From Candidatus Rokuibacteriota bacterium (lineage in GTDB: Bacteria > Methylomirabilota > Methylomirabilia > Rokubacteriales > CSP1-6), in NCBI GenBank assembly GCA_003221615.1, contig QHSQ01000168.1:1-40185 (forward strand): a DNA stretch of 40,185 nucleotides. The letters are read 5' to 3'. The notes under the pieces are model-generated. The model had not been told where the DNA came from. It saw only the letters and a program-made list of their open reading frames with translations, and did not search any database. Positions 1 to 40,185 of the stretch are shown in pieces. Positions within the stretch are counted from its first letter, which is position 1. Each line of letters begins with the position of its first letter. The position numbers were made by a program, and so were the translations under genes.

Positions 1-1773
1 GAACTTCTCGCGGTAGGCCGCCTCGAAGGCCCGAGCGAGCGCGCGGCGCACCGCGTCGGGGTCGCGCCCGTCGTAGGGGCCATCGGGCAGGTCGACGACG
101 AGGTCGAAGCCCTGGCCCAGAAAGCGACCATCGGCGAGCCGCTGGACGCGCGCGGTCTCGAGCTTCAGACCGGTGTCACTCATGACGGCGCGCGCCTCGT
201 CCTCGAGGGCGCGGAACGCCGTCTCGAGCGCGCCCAGGTCGCCGCGGTCGAGGCGCATCCCGACGGTGGCGACGCGGTCCACGCGCGCCGGCGCGACCAG
301 GAGGCCGAGCGCCGAGGCGACGCCGGCCGACGGTGGGCAGATCACCCGGCTGATGCCGAGCTTGCGCGCGACGTGGCAGGCGTGGACCGGCCCGGCGCCG
401 CCGGTGCAGAGCAGCGCGTAGTCGCGCGGATCGCGACCGCGCTCGGCGACGTGCACGCGGGCAGCGCTGGCCATGCTCTCGTCGACGATGTCGTGAATGC
501 CCCACGCGACCGCGCTCACCGGCAGGCGCACCGCTTCCGCGAGCCGGGTCAGCGATGCGCGCGCGGCCCCGAGGTCGATCGCGATCGTGCCGCCCGCGAA
601 GTACTCGGGGTTCAGATAGCCGAGGAGTAGGTCGGCATCGGTGACGGTCGGCTCGCTTCCTCCCAGGCCGTAGCAGGCCGGACCGGGCTGCGAGCCGGCG
701 CTGCGCGGCCCGACCTTGAGCAGCCCGATCTCGTCGATGTGCGCGATCGAGCCGCCGCCGGCGCCGATCTCGATCAACTCGATGGTCGAGATGCGGATCG
801 GCAGGCCGCTGCCCTCGATGAACCGTTTCTGGCGCGCGGCCTCGAAGCTGTACGCGGTGCGCGGCTCGCCGCCGTCGACGAGCGAGAGCTTGGCGGTCGT
901 GCCGCCCATGTCGAACGCGAGGAGATCGCCGCCGCTGTCCGCGCGGCCGAAGAAGGCCGCGGCGATCGCCCCGGCGGCGGGCCCCGACTCGAGCATCTGG
1001 ACGGGAGCGCGCTGCGCCTCGGCGACGTGCGTCAGGCCGCCGCTGGAGAGCATGAGCAGGAGGGGCGCCGGGATTCGCTGATCGGCGAGCTGTCGCGCCA
1101 TGCGCCCGAGATACTGATGGGCGAGCGGCTTGATGTAGGCGTTGGCGACGGTCGTCGACGCGCGCTCGAACTCGCGGATCTCGGGCGCCACCTCGTGCGA
1201 CGCGGTCGTGAAGATCTCGGGATGACGCTCGGCGATGAGGCGAACGGCCTCGGCCTCGTGGCTCGAGTTCGCGTAGGCGTGAAGGAACATCACCGCGAGC
1301 GAGCCCACGCCGCCGTTGGCCAGTCGCTCGACCGCCGCCACGAGCTGATCGCGATCGAGCGGCCGGCGGATGGTGCCATCGGCGTTGATACGCTCGCTCA
1401 CCTCGAGCCTCAGATTGCGAGGGACCAGCGGCTCGGGCTTGGCGATGTTGAGGTCGTAGAGCTCGAACTTTCTCTCGCGCCCGATCTCGAGCGTGTCGCC
1501 GAATCCGGCCGTCGTGATCAGCCCGGCGACGGCGCCCTTGCGCTCGATGAGGGCGTTGGTGAAGAGCGTCGTCGCGTGCACGACGCGCGTGAAGTGTCGC
1601 GGCTCGAGCGGCCCGTCAGCGAGAATCGCCGCGACGCCCGTGACCACGGCACGGACCGGGTCGTCGTGGGTCGTCAGCACCTTGCGGCTCCACTGGCGTC
1701 CGGTGTCGTGGTCGTACACCACGACGTCGGTGAAGGTGCCGCCGATGTCGATTCCGAGCGAGTAGCTGGGCAT
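1..1773 (-). CDS. hyuA: Hydantoinase A / 5-oxoprolinase family subunit (partial, C-terminus beyond left edge)
   Basis: ATP-dependent ring-opening amidohydrolases of this family act on hydantoins, 5-oxoproline or ketones, normally with a HyuB partner. About 591 residues are visible from the ATG at 1771-1773. The N-terminus carries the ASKHA phosphate-binding motif IDIGGTFTD (residues 8-16). A middle segment has DMGGTTAKLS and GPRSAGSQPGPACYG, and near the cut end there is YALLCTGGAGPVHA followed by ICPPSAGVASALGLL, all hallmark blocks of HyuA. The family is about 650-700 residues, so only the tail is missing. HyuB would be expected just left of the window. No Shine-Dalgarno is visible before the ATG, so translation may be leaderless or nearly so. 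The gene is divergent from the SDR gene at 1843. The substrate cannot be assigned from sequence. Confidence 0.93.
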   Translation of the reverse strand, partial: MPSYSLGIDIGGTFTDVVVYDHDTGRQWSRKVLTTHDDPVRAVVTGVAAILADGPLEPRHFTRVVHATTLFTNALIERKGAVAGLITTAGFGDTLEIGRERKFELYDLNIAKPEPLVPRNLRLEVSERINADGTIRRPLDRDQLVAAVERLANGGVGSLAVMFLHAYANSSHEAEAVRLIAERHPEIFTTASHEVAPEIREFERASTTVANAYIKPLAHQYLGRMARQLADQRIPAPLLLMLSSGGLTHVAEAQRAPVQMLESGPAAGAIAAAFFGRADSGGDLLAFDMGGTTAKLSLVDGGEPRTAYSFEAARQKRFIEGSGLPIRISTIELIEIGAGGGSIAHIDEIGLLKVGPRSAGSQPGPACYGLGGSEPTVTDADLLLGYLNPEYFAGGTIAIDLGAARASLTRLAEAVRLPVSAVAWGIHDIVDESMASAARVHVAERGRDPRDYALLCTGGAGPVHACHVARKLGISRVICPPSAGVASALGLLVAPARVDRVATVGMRLDRGDLGALETAFRALEDEARAVMSDTGLKLETARVQRLADGRFLGQGFDLVVDLPDGPYDGRDPDAVRRALARAFEAAYREKF

Positions 1774-1804
1774 GTCCAGTGTCTAGGGACCCTACCACGA
1801 GTCC

Positions 1805-1833
1805 TTGACCGCGTGCGGGCTTGGGCCTAGGGT
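1805..1833 (+). promoter_or_regulatory. Predicted sigma70-type promoter for the SDR operon
   Basis: TTGACC (1805-1810), a 17-nt spacer and TAGGGT (1828-1833) lie 9 nt before the ATG at 1843. The -35 matches consensus at five of six positions, the -10 at three of six. The same gap holds a short palindrome TAGGG-A-CCCTA (1784-1794) close to the divergent hyuA start, which might be an operator. Prediction by eye only. Confidence 0.35.
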
Positions 1834-1842
1834 GAGGGGCCG

Positions 1843-2670
1843 ATGAAGCTCAAGGACAGGGTCGCGCTGGTGACGGGCGGCGGCTCGGGACTCGGGCGAG
1901 CGATCTCCTTGCTCTTCGCCGAGGAAGGCGCCCACGTCGTCGTCAACGAGCTGCGGCTGGAAGCCGCCGAGCAGACCGTGGCGTCGATGAAGGGCCCGGC
2001 GGGCGGCCGCGCGATCCAGGCCGACGTCTCCGACAGCGCCCAGGTCAAGGCGATGTTCGCGACGATCGAGCGCGAGCTCGGCGCCCTCGACATCCTCGTC
2101 AACAACGCCGGGATCGCCTTCGGCCCGGGTGACGACCGCGCGGAGGTGAACCGCAAGTCCGAAGCGATCGTCATGGAGCTCCTGAGCGGGCAGGGTGCCC
2201 AGACCCACCTCGACATCACCCAGAACCTCTCCGACGAGTCGTGGCGCCGGATGCTCGCGGTTCATCTCGATGGGACGTTCTTCTGCACGCGCGAGGCGCT
2301 CCGGCTGATGAGCCGGGAGAACCGGGGCGCGATCGTGAATCTCTCGAGCGTCGCGGCCCTCACGGGGCTCGAGGTCGTACCGCACTACAGCGCGGCCAAG
2401 GGCGCCATCCTCGCGTTCACGCGCGCGGTGGCGCGCGACGTCGCCTCGCGGGGGATCCGGGTGAACGCGATCTGTCCGGGCTACATCGATACGCCAATGA
2501 CCGAGCGCATGTCGGCGCTGATCCGCGCGGCGGTGATCGCGCGCACGCCGCTGCGCCGCACCGGCGAGCCGCACGAGGTCGCGGCCACCGCGCTCTTCCT
2601 CGCGTCCGACGACAGCTCGTTCTTCACCGGGCAGTGGCTGTCGCCGAACGGCGGCCTCTTCATCGCCTGA
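1843..2670 (+). CDS. SDR family NAD(P)-dependent oxidoreductase
   Basis: A 275-residue classical short-chain dehydrogenase/reductase, expected to interconvert a hydroxyl and a carbonyl group in the cytoplasm. Visible are the cofactor motif TGGGSGLG (11-18), D61 before the adenine pocket, NNAG (87-90), catalytic serine in NLSS (168/169), YSAAK (Y182, K186) and the PG motif CPGYIDTP (211-218). The distance from NNAG to the catalytic serine is about 80 residues, some 25-30 longer than usual, because of an inserted charged segment around 96-128. GTGAGGGG lies just before the ATG. The next gene starts 1 nt after its stop, so it heads an operon with a hydrolase, a luciferase-like monooxygenase and an APH-fold protein. 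The substrate is unknown. Confidence 0.92.
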   Translation: MKLKDRVALVTGGGSGLGRAISLLFAEEGAHVVVNELRLEAAEQTVASMKGPAGGRAIQADVSDSAQVKAMFATIERELGALDILVNNAGIAFGPGDDRAEVNRKSEAIVMELLSGQGAQTHLDITQNLSDESWRRMLAVHLDGTFFCTREALRLMSRENRGAIVNLSSVAALTGLEVVPHYSAAKGAILAFTRAVARDVASRGIRVNAICPGYIDTPMTERMSALIRAAVIARTPLRRTGEPHEVAATALFLASDDSSFFTGQWLSPNGGLFIA

Positions 2671-2671
2671 G

Positions 2672-3460
2672 ATGCCGACGTCGCAGACGCTCTCGGTCCG
2701 CGGCACCCCGGTCCAGATGCTGCGGGACGGCTCGGGGCCGCCGCTCCTGTTCCTGCACGGCGCCGGCGGCGCCGGACGGTGGCTCGCGTTCCAGGAGCGG
2801 CTCGCCAAGGACTTCAGCGTGTACTTCCCGAGCCATCCCGGCCACGGCGGCTCCCCGGCCGCGGAGTGGATCGAGCACATCTCGGACCTGGCCTTTCACT
2901 ATCTCGACCTGCTCGACCGCCTCGGGCTCGAGCGCGCCCACCTGGTCGGCGCCTCGTTCGGCGGCTGGATCGCCGCCGAGGTCGCCACGATGGCGTCGCA
3001 CCGGCTCGAGTCGCTCGTGCTGATCGATCCGGTCGGCATCCGGGTCGACGGCTGGATCTATCCGTTCCTGTTCGGGATGGACATCCCCGAGATCGTGGCG
3101 ACGCTCTTCCAGAACCCGATGGCGGCGCTCGCGCTCGCGCCGCCCGATCAGTCGATCGACACGCTGGCGCTTCAGTACCGCCAGGGAACCGCGCTCGCGC
3201 GTGTGAGCTGGAATCCGTATCTCTACAATCCGCTCCTTCGGCGCCGGCTCGGCCGCATCGGCGCGCCGACCTTGTTGTGCTGGGGCGCGCACGACCGGCT
3301 GGCGCCGCTGGTCCCGTGCGGCGAGACATGGGCCAGGGAAATCCTGGGCTCGCGCCTGCGCGTGTTCGCCGATTGCGGCCACGTGCCCCATCTGGAGGAG
3401 CCGGACACGGTGGCGGAGGCGATCAGCGAGTTCTGTCGCCTCCGGGAGGCCGCGCGGTGA
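2672..3460 (+). CDS. Alpha/beta hydrolase
   Basis: A 262-residue alpha/beta-hydrolase-fold enzyme of the esterase / C-C hydrolase type. The oxyanion strand reads LFLHGAGG (27-33), the nucleophile elbow GASFGG places Ser at 95, the acid is D208 in WGAHDRLAP, and the base is H237 in CGHVPHLEE. There is no signal peptide, so it is probably cytoplasmic. The ATG begins 1 nt after the SDR stop, and the stop overlaps the next start (GTGA), which implies co-translation. With an SDR and a flavin monooxygenase beside it, a ring-cleavage or ester-hydrolysis step in an oxidative catabolic pathway is a reasonable guess, but the sequence does not identify the substrate. Confidence 0.92.
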   Translation: MPTSQTLSVRGTPVQMLRDGSGPPLLFLHGAGGAGRWLAFQERLAKDFSVYFPSHPGHGGSPAAEWIEHISDLAFHYLDLLDRLGLERAHLVGASFGGWIAAEVATMASHRLESLVLIDPVGIRVDGWIYPFLFGMDIPEIVATLFQNPMAALALAPPDQSIDTLALQYRQGTALARVSWNPYLYNPLLRRRLGRIGAPTLLCWGAHDRLAPLVPCGETWAREILGSRLRVFADCGHVPHLEEPDTVAEAISEFCRLREAAR

Positions 3461-4602
3461 AGTTCTACTACTTCCACCTGATGCCCTACATCATGGAGCA
3501 CGACGCGCCGTCGTCGTGGGTGACGCTCTCGAATCGCCACTACGATCCGGCCGTCGGCCACACGCTCTACAACCAGTATCTCGACCAGCTCGAGCAGGCC
3601 GAGCGCCTGGGCTGGGACGGGCTCTGCGTCAACGAGCATCACCAGAACTGCTACGGCACGATGCCGAGCCCCAACGTGATGGCGGCGATGCTGGTGCGCC
3701 GCACGACCAGAGCGAAGATCGCGATCCTCGGTAACGGGCTGCCGCTCCGCGAGAACCCGCTGCGCATCGCCGAGGAGATCGCGATGCTCGACGTCGCCTC
3801 CGGCGGCCGCGTCATCTCCGGGTTCGTGCGCGGCATCAGCGCGGAGTATTTCTCGACCGGGATCAACCCGACTCACTCTCGCGATCGCTTCTACGAGGCC
3901 GCCGAGCTGATCTTGAGATCGTGGACGGAAGAGGGGCCGTTTCCGTTCGACGGCCGGTTCTATCGCTATCCCTACGTGAACCCGTGGCCCCGGCCGATCC
4001 AGAAGCCGCATCCGCCGGTCTGGTGCCCGTCGCAGGGCTCGAGCGAGACGGTCGAGTGGGCGGCCAAGCGGCGCTTCCCGTACCTGATGGTCTTCACGCC
4101 GATCAAGCGGATCGCGCAGATCTACGGGGAGTACCGCGAGGCCTGCGAGAAGAACGGCTACAAGGCCAGCCCGTACCAGCTCACGGTGAACGTGCCGATC
4201 GTCGTCGCCGAGAACGACGCCAAGGCGCGCGAGCTCGCGAAGAAGCACGTCATGTGGGTGTTCAACGTGGGCCTGCGGATGCATCCGCCGTTCTGGCGAC
4301 CGCCCGGCTACATGACGGAAACCTCGCTCAGGCGCCTGCTGGCGAACCCGCCGAAGCTTCCCAGCGAGCTCGAGTTCGACGAGGCGGACCGCGAAGGCTA
4401 CCTGATCTACGGCAGCCCGGCCACCGTCCGCGACAAGCTGCGGGTCTTCTCGGACGAGCTCCGCGCCGGCATTCTCTGCTCGGGAATGACCGGTCCGAGC
4501 CACGAGCAGACGCTCGAGATGATGCAGCTCTTCGCCGAAGAGGTCATGCCGTACTTCCGCGAAGATGCGAACGTCGACGAAACGGCCGGCGTCGGCCGAT
4601 AG
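3457..4602 (+). CDS. LLM class flavin-dependent oxidoreductase (luciferase-like monooxygenase)
   Basis: A 381-residue bacterial-luciferase-like TIM-barrel protein, expected to use reduced FMN (or F420) to oxygenate a small substrate. The GTG start at 3457 overlaps the hydrolase stop (GTGA) and gives the typical N-terminus MKFYYFHLMPY. The family pattern is clear: CVNEHHQN around residue 48, the LGNGLPLRENPLRIAEEIAMLD block, SGGRVISGFVRG, and later KPHPPVWCPSQGS. It belongs to the larger PF00296 subgroup in which a C-terminal segment follows the barrel (YGSPATVRDKL). It is third in the operon that starts at 1843. The substrate and the need for a separate flavin reductase are unknown. No reductase gene is visible nearby. 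Confidence 0.92.
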   Translation: MKFYYFHLMPYIMEHDAPSSWVTLSNRHYDPAVGHTLYNQYLDQLEQAERLGWDGLCVNEHHQNCYGTMPSPNVMAAMLVRRTTRAKIAILGNGLPLRENPLRIAEEIAMLDVASGGRVISGFVRGISAEYFSTGINPTHSRDRFYEAAELILRSWTEEGPFPFDGRFYRYPYVNPWPRPIQKPHPPVWCPSQGSSETVEWAAKRRFPYLMVFTPIKRIAQIYGEYREACEKNGYKASPYQLTVNVPIVVAENDAKARELAKKHVMWVFNVGLRMHPPFWRPPGYMTETSLRRLLANPPKLPSELEFDEADREGYLIYGSPATVRDKLRVFSDELRAGILCSGMTGPSHEQTLEMMQLFAEEVMPYFREDANVDETAGVGR

Positions 4603-4616
4603 GGCGGCGGGCCCGG

Positions 4617-5651
4617 ATGGAGGAGCTCGACGCGCGGCTTCGCGAGCATCTTCAGAAGACGCTCGGTGAGCCGCGTCTGGAGCTCGCCGAGCGCCCGACG
4701 CGTCTGACGGGCGGCTTCGACACGCGGATCTTCGCCTTTCGACTGGCGGGAGCGCCGCCGGCCTTCGCCGGCCCGCTGATTCTCCGGCTGCTCGACGCCC
4801 ATCACGATCCCGCGCGGGCGCTGCACGAGCGGGCGACCCAGAACGCGCTCGCCGAGCTCGGCTACCCGGCGCCGCGCGTCCTGCTCGCGAGCGCCGACCC
4901 GACCCTTCTGGGCGGAGCTTTTCTGATCATGGAGCGACTGGCCGGCCAGCCGCTGCCGAAAGTCAGCCTCGGCGTCATGGCGAGTGTGGTCGCCGATTTC
5001 CAGGCGCGTCTTCACGATCTCGATCCCGTGGCGTTCCTGCGGGCGGTCACTCGCGAAGGCCTCGAGCCCAAGACCTTCACGTTCGACGCTCACCTCGCGC
5101 ATCTGGCCGATCGCGCCTCGCGTGGCCGGCTCGGCGGGCTTGCGCCCGGGGTCGAATGGCTCGTCCGACACCGTCCGCCGCGCCCTGAGCCGCGCGCCAT
5201 CTGCCACGGCGATTTTCACCCCTACAACATCTTGATGGCGGCCGGCCGAGTCACGGGGGTGCTCGACTGGCCTCACGCGATCGTGGCCGATCCGGCATTC
5301 GACGTGGCGACGACTCTGGTGATCCTCAAGCTCGTGCCGATGGAGGTCTTCGGTCTCGCGGCGCCGCTTCGATGGCTGGCTAACGCGGCGCGTCCACTCC
5401 TGGTCGGCGGGTATCTGAGACGCTACCGTCGCCGCCGCCCGCTCGGTCGGGGCAAGCTCGCGTACTACGAGGCCGCCGCGTGCATGAAGGTACTCGTTCG
5501 CGCGGGCGAGCTGCACGGCGCGTCCACCGGCGAGACAACCGCGGCGAGCGTCCTGTTCGAGTCGGCGTACACCGAGCGCGTCCTGCGGCACTTCCGCGCG
5601 ATCACCGGGATCAGGCCGAGTCTGCCGCCCGCGACCCCGCCGGTCGCCTGA
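4617..5651 (+). CDS. Phosphotransferase family protein (APH/choline kinase fold)
   Basis: A 344-residue protein of the aminoglycoside phosphotransferase (PF01636) fold. The Brenner-type catalytic motif CHGDFHPYNIL supplies D199 and N204, and the metal-binding motif GVLDWPHA supplies D217. The N-lobe has LTGGFDTRIFAF and LILRLL where ATP would bind. Members are small-molecule kinases; genomic relatives are often annotated as resistance proteins, but here the position at the end of a catabolic operon suggests phosphorylation of a pathway metabolite. The ATG at 4617 lies 14 nt after the monooxygenase stop. The C-terminal tail is basic (YLRRYRRRRPLGRGK) and then helical. It converges with the oxidoreductase gene at 5669. 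Confidence 0.85.
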   Translation: MEELDARLREHLQKTLGEPRLELAERPTRLTGGFDTRIFAFRLAGAPPAFAGPLILRLLDAHHDPARALHERATQNALAELGYPAPRVLLASADPTLLGGAFLIMERLAGQPLPKVSLGVMASVVADFQARLHDLDPVAFLRAVTREGLEPKTFTFDAHLAHLADRASRGRLGGLAPGVEWLVRHRPPRPEPRAICHGDFHPYNILMAAGRVTGVLDWPHAIVADPAFDVATTLVILKLVPMEVFGLAAPLRWLANAARPLLVGGYLRRYRRRRPLGRGKLAYYEAAACMKVLVRAGELHGASTGETTAASVLFESAYTERVLRHFRAITGIRPSLPPATPPVA

Positions 5652-5668
5652 GCCGCGGGCGCGCGCGC

Positions 5669-6577
5669 TTAGTCAGCGAGCTGCGGGCGAATCTTCTCGG
5701 CGACGAGATCGATCGTTTCGAGGATCGCCGGAAACGTCGAGTACGAGACCTCGAGCGCGACGTGACCGCAGCCGAGCGCCTCGAAGCCGGAGAGCTCGTC
5801 GGCGATCTGCTTCGCCGAGCCCTTGAGCGTGTGGCGGCCGCGAAGGAGGCCCATGTCCACCGCCGCCCGGTGCACGCCGTCGATCAGGATCGGAATGCGG
5901 AGCGAGAGAAACGGCGCACCCTCTCGGCCGGCTTCCTTCCAGAAGCGCCGGACGCTCTCGGCGCCCTGGCGGAAGGCGTCGTGGTCCATCGAGCTCGCGT
6001 GCCAGCCGTCGCCGAGCCGCGCGACTCGACGATAGGCGCCATCGCTGGCCCCGCCGATGTAGAGCGGCGGGCGCGGCTTCTGCAGCGGCATCGGCGAGGC
6101 GACGACGTCGTGCACGCGGTGCCGCTTGGTGTGGATCTTCGGATGCGCCTGCGTCCACAGGGTGCGCATCAGCTCGAGCGCTTCATCGCTCCGGCTCGCG
6201 CGCTCCTTGAAGCGCAGGCCGAGCGTCTCGAACTCGCCCTCGAGCCATCCGATGGCGGCGCCGACGATCAAGCGGCCGCCGGACAGGACGTCGACGCTCG
6301 CCAGGAGCTTCGCCACCGGGATCGGCGAGCGATAGGGCAGGATCACCACGCTCGTGCCGAGCGCGACTCGGGTCGTCACGCCGGCGAGCCACGGCAGGAC
6401 CGCCAGCGGATCCAGCATGTCCTCCCGGTAGATGACGTTGGCCTGCTCGGGCACGATGACGTGATCCGTGACCCACACCGAGTCCAGGCCGCGCTCCTCG
6501 GCGCGGCGCGCGACCTCGAGCAGCCGTCCGACTTCGATCGGACGGCCGTAGTGTGGCAGGCAGATACCGAGCTTCAT
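5669..6577 (-). CDS. LLM class F420-type oxidoreductase
   Basis: A 302-residue luciferase-like protein of the smaller, F420-dependent type. The start reads MKLGICLPHYGRP; then come DSVWVTDHVIVP (about 32-43), ALGTSVVILPYRSP (72-85), LSGGRLIVGAAIGW (98-111), and PPLYIGGASDGAYRR, all typical of the F420-dependent TIGR03619-like group. It would carry out hydride transfer on an unknown substrate in the cytoplasm. It stands alone, converging with the operon ending at 5651 and divergent from the ABC transporter starting at 6669, with 91 bp between the starts. It is clearly different from the longer monooxygenase at 3457. No F420 biosynthesis gene is seen in the window, so cofactor choice is inferred from family only. 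Confidence 0.9.
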   Translation of the reverse strand: MKLGICLPHYGRPIEVGRLLEVARRAEERGLDSVWVTDHVIVPEQANVIYREDMLDPLAVLPWLAGVTTRVALGTSVVILPYRSPIPVAKLLASVDVLSGGRLIVGAAIGWLEGEFETLGLRFKERASRSDEALELMRTLWTQAHPKIHTKRHRVHDVVASPMPLQKPRPPLYIGGASDGAYRRVARLGDGWHASSMDHDAFRQGAESVRRFWKEAGREGAPFLSLRIPILIDGVHRAAVDMGLLRGRHTLKGSAKQIADELSGFEALGCGHVALEVSYSTFPAILETIDLVAEKIRPQLAD

Positions 6578-6598
6578 GTCAGTCCTCCGAGCGAGACG

Positions 6599-6626
6599 CT
6601 GATGGCGGTGGCCGGCAGGTTATACT
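6599..6626 (+). promoter_or_regulatory. Candidate promoter upstream of Dpp-type operon 1
   Basis: TATACT (6621-6626) is a five-of-six match to a -10 box, with CTGATG (6599-6604, three of six) 16 nt upstream. It lies about 40 nt before the ATG at 6669, in the gap between divergent genes. Only the -10 is convincing. Confidence 0.3.
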
Positions 6627-6668
6627 CGTTCGCGCCTCACGGCAACTCTCGACCCTCGGAGGAACGCG

Positions 6669-8243
6669 ATGGCTACGACGAATCCGCGCGCCGCGCTCCA
6701 CGTGTCGCGCCGAAATTTTCTGCTGATGTGCGCGGCCGCCTCGGGCGCGCCGCTCGTCTCCCTCGATGCGCGATCGGCGCTCGCCGCCGACACGCCCAGG
6801 CGGGGCGGCACCCTGCGGGTCGGCTTCTACATCGAGGCGGCTACGATGGACCCGCACCTCTCCGGCAGCAAGATCGACCGGCAGGTCTATCACAACATCT
6901 ACGAGCCGCTCGTCACTCTCGACGCCAAGCTCGGCGTCAAGCCCGGGCTGGCCGAGTCCTGGCAGCAGCCGGATTCCAAGACGGTGGTCTTCAAGCTGCG
7001 CCGGGGCGTCAAGTTCCACGACGGGACCGACTTCAACGCCGAGGCCGCGCGCTTCAACTTCAATCGCATGAAGACCGAGCCGAAATCGGTCCGCAAAGGC
7101 GAGGTCGCCAGCATCGACTCGGTCGACGTGGTCGACGCCCACACGATCAAGATCAACTTGAAGCGGCCGGACGCGGCGCTGCTGGCCACCTTGACCGATC
7201 GCGCGGGCATGATGGTCTCGCCCAAGGTCGCCCAGGAGCGCGGCGCTGAGCTCGAGCGCAACGCGAAGGGCGCCGGCACCGGCCCGTTCGAGTTCGTCGA
7301 GTGGGTGAAGGACTCGCATCTCGTGATCAAGCGCAACGAGAGCTACTGGAACAAGCAGGGCGGGCCCTATCTGGATCGGGTGCGCTACCGCCCGATCCCG
7401 GACGACACCGTCAAGCTACAGAGTCTCCAGACCGGCGAGATCGACGTGATGGACTACGTGCAGCCGCGCGACGTCGCGGCCGTCAGAGCCGATCGCAACG
7501 TGGTCGTGGTCGACGTACCCTCGCTGGCGGACTTCGCGTACCAGCTGAATCATGCGCGGCCGCCGTTCGCGACCAAGGCCCTGCGCCAGGCCGTCGCCTC
7601 CTCGCTCGATCTCGAGCAGATCGTCAAGGGCGTGTGGCTGAACGTGGGCGTGCCGGCCAACGGCCCGATTCCGCCGACGAGCTGGGCCTACGACCGGGGC
7701 ATCGCGCCGATCAAGCGCGACCTGGCCAAGGTGAAGGCGAAGCTGGCCGAGGGCGGCCAGCCGAACGGCTTCACGTTCACGATGACGACCAACAACATCC
7801 CGATCAACGTTCAGGAGGCCGAGGTCATCCAGGCCCAGCTGCGCGAGGCCTCCATCACGATGAAGATCAAGCTGGTCGACTCGGCCACCCTGATCTCGGA
7901 CGGCAACAACAAGAACTTCGAGATGATCAGCTATCAATGGAGCGGCCGTCCCGATCCCGACGGCAACACCTACCAGTTCTACAAGACCACGCAGGGCACC
8001 TCGCTGAACTGGTCCGGCATCTCGAACCCACAGATCGACGCGCTCCTCGACAAGAGCCGCGAGGTCTCGAGCCAGGCCGAGCGCAAGCGGCTCTTCAGCG
8101 ACCTGACGAAGATCCTGCAAGACGAGCTGCCGATGGTGTTCATCGTCCACCCGATCGAGCCCAAAGCCTTCAGCCCCAAGGTGCAGGGCTACGAGCCGAT
8201 CCCCGACGGGATGATGCGGTTCAAGGACGTGTGGCTGGCCTGA
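6669..8243 (+). CDS. Peptide-type ABC transporter substrate-binding protein, Tat-exported
   Basis: A 524-residue periplasmic binding protein of the DppA/OppA family (SBP_bac_5). The N-terminus has a twin-arginine motif SRRNFL (13-18), a hydrophobic stretch and a likely cleavage site after SALA near residue 40. The family signature follows: RGGTLRVGF, YEPLVTLD, PGLAESWQ, VKFHDGTDFNAEAARFNFNR. Members bind peptides, nickel, sugars or other organics and pass them to two membrane subunits. A GGAGGA Shine-Dalgarno sits about 5 nt before the ATG. It is followed after 28 nt by dppB- and dppC-like genes, but no ATPase gene is present. The ligand is unknown. Confidence 0.95.
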   Translation: MATTNPRAALHVSRRNFLLMCAAASGAPLVSLDARSALAADTPRRGGTLRVGFYIEAATMDPHLSGSKIDRQVYHNIYEPLVTLDAKLGVKPGLAESWQQPDSKTVVFKLRRGVKFHDGTDFNAEAARFNFNRMKTEPKSVRKGEVASIDSVDVVDAHTIKINLKRPDAALLATLTDRAGMMVSPKVAQERGAELERNAKGAGTGPFEFVEWVKDSHLVIKRNESYWNKQGGPYLDRVRYRPIPDDTVKLQSLQTGEIDVMDYVQPRDVAAVRADRNVVVVDVPSLADFAYQLNHARPPFATKALRQAVASSLDLEQIVKGVWLNVGVPANGPIPPTSWAYDRGIAPIKRDLAKVKAKLAEGGQPNGFTFTMTTNNIPINVQEAEVIQAQLREASITMKIKLVDSATLISDGNNKNFEMISYQWSGRPDPDGNTYQFYKTTQGTSLNWSGISNPQIDALLDKSREVSSQAERKRLFSDLTKILQDELPMVFIVHPIEPKAFSPKVQGYEPIPDGMMRFKDVWLA

Positions 8244-8271
8244 GGTCGCTTCGACCGACGGCGCGCGCCTG

Positions 8272-9216
8272 ATGGGCCGTCTCGTTCTGCGCCGGCTGAG
8301 CGCGACGGTCCCCGTCCTGCTCCTCGTCACGGCCGGCGTGTTCCTGCTGCTACATCTGACGCCCGGCGATCCGATCGACGTCATGATGGCGGAGTCGGTC
8401 GACGCCACGGTGAAGGCGACTCTCCGGCGCGAGCTCGGGCTCGACCGGCCCATCTACGTTCAGTACGCCGCCTGGATGGGCCGCCTGCTGCGCGGCGACC
8501 TCGGGCGGTCGATCCGCAACGGCGAGCCCGTGATCGAGAACGTGAGCCGGCGTCTCCGCCCGAGCCTCGAGCTGGCGTTCTTCGCGATGACGATCTCGCT
8601 GGTGGTCGCCTTCCCGGTCGGGATCGTCTCCGCCATCCGTCGCAACACGCCGATCGATCGGGCGGGGGCGACGTTCGCCCTGTTCGGGATCTGCATGCCG
8701 AACTTCCTGCTGGCGTTGCTGCTCATCTTCTTCTTCGGCGTCACCTTGCGCTGGCTGCCGATCTCCGGGTACACGGATCCGCTCGAGGAGCCGTGGAACG
8801 GCGTGCGCTCGCTGGCGCTGCCGGCGATCACCCTGGGGCTCGCGCTGGCCGCGGTGATCACGCGCACCTTGCGCTCGAGCTTGCTGGAAGCTCTGACCGA
8901 GGACTACGTGCGCACCGCGCGCGCCAAGGGCCTGTCGGAGTGGCGCGTCATCTGGAGCCACGTCTTGAAGAACGCGCTGATCCCGGTGGTCACCGTGCTC
9001 GGCCTGCAGCTCGGCACGTTGATCGGCGGGGCCGTCATCACGGAGTACGTCTTCGCGCTGCCGGGCGTCGGACGCCTCGTCGTCGACGCGGTCTTCGCGC
9101 GCGATTACCCGTTGGTCCAGGGAGTCGTGCTGCTGATCGCGGTGGGCTTCATCCTGAGCAACCTGATCGTCGACGTCCTCTATGGCTGGATCGATCCCCG
9201 AATCCGATCTCGCTGA
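8272..9216 (+). CDS. ABC transporter permease, DppB type
   Basis: A 314-residue inner-membrane permease. It opens with the DppB pattern MGRLVLRRLSATVPVLLLV, followed by LTPGDPIDVMMAE and a long periplasmic loop with LGLDRPIYVQYAAW. At least five further membrane helices follow. The cytoplasmic coupling (EAA-like) loop reads DYVRTARAKGL, and near the C-terminus there is EYVFALPGVGRLVVDAV and a final WIDPRI. It partners the binding protein upstream and the permease downstream. The stop lies 35 nt inside the following gene, indicating translational coupling. An ATPase must be supplied from elsewhere in the genome. Confidence 0.94.
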   Translation: MGRLVLRRLSATVPVLLLVTAGVFLLLHLTPGDPIDVMMAESVDATVKATLRRELGLDRPIYVQYAAWMGRLLRGDLGRSIRNGEPVIENVSRRLRPSLELAFFAMTISLVVAFPVGIVSAIRRNTPIDRAGATFALFGICMPNFLLALLLIFFFGVTLRWLPISGYTDPLEEPWNGVRSLALPAITLGLALAAVITRTLRSSLLEALTEDYVRTARAKGLSEWRVIWSHVLKNALIPVVTVLGLQLGTLIGGAVITEYVFALPGVGRLVVDAVFARDYPLVQGVVLLIAVGFILSNLIVDVLYGWIDPRIRSR

Positions 9217-10096
9217 GAGCGCCGCCGCCCTCGCGCGCGCGGTTTCGTCGCCGATCCGCCCGCGGCGCTGGCGGGTGCTCCGGCGCGCGGCGCGCGCGCG
9301 CCTGGCGCCCTTCGGCGCCGCGGTGATGGTGCTGGCGGTGCTGGTCGCGCTGGCGGCGCCGCTCGTCGCGCCGTACGATCCGCTCGCCCAGAACCTCGGT
9401 AACACTCTCGCCCCGCCCGGCCGCAGCCACCTGCTCGGCACCGACAACGTAGGGCGCGACGTGCTCTCGCGGGTGATCTGGGGCACGCGAATCTCGCTGC
9501 TGGCGGGCCTCGTCTCGGTCGCGCTCGCGATGCTCGCGGGCAGCCTGCTCGGCGTGCTGGCCGGCTATTGCGGCGGGCGCGTGGACGGAGTGGTGATGCG
9601 GGTCATGGACGCGGTGCTCTCGTTCCCGCCGCTGGTGCTGGCCCTGGCGCTCGGCGCCGTGCTGGGCGCCGGCCTGCTCGGTGTGCTGCTGGCGCTCGGC
9701 GTCGTCTACACGCCCACGTTCGCCCGGCTCATGCGCGGCCAGGTGCTCACGATCACCGCGCGCGACTACGTCGACGCGGCGCGGGCCCTGGGCGCGCCCG
9801 GCTGGCGGGTCGCGGCGCGGCACGTCGTGCCGAACGCGATCAACCCCATCATCGTCCAGGCCTCGCTGAGCGTGGCGTTTGCCATCCTCGCCGAGGCCTC
9901 GCTCTCGTTCCTGGGTCTCGGCATCCAGCCGCCGCAGGCCTCGTGGGGCAGCATGATCAACGCCGGCCGCGGGTATCTACAGCAGGCGCCCTGGATCGTC
10001 TTCGGCCCGGGCGCGGCGCTCTTCGTGACCGTGGTGGGGCTGAACTTCGTCGGCGACGCCGTGCGCGATGCACTCGACCCCCGAACGCGGGAGTGA
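9182..10096 (+). CDS. ABC transporter permease, DppC type
   Basis: A 304-residue second membrane subunit of the importer. A 30-residue basic cytoplasmic tail precedes the first helix, then LLGTDNVGRDVLSRVIWGTR (about residues 81-100), the classic DppC signature. The coupling loop is ARDYVDAARALGAPGWR, followed by HVVPNAINPIIVQ and EASLSFLGLGIQPP, and the protein ends with GDAVRDALDPR. It overlaps the dppB-like gene by 35 nt. The usual ATPase genes dppD and dppF are absent; the next gene lies on the other strand 21 bp away, so this importer is encoded as binding protein plus two permeases only. Confidence 0.94.
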   Translation: MAGSIPESDLAESAAALARAVSSPIRPRRWRVLRRAARARLAPFGAAVMVLAVLVALAAPLVAPYDPLAQNLGNTLAPPGRSHLLGTDNVGRDVLSRVIWGTRISLLAGLVSVALAMLAGSLLGVLAGYCGGRVDGVVMRVMDAVLSFPPLVLALALGAVLGAGLLGVLLALGVVYTPTFARLMRGQVLTITARDYVDAARALGAPGWRVAARHVVPNAINPIIVQASLSVAFAILAEASLSFLGLGIQPPQASWGSMINAGRGYLQQAPWIVFGPGAALFVTVVGLNFVGDAVRDALDPRTRE

Positions 10097-10117
10097 GCGA
10101 GCGCGCGAGGGCGGGCG

Positions 10118-10516
10118 CTACCGGGCGAGGTCGACCGCGCCGCCGTCGACGCGCGGCTTCATCGCGGCCAGCCGCGTCGCGCTCGACTCGGCCGCCTGGC
10201 CGTCGTGGCAGCGCCACGCCAGCCGCACCTTCGCGTAGCCGATACGCGGCAGGACCTCTTGCGCCGTGAGGGCGAGGCCCCAGATGATCGTGCACACCGC
10301 GAGCACGTGCGCGACGCCGAGTCGGCTCTTCCACGACACGCGCGCGCCCCAGAGTCCTGCGACGACGACGATCCCGACCGCGACCATGTAGAGGAGCAGC
10401 CACGAGCCGCAGGCGCGCCCGTACGGCCACTGGGGCAAGGCGGCGCCGAGCAGGACGCCGAGACCCACACAGGACCAGACGGCGGCCGCCGACATCGGGG
10501 CTCGAATGGGTCGCAT
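10118..10516 (-). CDS. Small three-helix membrane protein, unknown
   Basis: I do not recognise this protein. From the ATG at 10514-10516 it is 132 residues with three predicted membrane helices (about 10-29, 38-57, 67-86), then a hydrophilic C-terminal tail of about 45 residues containing one cysteine and several arginines. The frame stays open to 10792, so a start further upstream is possible; however the added 90 residues are polar, not obviously conserved, and have a less GC-biased third codon position than neighbouring genes. No good Shine-Dalgarno precedes the chosen ATG. It converges with the DppC-type gene and is downstream of the CoxL-like gene on the same strand, but 339 bp away. Confidence 0.5.
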   Translation of the reverse strand: MRPIRAPMSAAAVWSCVGLGVLLGAALPQWPYGRACGSWLLLYMVAVGIVVVAGLWGARVSWKSRLGVAHVLAVCTIIWGLALTAQEVLPRIGYAKVRLAWRCHDGQAAESSATRLAAMKPRVDGGAVDLAR

Positions 10517-10855
10517 GCGAGAGAGCGGTCGCGCTCCGAGGGTCGAGACCCGCTCCGACCCGTACGACTTGTCGAAAGGGCGGAGCTTTCTGATGAGCGA
10601 ATCGACGACCGCGGCTTCCCGGTTACTGGCGGGGCTCTTGGCAAATTTGGCCAACTGTGCACCTCCACATACGTCTGCCCGGGCCGTTGTGGCGCCGAGA
10701 GACCTGTACGCAAGGCGGCTGCCAACGAAGATGTACGAAATCTCGCGGCTTTCACCGAGCCTTGGACCAGCCTGACCCTGCCAGGGTGACACCCGAGCGT
10801 CTTGGAGTCTGACGCGATCCTGGGAATCGCAGCGACCGAGGGCCGGGCGGCGGAG
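10517..10855. other. 339-bp intergenic region without a confident gene
   Basis: The stretch separates the end of the CoxL-like gene from the start of the small membrane protein (both - strand). It is somewhat less GC-rich than its surroundings. Visible are a short inverted repeat TTGGC-AAATTTG-GCCAA in the middle, GGGTC-GA-GACCC near its low-coordinate end, and a weak hairpin ACCCT-GCC-AGGGT near 10780 that could belong to the end of the CoxL-like transcript. The - strand remains open in the frame of the membrane protein up to a GTG or ATG near 10792. I see no tRNA or known riboswitch motif. Confidence 0.5.
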
Positions 10856-13150
10856 CTACCGGGAGATGGCGGCGAACAACCGGGCGGGCGTGACGGGCAC
10901 CTCGCGGATCAGCGCGCCGAGATCGGCGACCGCGTCCTCGACCGCGTTGGCGATCGCCGCCGCACCGGGAATGGCGCCGCTCTCGCCGACACCTTTGATG
11001 CCGAGCGCGTTGATGGTCGAGGGATGCTCGTCGAGCGCGACCGCGAGGAGGGGAAGCTGGTCGGCCTTCGGGATCGCGTAGTCCATCAGACTGCCGGTGA
11101 GGAGCTGACCGCTTCCGTCGTACACGACTTCTTCCATCAGCCCGGCGCCGATGCCCTGGGCGGCGCCGCCCTGCAACTGGGCCTCGACGATCATCGGATT
11201 GATCGCGCGGCCCGGGTCGTGAACGATCGCGTACGCGAGCAGGCGGATCTCGCACGTCTCCACGTCGACCTCGACCGCGGCGGCGTGCGTGCCGAACGCC
11301 CACGTGACGGTGTCGGGATAGAAGTAGGTGCACGCGTGCAGGCCGGGCTCGCCGGTCGCCTTGAGCGCCTTCGACTTCACCGCGGCGTGCGCGACCTTCC
11401 CCAGGCTCACCGCCCGATGCGGCATGCCGACGACGTGGACCTTGCTCTGCTCGATGCGCACGTCCTCGGGCGCGCACTCGAGAATCTCGGCCGCGACTCG
11501 CGCGGCGCGCTCGCGGACCTCGCGCGCGGTTTGCGCGACGGCCGGCCCGGAGTTGGCGGCCACGCGGCTGCCGCCGGTGCCCATGCCGAACGGGAACATC
11601 GTCGTGTCGCCCGCGGAGACGTGGACGTCGTCCCAGGCGGCGCCGAGCTCGGTGGCGACGATCTGCGCCAACGTGGTCGCGTGGCCCTGCCCCTGCGCCG
11701 TCACGCCGATGTAGACGTAGACCTTGCCGCTCGGATCGACCCGCACGGTCGCGCCCTCATAGGGGCCCAGGCCCGTCCCTTGGGCGTAGCAGGCGAGACC
11801 GACGCCGATCCGGCGCACACCGCCCGCGCGTGCCTTTTGCCGCCGGCGCCACTCGTCGTACGGCAGGAGCGCGAGCGCCTTCTCGAAGGCCGTGGGGAAA
11901 TCGCCGGGATCGTAGGTGACGGCCACGCCGTCTTTGTAGGTGAGGCCGGGCCGGTACGGCATCTCGGCGGGGCGTACGAAGTTGCGGCGGCGGATCTCGG
12001 CCGGGTCGAGGCCGAGCCGGCGCGCGCCGATGTCCATCAGGCGCTCCATCACAAACACCGCCTCGGGCCGTCCGGCCGCGCGATACGCCGCGTTGAGAGT
12101 TTTCGTGGTGACCACGCTGGTGCCGGTGTTGCGGTAGTGCGGCACGCGGTACGGCCCGGGCATATGGTTGACCGTGTTCGCGGTGAGGCCGTCGCCCTGA
12201 AGCGGATAGGCGCCGACGTCGGCGACGAACGAGCCGTCGATCGCGACGATCGTGCCGTCGCGCGCGAACCCGATGCGCACGTCGTGATTCTGCTCGCGGT
12301 CGTGGCCCATGCACGCGAGGTTCTCGCGACGGCTCTCGACCCACTTGACGGGTCGCCCGAGCCGGTGCGCCGCGGCCGCGACCAGGATCTCTTCGGGATA
12401 GATCGGGCCCTTGGGGCCGAAGCCACCGCCCACGTCCGGCACGACTACACGCACTTCCTCGACCGGCAGGCCCAGCGCCGCGGCGACCACGTCGCGCAAG
12501 GTGTACGGGCTCTGGGTCGACGACGACACCACGAGTGCGCCGGAGCTACGATCCCGATACGCGAACACGCCCCGCGTCTCGATCGGCACGGCGCTGAGCC
12601 GCGGGTGGCGCATCCGCTCCCGGATGACGAGATGCGCCCCGGCCATGGCGCGCTCGGGGTCGCCGACGGCCCCGCGGGCCACCACCGCCGTGTTGTCGGG
12701 CCAGCCCGCGTGCACGCGTGCCGACGAGGCCTGCGCCGCTTCGGCCGTCGCCAGGGACGGGAGCCGCTCGTATTCGACCGTCAACGCCTCGAGCGCGTCC
12801 GCGAGCTGGTAGGCGCTCTCGGCCACCACGACCGCGACGGGCTCGCCGACGTGGCGGACGACGTCGCGCGCGAGCACCGGCTGGGCCCAGGCGCGTCCTT
12901 TCTGCGTGCCGCCGTACGCGGTCGGCATGGTCGGCGCGATCTCACCGAGGTCCGCGGCGCTCCAGGCGAGGACGACGCCGGGCAAGGCCCGCGCGCCCGC
13001 GGTGACCACCTTGATGAGGCGCGCGGAGGACTCGGCGCTCCGCACGACGCCCAGGTGCAAGACGCCGTCACGCGTGAGGTCGTCGACGAACCGTCCGCCG
13101 CCCCTCAGGAGACGCTGGTCTTCTTTCCGCAGCGGCGAGGCGCCGATCAT
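10856..13150 (-). CDS. Xanthine dehydrogenase family molybdopterin-binding subunit (CoxL-like, form II-type)
   Basis: A 764-residue large subunit of the molybdenum hydroxylase family (CO dehydrogenase, xanthine, aldehyde and nicotinate dehydrogenases). It has the Ald_Xan_dh_C domain (about 14-125) and then the molybdopterin-binding region with GGGFGPKGPIYPEE (241-254), the active-site loop AYRAAGRPEA (355-364), VTAQGQGHATT (483-493), GTGGSR (524-529) and the catalytic glutamate E723 in KGVGESG. The loop resembles the AYRGAGR of form II CoxL, not the AYRCSFR of true CO dehydrogenase, so CO oxidation is unlikely. The FAD (CoxM) and 2Fe-2S (CoxS) subunits normally encoded beside it are absent. 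It is divergent from the cyclase gene with 56 bp between. Confidence 0.93.
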   Translation of the reverse strand: MIGASPLRKEDQRLLRGGGRFVDDLTRDGVLHLGVVRSAESSARLIKVVTAGARALPGVVLAWSAADLGEIAPTMPTAYGGTQKGRAWAQPVLARDVVRHVGEPVAVVVAESAYQLADALEALTVEYERLPSLATAEAAQASSARVHAGWPDNTAVVARGAVGDPERAMAGAHLVIRERMRHPRLSAVPIETRGVFAYRDRSSGALVVSSSTQSPYTLRDVVAAALGLPVEEVRVVVPDVGGGFGPKGPIYPEEILVAAAAHRLGRPVKWVESRRENLACMGHDREQNHDVRIGFARDGTIVAIDGSFVADVGAYPLQGDGLTANTVNHMPGPYRVPHYRNTGTSVVTTKTLNAAYRAAGRPEAVFVMERLMDIGARRLGLDPAEIRRRNFVRPAEMPYRPGLTYKDGVAVTYDPGDFPTAFEKALALLPYDEWRRRQKARAGGVRRIGVGLACYAQGTGLGPYEGATVRVDPSGKVYVYIGVTAQGQGHATTLAQIVATELGAAWDDVHVSAGDTTMFPFGMGTGGSRVAANSGPAVAQTAREVRERAARVAAEILECAPEDVRIEQSKVHVVGMPHRAVSLGKVAHAAVKSKALKATGEPGLHACTYFYPDTVTWAFGTHAAAVEVDVETCEIRLLAYAIVHDPGRAINPMIVEAQLQGGAAQGIGAGLMEEVVYDGSGQLLTGSLMDYAIPKADQLPLLAVALDEHPSTINALGIKGVGESGAIPGAAAIANAVEDAVADLGALIREVPVTPARLFAAISR

Positions 13151-13206
13151 GTCGCCCGCAATCTACCACGCGCGCGCCGGCCTCGGCTCGGCTAGACTTT
13201 TCGCGG

Positions 13207-14757
13207 ATGGAGCCCACGGCGGACGTCAAGCGCGTGTTCGGGAAGCTGACGTGGACGCAGCTCCTCGGCAACCTCCTCGGTGCGTTGCTCACGTGGTTCT
13301 ACTTCCGGTTCGTCGACTACACGGCGGTCCAGTTCCAGGTGGAGATCTCCCGCGCGGAGATCGTGTTCTTCGTCGTCGGCTTCGGCACGCTGATCGCGAT
13401 CGGGATCGCGTGGGGCTCGCGCTGGGCGCGCCCCCTCGAGCACGCCCACACGGTGGCGGGCTCCGAAGCCGCGCTCGTGCGCCGCCGCGCGATCCTGGTG
13501 CCGTACGTGTTTGCCGCGCTGTCGTTCAGCGGCTGGATCCTGGCCGGTCTCGTCTGGGGGGTCCTGTACCCGATTCTCTGGGGCATCTTCACACCGGCGC
13601 GTTCGCTCCGGTCGGTGTTCGGCATCACGTGCGTCGCGGGCAGCGTGACCGCCGTGCTCATCTTCTTCTCCGTCGAGCATCAGTGGCGCCGCGTGCTCCC
13701 GGTGTTCTTCCCCGGCGGCGACCTGAGCGCCGTGCCGGCGGTGCTCCGGCTCCGGGTCCGGATGCGGCTCCTCGTGATCTTCCTGATGCTGAGCGTCATC
13801 CCGCTCTCGCTCCTCGGGATCCTCTCCTACACGCGCGCCGCGGCGCTGTCGGGCGTCGATCCGGCGGCGGCGCCGCACATCGTCGAGAACATGCTGATCT
13901 TCATCGTCTTCTTCGTGGCCGTCGGCACCCTGGCCGCGATCGGGCTTTCGCTCTACGTCGCCGGGAGCGTTGCCGGCCCGCTCGGTCAGCTGCAGACTGC
14001 CATGGGCGACGTCGAGCGCGGCGATCTCGAGACGCGCTGTCCCGTCGTGACCAACGACGAGATCGGCGCGGTGGCCGAGGGCTTCAATCGCATGGTCGGC
14101 GGCCTGCGGGAGCGCGAGTTCTTGAAGGAGACGTTCGGCAAGTACGTGAGCCGCGAGGTCCGCGACGAGATCCTGGCCGGGCGGGTCACGCTCGAAGGCC
14201 AGGCGCAGGAGGTCACGGTCCTGTTCGCGGATCTCCGCGACTTCACGCCGTGGGTGGAGGCGACGAGCCCGCGCGAGGTGGTGCGCGACCTCAATGAATA
14301 CTTCACCGAGATGGACCAGGCCATCCGGGAGCACCGCGGGCTGGTGCTGCAGTTCATCGGCGACGAGATCGAGGCGGCGTTCGGCGCGCCGATCACGTAT
14401 CCCGCACACCCCGAGATGGCGGTGCGCGCCGCGCTCGAGATGCGCCGGCGCCTTCGCGCGTGGAACGCCGAGCGCGCCCGGGCCGGCAAGACTCCCCTCC
14501 GCCACGGCATCGGGATCCACACGGGTTCGGTGCTCGCGGGCAACATCGGGAGCTCCGAGCGTCACTCGTACGCCCTCGTCGGGGATCCGGTCAACCTCGC
14601 GTCGAGGATCCAGAGCCTCAACAAGGAATTCGGCTCCGACATCCTCGTCAGCGGGACTACTCGCCGCCACCTGGACGGTCAGTTCGAGCTCGTGCAGCTC
14701 CCGGCCGTGCGCGTGAAGGGAAAATCCGTGGAAGTCGAGGTCTATCGGCTAGTGTGA
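13207..14757 (+). CDS. Membrane adenylate/guanylate cyclase with HAMP domain
   Basis: A 516-residue class III nucleotide cyclase. About six hydrophobic segments (roughly 18-36, 51-69, 95-120, 135-155, 186-207, 227-253) precede a HAMP domain (about 253-306, with NDEIGAVAEGFNRM) and the catalytic domain (about 333-516). Metal-binding residues are D342 in LFADLRDFT and D386 in FIGDEIEAAFGAP; the transition-state N463 and R467 sit in GDPVNLASR. The usual purine-recognising lysine before the GD motif is Gln382, so ATP versus GTP preference is uncertain. It probably senses a signal through its membrane part. The stop overlaps the GTG of a receiver gene, implying a joint signalling unit. Confidence 0.94.
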   Translation: MEPTADVKRVFGKLTWTQLLGNLLGALLTWFYFRFVDYTAVQFQVEISRAEIVFFVVGFGTLIAIGIAWGSRWARPLEHAHTVAGSEAALVRRRAILVPYVFAALSFSGWILAGLVWGVLYPILWGIFTPARSLRSVFGITCVAGSVTAVLIFFSVEHQWRRVLPVFFPGGDLSAVPAVLRLRVRMRLLVIFLMLSVIPLSLLGILSYTRAAALSGVDPAAAPHIVENMLIFIVFFVAVGTLAAIGLSLYVAGSVAGPLGQLQTAMGDVERGDLETRCPVVTNDEIGAVAEGFNRMVGGLREREFLKETFGKYVSREVRDEILAGRVTLEGQAQEVTVLFADLRDFTPWVEATSPREVVRDLNEYFTEMDQAIREHRGLVLQFIGDEIEAAFGAPITYPAHPEMAVRAALEMRRRLRAWNAERARAGKTPLRHGIGIHTGSVLAGNIGSSERHSYALVGDPVNLASRIQSLNKEFGSDILVSGTTRRHLDGQFELVQLPAVRVKGKSVEVEVYRLV

Positions 14758-15176
14758 CGGACGTGACGAAGCGAGTCCTCATCGTCGATGACGAGCCGCT
14801 CTTGATCGCCGTGCTGCGAGAAATCTTTGCCCGCTTCCAGCACGGGCACGCCTACGAGATCACGCCGGCGCACACCGTGGCCGACGCCTACGACTTGCTG
14901 CTGCGGGAACAGTTCGACCTCATTCTGCTGGACATGGTGGTGCCGAGGATCGGCGATCCCTGGCCCTGGCTCCAGGGCCTCGACCTGCTCAGGCGCGTCC
15001 GCCTCCTGGGCGTGAAGGCCCCGATCTTCATGATGACCGGCGTCCGGAACACCGAGAAGGAAGCCGAGGCGCTGATCGAAGGGGCCGCCGGCTATCTCCA
15101 CAAGCCGTTCGATCTGCGCGAATTGAGCCGTCTCGTCACGCTCGCCCTCGGCTGCGGCCCGGCTCCTGGCGCGTGA
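14754..15176 (+). CDS. Single-domain response regulator (receiver)
   Basis: A 140-residue stand-alone receiver. Acidic pair D12/D13 in VLIVDDEP, phosphoacceptor D60 in LILLDMVVP, T95 in MMTG and K117 in LHKPF are all present; there is no output domain. An unusual segment IGDPWPWLQG follows the phospho-Asp loop, lengthening that loop by several residues. I chose GTG at 14754, which overlaps the cyclase stop (GTGA); a second GTG at 14763 is an alternative and would give a protein three residues shorter. Coupling to the cyclase suggests that it modulates or reports on that enzyme, perhaps with an unlinked histidine kinase. Confidence 0.9.
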   Translation: MTDVTKRVLIVDDEPLLIAVLREIFARFQHGHAYEITPAHTVADAYDLLLREQFDLILLDMVVPRIGDPWPWLQGLDLLRRVRLLGVKAPIFMMTGVRNTEKEAEALIEGAAGYLHKPFDLRELSRLVTLALGCGPAPGA

Positions 15177-15197
15177 CGGCGCGGGCGGAGGGGAAGG

Positions 15198-15899
15198 CTA
15201 GTGTTGCAGCCGCTCGACGAGCGCGTTGAGGCGATCGGCATCGTGGGCCATCAGATCGAGAAACCAGAACGCCGCGGCGTCGGGTTCGACGCGGACGACC
15301 AGCGCCAGGACGTCGATGGGCGCGCCGCCGTCGGGCGGCGTGAACTCGAGCTTCGCCGCCTGGCCCGCGCGCAGTCGCCGGCTCACGCGGACCTTCATGC
15401 CGGTTGACGAGATCTCCACGCACGTGCCGTCCATGGTTCCGTTCGACGCGGCGATGCGCACGCCCAGCTTGACCGCCGCGCGCGCCGCGGGGCGGCGCTC
15501 GACGGGATGCTCGGTCCGCTGCTGGCGGGAGAGCGCGAAGGGCCCGAGGTAGGCCAGAACCTGCCCCAATCGCTCGAGCGTGACCGGCTTTCGGATGAAA
15601 TCGAGCGCGCCGAGCTTGAGGCATGCGCGCGCCTCCATCTCGGTGGCGACGCCCGAGACGACCACGATCGGCACCTCGGAGTCGCGGACGACTGGCAGAT
15701 TCAAGAACTCCACGCCGCTCATGCCGGGCAGGCGGACATCGAGGAGGATCGTGTCCGGTCGCGCGCTCGTCAGCGCCTCGACCGCGGCCTCGGCGCTGCC
15801 GACGACGGTCGGCTGATAGCCGAGCTCGGCGATGAAGTCGCGGAAGATCTCGGCCAGCCGCTCGTCGTCCTCGACGACCAGGATCCGCATCGCGCTCAT
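15198..15899 (-). CDS. Response regulator with C-terminal PilZ domain
   Basis: A 233-residue protein. Residues 1-120 form a receiver with E10/D11/D12, phosphoacceptor D54 in ILLDVRLPGMSG, S82 in the Thr/Ser position and K104 in FIRKP. Residues about 133-232 look like a PilZ domain, the cyclic-di-GMP effector: an arginine-rich entry (RRPAAR, R136-x3-R140) and then VEISSTGMKV, matching [D/N]xSxxG except that Glu162 replaces Asp/Asn. The protein would therefore integrate phosphorylation with cyclic-di-GMP. Its ATG overlaps the murB stop (ATGA), so the two are co-translated. Upstream in-frame sequence is the antisense-like overlap with murB and was excluded. Confidence 0.88.
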   Translation of the reverse strand: MSAMRILVVEDDERLAEIFRDFIAELGYQPTVVGSAEAAVEALTSARPDTILLDVRLPGMSGVEFLNLPVVRDSEVPIVVVSGVATEMEARACLKLGALDFIRKPVTLERLGQVLAYLGPFALSRQQRTEHPVERRPAARAAVKLGVRIAASNGTMDGTCVEISSTGMKVRVSRRLRAGQAAKLEFTPPDGGAPIDVLALVVRVEPDAAAFWFLDLMAHDADRLNALVERLQH

Positions 15900-16948
15900 A
15901 GCTCGGCCACGCCCCAGAAGACGGGCTCGGGGGTGAGCCGGACGCCGAAGCGCTCCGCGACGGCGGTCTGTACCCGGCGGGCAAAGGCGACGACGTCGCG
16001 CGCCTTCGCGCCGTCGCGCGCGACGATCGCGAGCGCGTGTTTCGTCGAGAGCCCGACCGGCCCTTCGGCGCGGCCCCGCGTGTAACCGGCGCGCTCGATC
16101 AGCCACGCCGCCGAGAGCTTCACCTGGCCACCGGGCAGCGGCCAGCGCGGCATGGTCGGATCGCCGGCGCGGGACTCGACCGCGGCGAGCTCGGCGGCCG
16201 GAATGATCGGGTTCGTGAAGAACGAGCCGCAGCTCCGTCGGTTCGCGTCCTGAGAATCGAGCACCATCGACTTGGACCGGCGAACGGCGAGCACGCTGGC
16301 GCGCACGTCGGCGATCGCCGGCTTCGCGATGCCCCGCGCGGCCAGGTCCTTCTCGACGTCGGCGTAGCGGATGGTCGCCGGGCCGCGCGGCCGGAGCCGG
16401 TAGCCGACCGAGAGAATGACGTAGCGTCCCGGCTCATCGCTCCGGAACAGGCTGTCGCGATAGCCGAAGCGGCACTCGCGGTTCTCGAAGGTCATGATGC
16501 GCCCGGTGGAGGTGTCCAGGGCGCGCACGAAGATCACGGTCTCGCTGACCTCCTGACCGTAGGCACCGACGTTTTGCATCGGCGTCGCGCCGACCAGGCC
16601 CGGGATGCCGCTCAGGCACTCGAAGCCCGCCCAGCCGCGCTCGACGCTCGATCGCACCAGATCGTCCCAGGGCTCGCCGGCGGCCGCGATCAGCTCGACG
16701 CCCCCGTGCGCCTCGCGCGTATGGACGCCGCGCAGCGCGATCTTCACCACGAGGCCGTCGATCCCTTCGTCGGCGACGACCAGGTTCGAGCCACCACCCA
16801 GCACCCGGAGCCGCAGACCCCGGCCCCGCGCCCAGTCGAGGGCCTGGAGCACGGCGGCCTCGCTGCAGGCCTCGACGAAGAATCGGGCCGGTCCCCCCAC
16901 GCCCAGCGTGCAGTGCTCGGCCAGGTGGACATTCTCGAGCGGTGTCAT
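15896..16948 (-). CDS. murB: UDP-N-acetylmuramate dehydrogenase
   Basis: MurB reduces UDP-GlcNAc-enolpyruvate to UDP-MurNAc in cytoplasmic peptidoglycan precursor synthesis, using FAD and NADPH. This 350-residue protein has the FAD-binding LGGGSNLVVAD (50-60), SGIPGLVGATPMQNVGAYGQE (113-132), the type I signature CRFGYRDSLFR (Y163, R164), the catalytic serine S242 in SCGSFFTNP, and E341 in LTPEPVFWG. The Tyr-containing loop makes it a type I (E. coli-like) enzyme. It does not lie in a mur-fts cluster here; instead it follows two ABC permease genes after 36 bp and is coupled to the receiver-PilZ gene. The catalytic set looks complete, so it is probably functional. Confidence 0.96.
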   Translation of the reverse strand: MTPLENVHLAEHCTLGVGGPARFFVEACSEAAVLQALDWARGRGLRLRVLGGGSNLVVADEGIDGLVVKIALRGVHTREAHGGVELIAAAGEPWDDLVRSSVERGWAGFECLSGIPGLVGATPMQNVGAYGQEVSETVIFVRALDTSTGRIMTFENRECRFGYRDSLFRSDEPGRYVILSVGYRLRPRGPATIRYADVEKDLAARGIAKPAIADVRASVLAVRRSKSMVLDSQDANRRSCGSFFTNPIIPAAELAAVESRAGDPTMPRWPLPGGQVKLSAAWLIERAGYTRGRAEGPVGLSTKHALAIVARDGAKARDVVAFARRVQTAVAERFGVRLTPEPVFWGVAEL

Positions 16949-16984
16949 ACTCCTCGAGAATATCGCGTCACCCCTGGCCTTCCC

Positions 16985-17827
16985 TCACATGCTGCGCTCC
17001 ATCCGGGGATCGAGCTGATCGCGCAGCCAGTCCCCGACCAGGTTGATCCCGAGGACCAGGAGGAGGATGGCGAGCCCCGGAAACAGCGCGAGCCACCAGC
17101 CGGTTGTGATGTAGTTGCGCCCCTCGTCCAGCATGGCGCCCCAGCTCGGCGCCGGCGGCGGGATGCCCAGCCCGAGGAAGCTCAGCGAGGCCTCGGCGAT
17201 GATCGTCCGCGCCACCGAGAAGGTCGCGACGACGGTGACGGGCGGGAGCACGTTGGGCAGAATATGGCGCCAGAGGAGATAGAGGTCGGTCGCGCCGAGC
17301 GCGCGCGCGGCCTCGACGAACTCGCGCTGACGCAGCGAGAGCGTCTCGCCCCGCACGATCCTCGCGTAGGTGATCCAACCCGTCACGCCGAGCACGAGAA
17401 TGACGTTCGCAAGGCTCGCGCCGAGGACGGCGAGCACGGCGACGGCCAGCACGAGGACGGGGAACGCGAGCTGGACGTCGCCCAGGCGCATCAGCGCGTC
17501 GTCCGCCCAGCCGCGGTAATAGCCGGAGAGCAGCCCGAGGCCGACGCCCAGCACGCCGGCGACCACGACGGCCGCGAGGCCGACGATCAGGGAGACCCGC
17601 GCGCCATAGAGGAGCCGGCTCGCGACGTCGCGGCCGAGCGTGTCGGTGCCGAGCGGGTGCCTCGCGCTGCCGCCGGTGTTCCACATGGGCGGCGTGAGGC
17701 GCTCGACCAGGCTATTCTTGACGGGGTCCGCGGGCGCCAGCGCGGGCGCAAGCACGGCCATCAGGACCGTCCCGCAGATGACGATCAGCCCGAGGACGGC
17801 GCTCTGGTCGCGCCCGAGCCCGATCAC
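16985..17827 (-). CDS. ABC transporter permease, DppC type
   Basis: A 280-residue membrane subunit of the second peptide-type importer. It starts close to the first helix, then has HPLGTDTLGRDVASRLLYGAR (DppC signature, split here by description only), SGYYRGWADDALMRLGDV, the coupling loop QREFVEAARALGATD, HILPNVLPPVTV, EASLSFLGLGIPPP and the end GDWLRDQLDPRM. The start ATG overlaps the stop of the dppB-like gene by 4 nt. Compared with the paralogue at 9182 it lacks the long basic N-terminal tail. No ATPase gene follows; murB is next. Confidence 0.94.
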   Translation of the reverse strand: MIGLGRDQSAVLGLIVICGTVLMAVLAPALAPADPVKNSLVERLTPPMWNTGGSARHPLGTDTLGRDVASRLLYGARVSLIVGLAAVVVAGVLGVGLGLLSGYYRGWADDALMRLGDVQLAFPVLVLAVAVLAVLGASLANVILVLGVTGWITYARIVRGETLSLRQREFVEAARALGATDLYLLWRHILPNVLPPVTVVATFSVARTIIAEASLSFLGLGIPPPAPSWGAMLDEGRNYITTGWWLALFPGLAILLLVLGINLVGDWLRDQLDPRMERSM

Positions 17828-18747
17828 GTCAGGCGCACGCGCGGGTCGACCACCGTGTAGAGCAGGTCCACGATCAGGTTGAGGCCCACGAAGATCAGCG
17901 CGAACACGAAGACGCCGGCCTGGATGACCGGGAAGTCACGGCCCGGGACGGCCTGAACGATCAGCCGTCCCATGCCCGGCCAGGAGAAGACCGTCTCGAT
18001 GATCACGGCGCCGCTCAGCATGAAGCCGAGCGAGAGACCGGTGACGGTGATGACCGGAATCGCGGCGTTCCGGAGCGCGTGACGGTAGATCACGAGCCGC
18101 TCGGTCAGGCCCTTGGCGCGCGCGGTCCGGACGTAGTCCTGCTGCAGCACTTCGAGCATGCCGCTCCGGATCAGCCGCACGTTCTGGGCGAGCGGGGCGG
18201 CGGCCAGCGTGACCGCCGGCAGAATCAGGTGCCGTAGGCCCCCGGATCCGAAGGCGGGCAGGAGGCCGCCCAGCTCGACGGCGAAGAGCAGGATCAGCAT
18301 GAGACCGAGCCAGAAGCTCGGCATCGACTGGAGGAAGAGCGACGCGAGGCGGCTCGCGTGATCGACGACGCCGTTCTTGTGGGTGGCCGAGGCGACGCCG
18401 AGCGGAATCGCCAGCACCGTCGAGAGCAGGAGCGCGGCGGCGGCCAGCTCGACCGTCGCCGGCCAGAGGTGCTCGAGCACCATCCGCATCGCCGGTCGCT
18501 TCTCGCGGATCGAGGTCCCGAAATCGCCGCGCGGGACCGACCCCAAGAACTCGAGATACTGGACGTGGAGCGCGCGGTCCAGGCCGAGCTGGCGGCGGGC
18601 CTCGGCGATCTCCTGCTGAGTCGCGCTCTGATCTACGAGAAATGGAGTGGGATCACCGGTCAGGCGGACCAGGAAGAAGACGGCGGTGACCACGCCCCAG
18701 AGCACGAACACCGCGTGAAGCGCGCGACGGAGCAAGAAGGCGCGCAT
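17824..18747 (-). CDS. ABC transporter permease, DppB type
   Basis: A 307-residue membrane subunit. The N-terminus MRAFLLRRALHAVFVLWGVV begins the first helix, with LTGDPTPFLVD and LGLDRALHVQYLEFL in the first periplasmic loop. The coupling loop reads DYVRTARAKGL, identical to that of the other DppB-type protein in the window. Near the C-terminus are ETVFSWPGMGRLIVQAV and TVVDPRV. It lies 10 nt downstream of its binding protein and overlaps the dppC-like gene by 4 nt. With them it forms the membrane channel of an importer of unknown substrate. Confidence 0.94.
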   Translation of the reverse strand: MRAFLLRRALHAVFVLWGVVTAVFFLVRLTGDPTPFLVDQSATQQEIAEARRQLGLDRALHVQYLEFLGSVPRGDFGTSIREKRPAMRMVLEHLWPATVELAAAALLLSTVLAIPLGVASATHKNGVVDHASRLASLFLQSMPSFWLGLMLILLFAVELGGLLPAFGSGGLRHLILPAVTLAAAPLAQNVRLIRSGMLEVLQQDYVRTARAKGLTERLVIYRHALRNAAIPVITVTGLSLGFMLSGAVIIETVFSWPGMGRLIVQAVPGRDFPVIQAGVFVFALIFVGLNLIVDLLYTVVDPRVRLT

Positions 18748-18757
18748 CGGCGGCGGC

Positions 18758-20377
18758 TCATTTCTTCACGGCGACGCCGCGGAAGTCCATGTTCAGCTCC
18801 GGCAGCGGCATGAAGCGCAGCACGCGCGCGCTGTGCGCGTAGACCTTGACCTCCTGGTAGAGCGCCACGACCGGCGCCCAGTCGCGCACCTGCCGCTGCA
18901 GATCGGCGAGGAGCCGTAGACGCTTCTGCGGGTCGACCTCGCGGCGCGTGGCGGTGTAGAGCGTCATCAGCTCGGGTGGGTAGGGCACCCAGTTGATCAG
19001 CGCGATCGCGGCCCAGTCGCGCAGGTAGTCGTCGGCGTCGAGGTTGTTGCCGGTCCGGCAGGCGGTGAATCCGCCATTGGGTGGCAAGGTGCCCTTCGTT
19101 CCCGTCTGCAGCAGGGTCGCGAAATCGACGGGCTTCAAGGTGACCTGCACGCCGACGTCCTTCAGCATCTCGACGACCGCCGGCGTCATCTCGTCGAAGC
19201 TCTGGCCGTAGTGCTTGGCCGGGAACAGGAGCTGCAGCGTCAGGGGATTCGTGTCGCGAAAGCCGGCTTCGGCGAGCAGCGCCCGGGCGCGACCCGGATC
19301 GTACGGGTAGGGCTCCTGCGCGGCATAGCCGTACGAGACCGATGCGACCGGCGAGGAGTTGGCCAGGGCGTAGCCGTTGAAGATCTTCTTGATGATCGCG
19401 TCCCGGTTGACGGCCAGGTTGAGCGCCAGCCGCACGCGCTGATCGACGAAGAGACCGTCCTTGCCGCCCGAGTCGTACTTGTCCTTCGAGCGGCCGTTGA
19501 GGTAGAGCCGGCACGAGAGCTTCTGTGGGCTCGAGGCCACCTTGAGCCTCGAGTCCTGCCCGAGCGCGGGCGCGTCGAACGGCGGCACGCCCTCAATGAG
19601 CCCGACCTGGCCCGCTCGCAGCGCGGCGATGCGGGCGGCGCCCTCGGGGATCGTCTGGAATCGCATCGTGCGAAAGAGCGGCTGCGTGCCCCAGTACGCG
19701 TCGTTCTTTTCGAACAGCATCGACGTCTTGCGCTTCCATTCCACCATCTTCCATGGTCCGGTCCCGACCGGGCGATCGTTCAGCCCCTCCACGCCGTTCT
19801 TGAGCGTGTAGGCCTTGGGCACCATCGGCTCGCGGCCGATGAAATCCCAGAGCGTCGGCGCGGGCTCGCTGGTATGGATGCGAACGGTGTAGTCGTCCAC
19901 CTTCTCCCATCGCGTGACGAACGGGTACGTCTTCTCGAACGGGGTCGCGGCCAGCACGTCCTTGATCGTCCAGCGGTCGAGGTTCCGTCGGAAGAAGCGA
20001 TCGAGATTGAAGAGCACGGTGTCGGCGTTGAACGGCTCACCGTCGTGGAAGGTCACGCCGCGCCGGAGCGCGAATTCCCAGGTGAGCTCCCCCGCGGGCT
20101 TCCACGAGAGCGCCAGGCCCGGCACCGGGCGACCCTGGGCGTCCACGTCGACCAGGCTCTCGAACACCTGACGGATGTAGTTCGAGCGAATCGAGCCCAT
20201 GCCGATGCGCGGGTCCATGTTGGTGGTGTCGTCAGCGAGCGCGACCACCAGCTCGGCGTCGGGATCGATGGCGACGCCGTCCACGGTGCGCGGCTGCGCG
20301 GCGGCTTGCGGCCCAGCCGCCACCAGGGGCCACGTGAGCATCACCGCGGGCATCAGCATCCGAGCGCGACGGATCAT
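18758..20377 (-). CDS. Peptide-type ABC transporter substrate-binding protein, Sec-exported
   Basis: A 539-residue SBP_bac_5 (DppA/OppA) protein. The ATG at 20375-20377 follows an ideal GAGGAG Shine-Dalgarno with a 6-nt gap, so the longer in-frame TTG at 20407 is not needed. A Sec signal peptide covers about residues 1-28 (RRARMLMPAVMLTWPLVAAG), with cleavage near AAAQ. The family blocks include TTNMDPRIGMGS, RQVFESLVDVD, VPGLALSWK and VTFHDGEPFNADTVLFNLDR. It heads the two permease genes and is preceded by a possible promoter and an MFS gene. Unlike the two other binding proteins in the window, it has no twin-arginine motif. The ligand is unknown. Confidence 0.94.
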   Translation of the reverse strand: MIRRARMLMPAVMLTWPLVAAGPQAAAQPRTVDGVAIDPDAELVVALADDTTNMDPRIGMGSIRSNYIRQVFESLVDVDAQGRPVPGLALSWKPAGELTWEFALRRGVTFHDGEPFNADTVLFNLDRFFRRNLDRWTIKDVLAATPFEKTYPFVTRWEKVDDYTVRIHTSEPAPTLWDFIGREPMVPKAYTLKNGVEGLNDRPVGTGPWKMVEWKRKTSMLFEKNDAYWGTQPLFRTMRFQTIPEGAARIAALRAGQVGLIEGVPPFDAPALGQDSRLKVASSPQKLSCRLYLNGRSKDKYDSGGKDGLFVDQRVRLALNLAVNRDAIIKKIFNGYALANSSPVASVSYGYAAQEPYPYDPGRARALLAEAGFRDTNPLTLQLLFPAKHYGQSFDEMTPAVVEMLKDVGVQVTLKPVDFATLLQTGTKGTLPPNGGFTACRTGNNLDADDYLRDWAAIALINWVPYPPELMTLYTATRREVDPQKRLRLLADLQRQVRDWAPVVALYQEVKVYAHSARVLRFMPLPELNMDFRGVAVKK

Positions 20378-20406
20378 CTTCGGCTCCTCTCGCAGAATGG
20401 CCCCCA

Positions 20407-20435
20407 ACTACATAGCAAGGCTCCGGTCTTGTCAA
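20407..20435 (-). promoter_or_regulatory. Predicted sigma70-type promoter for Dpp-type operon 2
   Basis: On the - strand a perfect TTGACA (20435-20430), a 17-nt spacer and TGTAGT (20412-20407, four of six) lie 29 nt before the binding-protein ATG at 20377, in the 113-bp gap after the MFS gene. An alternative -10, TATGTA (20414-20409), would need a 15-nt spacer. If real, it lets the importer be transcribed independently of the MFS gene. Confidence 0.45.
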
Positions 20436-20490
20436 CGCCGCGAGCCTCGCGGGATCATCAGCAGCAGAGGGAGAACGCGGCGCTCGTGCG

Positions 20491-21654
20491 CTAGCGGCTC
20501 CGCTCGACGATCCGGAAGAGCCCGAAGCCGAGAATCGTCGCGGCCATGACGAGGCCGGCCAGATAGATGGGCGCGGCGGGGCTGCCGAAGAGGTCACGCA
20601 CACCGCCGGCGGCGAGCTGCACGGCCGCCATCACGACGTAGTACGTCGTGTAGTACACGCCCAGCGCCGTCGCCAGGCGCTCGGTCGGCACGGCCCTGGG
20701 CAAGAGCGCCATCAGCGCGCCGGGGGGCGCGCCGATCGCGAGGCCGACCAGGCTGAAGGCCACGAGCGGGTGCGGGAACGCCGGAATGAGCATCGTGACC
20801 AGAGCGGCGACGAGGCTGCCCGCGACGATGAGGAGGTTGGGCCGGCCGAGGCGATCGCTGAGCAGCCCGCCCAGCGGCACCGAGAGCATCGTGAGCCAGA
20901 TCGCCAGGCTCACGATGAAGCCGGCGTCGCCCAGCGACGTGCCGCGGGAGGTCAGGAGGCCGGGGCCGAACGCGATGATGGCCACGAGGCTCGCGTTGAA
21001 GCAGCCCCAGGCGAAGCCTCCGCTCGTCGCCAGCGTGATCTCGCGGGCCGGCAGGCGCACCCGTCGCTCGGCCGCCCTGGCGGCGCCGCTCGCCGGGCGC
21101 GGTGGGTTGCGGTAGGCGAACGCGATCAGCACGAGCCCGAGCGCGGCGACGAGCGCCGTCGCCTCGATCGCCGTCCGCCACGACGCGTGCGTGGCGAGCG
21201 CGCCGAGCGTCGCGGCGGCGATACCGAGTCCGACCGGCCAGCTCGTCAGCATGATGCCCATCGCCGTCGAGAGCTCGCGCTCCGCGAACCAGTCGGCGAC
21301 CATCTTGGCGAGCAGGATATTCATGAGCACGGCGCCGACGCCGCTCAGCAGGCGTCCGGCTGCCGCGACGATGAAGCCGTGGGCGGCGGCGGTGACGAGG
21401 CCGCCGGCCACCATCAGCGCGAGGCTGACGACCACGATGCGCCGGTCGCCGAAGCGCTGGCCGAGCACGCCGCCGGGAAGCGCGAACACGGCGCCGGGCA
21501 GCAGGTAGAGACCGATCAGGGAGCCGAGCTGCACCCAGGTGAGCTGCAGCTCCGCGACCATCAGCGGCGCCACGGCGGCGACGGACTGGAACTGAAAGCC
21601 CATCGAGGTGCGGGTGACGAACACGATCGCCAGCGCCACCCAGCGGTTCGCCAT
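20491..21654 (-). CDS. MFS transporter
   Basis: A 387-residue major facilitator with about 12 hydrophobic segments. The loop between helices 2 and 3 carries the family A motif as GGVLGQRFGDRRIVV, and a related copy GGLLSDRLGRPNLL lies between helices 8 and 9. The helix 4-5 region reads FAERELSTAMGIMLTSWPVG, resembling cyanate/nitrate or organic-anion type MFS carriers (CynX/NarK-like), but the substrate cannot be read. The gene is divergent from the Tat-exported binding protein at 21750 and upstream, on the same strand, of the second Dpp-type operon, suggesting related nutrient uptake roles. The N-terminus starts immediately with the first helix. Confidence 0.9.
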   Translation of the reverse strand: MANRWVALAIVFVTRTSMGFQFQSVAAVAPLMVAELQLTWVQLGSLIGLYLLPGAVFALPGGVLGQRFGDRRIVVVSLALMVAGGLVTAAAHGFIVAAAGRLLSGVGAVLMNILLAKMVADWFAERELSTAMGIMLTSWPVGLGIAAATLGALATHASWRTAIEATALVAALGLVLIAFAYRNPPRPASGAARAAERRVRLPAREITLATSGGFAWGCFNASLVAIIAFGPGLLTSRGTSLGDAGFIVSLAIWLTMLSVPLGGLLSDRLGRPNLLIVAGSLVAALVTMLIPAFPHPLVAFSLVGLAIGAPPGALMALLPRAVPTERLATALGVYYTTYYVVMAAVQLAAGGVRDLFGSPAAPIYLAGLVMAATILGFGLFRIVERSR

Positions 21655-21686
21655 GTGGCCGGGATGATAACGCGGACCGCTGCGGC

Positions 21687-21715
21687 TTGATCAATTGCGG
21701 CAGCCGACATAGAGT
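21687..21715 (+). promoter_or_regulatory. Predicted promoter with palindromic -35 between divergent genes
   Basis: TTGATC (21687-21692), a 17-nt spacer and TAGAGT (21710-21715) precede the ATG at 21750; both boxes match consensus at four of six positions. The -35 lies in the palindrome TTGATCAA, so the other strand also reads TTGATC, with TATCAT 19 nt further on towards the MFS gene. The palindrome could equally be an operator. Confidence 0.35.
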
Positions 21716-21749
21716 CCGCCCAGAGATGATCACGCATGAGGGGGAAACG

Positions 21750-23405
21750 ATGGGCTCACCTGTAGCGCCGACCACCATCAGCCGCCGAGACCTGCTCAAG
21801 CTCGGAGGCGCCGCGGCCGCGGGAGCCACGCTGCCGCTCCTCGACCGTGAGCCCGCGGAGGCCCAGACGCCGAAGCGCGGCGGCGTGTTCCGGATCCGCG
21901 GTGAGGACGCGACCACCGGCTTCGATCCGCATCTCTTCTCGAACCACCACCGGATCTCGACGAATCTCTCCTTCACTCATAGCCGCCTGGTGAAGGTGAA
22001 GGCCGGCCCCTCGATCGTGCCGGGCACGCTGCCGGTCGAAGGAGACCTGGCCGAATCGTGGACGCAGCCGAATGACCGGACGTACGTCTTCAGGCTCAGG
22101 AAGGGCGTGCGCTGGCACCCGAAGCCTCCGGTGAACGGTCGCGAGCTGACCGCGGAGGACGTGAAGTACACCTACGAGCGCTTCCTGTCGATCAAGGGCA
22201 ATCCGAACCGCTCGATGCTCGGCGCCGTCGAGAAGATCGACGCGCCCGACAAGTACACCGTTCGCTTCATGCTCAACGAGCCGTCGGGCTGGTTCGTCGA
22301 CTATCTCGCGCAAACCGTGATGTGGGTCGTGCCGCGCGAGGCCGTCGAGCAGTTCGGCGATCTCAAGCGACCCGAGGCCGTCATCGGGACCGGGCCGTGG
22401 ATGCTCGAGCGCTACGAGCCGAACGTGCGACTGACATTGGTGCGGAACCCGAACTACTTCGTACCCGGGCTTCCATACGCGGACGGGGTCGAGGTGACCA
22501 TCGACGAGGATCCTTCGTCGCGACTCGCCACCTGGATTTCAGGCAAGTATGACTTCGCCCCCGAGTACGGACAGTGCGTGCGGCGGCTCGATCTCGACGT
22601 CGCCAAGGGGCGCAAGCCGAACCTCAAGACCCAGGATTTCACCGTGCTCTTCAGCGGCGTCACGATGATGAAGCTCGATCGCGAGCCGTTCAAGGACGTC
22701 CGGGTGCGCCGCGCGCTGGCGTTAGCCATGAACTGGAAGGAGGTGCTCGAGACGAATGCCTGGTCCCAGGGGCATGGCGTTCCGAATCCGGCGATTCCCG
22801 CCGCGCTCAAGGAGTGGTCGATCCCGATCAATCAGCTGAGCCCGGAGGGGCGGCGTCACTACGAGCAGAACATTCCGGAGGCAAAGCGACTGCTCACGCA
22901 GGCCGGCTTCCCGAACGGACTCAAGCTGCCGGTCGAGGCGACGCTGGGCTGGAGCCCGGACTACGTCGACAACTTGCAGGTGGTCATGCGGAACTGGAAG
23001 GACGCCGGGATCGACACGGAGCTACGCGGCAAGGAGTTCGGCGCCTTCATGTCGAGCGTGATTTACGGAAAATTCGAGAAGCTCGCCCACAGTCTGCGCG
23101 GCGGAAGCCCGATTGCCGACATCTATCTCTACGCCGGACACGTTCCCGGCGAAGCCCTGAACGCCTCGGGCGTCGACGATCCCAAGCTGACCGAGATGAT
23201 CAAGCTGCAGCGGCGCACGCTCGACACCGCGAAGCGGCGCGAGCTCGTCTACGACATCCAGCGCTACCTCGCCGAGCAGGTGTACTACGCCTACGATGCC
23301 TCGGTGACCACCGTGTCGGCCTGGGAGCCGTACGTGAAGAACTTCGCGCCGAACCTCGGGCACGACTACGGCGGGCGGCTCATGGCCGCGTGGCTCGACC
23401 GCTGA
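21750..23405 (+). CDS. Orphan peptide-type ABC substrate-binding protein, Tat-exported
   Basis: A 551-residue SBP_bac_5 protein. The ATG at 21750 has GAGGGGG 6 nt upstream and opens with the twin-arginine motif SRRDLLKLGG (residues 11-20), a hydrophobic core and a likely cleavage after PAEAQ near residue 39. The mature part has KRGGVFRIRGEDATTGFDP, GDLAESWTQPNDRTYVF, VRWHPKPPVNGRELTAEDVK, and IGTGPWMLERY. No permease or ATPase gene follows; the next genes encode an amidohydrolase, a sirtuin and hydrolases. It therefore probably borrows the membrane subunits of another importer, or serves one encoded elsewhere. The ligand may be the substrate of the adjacent catabolic genes (inference). Confidence 0.93.
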   Translation: MGSPVAPTTISRRDLLKLGGAAAAGATLPLLDREPAEAQTPKRGGVFRIRGEDATTGFDPHLFSNHHRISTNLSFTHSRLVKVKAGPSIVPGTLPVEGDLAESWTQPNDRTYVFRLRKGVRWHPKPPVNGRELTAEDVKYTYERFLSIKGNPNRSMLGAVEKIDAPDKYTVRFMLNEPSGWFVDYLAQTVMWVVPREAVEQFGDLKRPEAVIGTGPWMLERYEPNVRLTLVRNPNYFVPGLPYADGVEVTIDEDPSSRLATWISGKYDFAPEYGQCVRRLDLDVAKGRKPNLKTQDFTVLFSGVTMMKLDREPFKDVRVRRALALAMNWKEVLETNAWSQGHGVPNPAIPAALKEWSIPINQLSPEGRRHYEQNIPEAKRLLTQAGFPNGLKLPVEATLGWSPDYVDNLQVVMRNWKDAGIDTELRGKEFGAFMSSVIYGKFEKLAHSLRGGSPIADIYLYAGHVPGEALNASGVDDPKLTEMIKLQRRTLDTAKRRELVYDIQRYLAEQVYYAYDASVTTVSAWEPYVKNFAPNLGHDYGGRLMAAWLDR

Positions 23406-23469
23406 GCGGCCCGGCTTGACTCGCTCACGCGGATGCCGCACGATCGCACGTACCGTCTAGGAGGACATG

Positions 23470-24939
23470 ATGGCGTACTCGACTGACTCGAAGTCCGCGG
23501 CCGTGCGCGCTCAGCTCGACCATCCCGTGATCGACGGCGACGGGCACTGGCTCGAGCCGGTGCCGATCTTCCTCGACTACCTCCGTGAGGTCGCCGGATC
23601 TACCGTCGTCGAGCGCTTCCGGAAGATGGCCACCGCGCACATCGACCGCGGCTGGTACGACATGACGCCGGCCGAGCGCCTCGATCGGCGGCCCACGCGC
23701 CCGACGTGGTGGGGCGAGCCGGCCAACACGCTCGACCGCGCGACCGCGATGATCCCGAAGCTCTTCTACGAGCGGCTCGACGACTTCGGGATCGACTTCG
23801 CGATGCTCTACACCTCGCTCGGCCTCTTCCACATCGCCAATCCGGACGAGGAGCTGCGCCGGGCCATCGCGCGCGCGGTCAACAGGATGAACGCGGAGAT
23901 GTTCAGGCCATACGCGCATCGCATCGCGCCGGCGGCGGTCGTGCCGGTGCACACGCCCCAGGAGGCGATCGACGAGGCGACCTACGCCGTGCGCGAGCTC
24001 GGCATGAAGGTCATCATGATCGCCAACCACGTGCGGCGCCCGGTGCCGGCGTTCGCCCGCACGGCGTCCGACCCCACACAGGTGCGCCACTTCGTCGACT
24101 CGCTCGCCTACGAGAGCCCCTACGACTACGACCCCCTCTGGGCCAGGTGCGTCGAGCTGAAGGTGGCGGTCACCGCGCACTCCGGCAGCATGGGCTGGAT
24201 GGGCCGCGAGTCGGTCAACAGCTTCACGTTCAACCACATCGGCCACTTCGCCACCGCGAGTCACGCGTTCGCCAAAGCGCTGATCCTCGGCGGTGTCGTG
24301 CACCGCTTCCCCTCGCTGCGGTTCGCGATGCTCGAGGGCGGCGTGGGCTGGGCCTGCAACCTCGTGACCGACCTGCTCGGCCACTGGGAGAAGCGCAACG
24401 GCCGCGCCATGGAAGCCCACACGCGACCGACGAACCTCGACAAGCAGGGGCTCAAAGATCTCTTTACCCGGTTCGGCGGGCGCGTCTACGAGGAGAAGAT
24501 GGACGAGCTGATGAGCTGCCTGAGCCTCGTGCCGCCGTTCAAGTCGGCCGAGGAGATGACCGAGCGAGAGTACCGAGGAGAGCTCGATGATTTCTCCGCG
24601 GCCCACGTCGGCTCGGCCGACGAGCTGCGCCGGCAGTTCTCCGAGCACTTCTACTTCGGGTGCGAGGCCGACGACCCGACGACGGCCTGGGCGTTCGACC
24701 GCCACGGTCACCATCGCCTGAACCCGATCTTCAGCTCCGACGTCGGTCACTTCGACGTGACCGACATGTCCGAGGTGCTGGAGGAGGCCCACGAGCTGGT
24801 CGAGCACGGCCTGATCACCATGGACGATTTCCGGGAGTTCGTCTTCGGCAACGCCGCGCGGCTTCATACCGCGCTGAACCCGGATTTCTTCAAGGGCACG
24901 GTGGTAGAGCACGCGGTCGCCAAGGAGCTCGTGCGCTGA
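23470..24939 (+). CDS. Amidohydrolase_2 family protein
   Basis: A 489-residue metal-dependent TIM-barrel hydrolase or decarboxylase of the Amidohydrolase_2 (PF04909) family. Metal ligands are suggested by IDGDGHWLEP near the N-terminus (a DxH-type motif), H in VTAHSGSMG, and SSDVGHFD near the C-terminus. Relatives act on aromatic acids such as ACMS- or resorcylate-like compounds; the substrate here is unknown. The start has two consecutive ATGs (23467, 23470); AGGAGG at 23459-23464 is only 2 nt from the first but 5 nt from the second, so I chose the second. A TTGACT box (23416-23421) may be part of its promoter. The stop overlaps the putative sirtuin start. Confidence 0.88.
   Translation: MAYSTDSKSAAVRAQLDHPVIDGDGHWLEPVPIFLDYLREVAGSTVVERFRKMATAHIDRGWYDMTPAERLDRRPTRPTWWGEPANTLDRATAMIPKLFYERLDDFGIDFAMLYTSLGLFHIANPDEELRRAIARAVNRMNAEMFRPYAHRIAPAAVVPVHTPQEAIDEATYAVRELGMKVIMIANHVRRPVPAFARTASDPTQVRHFVDSLAYESPYDYDPLWARCVELKVAVTAHSGSMGWMGRESVNSFTFNHIGHFATASHAFAKALILGGVVHRFPSLRFAMLEGGVGWACNLVTDLLGHWEKRNGRAMEAHTRPTNLDKQGLKDLFTRFGGRVYEEKMDELMSCLSLVPPFKSAEEMTEREYRGELDDFSAAHVGSADELRRQFSEHFYFGCEADDPTTAWAFDRHGHHRLNPIFSSDVGHFDVTDMSEVLEEAHELVEHGLITMDDFREFVFGNAARLHTALNPDFFKGTVVEHAVAKELVR
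24922..24927 (+). promoter_or_regulatory. Shine-Dalgarno AAGGAG deciding a CTG start for the sirtuin
   Basis: AAGGAG ends 8 nt before CTG at 24936. No ATG, GTG or TTG lies in frame between here and GTG 24981, which would begin within the first beta strand of the Rossmann fold. The position of this ribosome site is the main argument for initiation at CTG. Confidence 0.5.
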
Positions 24940-25682
24940 TCGACACCGTCCGCGAGTGGATCGACGAGGCCCAGTGCCTCGTGGCGCTCACGGGCGCCGG
25001 GATCTCGACGGACTCCGGGATCCCGGACTTCCGCGGCCCGCAGGGCGTCTGGACGAAGAACCCCGAGGCCGAGAAGCAGTCGACCCTGCAGAACTACGTG
25101 GCCGATCCCGAGGTGCGCCAGCGCGCGTGGCAGAGCCGGCTCACCTCGCCGGCCTGGAAGGCGGAGCCCAACGACGGTCATCGCGCCTTCGTCACTCTGG
25201 AGAAGCGCGGCAAGCTCGACACCCTGATCACGCAGAACATCGACGGGCTCCACGTGAAGGCCGGCTCGTCGCGCGACCGTGTGATCGAGATCCACGGCAC
25301 GATGCACGAGGTGGTGTGCCTGGCCTGCGGTGAGCGGGCGGCGATGGAGCGGGCGCTCGCGCGCGTGCGCGCCGGCGAGGACGACCCGCCGTGTCGGACG
25401 TGCGGCGGCATCCTCAAGTCGGCGACGATCTCGTTCGGTCAGGGGCTCGTGCAGGAAGACCTGCACCGCGCTCAGCGCGCCGCATCGAGCTGTGACCTGA
25501 TGCTCGCCGTCGGCACGAAGCTGTCGGTGTACCCGATCGCGGGGGTCGTGCCGGTCGCCAAGCGCGCCGGCGCCCGCGTCGTGATCCTCAATGCGGAGCC
25601 GACCGAGATGGACGAGCTGGCTGACGCCGTGCTGCGTGGCTCGATCTCGAGCCTCTTGCCCCGCCTGGTGGAGGGCGCCTGA
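24936..25682 (+). CDS. SIR2 family NAD-dependent protein deacylase (probable CTG start)
   Basis: A 248-residue sirtuin, which removes acyl groups from lysines while splitting NAD. Visible are GAGIS (20-24), PDFRGPQGVW (30-39), TQNIDGLH (99-106), the catalytic H120 in EIHGTMHE, a zinc site C128-x2-C131 and C153-x2-C156, and the end-of-fold LNAEPTE. Two motifs differ slightly from the family: SFGQ instead of FGE and GTKLSVYP where GTS is usual. The start is probably CTG 24936, overlapping the amidohydrolase stop (CTGA) with AAGGAG upstream; GTG 24981 is the alternative. It sits between two catabolic hydrolase genes and shares 1 nt with the next ATG, so its target may be an enzyme of this pathway. 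Confidence 0.9.
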   Translation: MIDTVREWIDEAQCLVALTGAGISTDSGIPDFRGPQGVWTKNPEAEKQSTLQNYVADPEVRQRAWQSRLTSPAWKAEPNDGHRAFVTLEKRGKLDTLITQNIDGLHVKAGSSRDRVIEIHGTMHEVVCLACGERAAMERALARVRAGEDDPPCRTCGGILKSATISFGQGLVQEDLHRAQRAASSCDLMLAVGTKLSVYPIAGVVPVAKRAGARVVILNAEPTEMDELADAVLRGSISSLLPRLVEGA

Positions 25683-27622
25683 TGCCGGTGACCCGATTCG
25701 ACGTGCGATTGAAGCGCCCGCTCGCCGGTGGTGCCGCGTTCGGCGACGTCGGCCCGTACGACGAGCTGAAGGGCACGCTCCGGTTCTCGATCGATCCCAA
25801 GCACGCGGCGAACGAGCGCATCACCGACGTCGCGCTGGCGCCGCGCGATCACTCCGGACGCGTCGAGTTCGAATCCGACGTGTCGATCCTGGTGCCGGTC
25901 GATCGCGGGCGGGCGCGCGGTCGAGTGATGCTCGACGTGGTCAACCGCGGAAACACGGTCGCGGTGCCCAACTTCAACCGCGCGACGCGCCCGACGTTCC
26001 TCCCCGGCTCGAATCCCGACCCGCCCGTCGATCCGGGCGACGGCTTCCTCATGCGGCGCGGCTATGTCGTGATCTCCTGCGGCTGGCAGATCGATCTCCC
26101 GGAGGTGCCCGGGCTCCTCGGCCTGCGCGGGCCCGAGGCGCTCGACGCGAGCGGCAACCGCATCACGGGGCGTGTGTACACGCAGCTGCAGACGCCGTCG
26201 CCGGCGACGCATCTCTTGCTCTCCGATCGCGGCCACCGTGCGTACCCGGCGGTCGATCTCGCCGAGCGGGACGCGGTCTTGCTTGTGCGCGATCAGCCCG
26301 ACGGCGCGGCGACCCCGATCGACCGGAGCCGGTGGCGCTTCGCCCGCGTGTCCGGCGGCGACGTCGTGGCCGATCCGCGCTACATCTGGCTCGAGGGCGG
26401 CTTCGAGAAAGGGCGCATCTACCAGGTGGCCTACACGGCGATCGGCGCGCCGGTGGTCGGGCTCGGCATCGCCGCGCTGCGCGACGCCGCCGCCTGGCTC
26501 AAGAGCGGTACCGCGCGCGAGGGTAACCCGGCGCCCGACGTCCTCCGGTACGTGTACGCCTACGGCCGCTCGCAGACCGGGCGACTGCTGCGGACCCTCG
26601 TGTTCAACGATCTCAATCTGGACGAGCAGGGCCGGGAAGCGCTCGACGGGATCATCGCCAACGTGGCCGGCGGCCTGCGCGGCGAGTTCAACCAGCGGTT
26701 CGGCCAGAATTCGAAGGACCGGCCGCACATGATGGACTACGTCCAGCCGGCCACCGACGAGGACCTGCACCGGCGGCTCACGGCGCGCGCGAGCAAGCTG
26801 AAGGTGTTCTACACGAACAGCTCGGCGGAATACCACCGCGGCGACGCCTCGCTCGCCCACACGAACGCCGAGGGCACTCGCGACGTCGCGAACGGTCCGT
26901 TGGCGCGCGTCTATCACTTCGCGGGCACCGAGCATGGTCTCGGCGTGTGGCCGCCCACGGCCGAGAAAGCGGCCGCCGCCGATCCGTCGGAGCCGCCCGA
27001 ACACTCGCAGAACTTGCGGAACACGATCGACTACGCGCCGCTCCTGCGCGCGTGTCTCGTCAACCTGGATCGCTGGGTCACCGAAGGCGTCGAGCCGCCG
27101 CCGAGCCGGCATCCGCGCCTGGCCGAGGGCACCGCGGTGGCGTTCGAGGCGCTCCACGCGGTATTCGATCGAATCCCCGGCGCCAGCTACCCGTGCCATC
27201 ACGCGCGTCCGTGCCGCCTCGATTTCTCGGCGCTGCCGCCGCGCCCCGGTCCGGCGTGCGGCTCACTCGTCTCCGCGGTCGACGCCGACGGCAACGAGGT
27301 CGGCGGCATCGCGCTGCCGGAGGTCGCCGTGCCGCTCGGCACCCATACGGGATGGACCCTCCGGCATCCGTCGATCGGCGGCGAGGCTCAGCGTCTGGTC
27401 TTCGCCGGAGCGACGATTCCGTTCGCGCGCACTCGGCTCGAGCGCGAGGCCGCCGGCGATCCGCGACCCTCGATCGAGGAGCGCTACCGGTCGCGCGAAG
27501 ATTATCTCGAGCGAGTCCGCCGCGCCGGCGCGGCGCTCGTGACTCAGCGCTACATGCTCGAAGAGGACGTCGAGCTCGAGGTCGCGCTCGCGGCGCGGGC
27601 GTGGGATCACTGGACGGCCTGA
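25682..27622 (+). CDS. Alpha/beta hydrolase domain-containing protein (Abhydrolase_10)
   Basis: A 646-residue protein matching the Abhydrolase_10 type (PF20091), a poorly characterised family. The N-terminal part has FGDVGPYDELKGTLRF and VSILVPVDRGRARGRVMLDV; the likely nucleophile is S297 in YGRSQTGRLLRT, a motif characteristic of this family. The C-terminal third has FAGTEHGLGVWPP, NTIDYAPLLRACLVNLDRWV and GTHTGWTLRHPSIGG, also typical. No signal peptide is seen, though some relatives are secreted. The ATG shares one base with the sirtuin stop (TGATG), and RidA-like follows after 15 nt. Reaction unknown; an ester or lactone hydrolase role fits the fold. Confidence 0.85.
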   Translation: MPVTRFDVRLKRPLAGGAAFGDVGPYDELKGTLRFSIDPKHAANERITDVALAPRDHSGRVEFESDVSILVPVDRGRARGRVMLDVVNRGNTVAVPNFNRATRPTFLPGSNPDPPVDPGDGFLMRRGYVVISCGWQIDLPEVPGLLGLRGPEALDASGNRITGRVYTQLQTPSPATHLLLSDRGHRAYPAVDLAERDAVLLVRDQPDGAATPIDRSRWRFARVSGGDVVADPRYIWLEGGFEKGRIYQVAYTAIGAPVVGLGIAALRDAAAWLKSGTAREGNPAPDVLRYVYAYGRSQTGRLLRTLVFNDLNLDEQGREALDGIIANVAGGLRGEFNQRFGQNSKDRPHMMDYVQPATDEDLHRRLTARASKLKVFYTNSSAEYHRGDASLAHTNAEGTRDVANGPLARVYHFAGTEHGLGVWPPTAEKAAAADPSEPPEHSQNLRNTIDYAPLLRACLVNLDRWVTEGVEPPPSRHPRLAEGTAVAFEALHAVFDRIPGASYPCHHARPCRLDFSALPPRPGPACGSLVSAVDADGNEVGGIALPEVAVPLGTHTGWTLRHPSIGGEAQRLVFAGATIPFARTRLEREAAGDPRPSIEERYRSREDYLERVRRAGAALVTQRYMLEEDVELEVALAARAWDHWTA

Positions 27623-27637
27623 GGCGAGGACACCACC

Positions 27638-28048
27638 ATGGCAGTCACCAGGAAAAACATGCAGCCGGAGGCGCTGGCCGCTCCGGTCAGAAACGGCCAC
27701 ACGCTCTACTCCCACGTCGTCGCGGTCGAAGGCCGTCGCATGGTCTTCGTCGCCGGCCAGCTCGCGCGCGACCGCGCCGGCAACGTCGTCGGCAAGGGCG
27801 ACATGCGCGCGCAGATCCGTCAGGTCGGCGAGAACATCAAGGCCGCGCTGGCGGCCGCGGGCGCAACGCTCGGCGACATCGTGAAGACCAACACGTATGT
27901 GACCGACATGGACGAGTACTTCCGCCACGTGGACGTCCGCATGGAGTACTTCGGTCCGGCGCTTCCCACCAGCACGACGGTCGAGGTGCGACGCCTCGCG
28001 CATCCCGACTTCCTGGTCGAGGTCGAAGTCGTCGCGATGACCGGGTAG
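27638..28048 (+). CDS. RidA (YjgF/YER057c/UK114) family protein lacking the catalytic Arg
   Basis: A 136-residue Rid-fold protein. RidA proper hydrolyses reactive 2-aminoacrylate and other enamines/imines in a homotrimer. The fold signatures are present: FVAGQLARDRAGNVVGKGD (37-55), QVGENIKAALAAAGATLGDIVK (62-83) and a C-terminal VEVEVVAM. In E. coli RidA the catalytic Arg lies in PARSCVEV; the aligned segment here is PTSTTVEV (110-117), with Ser112 in the arginine position. Deaminase activity of the classical kind is therefore unlikely; it may belong to an Rid1-7-type subfamily with another role. It is the last gene of the operon starting at 23470, and converges with the pyrE-like gene. Confidence 0.92.
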   Translation: MAVTRKNMQPEALAAPVRNGHTLYSHVVAVEGRRMVFVAGQLARDRAGNVVGKGDMRAQIRQVGENIKAALAAAGATLGDIVKTNTYVTDMDEYFRHVDVRMEYFGPALPTSTTVEVRRLAHPDFLVEVEVVAMTG

Positions 28049-28065
28049 CTCGTCTCAGGCGAGCT
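28047..28065. terminator. Short hairpin in a convergent gap
   Basis: AGCTCG-TCTCAGG-CGAGCT, a perfect 6-bp stem with a 7-nt loop, fills the 19-bp gap between the convergent RidA-like and PyrE-like genes. No T-run follows on either strand, so termination ability is uncertain. Confidence 0.3.
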
Positions 28066-28067
28066 GG

Positions 28068-28691
28068 TCAGGGCTCGCCGATCGGGTCGGGGCCGAGGCC
28101 GCTGGCCAGCGGGAGACCGCGCCCGCACATCGGGCACTCGCCGGGCGTCCAGATGTTGTTCGGAAGCGAGGCGAGCGTCTCGAGGGCGATTGACCGGTCG
28201 GCGGCGATTCGCGAGGCCGACGAGCCCAGCACGAGCAAGGCGCCGATTGCGACGGGGCGGGCGGCGCAGGCCTCGAGATCGGTGAGGGTGCCGCGCACGG
28301 CCGACCCGGCGTTGATGACGTCGTTCACGATGGCCACGCGCCGGCCGCGGACTTCCGCCCGCAGCGCGCGCGGCACGCGATAGTCGACTGCAAACAGGCC
28401 GCCGCGCTCAGGATTCGGAAAGCGCTCCGAGTAGGCGAAGGGCACGCCGAGCTCGGAGGCGACCATCATCGCGACGAAGGCGCCTTCCACGAGCGGGCCG
28501 CAGACCGCCTCGATCGCGTAGGGCGCGAGTCTCGCTGCGAGCCGCGCGGCCAGCCGCCGGACGGGATCGGGCGCGAGGCACAGGAGCTCGAGGTCGAGCC
28601 ATAGCTCTCCGTGATGACCCGACTCGAGCAGAAAATGGCCGCGGCGAGCCGGCATGAGCGCGATCACGTCGTCGTGAGTCTCTGCGCTCAT
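28068..28691 (-). CDS. pyrE: Orotate phosphoribosyltransferase-like protein
   Basis: A 207-residue type I phosphoribosyltransferase. OPRT converts orotate and PRPP to OMP in pyrimidine synthesis. The OPRT-like N-terminus reads RRGHFLLESGHHGELWLDLE, and the PRPP-binding motif is VAIVNDVINAGSAVRGT, where Asn replaces the first acidic residue seen in most OPRTs (EDVxTTG). The flexible-loop region (RVPRALRAEVRG) lacks the classical KxxG-K pattern. The C-terminus carries CPMCGRGLPL, a two-cysteine motif common in a PyrE-like subgroup. These changes mean that a related PRTase activity is possible. I chose ATG 28691; GTGs a few codons upstream are alternatives. It follows pdxH by 30 bp. Confidence 0.72.
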   Translation of the reverse strand: MSAETHDDVIALMPARRGHFLLESGHHGELWLDLELLCLAPDPVRRLAARLAARLAPYAIEAVCGPLVEGAFVAMMVASELGVPFAYSERFPNPERGGLFAVDYRVPRALRAEVRGRRVAIVNDVINAGSAVRGTLTDLEACAARPVAIGALLVLGSSASRIAADRSIALETLASLPNNIWTPGECPMCGRGLPLASGLGPDPIGEP

Positions 28692-28721
28692 CGCCGACAC
28701 CACGCGCTCACGAGCGTCGAT

Positions 28722-29354
28722 TCAGGGTTGTAGACGGGTCGAGCGCCAGGAGCCGCCGCTGAAGCCCGCGTCGGTCGACGCGAGCGCGCGCGTCCACAGC
28801 GCCCGATCGTGGGCGCGCGCCGGCTGGCCCACCCACAGCTCGACGCGCTCGGCCCACACGCGGTAGCCTCCCCAGCGCTTGGGCCGGGGCAGATCGCCGC
28901 CGGCGCGCTTGGCCTCCAGCTCGACTTTCGCCAGAAACGCCGCGCGCGACTCGATCGGCTGGCTCTGGTCGCTGGCCGATGCCGCGACGCGCGCGTCACG
29001 CGGTCGCGAGCTCCAGTACGTGTCGGAGTCCGAGTCGGGTGCGAGGGTCACCGGACCTTCGATGCGCGCCTGCCGCTCGTGCGCGTCCCAGTTGAAGACG
29101 AGCGCCGCGTAGGGGTTGACGTCGAGCGCCTTGCCCTTGGCACTCTCGCGATCGGTGTAGAAGACGATCCAGCCGGCGCGGACGTCGATACCACGGCAGA
29201 TCACCATGCGCGCCGAGGGCCGGCCGTCGGGATCGACGGTCGCGAGCGTCATCGCGTGCGCGTTGCGGATATCGGCGAAGGCTTCCTTCAGCCAGCTGTC
29301 GAGGAGTGGCAGCGGGTCCGCCGGAAGGTCCGTGGGCAGCGCCGGCTTGGGGAT
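28722..29354 (-). CDS. pdxH: Pyridoxamine 5'-phosphate oxidase (probable ATC start)
   Basis: PdxH uses FMN and oxygen to make pyridoxal 5'-phosphate. The conserved core is clear: MTLATVDPDGRPSARMV, FYTDRESAKGKALDVNPYAALVFNW, RIEGPV, and the C-terminal signature ERVELWVGQPARAHDR followed by RLQP. The first in-frame ATG is at 29252, but the 33 codons upstream encode an ordinary PdxH N-terminus (DLPADPLPLLDSWLKEAF). The only strong ribosome site, AGGAGG (29366-29361), is 6 nt before an ATC codon at 29354-29352, and a TAG closes the frame at 29378. Starting there gives 210 residues, close to the family's usual length. A start at 29252 would truncate the protein. Confidence 0.85.
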   Translation of the reverse strand: MPKPALPTDLPADPLPLLDSWLKEAFADIRNAHAMTLATVDPDGRPSARMVICRGIDVRAGWIVFYTDRESAKGKALDVNPYAALVFNWDAHERQARIEGPVTLAPDSDSDTYWSSRPRDARVAASASDQSQPIESRAAFLAKVELEAKRAGGDLPRPKRWGGYRVWAERVELWVGQPARAHDRALWTRALASTDAGFSGGSWRSTRLQP

Positions 29355-29360
29355 GTCGAG

Positions 29361-29366
29361 CCTCCT
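29361..29366 (-). promoter_or_regulatory. Shine-Dalgarno AGGAGG upstream of a non-canonical pdxH start
   Basis: AGGAGG on the - strand, 6 nt before ATC at 29354. Its perfect match and spacing argue that translation begins at an isoleucine codon (or that an ATG mutated or was misread to ATC here). Confidence 0.5.
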
Positions 29367-29385
29367 GCCGGAAGACTACCTTATT

Positions 29386-29799
29386 TCATGGGCTCGGAGG
29401 CCGCCGCCGATTCACCAGGGTGGCGACGACGTGGACGATGTCGGTCGGGTCGATCGGCTTGCGGAGGTACACGTCGAAGCCGGCGGCGCGCGCCTCGCGG
29501 ACGCCGAACCGCTCGGAAAAGAACGTCACGGCGATCGCGGGTACGTCGCGGCCCGACGGCTGCGAGCGCACCCATCGGATGAGCTCCAGGCCGTTCTCGC
29601 CGGGCAGCCCGAGATCGCTCACGATGATGTCGACCTCGCCGGCGCCCAGGATCTGTCGGGCCTCCGCCACGGAGCCGGCGGTGATGACGGCAACGCCGTA
29701 CGGTTCGAGGGCAGCCGCGAGCAGCTGGACGGAATCGTGATGGTCGTCGACGACCAGCGCCTTGACTCCAGAAAGGACAGGTCGATCCACGGAGCTCAT
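29386..29799 (-). CDS. Single-domain response regulator (receiver)
   Basis: A 137-residue receiver without an output domain. It has D18/D19 in ALVVDDHHDS, phosphoacceptor D62 in IIVSDLGLPGENG, T92 in IAVTFF and K114 in YLRKPID. The pattern VVDDHHDSVQLL...LEPYGVAVITA is typical of CheY-like receivers attached to or working with hybrid histidine kinases. No kinase gene is nearby. It lies 31 bp upstream of pdxH on the same strand and 145 bp downstream of an unknown small gene, so it could have its own promoter. Confidence 0.9.
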   Translation of the reverse strand: MSSVDRPVLSGVKALVVDDHHDSVQLLAAALEPYGVAVITAGSVAEARQILGAGEVDIIVSDLGLPGENGLELIRWVRSQPSGRDVPAIAVTFFSERFGVREARAAGFDVYLRKPIDPTDIVHVVATLVNRRRPPSP

Positions 29800-29944
29800 G
29801 ATGTCGATTCGCCTCGCAATGTCGTTTGCCGGTTCGCGTCATTCGGTCGCGCCATCGCGCGATCCCGGCGATGACGGGCCCACGAAAATCGGCTCGGGCG
29901 TGGAGGTCGCGAACGGAGCGGCTAACTACCGAGGGACGCGAGGA

Positions 29945-30256
29945 CTAGTGTTCTTCCGACGTCTCCGGAGCGGCCGGGGACGAGGCGACGACATACGAAC
30001 GCGGTGAGTAGCGACCGAGTGGCACGCTCGCGCGCGCGGTCGCGGTCGCGCGAAGCGTCGGGGGCTCGAGCACTTCGCGCACGGGCAGCACCCAGCGCAT
30101 CGCCGGAGACGCCAGGACCGGCATGGCGGGCTTGGCCTCGATGCTCTCCACGAAGTACGAATCCGACTCGAAAAAGAAGACGCCGGGCACGGAAGGATCG
30201 CAGTAGTCGGCGGTCAGGTAGAGCTGGACGGCGAGGACGAGGAGCCGGCGCAGCAA
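29945..30256 (-). CDS. Small protein of unknown function coupled to the hydroxyacid oxidase gene
   Basis: I do not recognise this protein. A TTG start at 30256, 2 nt after the oxidase stop, gives 103 residues; AGGAAGG lies 9 nt upstream within the end of the oxidase gene. The N-terminus is basic then hydrophobic (MLRRLLVLAVQLYL), followed by an aromatic and acidic segment with DYCDPSVPGVFFFESDSYF (18-35), a conserved-looking PxxRWVLPVREVLEPPTL (51-68), and a low-complexity Ala/Pro/Ser tail. The composition is unlike a random shadow frame of this region, and translational coupling supports a real gene. It may be an accessory of the oxidase or a membrane-anchored peptide. Confidence is moderate. 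Confidence 0.55.
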   Translation of the reverse strand: MLRRLLVLAVQLYLTADYCDPSVPGVFFFESDSYFVESIEAKPAMPVLASPAMRWVLPVREVLEPPTLRATATARASVPLGRYSPRSYVVASSPAAPETSEEH

Positions 30257-30258
30257 TG

Positions 30259-31347
30259 TCAGTAGCCTTCCTCCTCCAGGAGCGGAAACGCGCTGGCCAC
30301 GTGCGCGGGCCGGACCGGCGACGCCGGATGGAGGTAGGACGAGTTGAGCGCCGAGAAGCGATCGACGCCGAGGAGCCCCAGGCAGATCCGGATCTCCTCT
30401 TCCAGGAGCTCGAACACCCGCACGAGACCCGCCTGGCCGGCGGCGGCGAGGCCACAGCAGCAGAGACGACCCATCCCGACCGCCTGCGCGCCGAGCGCGA
30501 TCGCCTTCACGACGTCGGTCCCCCGCATGAAAGAGCCGTCGACGATGATCGTCGAGCGCCCGCGCACGGCGGCGACCACTTCGGGCAGCACGTCGGCGCT
30601 GCCGCGCCCGTGGTCGAGCTGACGGCCGCCGTGGTTGGACACGTAAACGCCGTCGACCCCGTGATCGCACGCGAGCGCCGCGTCCTCCGCGGTGGCGATG
30701 CCCTTGAGGATCAGCGGGATGTCGTGGAGATCCTTGAAACGCTTCACGTGATCCCAGCTGAGCGCGGCCTGAAACTCCTGACCGGTCGCCCGCGTGCGCC
30801 AGGGCTTGACGAAGCGCCGGGCCAGATCGCGCTCGCGCCGGCTGTACATGGCCGTGTCCACGGTCAGGCAGAACGCGGCGTAGCCGTTGTCCTTCGCGCG
30901 CTTCACGTGCTCGTCCACCCACGCGTCGTCGCCGCGGACGTAGAGCTGGAAGATGCGGAAGTTGTCGGCGGCGGCGGCGACCGCCTCGAGCCCGGGATTG
31001 CAGACCGAGCTCAGCATCTGCGGCACGTTGAACTCGGCGGACGCCTTGGCGGCGGTGGCGCCGCCGCCCGGCTCGAAGGTCTCCACCGACCCGACGGGCG
31101 CGATCATGACCGGAATCCGTACGGTGCGCCCGAACAAGGTCGAGGTGCTGTCGATCTTCGAGACGTTGCGGAGCACGCGCGGCCGGAACGCGATCGAGTC
31201 GAGCGCCTGCCGATTGCGCCGTAGAGTGGTCTCGGTCTCGGTACCACCCGCGAGGTAGTCCCACGGTCCCGGGGCGAGGCTCAGCCGCGCCGCGCGCACG
31301 ATCTCGTGAAGTGTCTGGAACCTGTCTTCGAGCTTTGAAGGTGACAT
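30259..31347 (-). CDS. FMN-dependent alpha-hydroxyacid oxidizing protein
   Basis: A 362-residue member of the glycolate oxidase / L-lactate dehydrogenase / mandelate dehydrogenase family, which oxidises an alpha-hydroxyacid to a ketoacid with FMN. Family landmarks: WDYLAGGTETETTLRRNR (29-46, with Y31), MIAPVG (81-86), QLYVRGD (134-140), K215 in LILKGI, catalytic base H239 and R242 in SNHGGRQLDH, and VDGSFMRGTDVVKAIALGA. The usual GRP-x-Y/W-G segment is replaced by GRLCCCGL with three adjacent cysteines. The electron acceptor cannot be inferred. It heads the - strand run that continues through the small protein, receiver, PdxH and PyrE-like genes. Confidence 0.92.
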   Translation of the reverse strand: MSPSKLEDRFQTLHEIVRAARLSLAPGPWDYLAGGTETETTLRRNRQALDSIAFRPRVLRNVSKIDSTSTLFGRTVRIPVMIAPVGSVETFEPGGGATAAKASAEFNVPQMLSSVCNPGLEAVAAAADNFRIFQLYVRGDDAWVDEHVKRAKDNGYAAFCLTVDTAMYSRRERDLARRFVKPWRTRATGQEFQAALSWDHVKRFKDLHDIPLILKGIATAEDAALACDHGVDGVYVSNHGGRQLDHGRGSADVLPEVVAAVRGRSTIIVDGSFMRGTDVVKAIALGAQAVGMGRLCCCGLAAAGQAGLVRVFELLEEEIRICLGLLGVDRFSALNSSYLHPASPVRPAHVASAFPLLEEEGY

Positions 31348-31355
31348 GGCCCCGA

Positions 31356-31384
31356 AGCCTAGTCGATGAATCGGCCCATGTCTA
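31356..31384 (-). promoter_or_regulatory. Predicted promoter of the hydroxyacid oxidase gene
   Basis: On the - strand TAGACA (31384-31379, five of six to -35), a 17-nt spacer and TAGGCT (31361-31356) lie 8 nt before the ATG at 31347. The leader would be very short or absent. Prediction by eye. Confidence 0.35.
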
Positions 31385-31405
31385 GACCGAGGAGTCCAGG
31401 AGCTC

Positions 31406-31434
31406 GGGGGGCATGGGGGGCCCTGCGAGGCCCC
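31406..31434. repeat. GC-rich hairpin repeat, copy 1
   Basis: A 29-nt element beginning with six G, CAT and six G, then a hairpin GGGGCC-CTGCGA-GGCCCC (31417-31434). It matches copy 2 at all but three positions. It lies between the hydroxyacid oxidase start and the amidase stop. Confidence 0.75.
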
Positions 31435-31490
31435 ACGAGCTCACGCGAAGTCGAGGAGCGCCACGGCTGTGCCGGGGCGCTTCCGAGCGC

Positions 31491-31521
31491 GGGGGGTTTG
31501 GGGGGCCCTTCGAGGCCCCCC
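31491..31521. repeat. GC-rich hairpin repeat, copy 2 (possible amidase terminator)
   Basis: Second copy of the 29-nt element, 85 nt from the first. It begins with six G, TTT and six G. Its hairpin is stronger: GGGGGGCC-CTTCGA-GGCCCCCC (31500-31521), an 8-bp all-GC stem with a 6-nt loop. It ends 11 bp after the amidase gene on the - strand, where it could terminate or stabilise the amidase transcript, although no T-run follows. Two near-identical copies in 116 bp suggest an interspersed repeat family. Confidence 0.7.
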
Positions 31522-31531
31522 ATGTAGGGAA

Positions 31532-32920
31532 TCAAACACTCGGGTGGCGTTTGTGCCAGTCGGTGGCCTGCTCGTAGGTGTGGCCCACGCGCAGCACGGT
31601 GGTCTCGTCGAACGGGCGCCCCGAGATCTGGATCGAGATCGGCAGGCCCGTGGCGGTGAAGCCGCAGGGCACCGCCAGCGAGGGCAGCCCGGTCATGTTG
31701 AACGGGCCCGTGTTACCACGGGGGAATCCGTAGTCGGGATCGTAGACCGTGGCGAACGTGGGCGCGGGCTTGGGGCTGGTCGGCGTCGCGAGCACGTCCA
31801 CCCGGCGGAGCACCGCGCTCATGTCGGCCAGCAGTCGTGCACGGATGCGCTGGGCCTGCACGTATTCGGAGCCGGTGATGAGCGCGCCGGCCGTCAGACG
31901 CTCGCGCAGGAGCTCGCCGAAGCGCTCGGGATGCTCGCGCAGGTCGCGCTCGTGATAGGCGAACGCCTCGGCGAGCATGATCGCCATGAAGGCGCCCGCC
32001 GACTGGATGCTCGGGATCTGCACGTCCTCGACGGTGGCGCCGAGCTGCCGCAAGGTCGCGAGCGCCTGCTCGAATCCCTTCTCGACCTCGGGGTCGATGC
32101 CCTCGAAGAAGTATTCGCGGGGCACGCCGACGCGGAGCCCGCGCACGCCCCGCCCGAGCGGCGCGACGTAGTCGGGCACGGGCTCGCGACTCGACGCGGG
32201 ATCGGCCGCGTCGTAACCCGCGAGGGCCTGGAGCAGGTACGCGCAGTCCTCGACGGTACGCGCCATGGGCCCGGTGTGGTCGAGCGTCCACGAGAGCGTC
32301 AGGACGCCGGCGCGGCTGCAGCGCCCGTAGGTCGGTTTGAGTCCCGCGATGCCGCAGAGCGACGCGGGCCCCCGGATCGAGCCGCCCGTGTCCGAACCGA
32401 GCGCGCCGAACGCCATGCCGGCCGCGAGCGCCGCGCCCGAGCCGCTCGAGGAGCCGCCGGGCATCCGCTCGAGGTCCCACGGATTCCGCGCCGCCGGGAA
32501 GCGGTGACCGGGGAACTGGATGCCGAACGCGAACTCGTGCGTGATCAGCTTGCCCAGCATCACGGCACCCGCTCGCTGAAGCCGTGTCACGCACGTCGAG
32601 TCTTCGTCCGGGATCCAGTCGGCCAGCAGCGCCGAGCCGCCGGTGGTGAGGATCCCGCGCGTCGCGTAGATGTCCTTGTAGCCGATCGGAATGCCGAGGA
32701 GCGGGCTCGAGATGTCGCCGCGCCCGAGGGCGGCTTCGGCGGCCCGGGCGTCCGCCAGCGCCCGATCGGCGGTGACGGTCACGAACGCGTGGAGCTTGGG
32801 GTCCAGTTGCTCGATGCGATCGAGATGGGCCCGCGTCAGCTCGACCGGCGAGAGCGCCCGGCGCCGGAAGCGCGCGCCAATGTCGCGGATGGTCGCGTAG
32901 AAGAGCTCCTCACTGGCCAC
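31532..32920 (-). CDS. Amidase signature family hydrolase
   Basis: A 462-residue amidase (GatA/AtzE/AtzF type) with the Ser-cisSer-Lys triad: K82 in GYKDIYATRG, cis-Ser157 in PGGSSSGSGAALAA, and nucleophile S181 in SDTGGSIRGP. The 24-residue spacing between the two serines is that of the family. It would hydrolyse a carboxamide in the cytoplasm. A glutamine-specific GatA role is unlikely because no gatB is present. The start is GTG at 32920 with GAGG 5 nt upstream; it overlaps the preceding small gene by 11 nt, suggesting a two-subunit amidase. The substrate is unknown. Confidence 0.92.
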   Translation of the reverse strand: MASEELFYATIRDIGARFRRRALSPVELTRAHLDRIEQLDPKLHAFVTVTADRALADARAAEAALGRGDISSPLLGIPIGYKDIYATRGILTTGGSALLADWIPDEDSTCVTRLQRAGAVMLGKLITHEFAFGIQFPGHRFPAARNPWDLERMPGGSSSGSGAALAAGMAFGALGSDTGGSIRGPASLCGIAGLKPTYGRCSRAGVLTLSWTLDHTGPMARTVEDCAYLLQALAGYDAADPASSREPVPDYVAPLGRGVRGLRVGVPREYFFEGIDPEVEKGFEQALATLRQLGATVEDVQIPSIQSAGAFMAIMLAEAFAYHERDLREHPERFGELLRERLTAGALITGSEYVQAQRIRARLLADMSAVLRRVDVLATPTSPKPAPTFATVYDPDYGFPRGNTGPFNMTGLPSLAVPCGFTATGLPISIQISGRPFDETTVLRVGHTYEQATDWHKRHPSV

Positions 32921-33104
32921 GATCGCCTCGCGATCGGACGGTATCGAAGGTCACGGCGGGCTCGAGCGTTCGGTTGGCCCGCGAATCCATCGCGTGGATC
33001 GGCCGGAGCGCGTCGGTCAGGAGCCGGCGCACGACCTCGAGCCGGTTCTCGGCGATCTCGACTCGGGCCGCCTTCATGCGGTCGCGGAGCTCTTCCAGGG
33101 TCAT
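32910..33104 (-). CDS. AtzG/GatC-like small amidase partner
   Basis: A 64-residue polypeptide with an excellent GGGAGG Shine-Dalgarno 6-7 nt before its ATG and an 11-nt overlap with the amidase gene. Residues 1-40 are predicted helical and charged (LEELRDRMKAARVEIAEN, LEVVRRLLTDAL), followed by an extended tail with DSRANRTLEPAVTFDT. A helical N-terminus followed by an extended 'LEPAxxF' tail resembles AtzG and GatC, small subunits that wrap and stabilise amidases. The family assignment is by pattern and position, not strong identity. The 57-bp gap upstream is shared with the divergent iron-type importer. Confidence 0.65.
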   Translation of the reverse strand: MTLEELRDRMKAARVEIAENRLEVVRRLLTDALRPIHAMDSRANRTLEPAVTFDTVRSRGDRGQ

Positions 33105-33161
33105 AGCGATCCTCCCGTGTGGGAGAATACCGCGACCTCGATGCCAACGGGAGGCGGATTG

Positions 33162-34199
33162 ATGACGCGCGCGTGGCGGCTCCTGACCCCGGTGGTGCTC
33201 CTCGCTGCGGTGTCGCTGCCGGCGCCCGCCGCCGTCCTCGCACAGGGAAGCCTCAACGTCTACTGCAGCGTCCAGGCCGAGTGGTGCCAGGCGGTCGCCA
33301 ACGAGTTCCAGCGCCAGACGGGCACCAGAGTGGCGCTCACCTTGAAGGGGTCCGGCGAGACCCTCGCGCAGGTCACCGCCGAGGCCGCCAACCCGAAGGG
33401 CGATGTCTGGTTCGGTGGCACCGGCGATCCGCATCTGGCCGCGGCCGAGCAGAACCTGACAGTCGCCTACAAATCGCCGAACATCGAGAAGCTCCACGAG
33501 TGGGCTCGACGGCAAGCCGAGCAGTCGGGCTTCAAGACCGTCGGCATCTACGCCGGAGCGCTGGGCTTCGGCTACAACCCGGAGCTCCTGCAAAAGAAGA
33601 AGCTCGCCGCGCCCACGTGCTGGAAAGACCTGGTGAAGTCGGACTTCAGGGACGAGATCCAGGTCGCGAACCCGAACTCGTCCGGGACGGCGTACACGGC
33701 GGTCGCGACGATCGTTCAGATCTTCGGCGAGGAGGAGGCGTTCCGCTATCTGCGCCAGCTTCACAGGAACGTCAACCAGTACACGCGTTCGGGCGTCGGC
33801 CCGATCAAGGCGGTGGCGCGCGGCGAGACGTCCGTGAGCATCAGCTTCATGCACGACGTCGTCACCGAGGCTCTCGCGGGCTTCCCGGTGAAAGCCCAGG
33901 CGCCGTGCGAGGGCACCGGCTACGAGGTCGGCTCGCTCAGCATCATCAAGGGCGCGCGCAACCTCGAGGGCGCCAAGAGATTCGTCGACTGGGCGCTGAC
34001 CCCGCAGGCGCAGAAGCTCGGCGCCGATTCCAAGCAGTTCCAGGTGCCCTCGAACCGCGAGGCGCAGCTGCCCCCACAGGCGCCGCGGTTCGCCGACATC
34101 AAGCTGATCAACTACGACTTCGCGAAGTACGGCGCGAGCGCCGAGCGCAAGCGCCTGCTCGAGCGATGGGAGCGAGAAGTCAACAGCCAGCCCAAGTAG
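33162..34199 (+). CDS. Iron(III)-type ABC transporter substrate-binding protein
   Basis: A 345-residue periplasmic binding protein of the FbpA/AfuA-like class. The chosen ATG (33162) has GGGAGG 7 nt upstream; another ATG at 33141 lacks one. A Sec signal covers about 1-27 (RLLTPVVLLAAVSLP), with cleavage after VLAQ. The mature protein begins GSLNVYCSVQAEWCQAVANE, with NPKGDVWFGGTGDP and, later, VGIYAGALGFGYNPELL, GTAYTAVATIVQIFG, and SISFMHDVVTEA. Members bind ferric iron, 2-aminoethylphosphonate or related anions; the tyrosine pair used for iron is not obvious here, so the ligand is open. It heads an SBP-permease-ATPase operon. Confidence 0.9.
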   Translation: MTRAWRLLTPVVLLAAVSLPAPAAVLAQGSLNVYCSVQAEWCQAVANEFQRQTGTRVALTLKGSGETLAQVTAEAANPKGDVWFGGTGDPHLAAAEQNLTVAYKSPNIEKLHEWARRQAEQSGFKTVGIYAGALGFGYNPELLQKKKLAAPTCWKDLVKSDFRDEIQVANPNSSGTAYTAVATIVQIFGEEEAFRYLRQLHRNVNQYTRSGVGPIKAVARGETSVSISFMHDVVTEALAGFPVKAQAPCEGTGYEVGSLSIIKGARNLEGAKRFVDWALTPQAQKLGADSKQFQVPSNREAQLPPQAPRFADIKLINYDFAKYGASAERKRLLERWEREVNSQPK

Positions 34200-34210
34200 G
34201 CGCCGCCGCC

Positions 34211-36370
34211 ATGCGCGACGGTCTTCGCCGCTGGGCGCTCGTCTGGAGCGTGGTCGGAGGCGCCGCTCTCGCGCTGCTTCCGTGGTACGCGACCCCCGAC
34301 GGCGTCGGAATCGGCCGGATCTGGCTCCTCGCACCAGGCGTGGCCCTCCTCGCGTCGCTCGCGGCCGTGCTGCTCGACTTGCAGTCGCGCCTCGGCCGGC
34401 GGGGCGCCGGTCCCGCGACGGCCTGCCGCGCGGACTACCGCGATCATCGCGCGACCCTCGGCCGCCGGCTGCTCGTGCTCGGCGGCGCCGGCTTCGTCTA
34501 CATCGTGGTCCAGGGATTCGCGATCGACCGCCAGCCCGGGATGGGACTCGGCGCCGCGCTCGTCTCGACGAGCCTTCTGATGCTCTTCTCGCTCGGGCTC
34601 GCCGCGCGCGGCTTGTTCAAGGGCGACGCCTTCGTCGCCGGCGCCGTGGTGGTCGTCGCGGTGCTCGTCGGGCTCTTCACGTTCTACCCGGTCGCGCGGA
34701 TCCTGTTGAGCGCAGTCCAGGAGAGCGACGGCGCGCTCTCCATGCGGGCGCTCGTCGAGCGGCTGTTCGCGGCGAAGATCTGGCGTCTCGACTGCGTGAC
34801 CGGCGGGCGAAGCTGCGGTGTCGGGTGGAACACGCTCCTGCTGGCCGTGCTGACCGCGACCACGACGACGACGCTCGGGCTCGCGTTCGCTCTGGTCGTC
34901 ACGCGGACCGGATTCAAGGCCAAGCGGCTCCTGCGCGTGCTGACGGTGCTGCCGATCATCACGCCGCCGTTCGTGATCGGCCTCGGGCTGATCCTGATCT
35001 TCGGCCGGTCCGGTCTGGTCAACCAGCTCATGGAGTGGGCGTTCACGGTGGCGCCGTCGCGCTGGATCTACGGCCTGCCGGGCGTGTGGCTCGCGCAGAC
35101 GTTGGCCTTCACACCGGTCGCGTTCCTCGTGCTGATCGGCGTCGTGGAAGGCGTGAGCCCGTCTCTCGAAGAAGCGTCGCAGACCCTCCGGGCCGGCCGT
35201 TGGCACACCTTCGGCCGAGTGTCATTGCCGTTGATGCGCCCCGGTCTCGCCAACGCGTTCCTGGTGGGCTTCATCGAGAGCATCGCCGACTTCGGTAACC
35301 CGATCGTGCTCGGCGGCAACTTCGGCGTTCTCTCCACCGAGGTGTTCTTCTCGATCGTCGGCGCGCAGCTCGATCAGGGCAGGGCGGCGGCGCTCGGCGT
35401 GCTCTTGCTGGCGCTGGCGCTCGCCGCGTTCTTCGTGCAGCGCCGCGTGGTCGGTCCCACGGTGTACACGACCATCTCGGGCAAGGGCGACAGTGGGCGG
35501 CCGGCACCGCTGCCGCCGCTGGTGCGGCGTCTCGCGTTCGGCGTCGCGCTGCCGTGGGCGACGCTCACCTTGACGATCTACGCGATGGCCCTGGCGGGCG
35601 GGTTCGTCGAGACATGGGGGCGCGACTATAGGCCGACCTTACGCCACTACGCGAAGGCCTTCTCGATCGAGTGGGGTGGTGGGGGCATCATCTGGTCGGG
35701 CTCCGCGTGGCGCTCGTTCTGGACCACGCTCGAGCTTGCCTCGATCGCCGCCCCACTCACCGCCGCGCTCGGCATCCTGACCGCGTATCTCCTGGTGAGG
35801 CAGCGCTTCGTCGGCCGCGCCGTGTTCGAGTTCGCCACGATGCTGAGCTTCGCCATTCCCGGCACCGTGATCGGCGTGAGCTACATCCTGGCGTACAACG
35901 TGCCGCCGGTCGAGCTGACCGGCACGGCGCTGATCCTGATCGTCTGCTTCGTGTTCAGGAACATGCCCGTTGGTCTCCGCGCGGGCGTGGCCGCGATGAG
36001 CCAGATCGACGGAAGCCTCGACGAGGCGTCGCGCACCTTGGGCGGCAAGAGCTTCGTGACACTCCGCCGCGTGATTCTGCCACTGCTGCGGCCCGCGGTC
36101 GTGGCGGCGCTGGTCTACAGCTTCGTTCGTGCGATGACGACCGTGAGCGCCGTGATCTTCCTGGTCTCGGCCGACTACGACATGGCGACGACCTACATCA
36201 TCCACCGCGTGCTGAATGGCGACTACGGCGTCGCGATCGCCTACAGCTCGGTGCTCATCGTGCTGATGCTCGGCGCGATCGGGCTCATCCAGCTGCTGGT
36301 GGGCGAGCGCAAGCTCCGGCGCGCGGCTACGGCGCACGCCCCGCTGCCGACCGGACCCATTCCCGCGTGA
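34211..36370 (+). CDS. Fused FbpB-type ABC permease with extra N-terminal membrane region
   Basis: A 719-residue permease with two fused membrane domains, as in FbpB. The two coupling loops read EEASQTLRAGRWHTFGRVSLP (first half, shown here in part) and DEASRTLGGKSFVTLRRVILP (second half), each followed by LxRPG/A. The usual FbpB is about 550 residues; here about 160 residues with four or five additional hydrophobic segments (about 8-28, 33-58, 84-105, 110-135, 139-168) precede the first canonical domain. The ATG at 34211 is 11 nt after the binding-protein gene, and the stop overlaps the ATPase GTG, so all three are co-expressed. Confidence 0.92.
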   Translation: MRDGLRRWALVWSVVGGAALALLPWYATPDGVGIGRIWLLAPGVALLASLAAVLLDLQSRLGRRGAGPATACRADYRDHRATLGRRLLVLGGAGFVYIVVQGFAIDRQPGMGLGAALVSTSLLMLFSLGLAARGLFKGDAFVAGAVVVVAVLVGLFTFYPVARILLSAVQESDGALSMRALVERLFAAKIWRLDCVTGGRSCGVGWNTLLLAVLTATTTTTLGLAFALVVTRTGFKAKRLLRVLTVLPIITPPFVIGLGLILIFGRSGLVNQLMEWAFTVAPSRWIYGLPGVWLAQTLAFTPVAFLVLIGVVEGVSPSLEEASQTLRAGRWHTFGRVSLPLMRPGLANAFLVGFIESIADFGNPIVLGGNFGVLSTEVFFSIVGAQLDQGRAAALGVLLLALALAAFFVQRRVVGPTVYTTISGKGDSGRPAPLPPLVRRLAFGVALPWATLTLTIYAMALAGGFVETWGRDYRPTLRHYAKAFSIEWGGGGIIWSGSAWRSFWTTLELASIAAPLTAALGILTAYLLVRQRFVGRAVFEFATMLSFAIPGTVIGVSYILAYNVPPVELTGTALILIVCFVFRNMPVGLRAGVAAMSQIDGSLDEASRTLGGKSFVTLRRVILPLLRPAVVAALVYSFVRAMTTVSAVIFLVSADYDMATTYIIHRVLNGDYGVAIAYSSVLIVLMLGAIGLIQLLVGERKLRRAATAHAPLPTGPIPA

Positions 36371-37434
36371 CCGAGCGCCGCGCGGCACGGATCGAGCTCT
36401 CGCGCGTGACCAAGCAGTACGGGCCGGTCACGGCCGTACGCGACGTCAGCTTCACGATCGACGCCGGGAGCCTCGTGACCTTGCTCGGGCCGTCGGGCTG
36501 CGGCAAGACGACGACCTTGCGCCTGATCGCCGGGCTCGAGACCGTCACGTCGGGACGGATCCTGATCGGCGACGACGACGTGACCGCGCTGGGGGCGACA
36601 GACCGGAACGTGAGCATGGTGTTCCAGAGCTACGCGCTCTTCCCGCACATGTCGGTGCTCGACAACGTCGCCTACGGCCCACGCGTCGCCGGCCGATCGC
36701 GGCGCCACGCGGCCGAAGTCGCTCGCGAGGCGCTCGCGGGCGTGGGGCTCGCCGAGCTCGGCGACCGGCTGCCGAGCGAGCTTTCGGGTGGCCAGCAGCA
36801 GCGGGTGGCTATCGCCCGCGCGCTCGTGCTCGAGCCACGCGTGCTCCTGTTCGACGAGCCGCTGTCGAACCTGGACGCGCGGCTGCGACGCCAGATGCGG
36901 GAGGAGATCCGAACGCTCCAGCGGCGGCTCGGGATCACGGTGGTGTACGTCACGCACGATCAGGAGGAGGCGCTCGGCGTCTCGGACCGCATCATCGTGA
37001 TGAATCACGCTGTCGTCGCGCAGGAGGGGCGGCCGCGCGAGCTCTACGAGTCGCCGGGCGACGTGTTCGTGGCCGGCTTCATGGGCGAGGCCAATCGCGT
37101 CAAGGGCGTGCTCCAGCGCCTCGACGACCGGACCGGCAGGGTGACGATCGGCGGGCTCACGAGGATGTTGCCCCATCGAGGGCTCGCCGACGGCGCGGTC
37201 GACGTGGCCATCAGGCCGGAGGCGATCCTGATCTCCCGCGGCGACGTGGAGGACGGCGTGCTCCGCGGCACCGTGAGCCAGGCCGCGTACCTGGGCTCGC
37301 GGATGGAGTACTCGATCGCGTCGGAGCTCGGCGAGCTGTTCGTGACGAGCCCCGCGGTCGACGCACCGCTCGCGCCCGGCGCGACCGTCGGCTTGACACT
37401 CGCGGCCCACGGCATCACCCTGATTCGGCCATGA
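36367..37434 (+). CDS. ABC transporter ATP-binding protein (FbpC/PotA type)
   Basis: A 355-residue ATPase powering the importer. Walker A GPSGCGKT (41-48), Q-loop Q87 in VFQSYALFPHM, signature LSGGQQQR (139-146), Walker B VLLFDEP (159-165) and switch H197 in VTHDQEEAL are all intact. The C-terminal 110 residues form a TOBE-type domain (IRPEAI, YLGSRMEYSI). The GTG start overlaps the permease stop (GTGA), and its own stop overlaps the next ATG (ATGA). It is the only ABC ATPase in the window; it belongs to the CUT1/Fbp class and would not be expected to serve the peptide-type permeases. Confidence 0.94.
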   Translation: MTERRAARIELSRVTKQYGPVTAVRDVSFTIDAGSLVTLLGPSGCGKTTTLRLIAGLETVTSGRILIGDDDVTALGATDRNVSMVFQSYALFPHMSVLDNVAYGPRVAGRSRRHAAEVAREALAGVGLAELGDRLPSELSGGQQQRVAIARALVLEPRVLLFDEPLSNLDARLRRQMREEIRTLQRRLGITVVYVTHDQEEALGVSDRIIVMNHAVVAQEGRPRELYESPGDVFVAGFMGEANRVKGVLQRLDDRTGRVTIGGLTRMLPHRGLADGAVDVAIRPEAILISRGDVEDGVLRGTVSQAAYLGSRMEYSIASELGELFVTSPAVDAPLAPGATVGLTLAAHGITLIRP

Positions 37435-37919
37435 TCGAAGAACGCGTCGTCCATACCCTCGATAGCCTCGGTGTTCCGTACGAGCTCATGCAGATCGACC
37501 CGGCCTTCGCCGACACGGCGGCCTGTTGCGAGAAGTACGGGTTGCCGCTGGACAGCGCGGGCAACACGATCGTCGTCGCGTCGAAGAAGGAGCCGCGAAA
37601 ATTCGGCGCGTGCGTCGTGAAGGCGACGACGCGGCTCGACGTGAACCACGCCGTGCGGGCGCTGCTCGGGACCTCCAAGGTGTCGTTCGCCTCCGCCGAG
37701 GAGACGATGACCCTCACCGGCATGATGATCGGCGGCGTCACCGTGTTCGCGTTGCCGCCCGACCTGCCGATCTACGTCGACGACAAGCTGATGGAGCGCG
37801 AGTGGGTGATCCTCGGCAGCGGCAGCCGCTCGTCGAAGATCAAGATTGCGCCGGAAGTCTTCCGGCGCATCCCGAACGCCACCATCGTCCCGAATCTCGC
37901 TCTCGAGGTCGCGCGCTGA
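37431..37919 (+). CDS. YbaK/EbsC-domain protein
   Basis: A 162-residue single YbaK domain (PF04073). Canonical YbaK and ProXp-ala proteins deacylate mischarged tRNAs. The fold is recognisable from VVHTLDSLGVPYELMQ, NTIVVASKKEP, DVNHAVRALLGTSKVSFASAEE and GGVTVFALPPDLPIYVDD. In YbaK the key lysine lies in a KTLV strand; here the aligned position is Asn45 in GNTIVVAS, so the classical activity may be lost or altered. A cysteine pair C32-C33 and C61 are extra. It is co-translated with the ABC ATPase (ATGA overlap), an unusual partner, and converges with the serine hydrolase. Confidence 0.88.
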   Translation: MIEERVVHTLDSLGVPYELMQIDPAFADTAACCEKYGLPLDSAGNTIVVASKKEPRKFGACVVKATTRLDVNHAVRALLGTSKVSFASAEETMTLTGMMIGGVTVFALPPDLPIYVDDKLMEREWVILGSGSRSSKIKIAPEVFRRIPNATIVPNLALEVAR

Positions 37920-37964
37920 CGGGTGACCTTCTCGATCGCCCGTCCGCCAGTCGATCGGCTGCGC

Positions 37965-39236
37965 CTACTCGATCGCCTGGAGCACCAGGGTCTTCAGCAG
38001 CTGGCGGTAGTGGACTCGGATCGGGCCGGGCGCCTGCGCCATGAAGACGACCGTCAGCTCTTCCTTGGGATCGACCCAGAAGCCCGTCCCGAAGGCTCCG
38101 CCCCAGTTGTAGTCGCCGGCCGAGCCGGTGACCGAGGACACCCCCGTGTCCTTGCGCACCGCGAACCCGAGACCGAAGCCGTAGCCCGGTCCCGGCGAGT
38201 ACGCGGCGCCCGGCGCGATCGCCGAGCCGAGGTGGTCCGAGGTCATGTACTCGACCGTCTTGCGGCCGAGCAGCCGCGCGCCCTCGAGCGTGCCGCGGTT
38301 CAAGAGCATCTGCGTGAAGCGCACGTAGTCACCGGCGGTCGAGACCCCGCACCCGCCGCCGCATTCGAACTTCGGCGGCGTCGTCGGATCGAAGAGCTTG
38401 ATCTCCTTGCCGGTGTCGGGATCGACCGCGAGGGCCTGGGCCAGGCGCCCCTTCTTGTCCGCGGGCACGACGAAGCCCGTGTCGGTCATCTTGAGCGGGC
38501 GGAAGACACGCTCGGCGAGCACCTGGCCGAGCGGCTTGCCGGCGACCACTTCGACGACGCGCCCGAGAACGTCGGTCGAGACGCCGTATTCCCACTTCGT
38601 CCCCGGCTGGTTAAGAAGGGGAAGCTTCGCGAGCCGCTCGATGAACTCCGGGGGCGTGAGCTCGCGCGAGAGGCCGCTCGTGCCGCCCTCGTAGAGCTTG
38701 TGGACGTGGGTCGTGCCGCGGTTGCCGTAGGTGAATCCGGAGGTGTGGCGGAGCAGATCCTGGATCGTCATCTCGGACTCGGCCGGCACCGTGTAGAACA
38801 CGGTCTTGCCCGTCACCGGATCGAGCTTCTCGACGCCGACCTGACGGTTCGCGAGCTCGGGGAGGTATTTCGACACGGGATCGCTCAGGAAGAGCCGGCC
38901 TTCCTCGTAGAGCATCATCGTCGCGACGGAGACGAGAGGCTTGGTCATCGAGGCGATGCGGAAGATCGCATCTTGTGTCATCGCGGCGCCGGCGGTCTTG
39001 TCGCGGAAGCCCACCGTGTCGAGGTACGCGATGCGTCCCTTGCGCGCGACGATCACGACGGCGCCGGGAATGCGCCCGCGCTCGACGTCGGCACGCAGGA
39101 TCCGGCCGATACGGTCGAGCTTCTCGGACGAGAGCCCGACCTCTTCGGCCTTGGCTCGCGGGAGCGGATCGGCCGCGGCGCCCGCGACCAGGAGAAGCGA
39201 GAAGCTCATCACGAGGACCAGGGCGAGCGCTTTCAT
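37965..39236 (-). CDS. Serine hydrolase of the class C beta-lactamase / esterase fold
   Basis: A 423-residue exported protein with a Sec signal peptide (about 1-22, ALALVLVMSFSLLLVAGAAA). The nucleophile motif is S96-M-T-K99, the second motif Y217 in WEYGVSTDVLG, and the third region appears as NWGGAFGTGFWVDP in place of the KTG/HxG box. Such proteins are more often esterases, D-aminopeptidases or penicillin-binding-like hydrolases than true beta-lactamases. An AGGAGG Shine-Dalgarno lies 7 nt upstream of the ATG. The gene is divergent from the thioredoxin-fold gene at 39312, 75 bp apart, and its C-terminus converges on the YbaK-like gene. Confidence 0.9.
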   Translation of the reverse strand: MKALALVLVMSFSLLLVAGAAADPLPRAKAEEVGLSSEKLDRIGRILRADVERGRIPGAVVIVARKGRIAYLDTVGFRDKTAGAAMTQDAIFRIASMTKPLVSVATMMLYEEGRLFLSDPVSKYLPELANRQVGVEKLDPVTGKTVFYTVPAESEMTIQDLLRHTSGFTYGNRGTTHVHKLYEGGTSGLSRELTPPEFIERLAKLPLLNQPGTKWEYGVSTDVLGRVVEVVAGKPLGQVLAERVFRPLKMTDTGFVVPADKKGRLAQALAVDPDTGKEIKLFDPTTPPKFECGGGCGVSTAGDYVRFTQMLLNRGTLEGARLLGRKTVEYMTSDHLGSAIAPGAAYSPGPGYGFGLGFAVRKDTGVSSVTGSAGDYNWGGAFGTGFWVDPKEELTVVFMAQAPGPIRVHYRQLLKTLVLQAIE

Positions 39237-39311
39237 CGAGAGCCTCCTGTGCTAGAGTGCCGCTGCCGCCCGGCCGCCGAGACCGGTGTCGAGACGATAG
39301 AGGAGAGTGTG

Positions 39312-40028
39312 ATGGAGCGCAAGACGAGCGTGGTCACCTCCGAGCGGTTCGCGTCCGGCATGACGTTCGATCAATACGTCACCTACGTCGGCACGCCGGA
39401 GAATCTCAAGCGCGAGGGCTCGGGTGGACGGCCGCGAAGTGACATGAGCGCCAACCTGCGCGCGGGCTACGCCGCGGCGCGGCTGGACGACGCGCAGACC
39501 GCGGCGATCAAGTGGCTGGCGTCGAGGCCGAACGGCCCCGCCAAGGTGCTGGTCATCTCCGAGGAATGGTCATCGGACTGCCGCCGCGACGTCCCGATGC
39601 TGGCGCGGCTGGTCGAGGCGGGCGGTCTGGAGCTCCGGATCTTCCGCCGCGACGGGCAGCGCTTCAGCCAGAGCCACCGGCCGAGCCTCGCCGATGCGCC
39701 GGACAGCAACGCCGACATCATGACCGAGTTCCTCAACACGAAAAACGGGCAGACCTGGCAGTCGATTCCGGTGGCCGTCTTCTACACGAAGAATCTCGAG
39801 TACCTCTATCACTACACGGAGTACCCGGCGATCTACTTGAAGGATGAGGTGGTCGCGCAGCTCCGCGGCGCGCGGCCCGGCGAGAGCAAGGAAGAGACCC
39901 AGAAGCGAGGCGACCGCGAGTTCTCGGAGCTTCAGCAGTCGCCGTTCTTCAAGGTCTGGGCGCGTGCGGGTGTCGACGAGATCCTGAGCGCGCTCCATCG
40001 GAGGCTCGTCCTCGGCCCGTCCGCCTGA
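39312..40028 (+). CDS. Thioredoxin-fold family protein with degenerate CxxC
   Basis: A 238-residue cytoplasmic protein of the Thioredoxin_9-like type. A helical N-terminal part (about 1-75, MTFDQYVTYVGTPENL) precedes the thioredoxin fold: strand KVLVISEEWSSDCRRDVPML (78-97) and the cis-proline segment SIPVAVFYT (P153). The usual WCxDC motif is W-S-S-D-C, so only C90 remains and disulfide reductase activity is doubtful. The C-terminal part is charged and helical. GAGGAG lies 6-8 nt before the ATG. Relatives are annotated as thioredoxin family proteins of unknown function. Confidence 0.82.
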   Translation: MERKTSVVTSERFASGMTFDQYVTYVGTPENLKREGSGGRPRSDMSANLRAGYAAARLDDAQTAAIKWLASRPNGPAKVLVISEEWSSDCRRDVPMLARLVEAGGLELRIFRRDGQRFSQSHRPSLADAPDSNADIMTEFLNTKNGQTWQSIPVAVFYTKNLEYLYHYTEYPAIYLKDEVVAQLRGARPGESKEETQKRGDREFSELQQSPFFKVWARAGVDEILSALHRRLVLGPSA

Positions 40029-40031
40029 GCC

Positions 40032-40185
40032 TCACTCCGTGAGGATCCACGCGTTGTGGCGGAAGGGGTCGTAGCGCTGGCCCTTCGCACAGAAGCCCCT
40101 CGTAGCGATCACGCGTTTCATCTCACCGTCGGTCGCCCGGCGCGCCGACAGGAACAGATCGAGGTCCTCGAAGGCGATGTGCCCG
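40032..40185 (-). CDS. C-terminal fragment of an unknown protein (partial at right edge)
   Basis: Fifty in-frame codons read into the window from the right and end with a TGA at 40034-40032. The fragment includes DLDLFLSARRATDGEMKRV, FCAKGQRYDPFRHN and the final WILTE. Third-position GC and the absence of internal stops support coding, and the gap to the convergent thioredoxin-fold gene is only 3 bp. I do not recognise the family from this tail. Confidence 0.6.
   Translation of the reverse strand, partial: GHIAFEDLDLFLSARRATDGEMKRVIATRGFCAKGQRYDPFRHNAWILTE

Follow-up and report, generated by a model that had tools for sequence, protein, structure and literature searches.

A putative non-AUG start codon for pdxH in a genus of uncultured Rokubacterial soil bacteria

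The pdxH gene, which encodes a vitamin B6 enzyme, appears to be initiated at a non-AUG codon (AUC, AUU or GUU) in an uncultured genus of soil bacteria within Candidatus Rokuibacteriota. A probability of about 0.8 is assigned to initiation at this codon; the figure refers to the start codon alone and excludes any control by IF3. As judged from orthologue comparison, the genus-wide non-AUG start is probably real and of the kind known from infC and sigR. To our knowledge, very few bacterial genes start outside AUG, GUG and UUG. Starts at AUC, AUU or GUU are of the weak kind and are easily missed by gene finders. The genus was sampled with nine genomes, diverged at the species level, and pdxH was found in eight of them.

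The pdxH locus and its N-terminal region

The following features were located in the window (the whole stretch of DNA analysed, 40,185 nucleotides).

28722..29354, minus strand: pdxH coding sequence, ATC to TGA, 210 aa, pyridoxamine/pyridoxine 5'-phosphate oxidase (profile matches, dN/dS)
29352..29354, minus strand: candidate start codon ATC of pdxH (orthologue alignment)
29361..29366, minus strand: Shine-Dalgarno (SD) sequence AGGAGG of pdxH, 6 nt 5' of ATC (motif and SD enrichment in the genus)
29376..29378, minus strand: in-frame TAG closing the pdxH frame on its 5' side, 7 codons upstream of ATC
29250..29252, minus strand: first in-frame ATG of pdxH, internal (Met35), no SD upstream
29386..29799, minus strand: response-regulator receiver gene, flanked by pdxH and the FMN dehydrogenase gene
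30259..31347, minus strand: FMN-dependent dehydrogenase gene (PF01070, profile match)
24936..25682, plus strand: Sir2-family deacetylase gene with a CTG start (24936-24938), AAGGAG at 24922-24927

The pdxH frame is open on the minus strand from the TAG (29378-29376) to the TGA stop codon (28724-28722), and one copy of the gene was found in the window genome. The open frame scored 185.5 bits against TIGR00558 (cut-off 180), which places it in the PdxH/PNPOx family, and 205.3 against NF004231 (cut-off 129); the cut-offs of PF01243 and PF10590 were also passed. AGGAGG (29366-29361) precedes ATC (29354-29352), as originally predicted; CTCGAC stands between them, a spacing of 6 bases, and the frame is closed by TAG upstream. 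The arrangement is judged not to be accidental; over the whole 40 kb window, that strand has nine occurrences of AGGAGG. The first ATG, GTG or TTG in frame is the ATG at 29252, codon 35 counting ATC as 1, and 34 codons, ATC included, lie 5' of it. A two-codon open reading frame, ATGAAATAAGG, lies directly before the pdxH leader (about 29380-29390, minus strand) and overlaps the stop codon of the response-regulator gene; its kin are ATGAAGTAAGG in G005 and ATGAAGCAAGG in G006.

Were translation of pdxH to begin instead at the internal ATG 29252, the protein would have 176 aa and the 34 preceding codons would be untranslated. This ATG is the first canonical codon in six of the eight species, is itself conserved, and is the likely choice of automatic annotation. 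An SD sequence was looked for before it and none was found. The preceding codons, moreover, have the marks of coding sequence. Over all pairs of the eight species, dN/dS was 0.25 for codons 3-34 and 0.17 for the rest downstream, so that purifying selection acts, on this measure, ahead of the internal ATG, where conserved PdxH N-terminal sequence had been predicted. W21, E24, A25 and N31 are invariant in 21/21 aligned sequences, reaching Planctomycetota and Proteobacteria, and the structure model has a helix at residues 15-26 with high confidence (mean pLDDT 93.1); a start at 29252 would cut this helix off. Alignment of the best solved PdxH chains to the window protein begins at residue 8 or 12. 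On the 5' side of ATC, 8 to 17 of 21 positions differ among three close species, and conservation therefore ends at the candidate start. In the orthologues the ATG is conserved but internal, after the conserved helix. By every indirect test the N-terminal region is translated, and initiation at 29252 is considered very unlikely.

Start codon, ribosome-binding site and initiator tRNA across the genus

The codon at the pdxH start position is ATC in the window, ATT in G005 and G006, and GTT in the five remaining species (G001, G002, G003, G007 and G008). From 15 codons upstream to 17 codons downstream of this position, ATG, GTG or TTG was found in none (0/8) of the genus orthologues. Beyond this span, an in-frame ATG lies at -16 in G006, not conserved and with no clear SD; a canonical start of pdxH there is conceivable for this one species among the eight. 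In G002, codon 19 (+18) is a GTG. In the other Rokubacterial orthologues an ATG or GTG lies at most 4 codons from the position (13/13), and in eight of these 13 outgroup sequences the start is aligned with codon 2 of the genus pdxH. Distant, partial or fragment matches (L016-L020, L027-L030 and L054) were left out of this alignment. The ninth genome of the genus, G004, lacks both pdxH and the neighbouring Sir2 gene, and the region may thus simply be missing there. Conservation across related species, by which starts of the infC and sigR type are recognized, extends to 8/8 pdxH-bearing genomes, and the non-canonical codon occupies a conserved start position behind an SD (weak in G005) with no canonical codon nearby.

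The original prediction had allowed for a sequencing or consensus error concealing a real ATG. The assembly that holds the window is indeed a draft, with 596 contigs and 8.55% contamination, but ATT is present at the same position in two sister species and GTT in five others, each in its own genome, and the missing canonical start is shared by eight diverged species-level genomes. Consensus error is refuted by these orthologues and was rejected as extremely improbable.

The SD of pdxH is AGGAGG in the window and in G006 and GGAGG in the GTT species, at 6-nt spacing in all seven, and a weak TAAGG in G005; codon 1 sits 6 nt from the SD in 7/8. SD use in the genus was argued from enrichment in place of the 16S tail, the pattern for which gave matches in 0/9 genomes. 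An SD-like motif was present at the matching distance from the canonical start in 36/152 conserved genus genes, against 2/152 at each of three shifted controls, and SD motifs are therefore real signals in this genus.

An altered initiator tRNA was also considered, and no sign of one was seen. A strict first stem-loop pattern gave one match, in G008, which was not a Met loop; a second pattern gave CAT loops in 6/9 genomes, one GGT loop (G001) and one GAT loop (window genome). ARAGORN called tRNA-Met(CAT) with an initiator-type loop at 4/9 loci, in four genomes, and no tRNA at the GAT match. At two loci (L138 and L143) the initiator anticodon loop sequence is exact, yet ARAGORN calls no tRNA. 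As the tRNA-Met(CAT) of initiator type shows nothing unusual in the genomes where it was found, initiation of pdxH would be near-cognate and SD-driven: the SD would place the initiator fMet-tRNA(CAU) on the near-cognate codon, and the resulting protein would begin Met-Pro-Lys or Met-Thr-Lys.

Overlap with the upstream gene and proposed origin of the start

In the five GTT species, the FMN dehydrogenase gene lies directly upstream of pdxH and overlaps it. The overlap reads GGAGGAAGARGGTTACTAAG, with GGT and TAA in 5/5, and pdxH starts before the FMN dehydrogenase gene has ended (GAR GGT TAC TAA G). GGT accounts for 8-9% of Gly codons in the genes counted in these five genomes. The same gene ends GGC TAC TGA in four non-overlapping relatives (the window, G005, G006 and the outgroup G033). 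The response-regulator gene before pdxH is present in the window and in G005 and absent from G006 and from the GTT species.

In the overlapping species, a +1 frameshift at UAC UAA G could yield a PdxH-FMN dehydrogenase fusion; alternatively, translation could start at codon 2 or at a CTG at codon 6. The frames do overlap at GGT TAC TAA G, preceded by a purine-rich stretch, and the outgroup starts that line up with codon 2 would suit initiation there. However, the genes lie apart in the window, G005 and G006, so that a fusion cannot be general; codon 2 is CCC, CCT or ACT, unlike any start codon; codon 6 is CTG, CTA or CTC, and CTG is thus not conserved; and it is codon 1 that stands at the 6-nt SD spacing in seven of the eight species. 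These alternatives are together regarded as improbable, and initiation at codon 1 is retained.

In the tree, which was rooted according to a pdxH tree that includes outgroups, the species with ATC or ATT make up a single clade inside the GTT species. As the latter are paraphyletic around this clade, the gene overlap is probably ancestral in the genus, and the ancestral pdxH start was probably lost when the gene was joined with the FMN dehydrogenase gene. An ancestral deletion would have joined the TAC T(GA) end of the upstream gene to AAG, the second codon of pdxH; had it run from within TGA to just past the GTG of pdxH, the product would be precisely TAC TAA G and the GTG start would be lost. 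The window clade would later have gained spacer DNA, by which the genes were separated while the non-AUG codon was kept, and the window species and G005 would then also have acquired the response-regulator gene between the two genes.

Other non-canonical starts and possible control by IF3

The original prediction mentioned another non-canonical start in the window with no gene named; the one found here belongs to the Sir2-family deacetylase gene, which starts with CTG, overlapping the upstream TGA as CTGA, in 8/8 genus genomes. In a comparison of 30 of the loci found, the matching codon in other genera was ATG, GTG or TTG at 14/22 loci; CTG is also present in two other genomes of the family, G019 and G067, and is followed by GTG in G067. 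The Sir2 gene of G034 (L172) has an in-frame TAA within the match. The infC start is ATC after GAGGAG or AAGGAG in 9/9 genus genomes (L067-L075). The infC ATC and the Sir2 CTG suggest that the genus uses non-canonical starts; tolerance of such starts in this lineage, as proposed at the outset, is supported by the infC codon and by the eight pdxH orthologues.

Further cases were sought among 234 conserved ORFs closed on the 5' side (redundant over eight genomes). The filter required 12 or more codons ahead of the first canonical one, an identity of 60% or higher, and third positions accounting for 55% or more of the differences. It was passed by pdxH in seven genomes and by one ORF pair (L120/L124), which resembles the antisense strand of the N-terminal region of a short-chain dehydrogenase. 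No further clear non-canonical start was found in this sampled survey, the sensitivity of which is limited because pdxH of G006 (ATG at -16) and the Sir2 gene went uncaught; the latter probably escaped since its open frame continues upstream. Looser methods of locating the onset of conservation flagged 43/244 and 54/331 ORFs, mostly with variable N-termini, and were set aside. In a thioredoxin-like ORF of G001 (L058, offsets 13386-13911, minus strand) the conserved part begins abruptly, and the frame is probably disrupted in that assembly.

infC is the textbook case of a non-AUG start. The pdxH of the window clade resembles it in having a conserved AUU or AUC start after an SD, but infC autoregulates its own factor, whereas no link between pdxH and translation is known, and other genera start it canonically. 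E. coli pcnB has an AUU start that limits expression of an enzyme unrelated to initiation, as the pdxH start may do; gene and organism differ. In the sigR paper, infC (the IF3 gene) is a known autoregulated case, and Streptomyces sigR has a GTC start (GTT in 2/34 species) after a strong AGGAGGTG and is repressed by IF3 (PMC5472188). Further likenesses are the GUU/GUC codon, the strong SD, genus-wide conservation and, in the GTT-species pdxH too, threonine as the next residue (PMC5472188). sigR differs in being a sigma factor with tested IF3 repression, and pdxH in that its codon switches between GTT and ATC/ATT and that five species have it overlapping the gene before it.

If pdxH behaves like infC and Streptomyces sigR, its initiation would be weak and discriminated against by IF3, and PdxH output would be low and sensitive to IF3. 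Counting against initiation at the candidate codon, GUU pairs poorly with the initiator anticodon, and an in vitro survey found IF3 to tolerate no pairs other than Watson-Crick ones at the first two bases (PMC10158994). The non-AUG start may, on the other hand, be real but unregulated, a relic of the gene fusion that is tolerated through a low need for PdxH or through ribosomes supplied by coupling to the upstream gene; this account competes with IF3 control only, not with the start codon, and is given slightly less than an even chance. In the overlap a change of GTT to GTG would alter the last residue of the upstream protein, so that GTG is not regainable there and the GTT codon may be trapped. 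No match to the window PdxH was found in 29/57 family genomes, draft ones included, as low need would have it. Nevertheless, in the separated clade (window, G005 and G006) ATG is one base change away and ATC or ATT has been kept in 3/3. A neutral relic and IF3 control of PdxH are about equally likely.

In the library searched, no paper dealt with pyridoxamine 5-phosphate oxidase and non-AUG start codons together, and of the four papers with GTT or GUU in a start-codon phrase the sigR paper was the only bacterial one (PMC5472188). The pdxH case unites a genus-wide missing canonical start, three codons at one position and a plausible gene-fusion origin. Automatic annotation would probably truncate PdxH in these genomes. 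That infC, pdxH, the Sir2 deacetylase gene and perhaps more genes form a shared IF3-gated layer of control in the genus is a doubtful but conceivable extension, under which falling IF3 activity would raise vitamin B6 salvage and protein deacetylation together. With initiation at AUC, AUU or GUU, pdxH would be a metabolic gene that has persisted without a canonical start through speciation.
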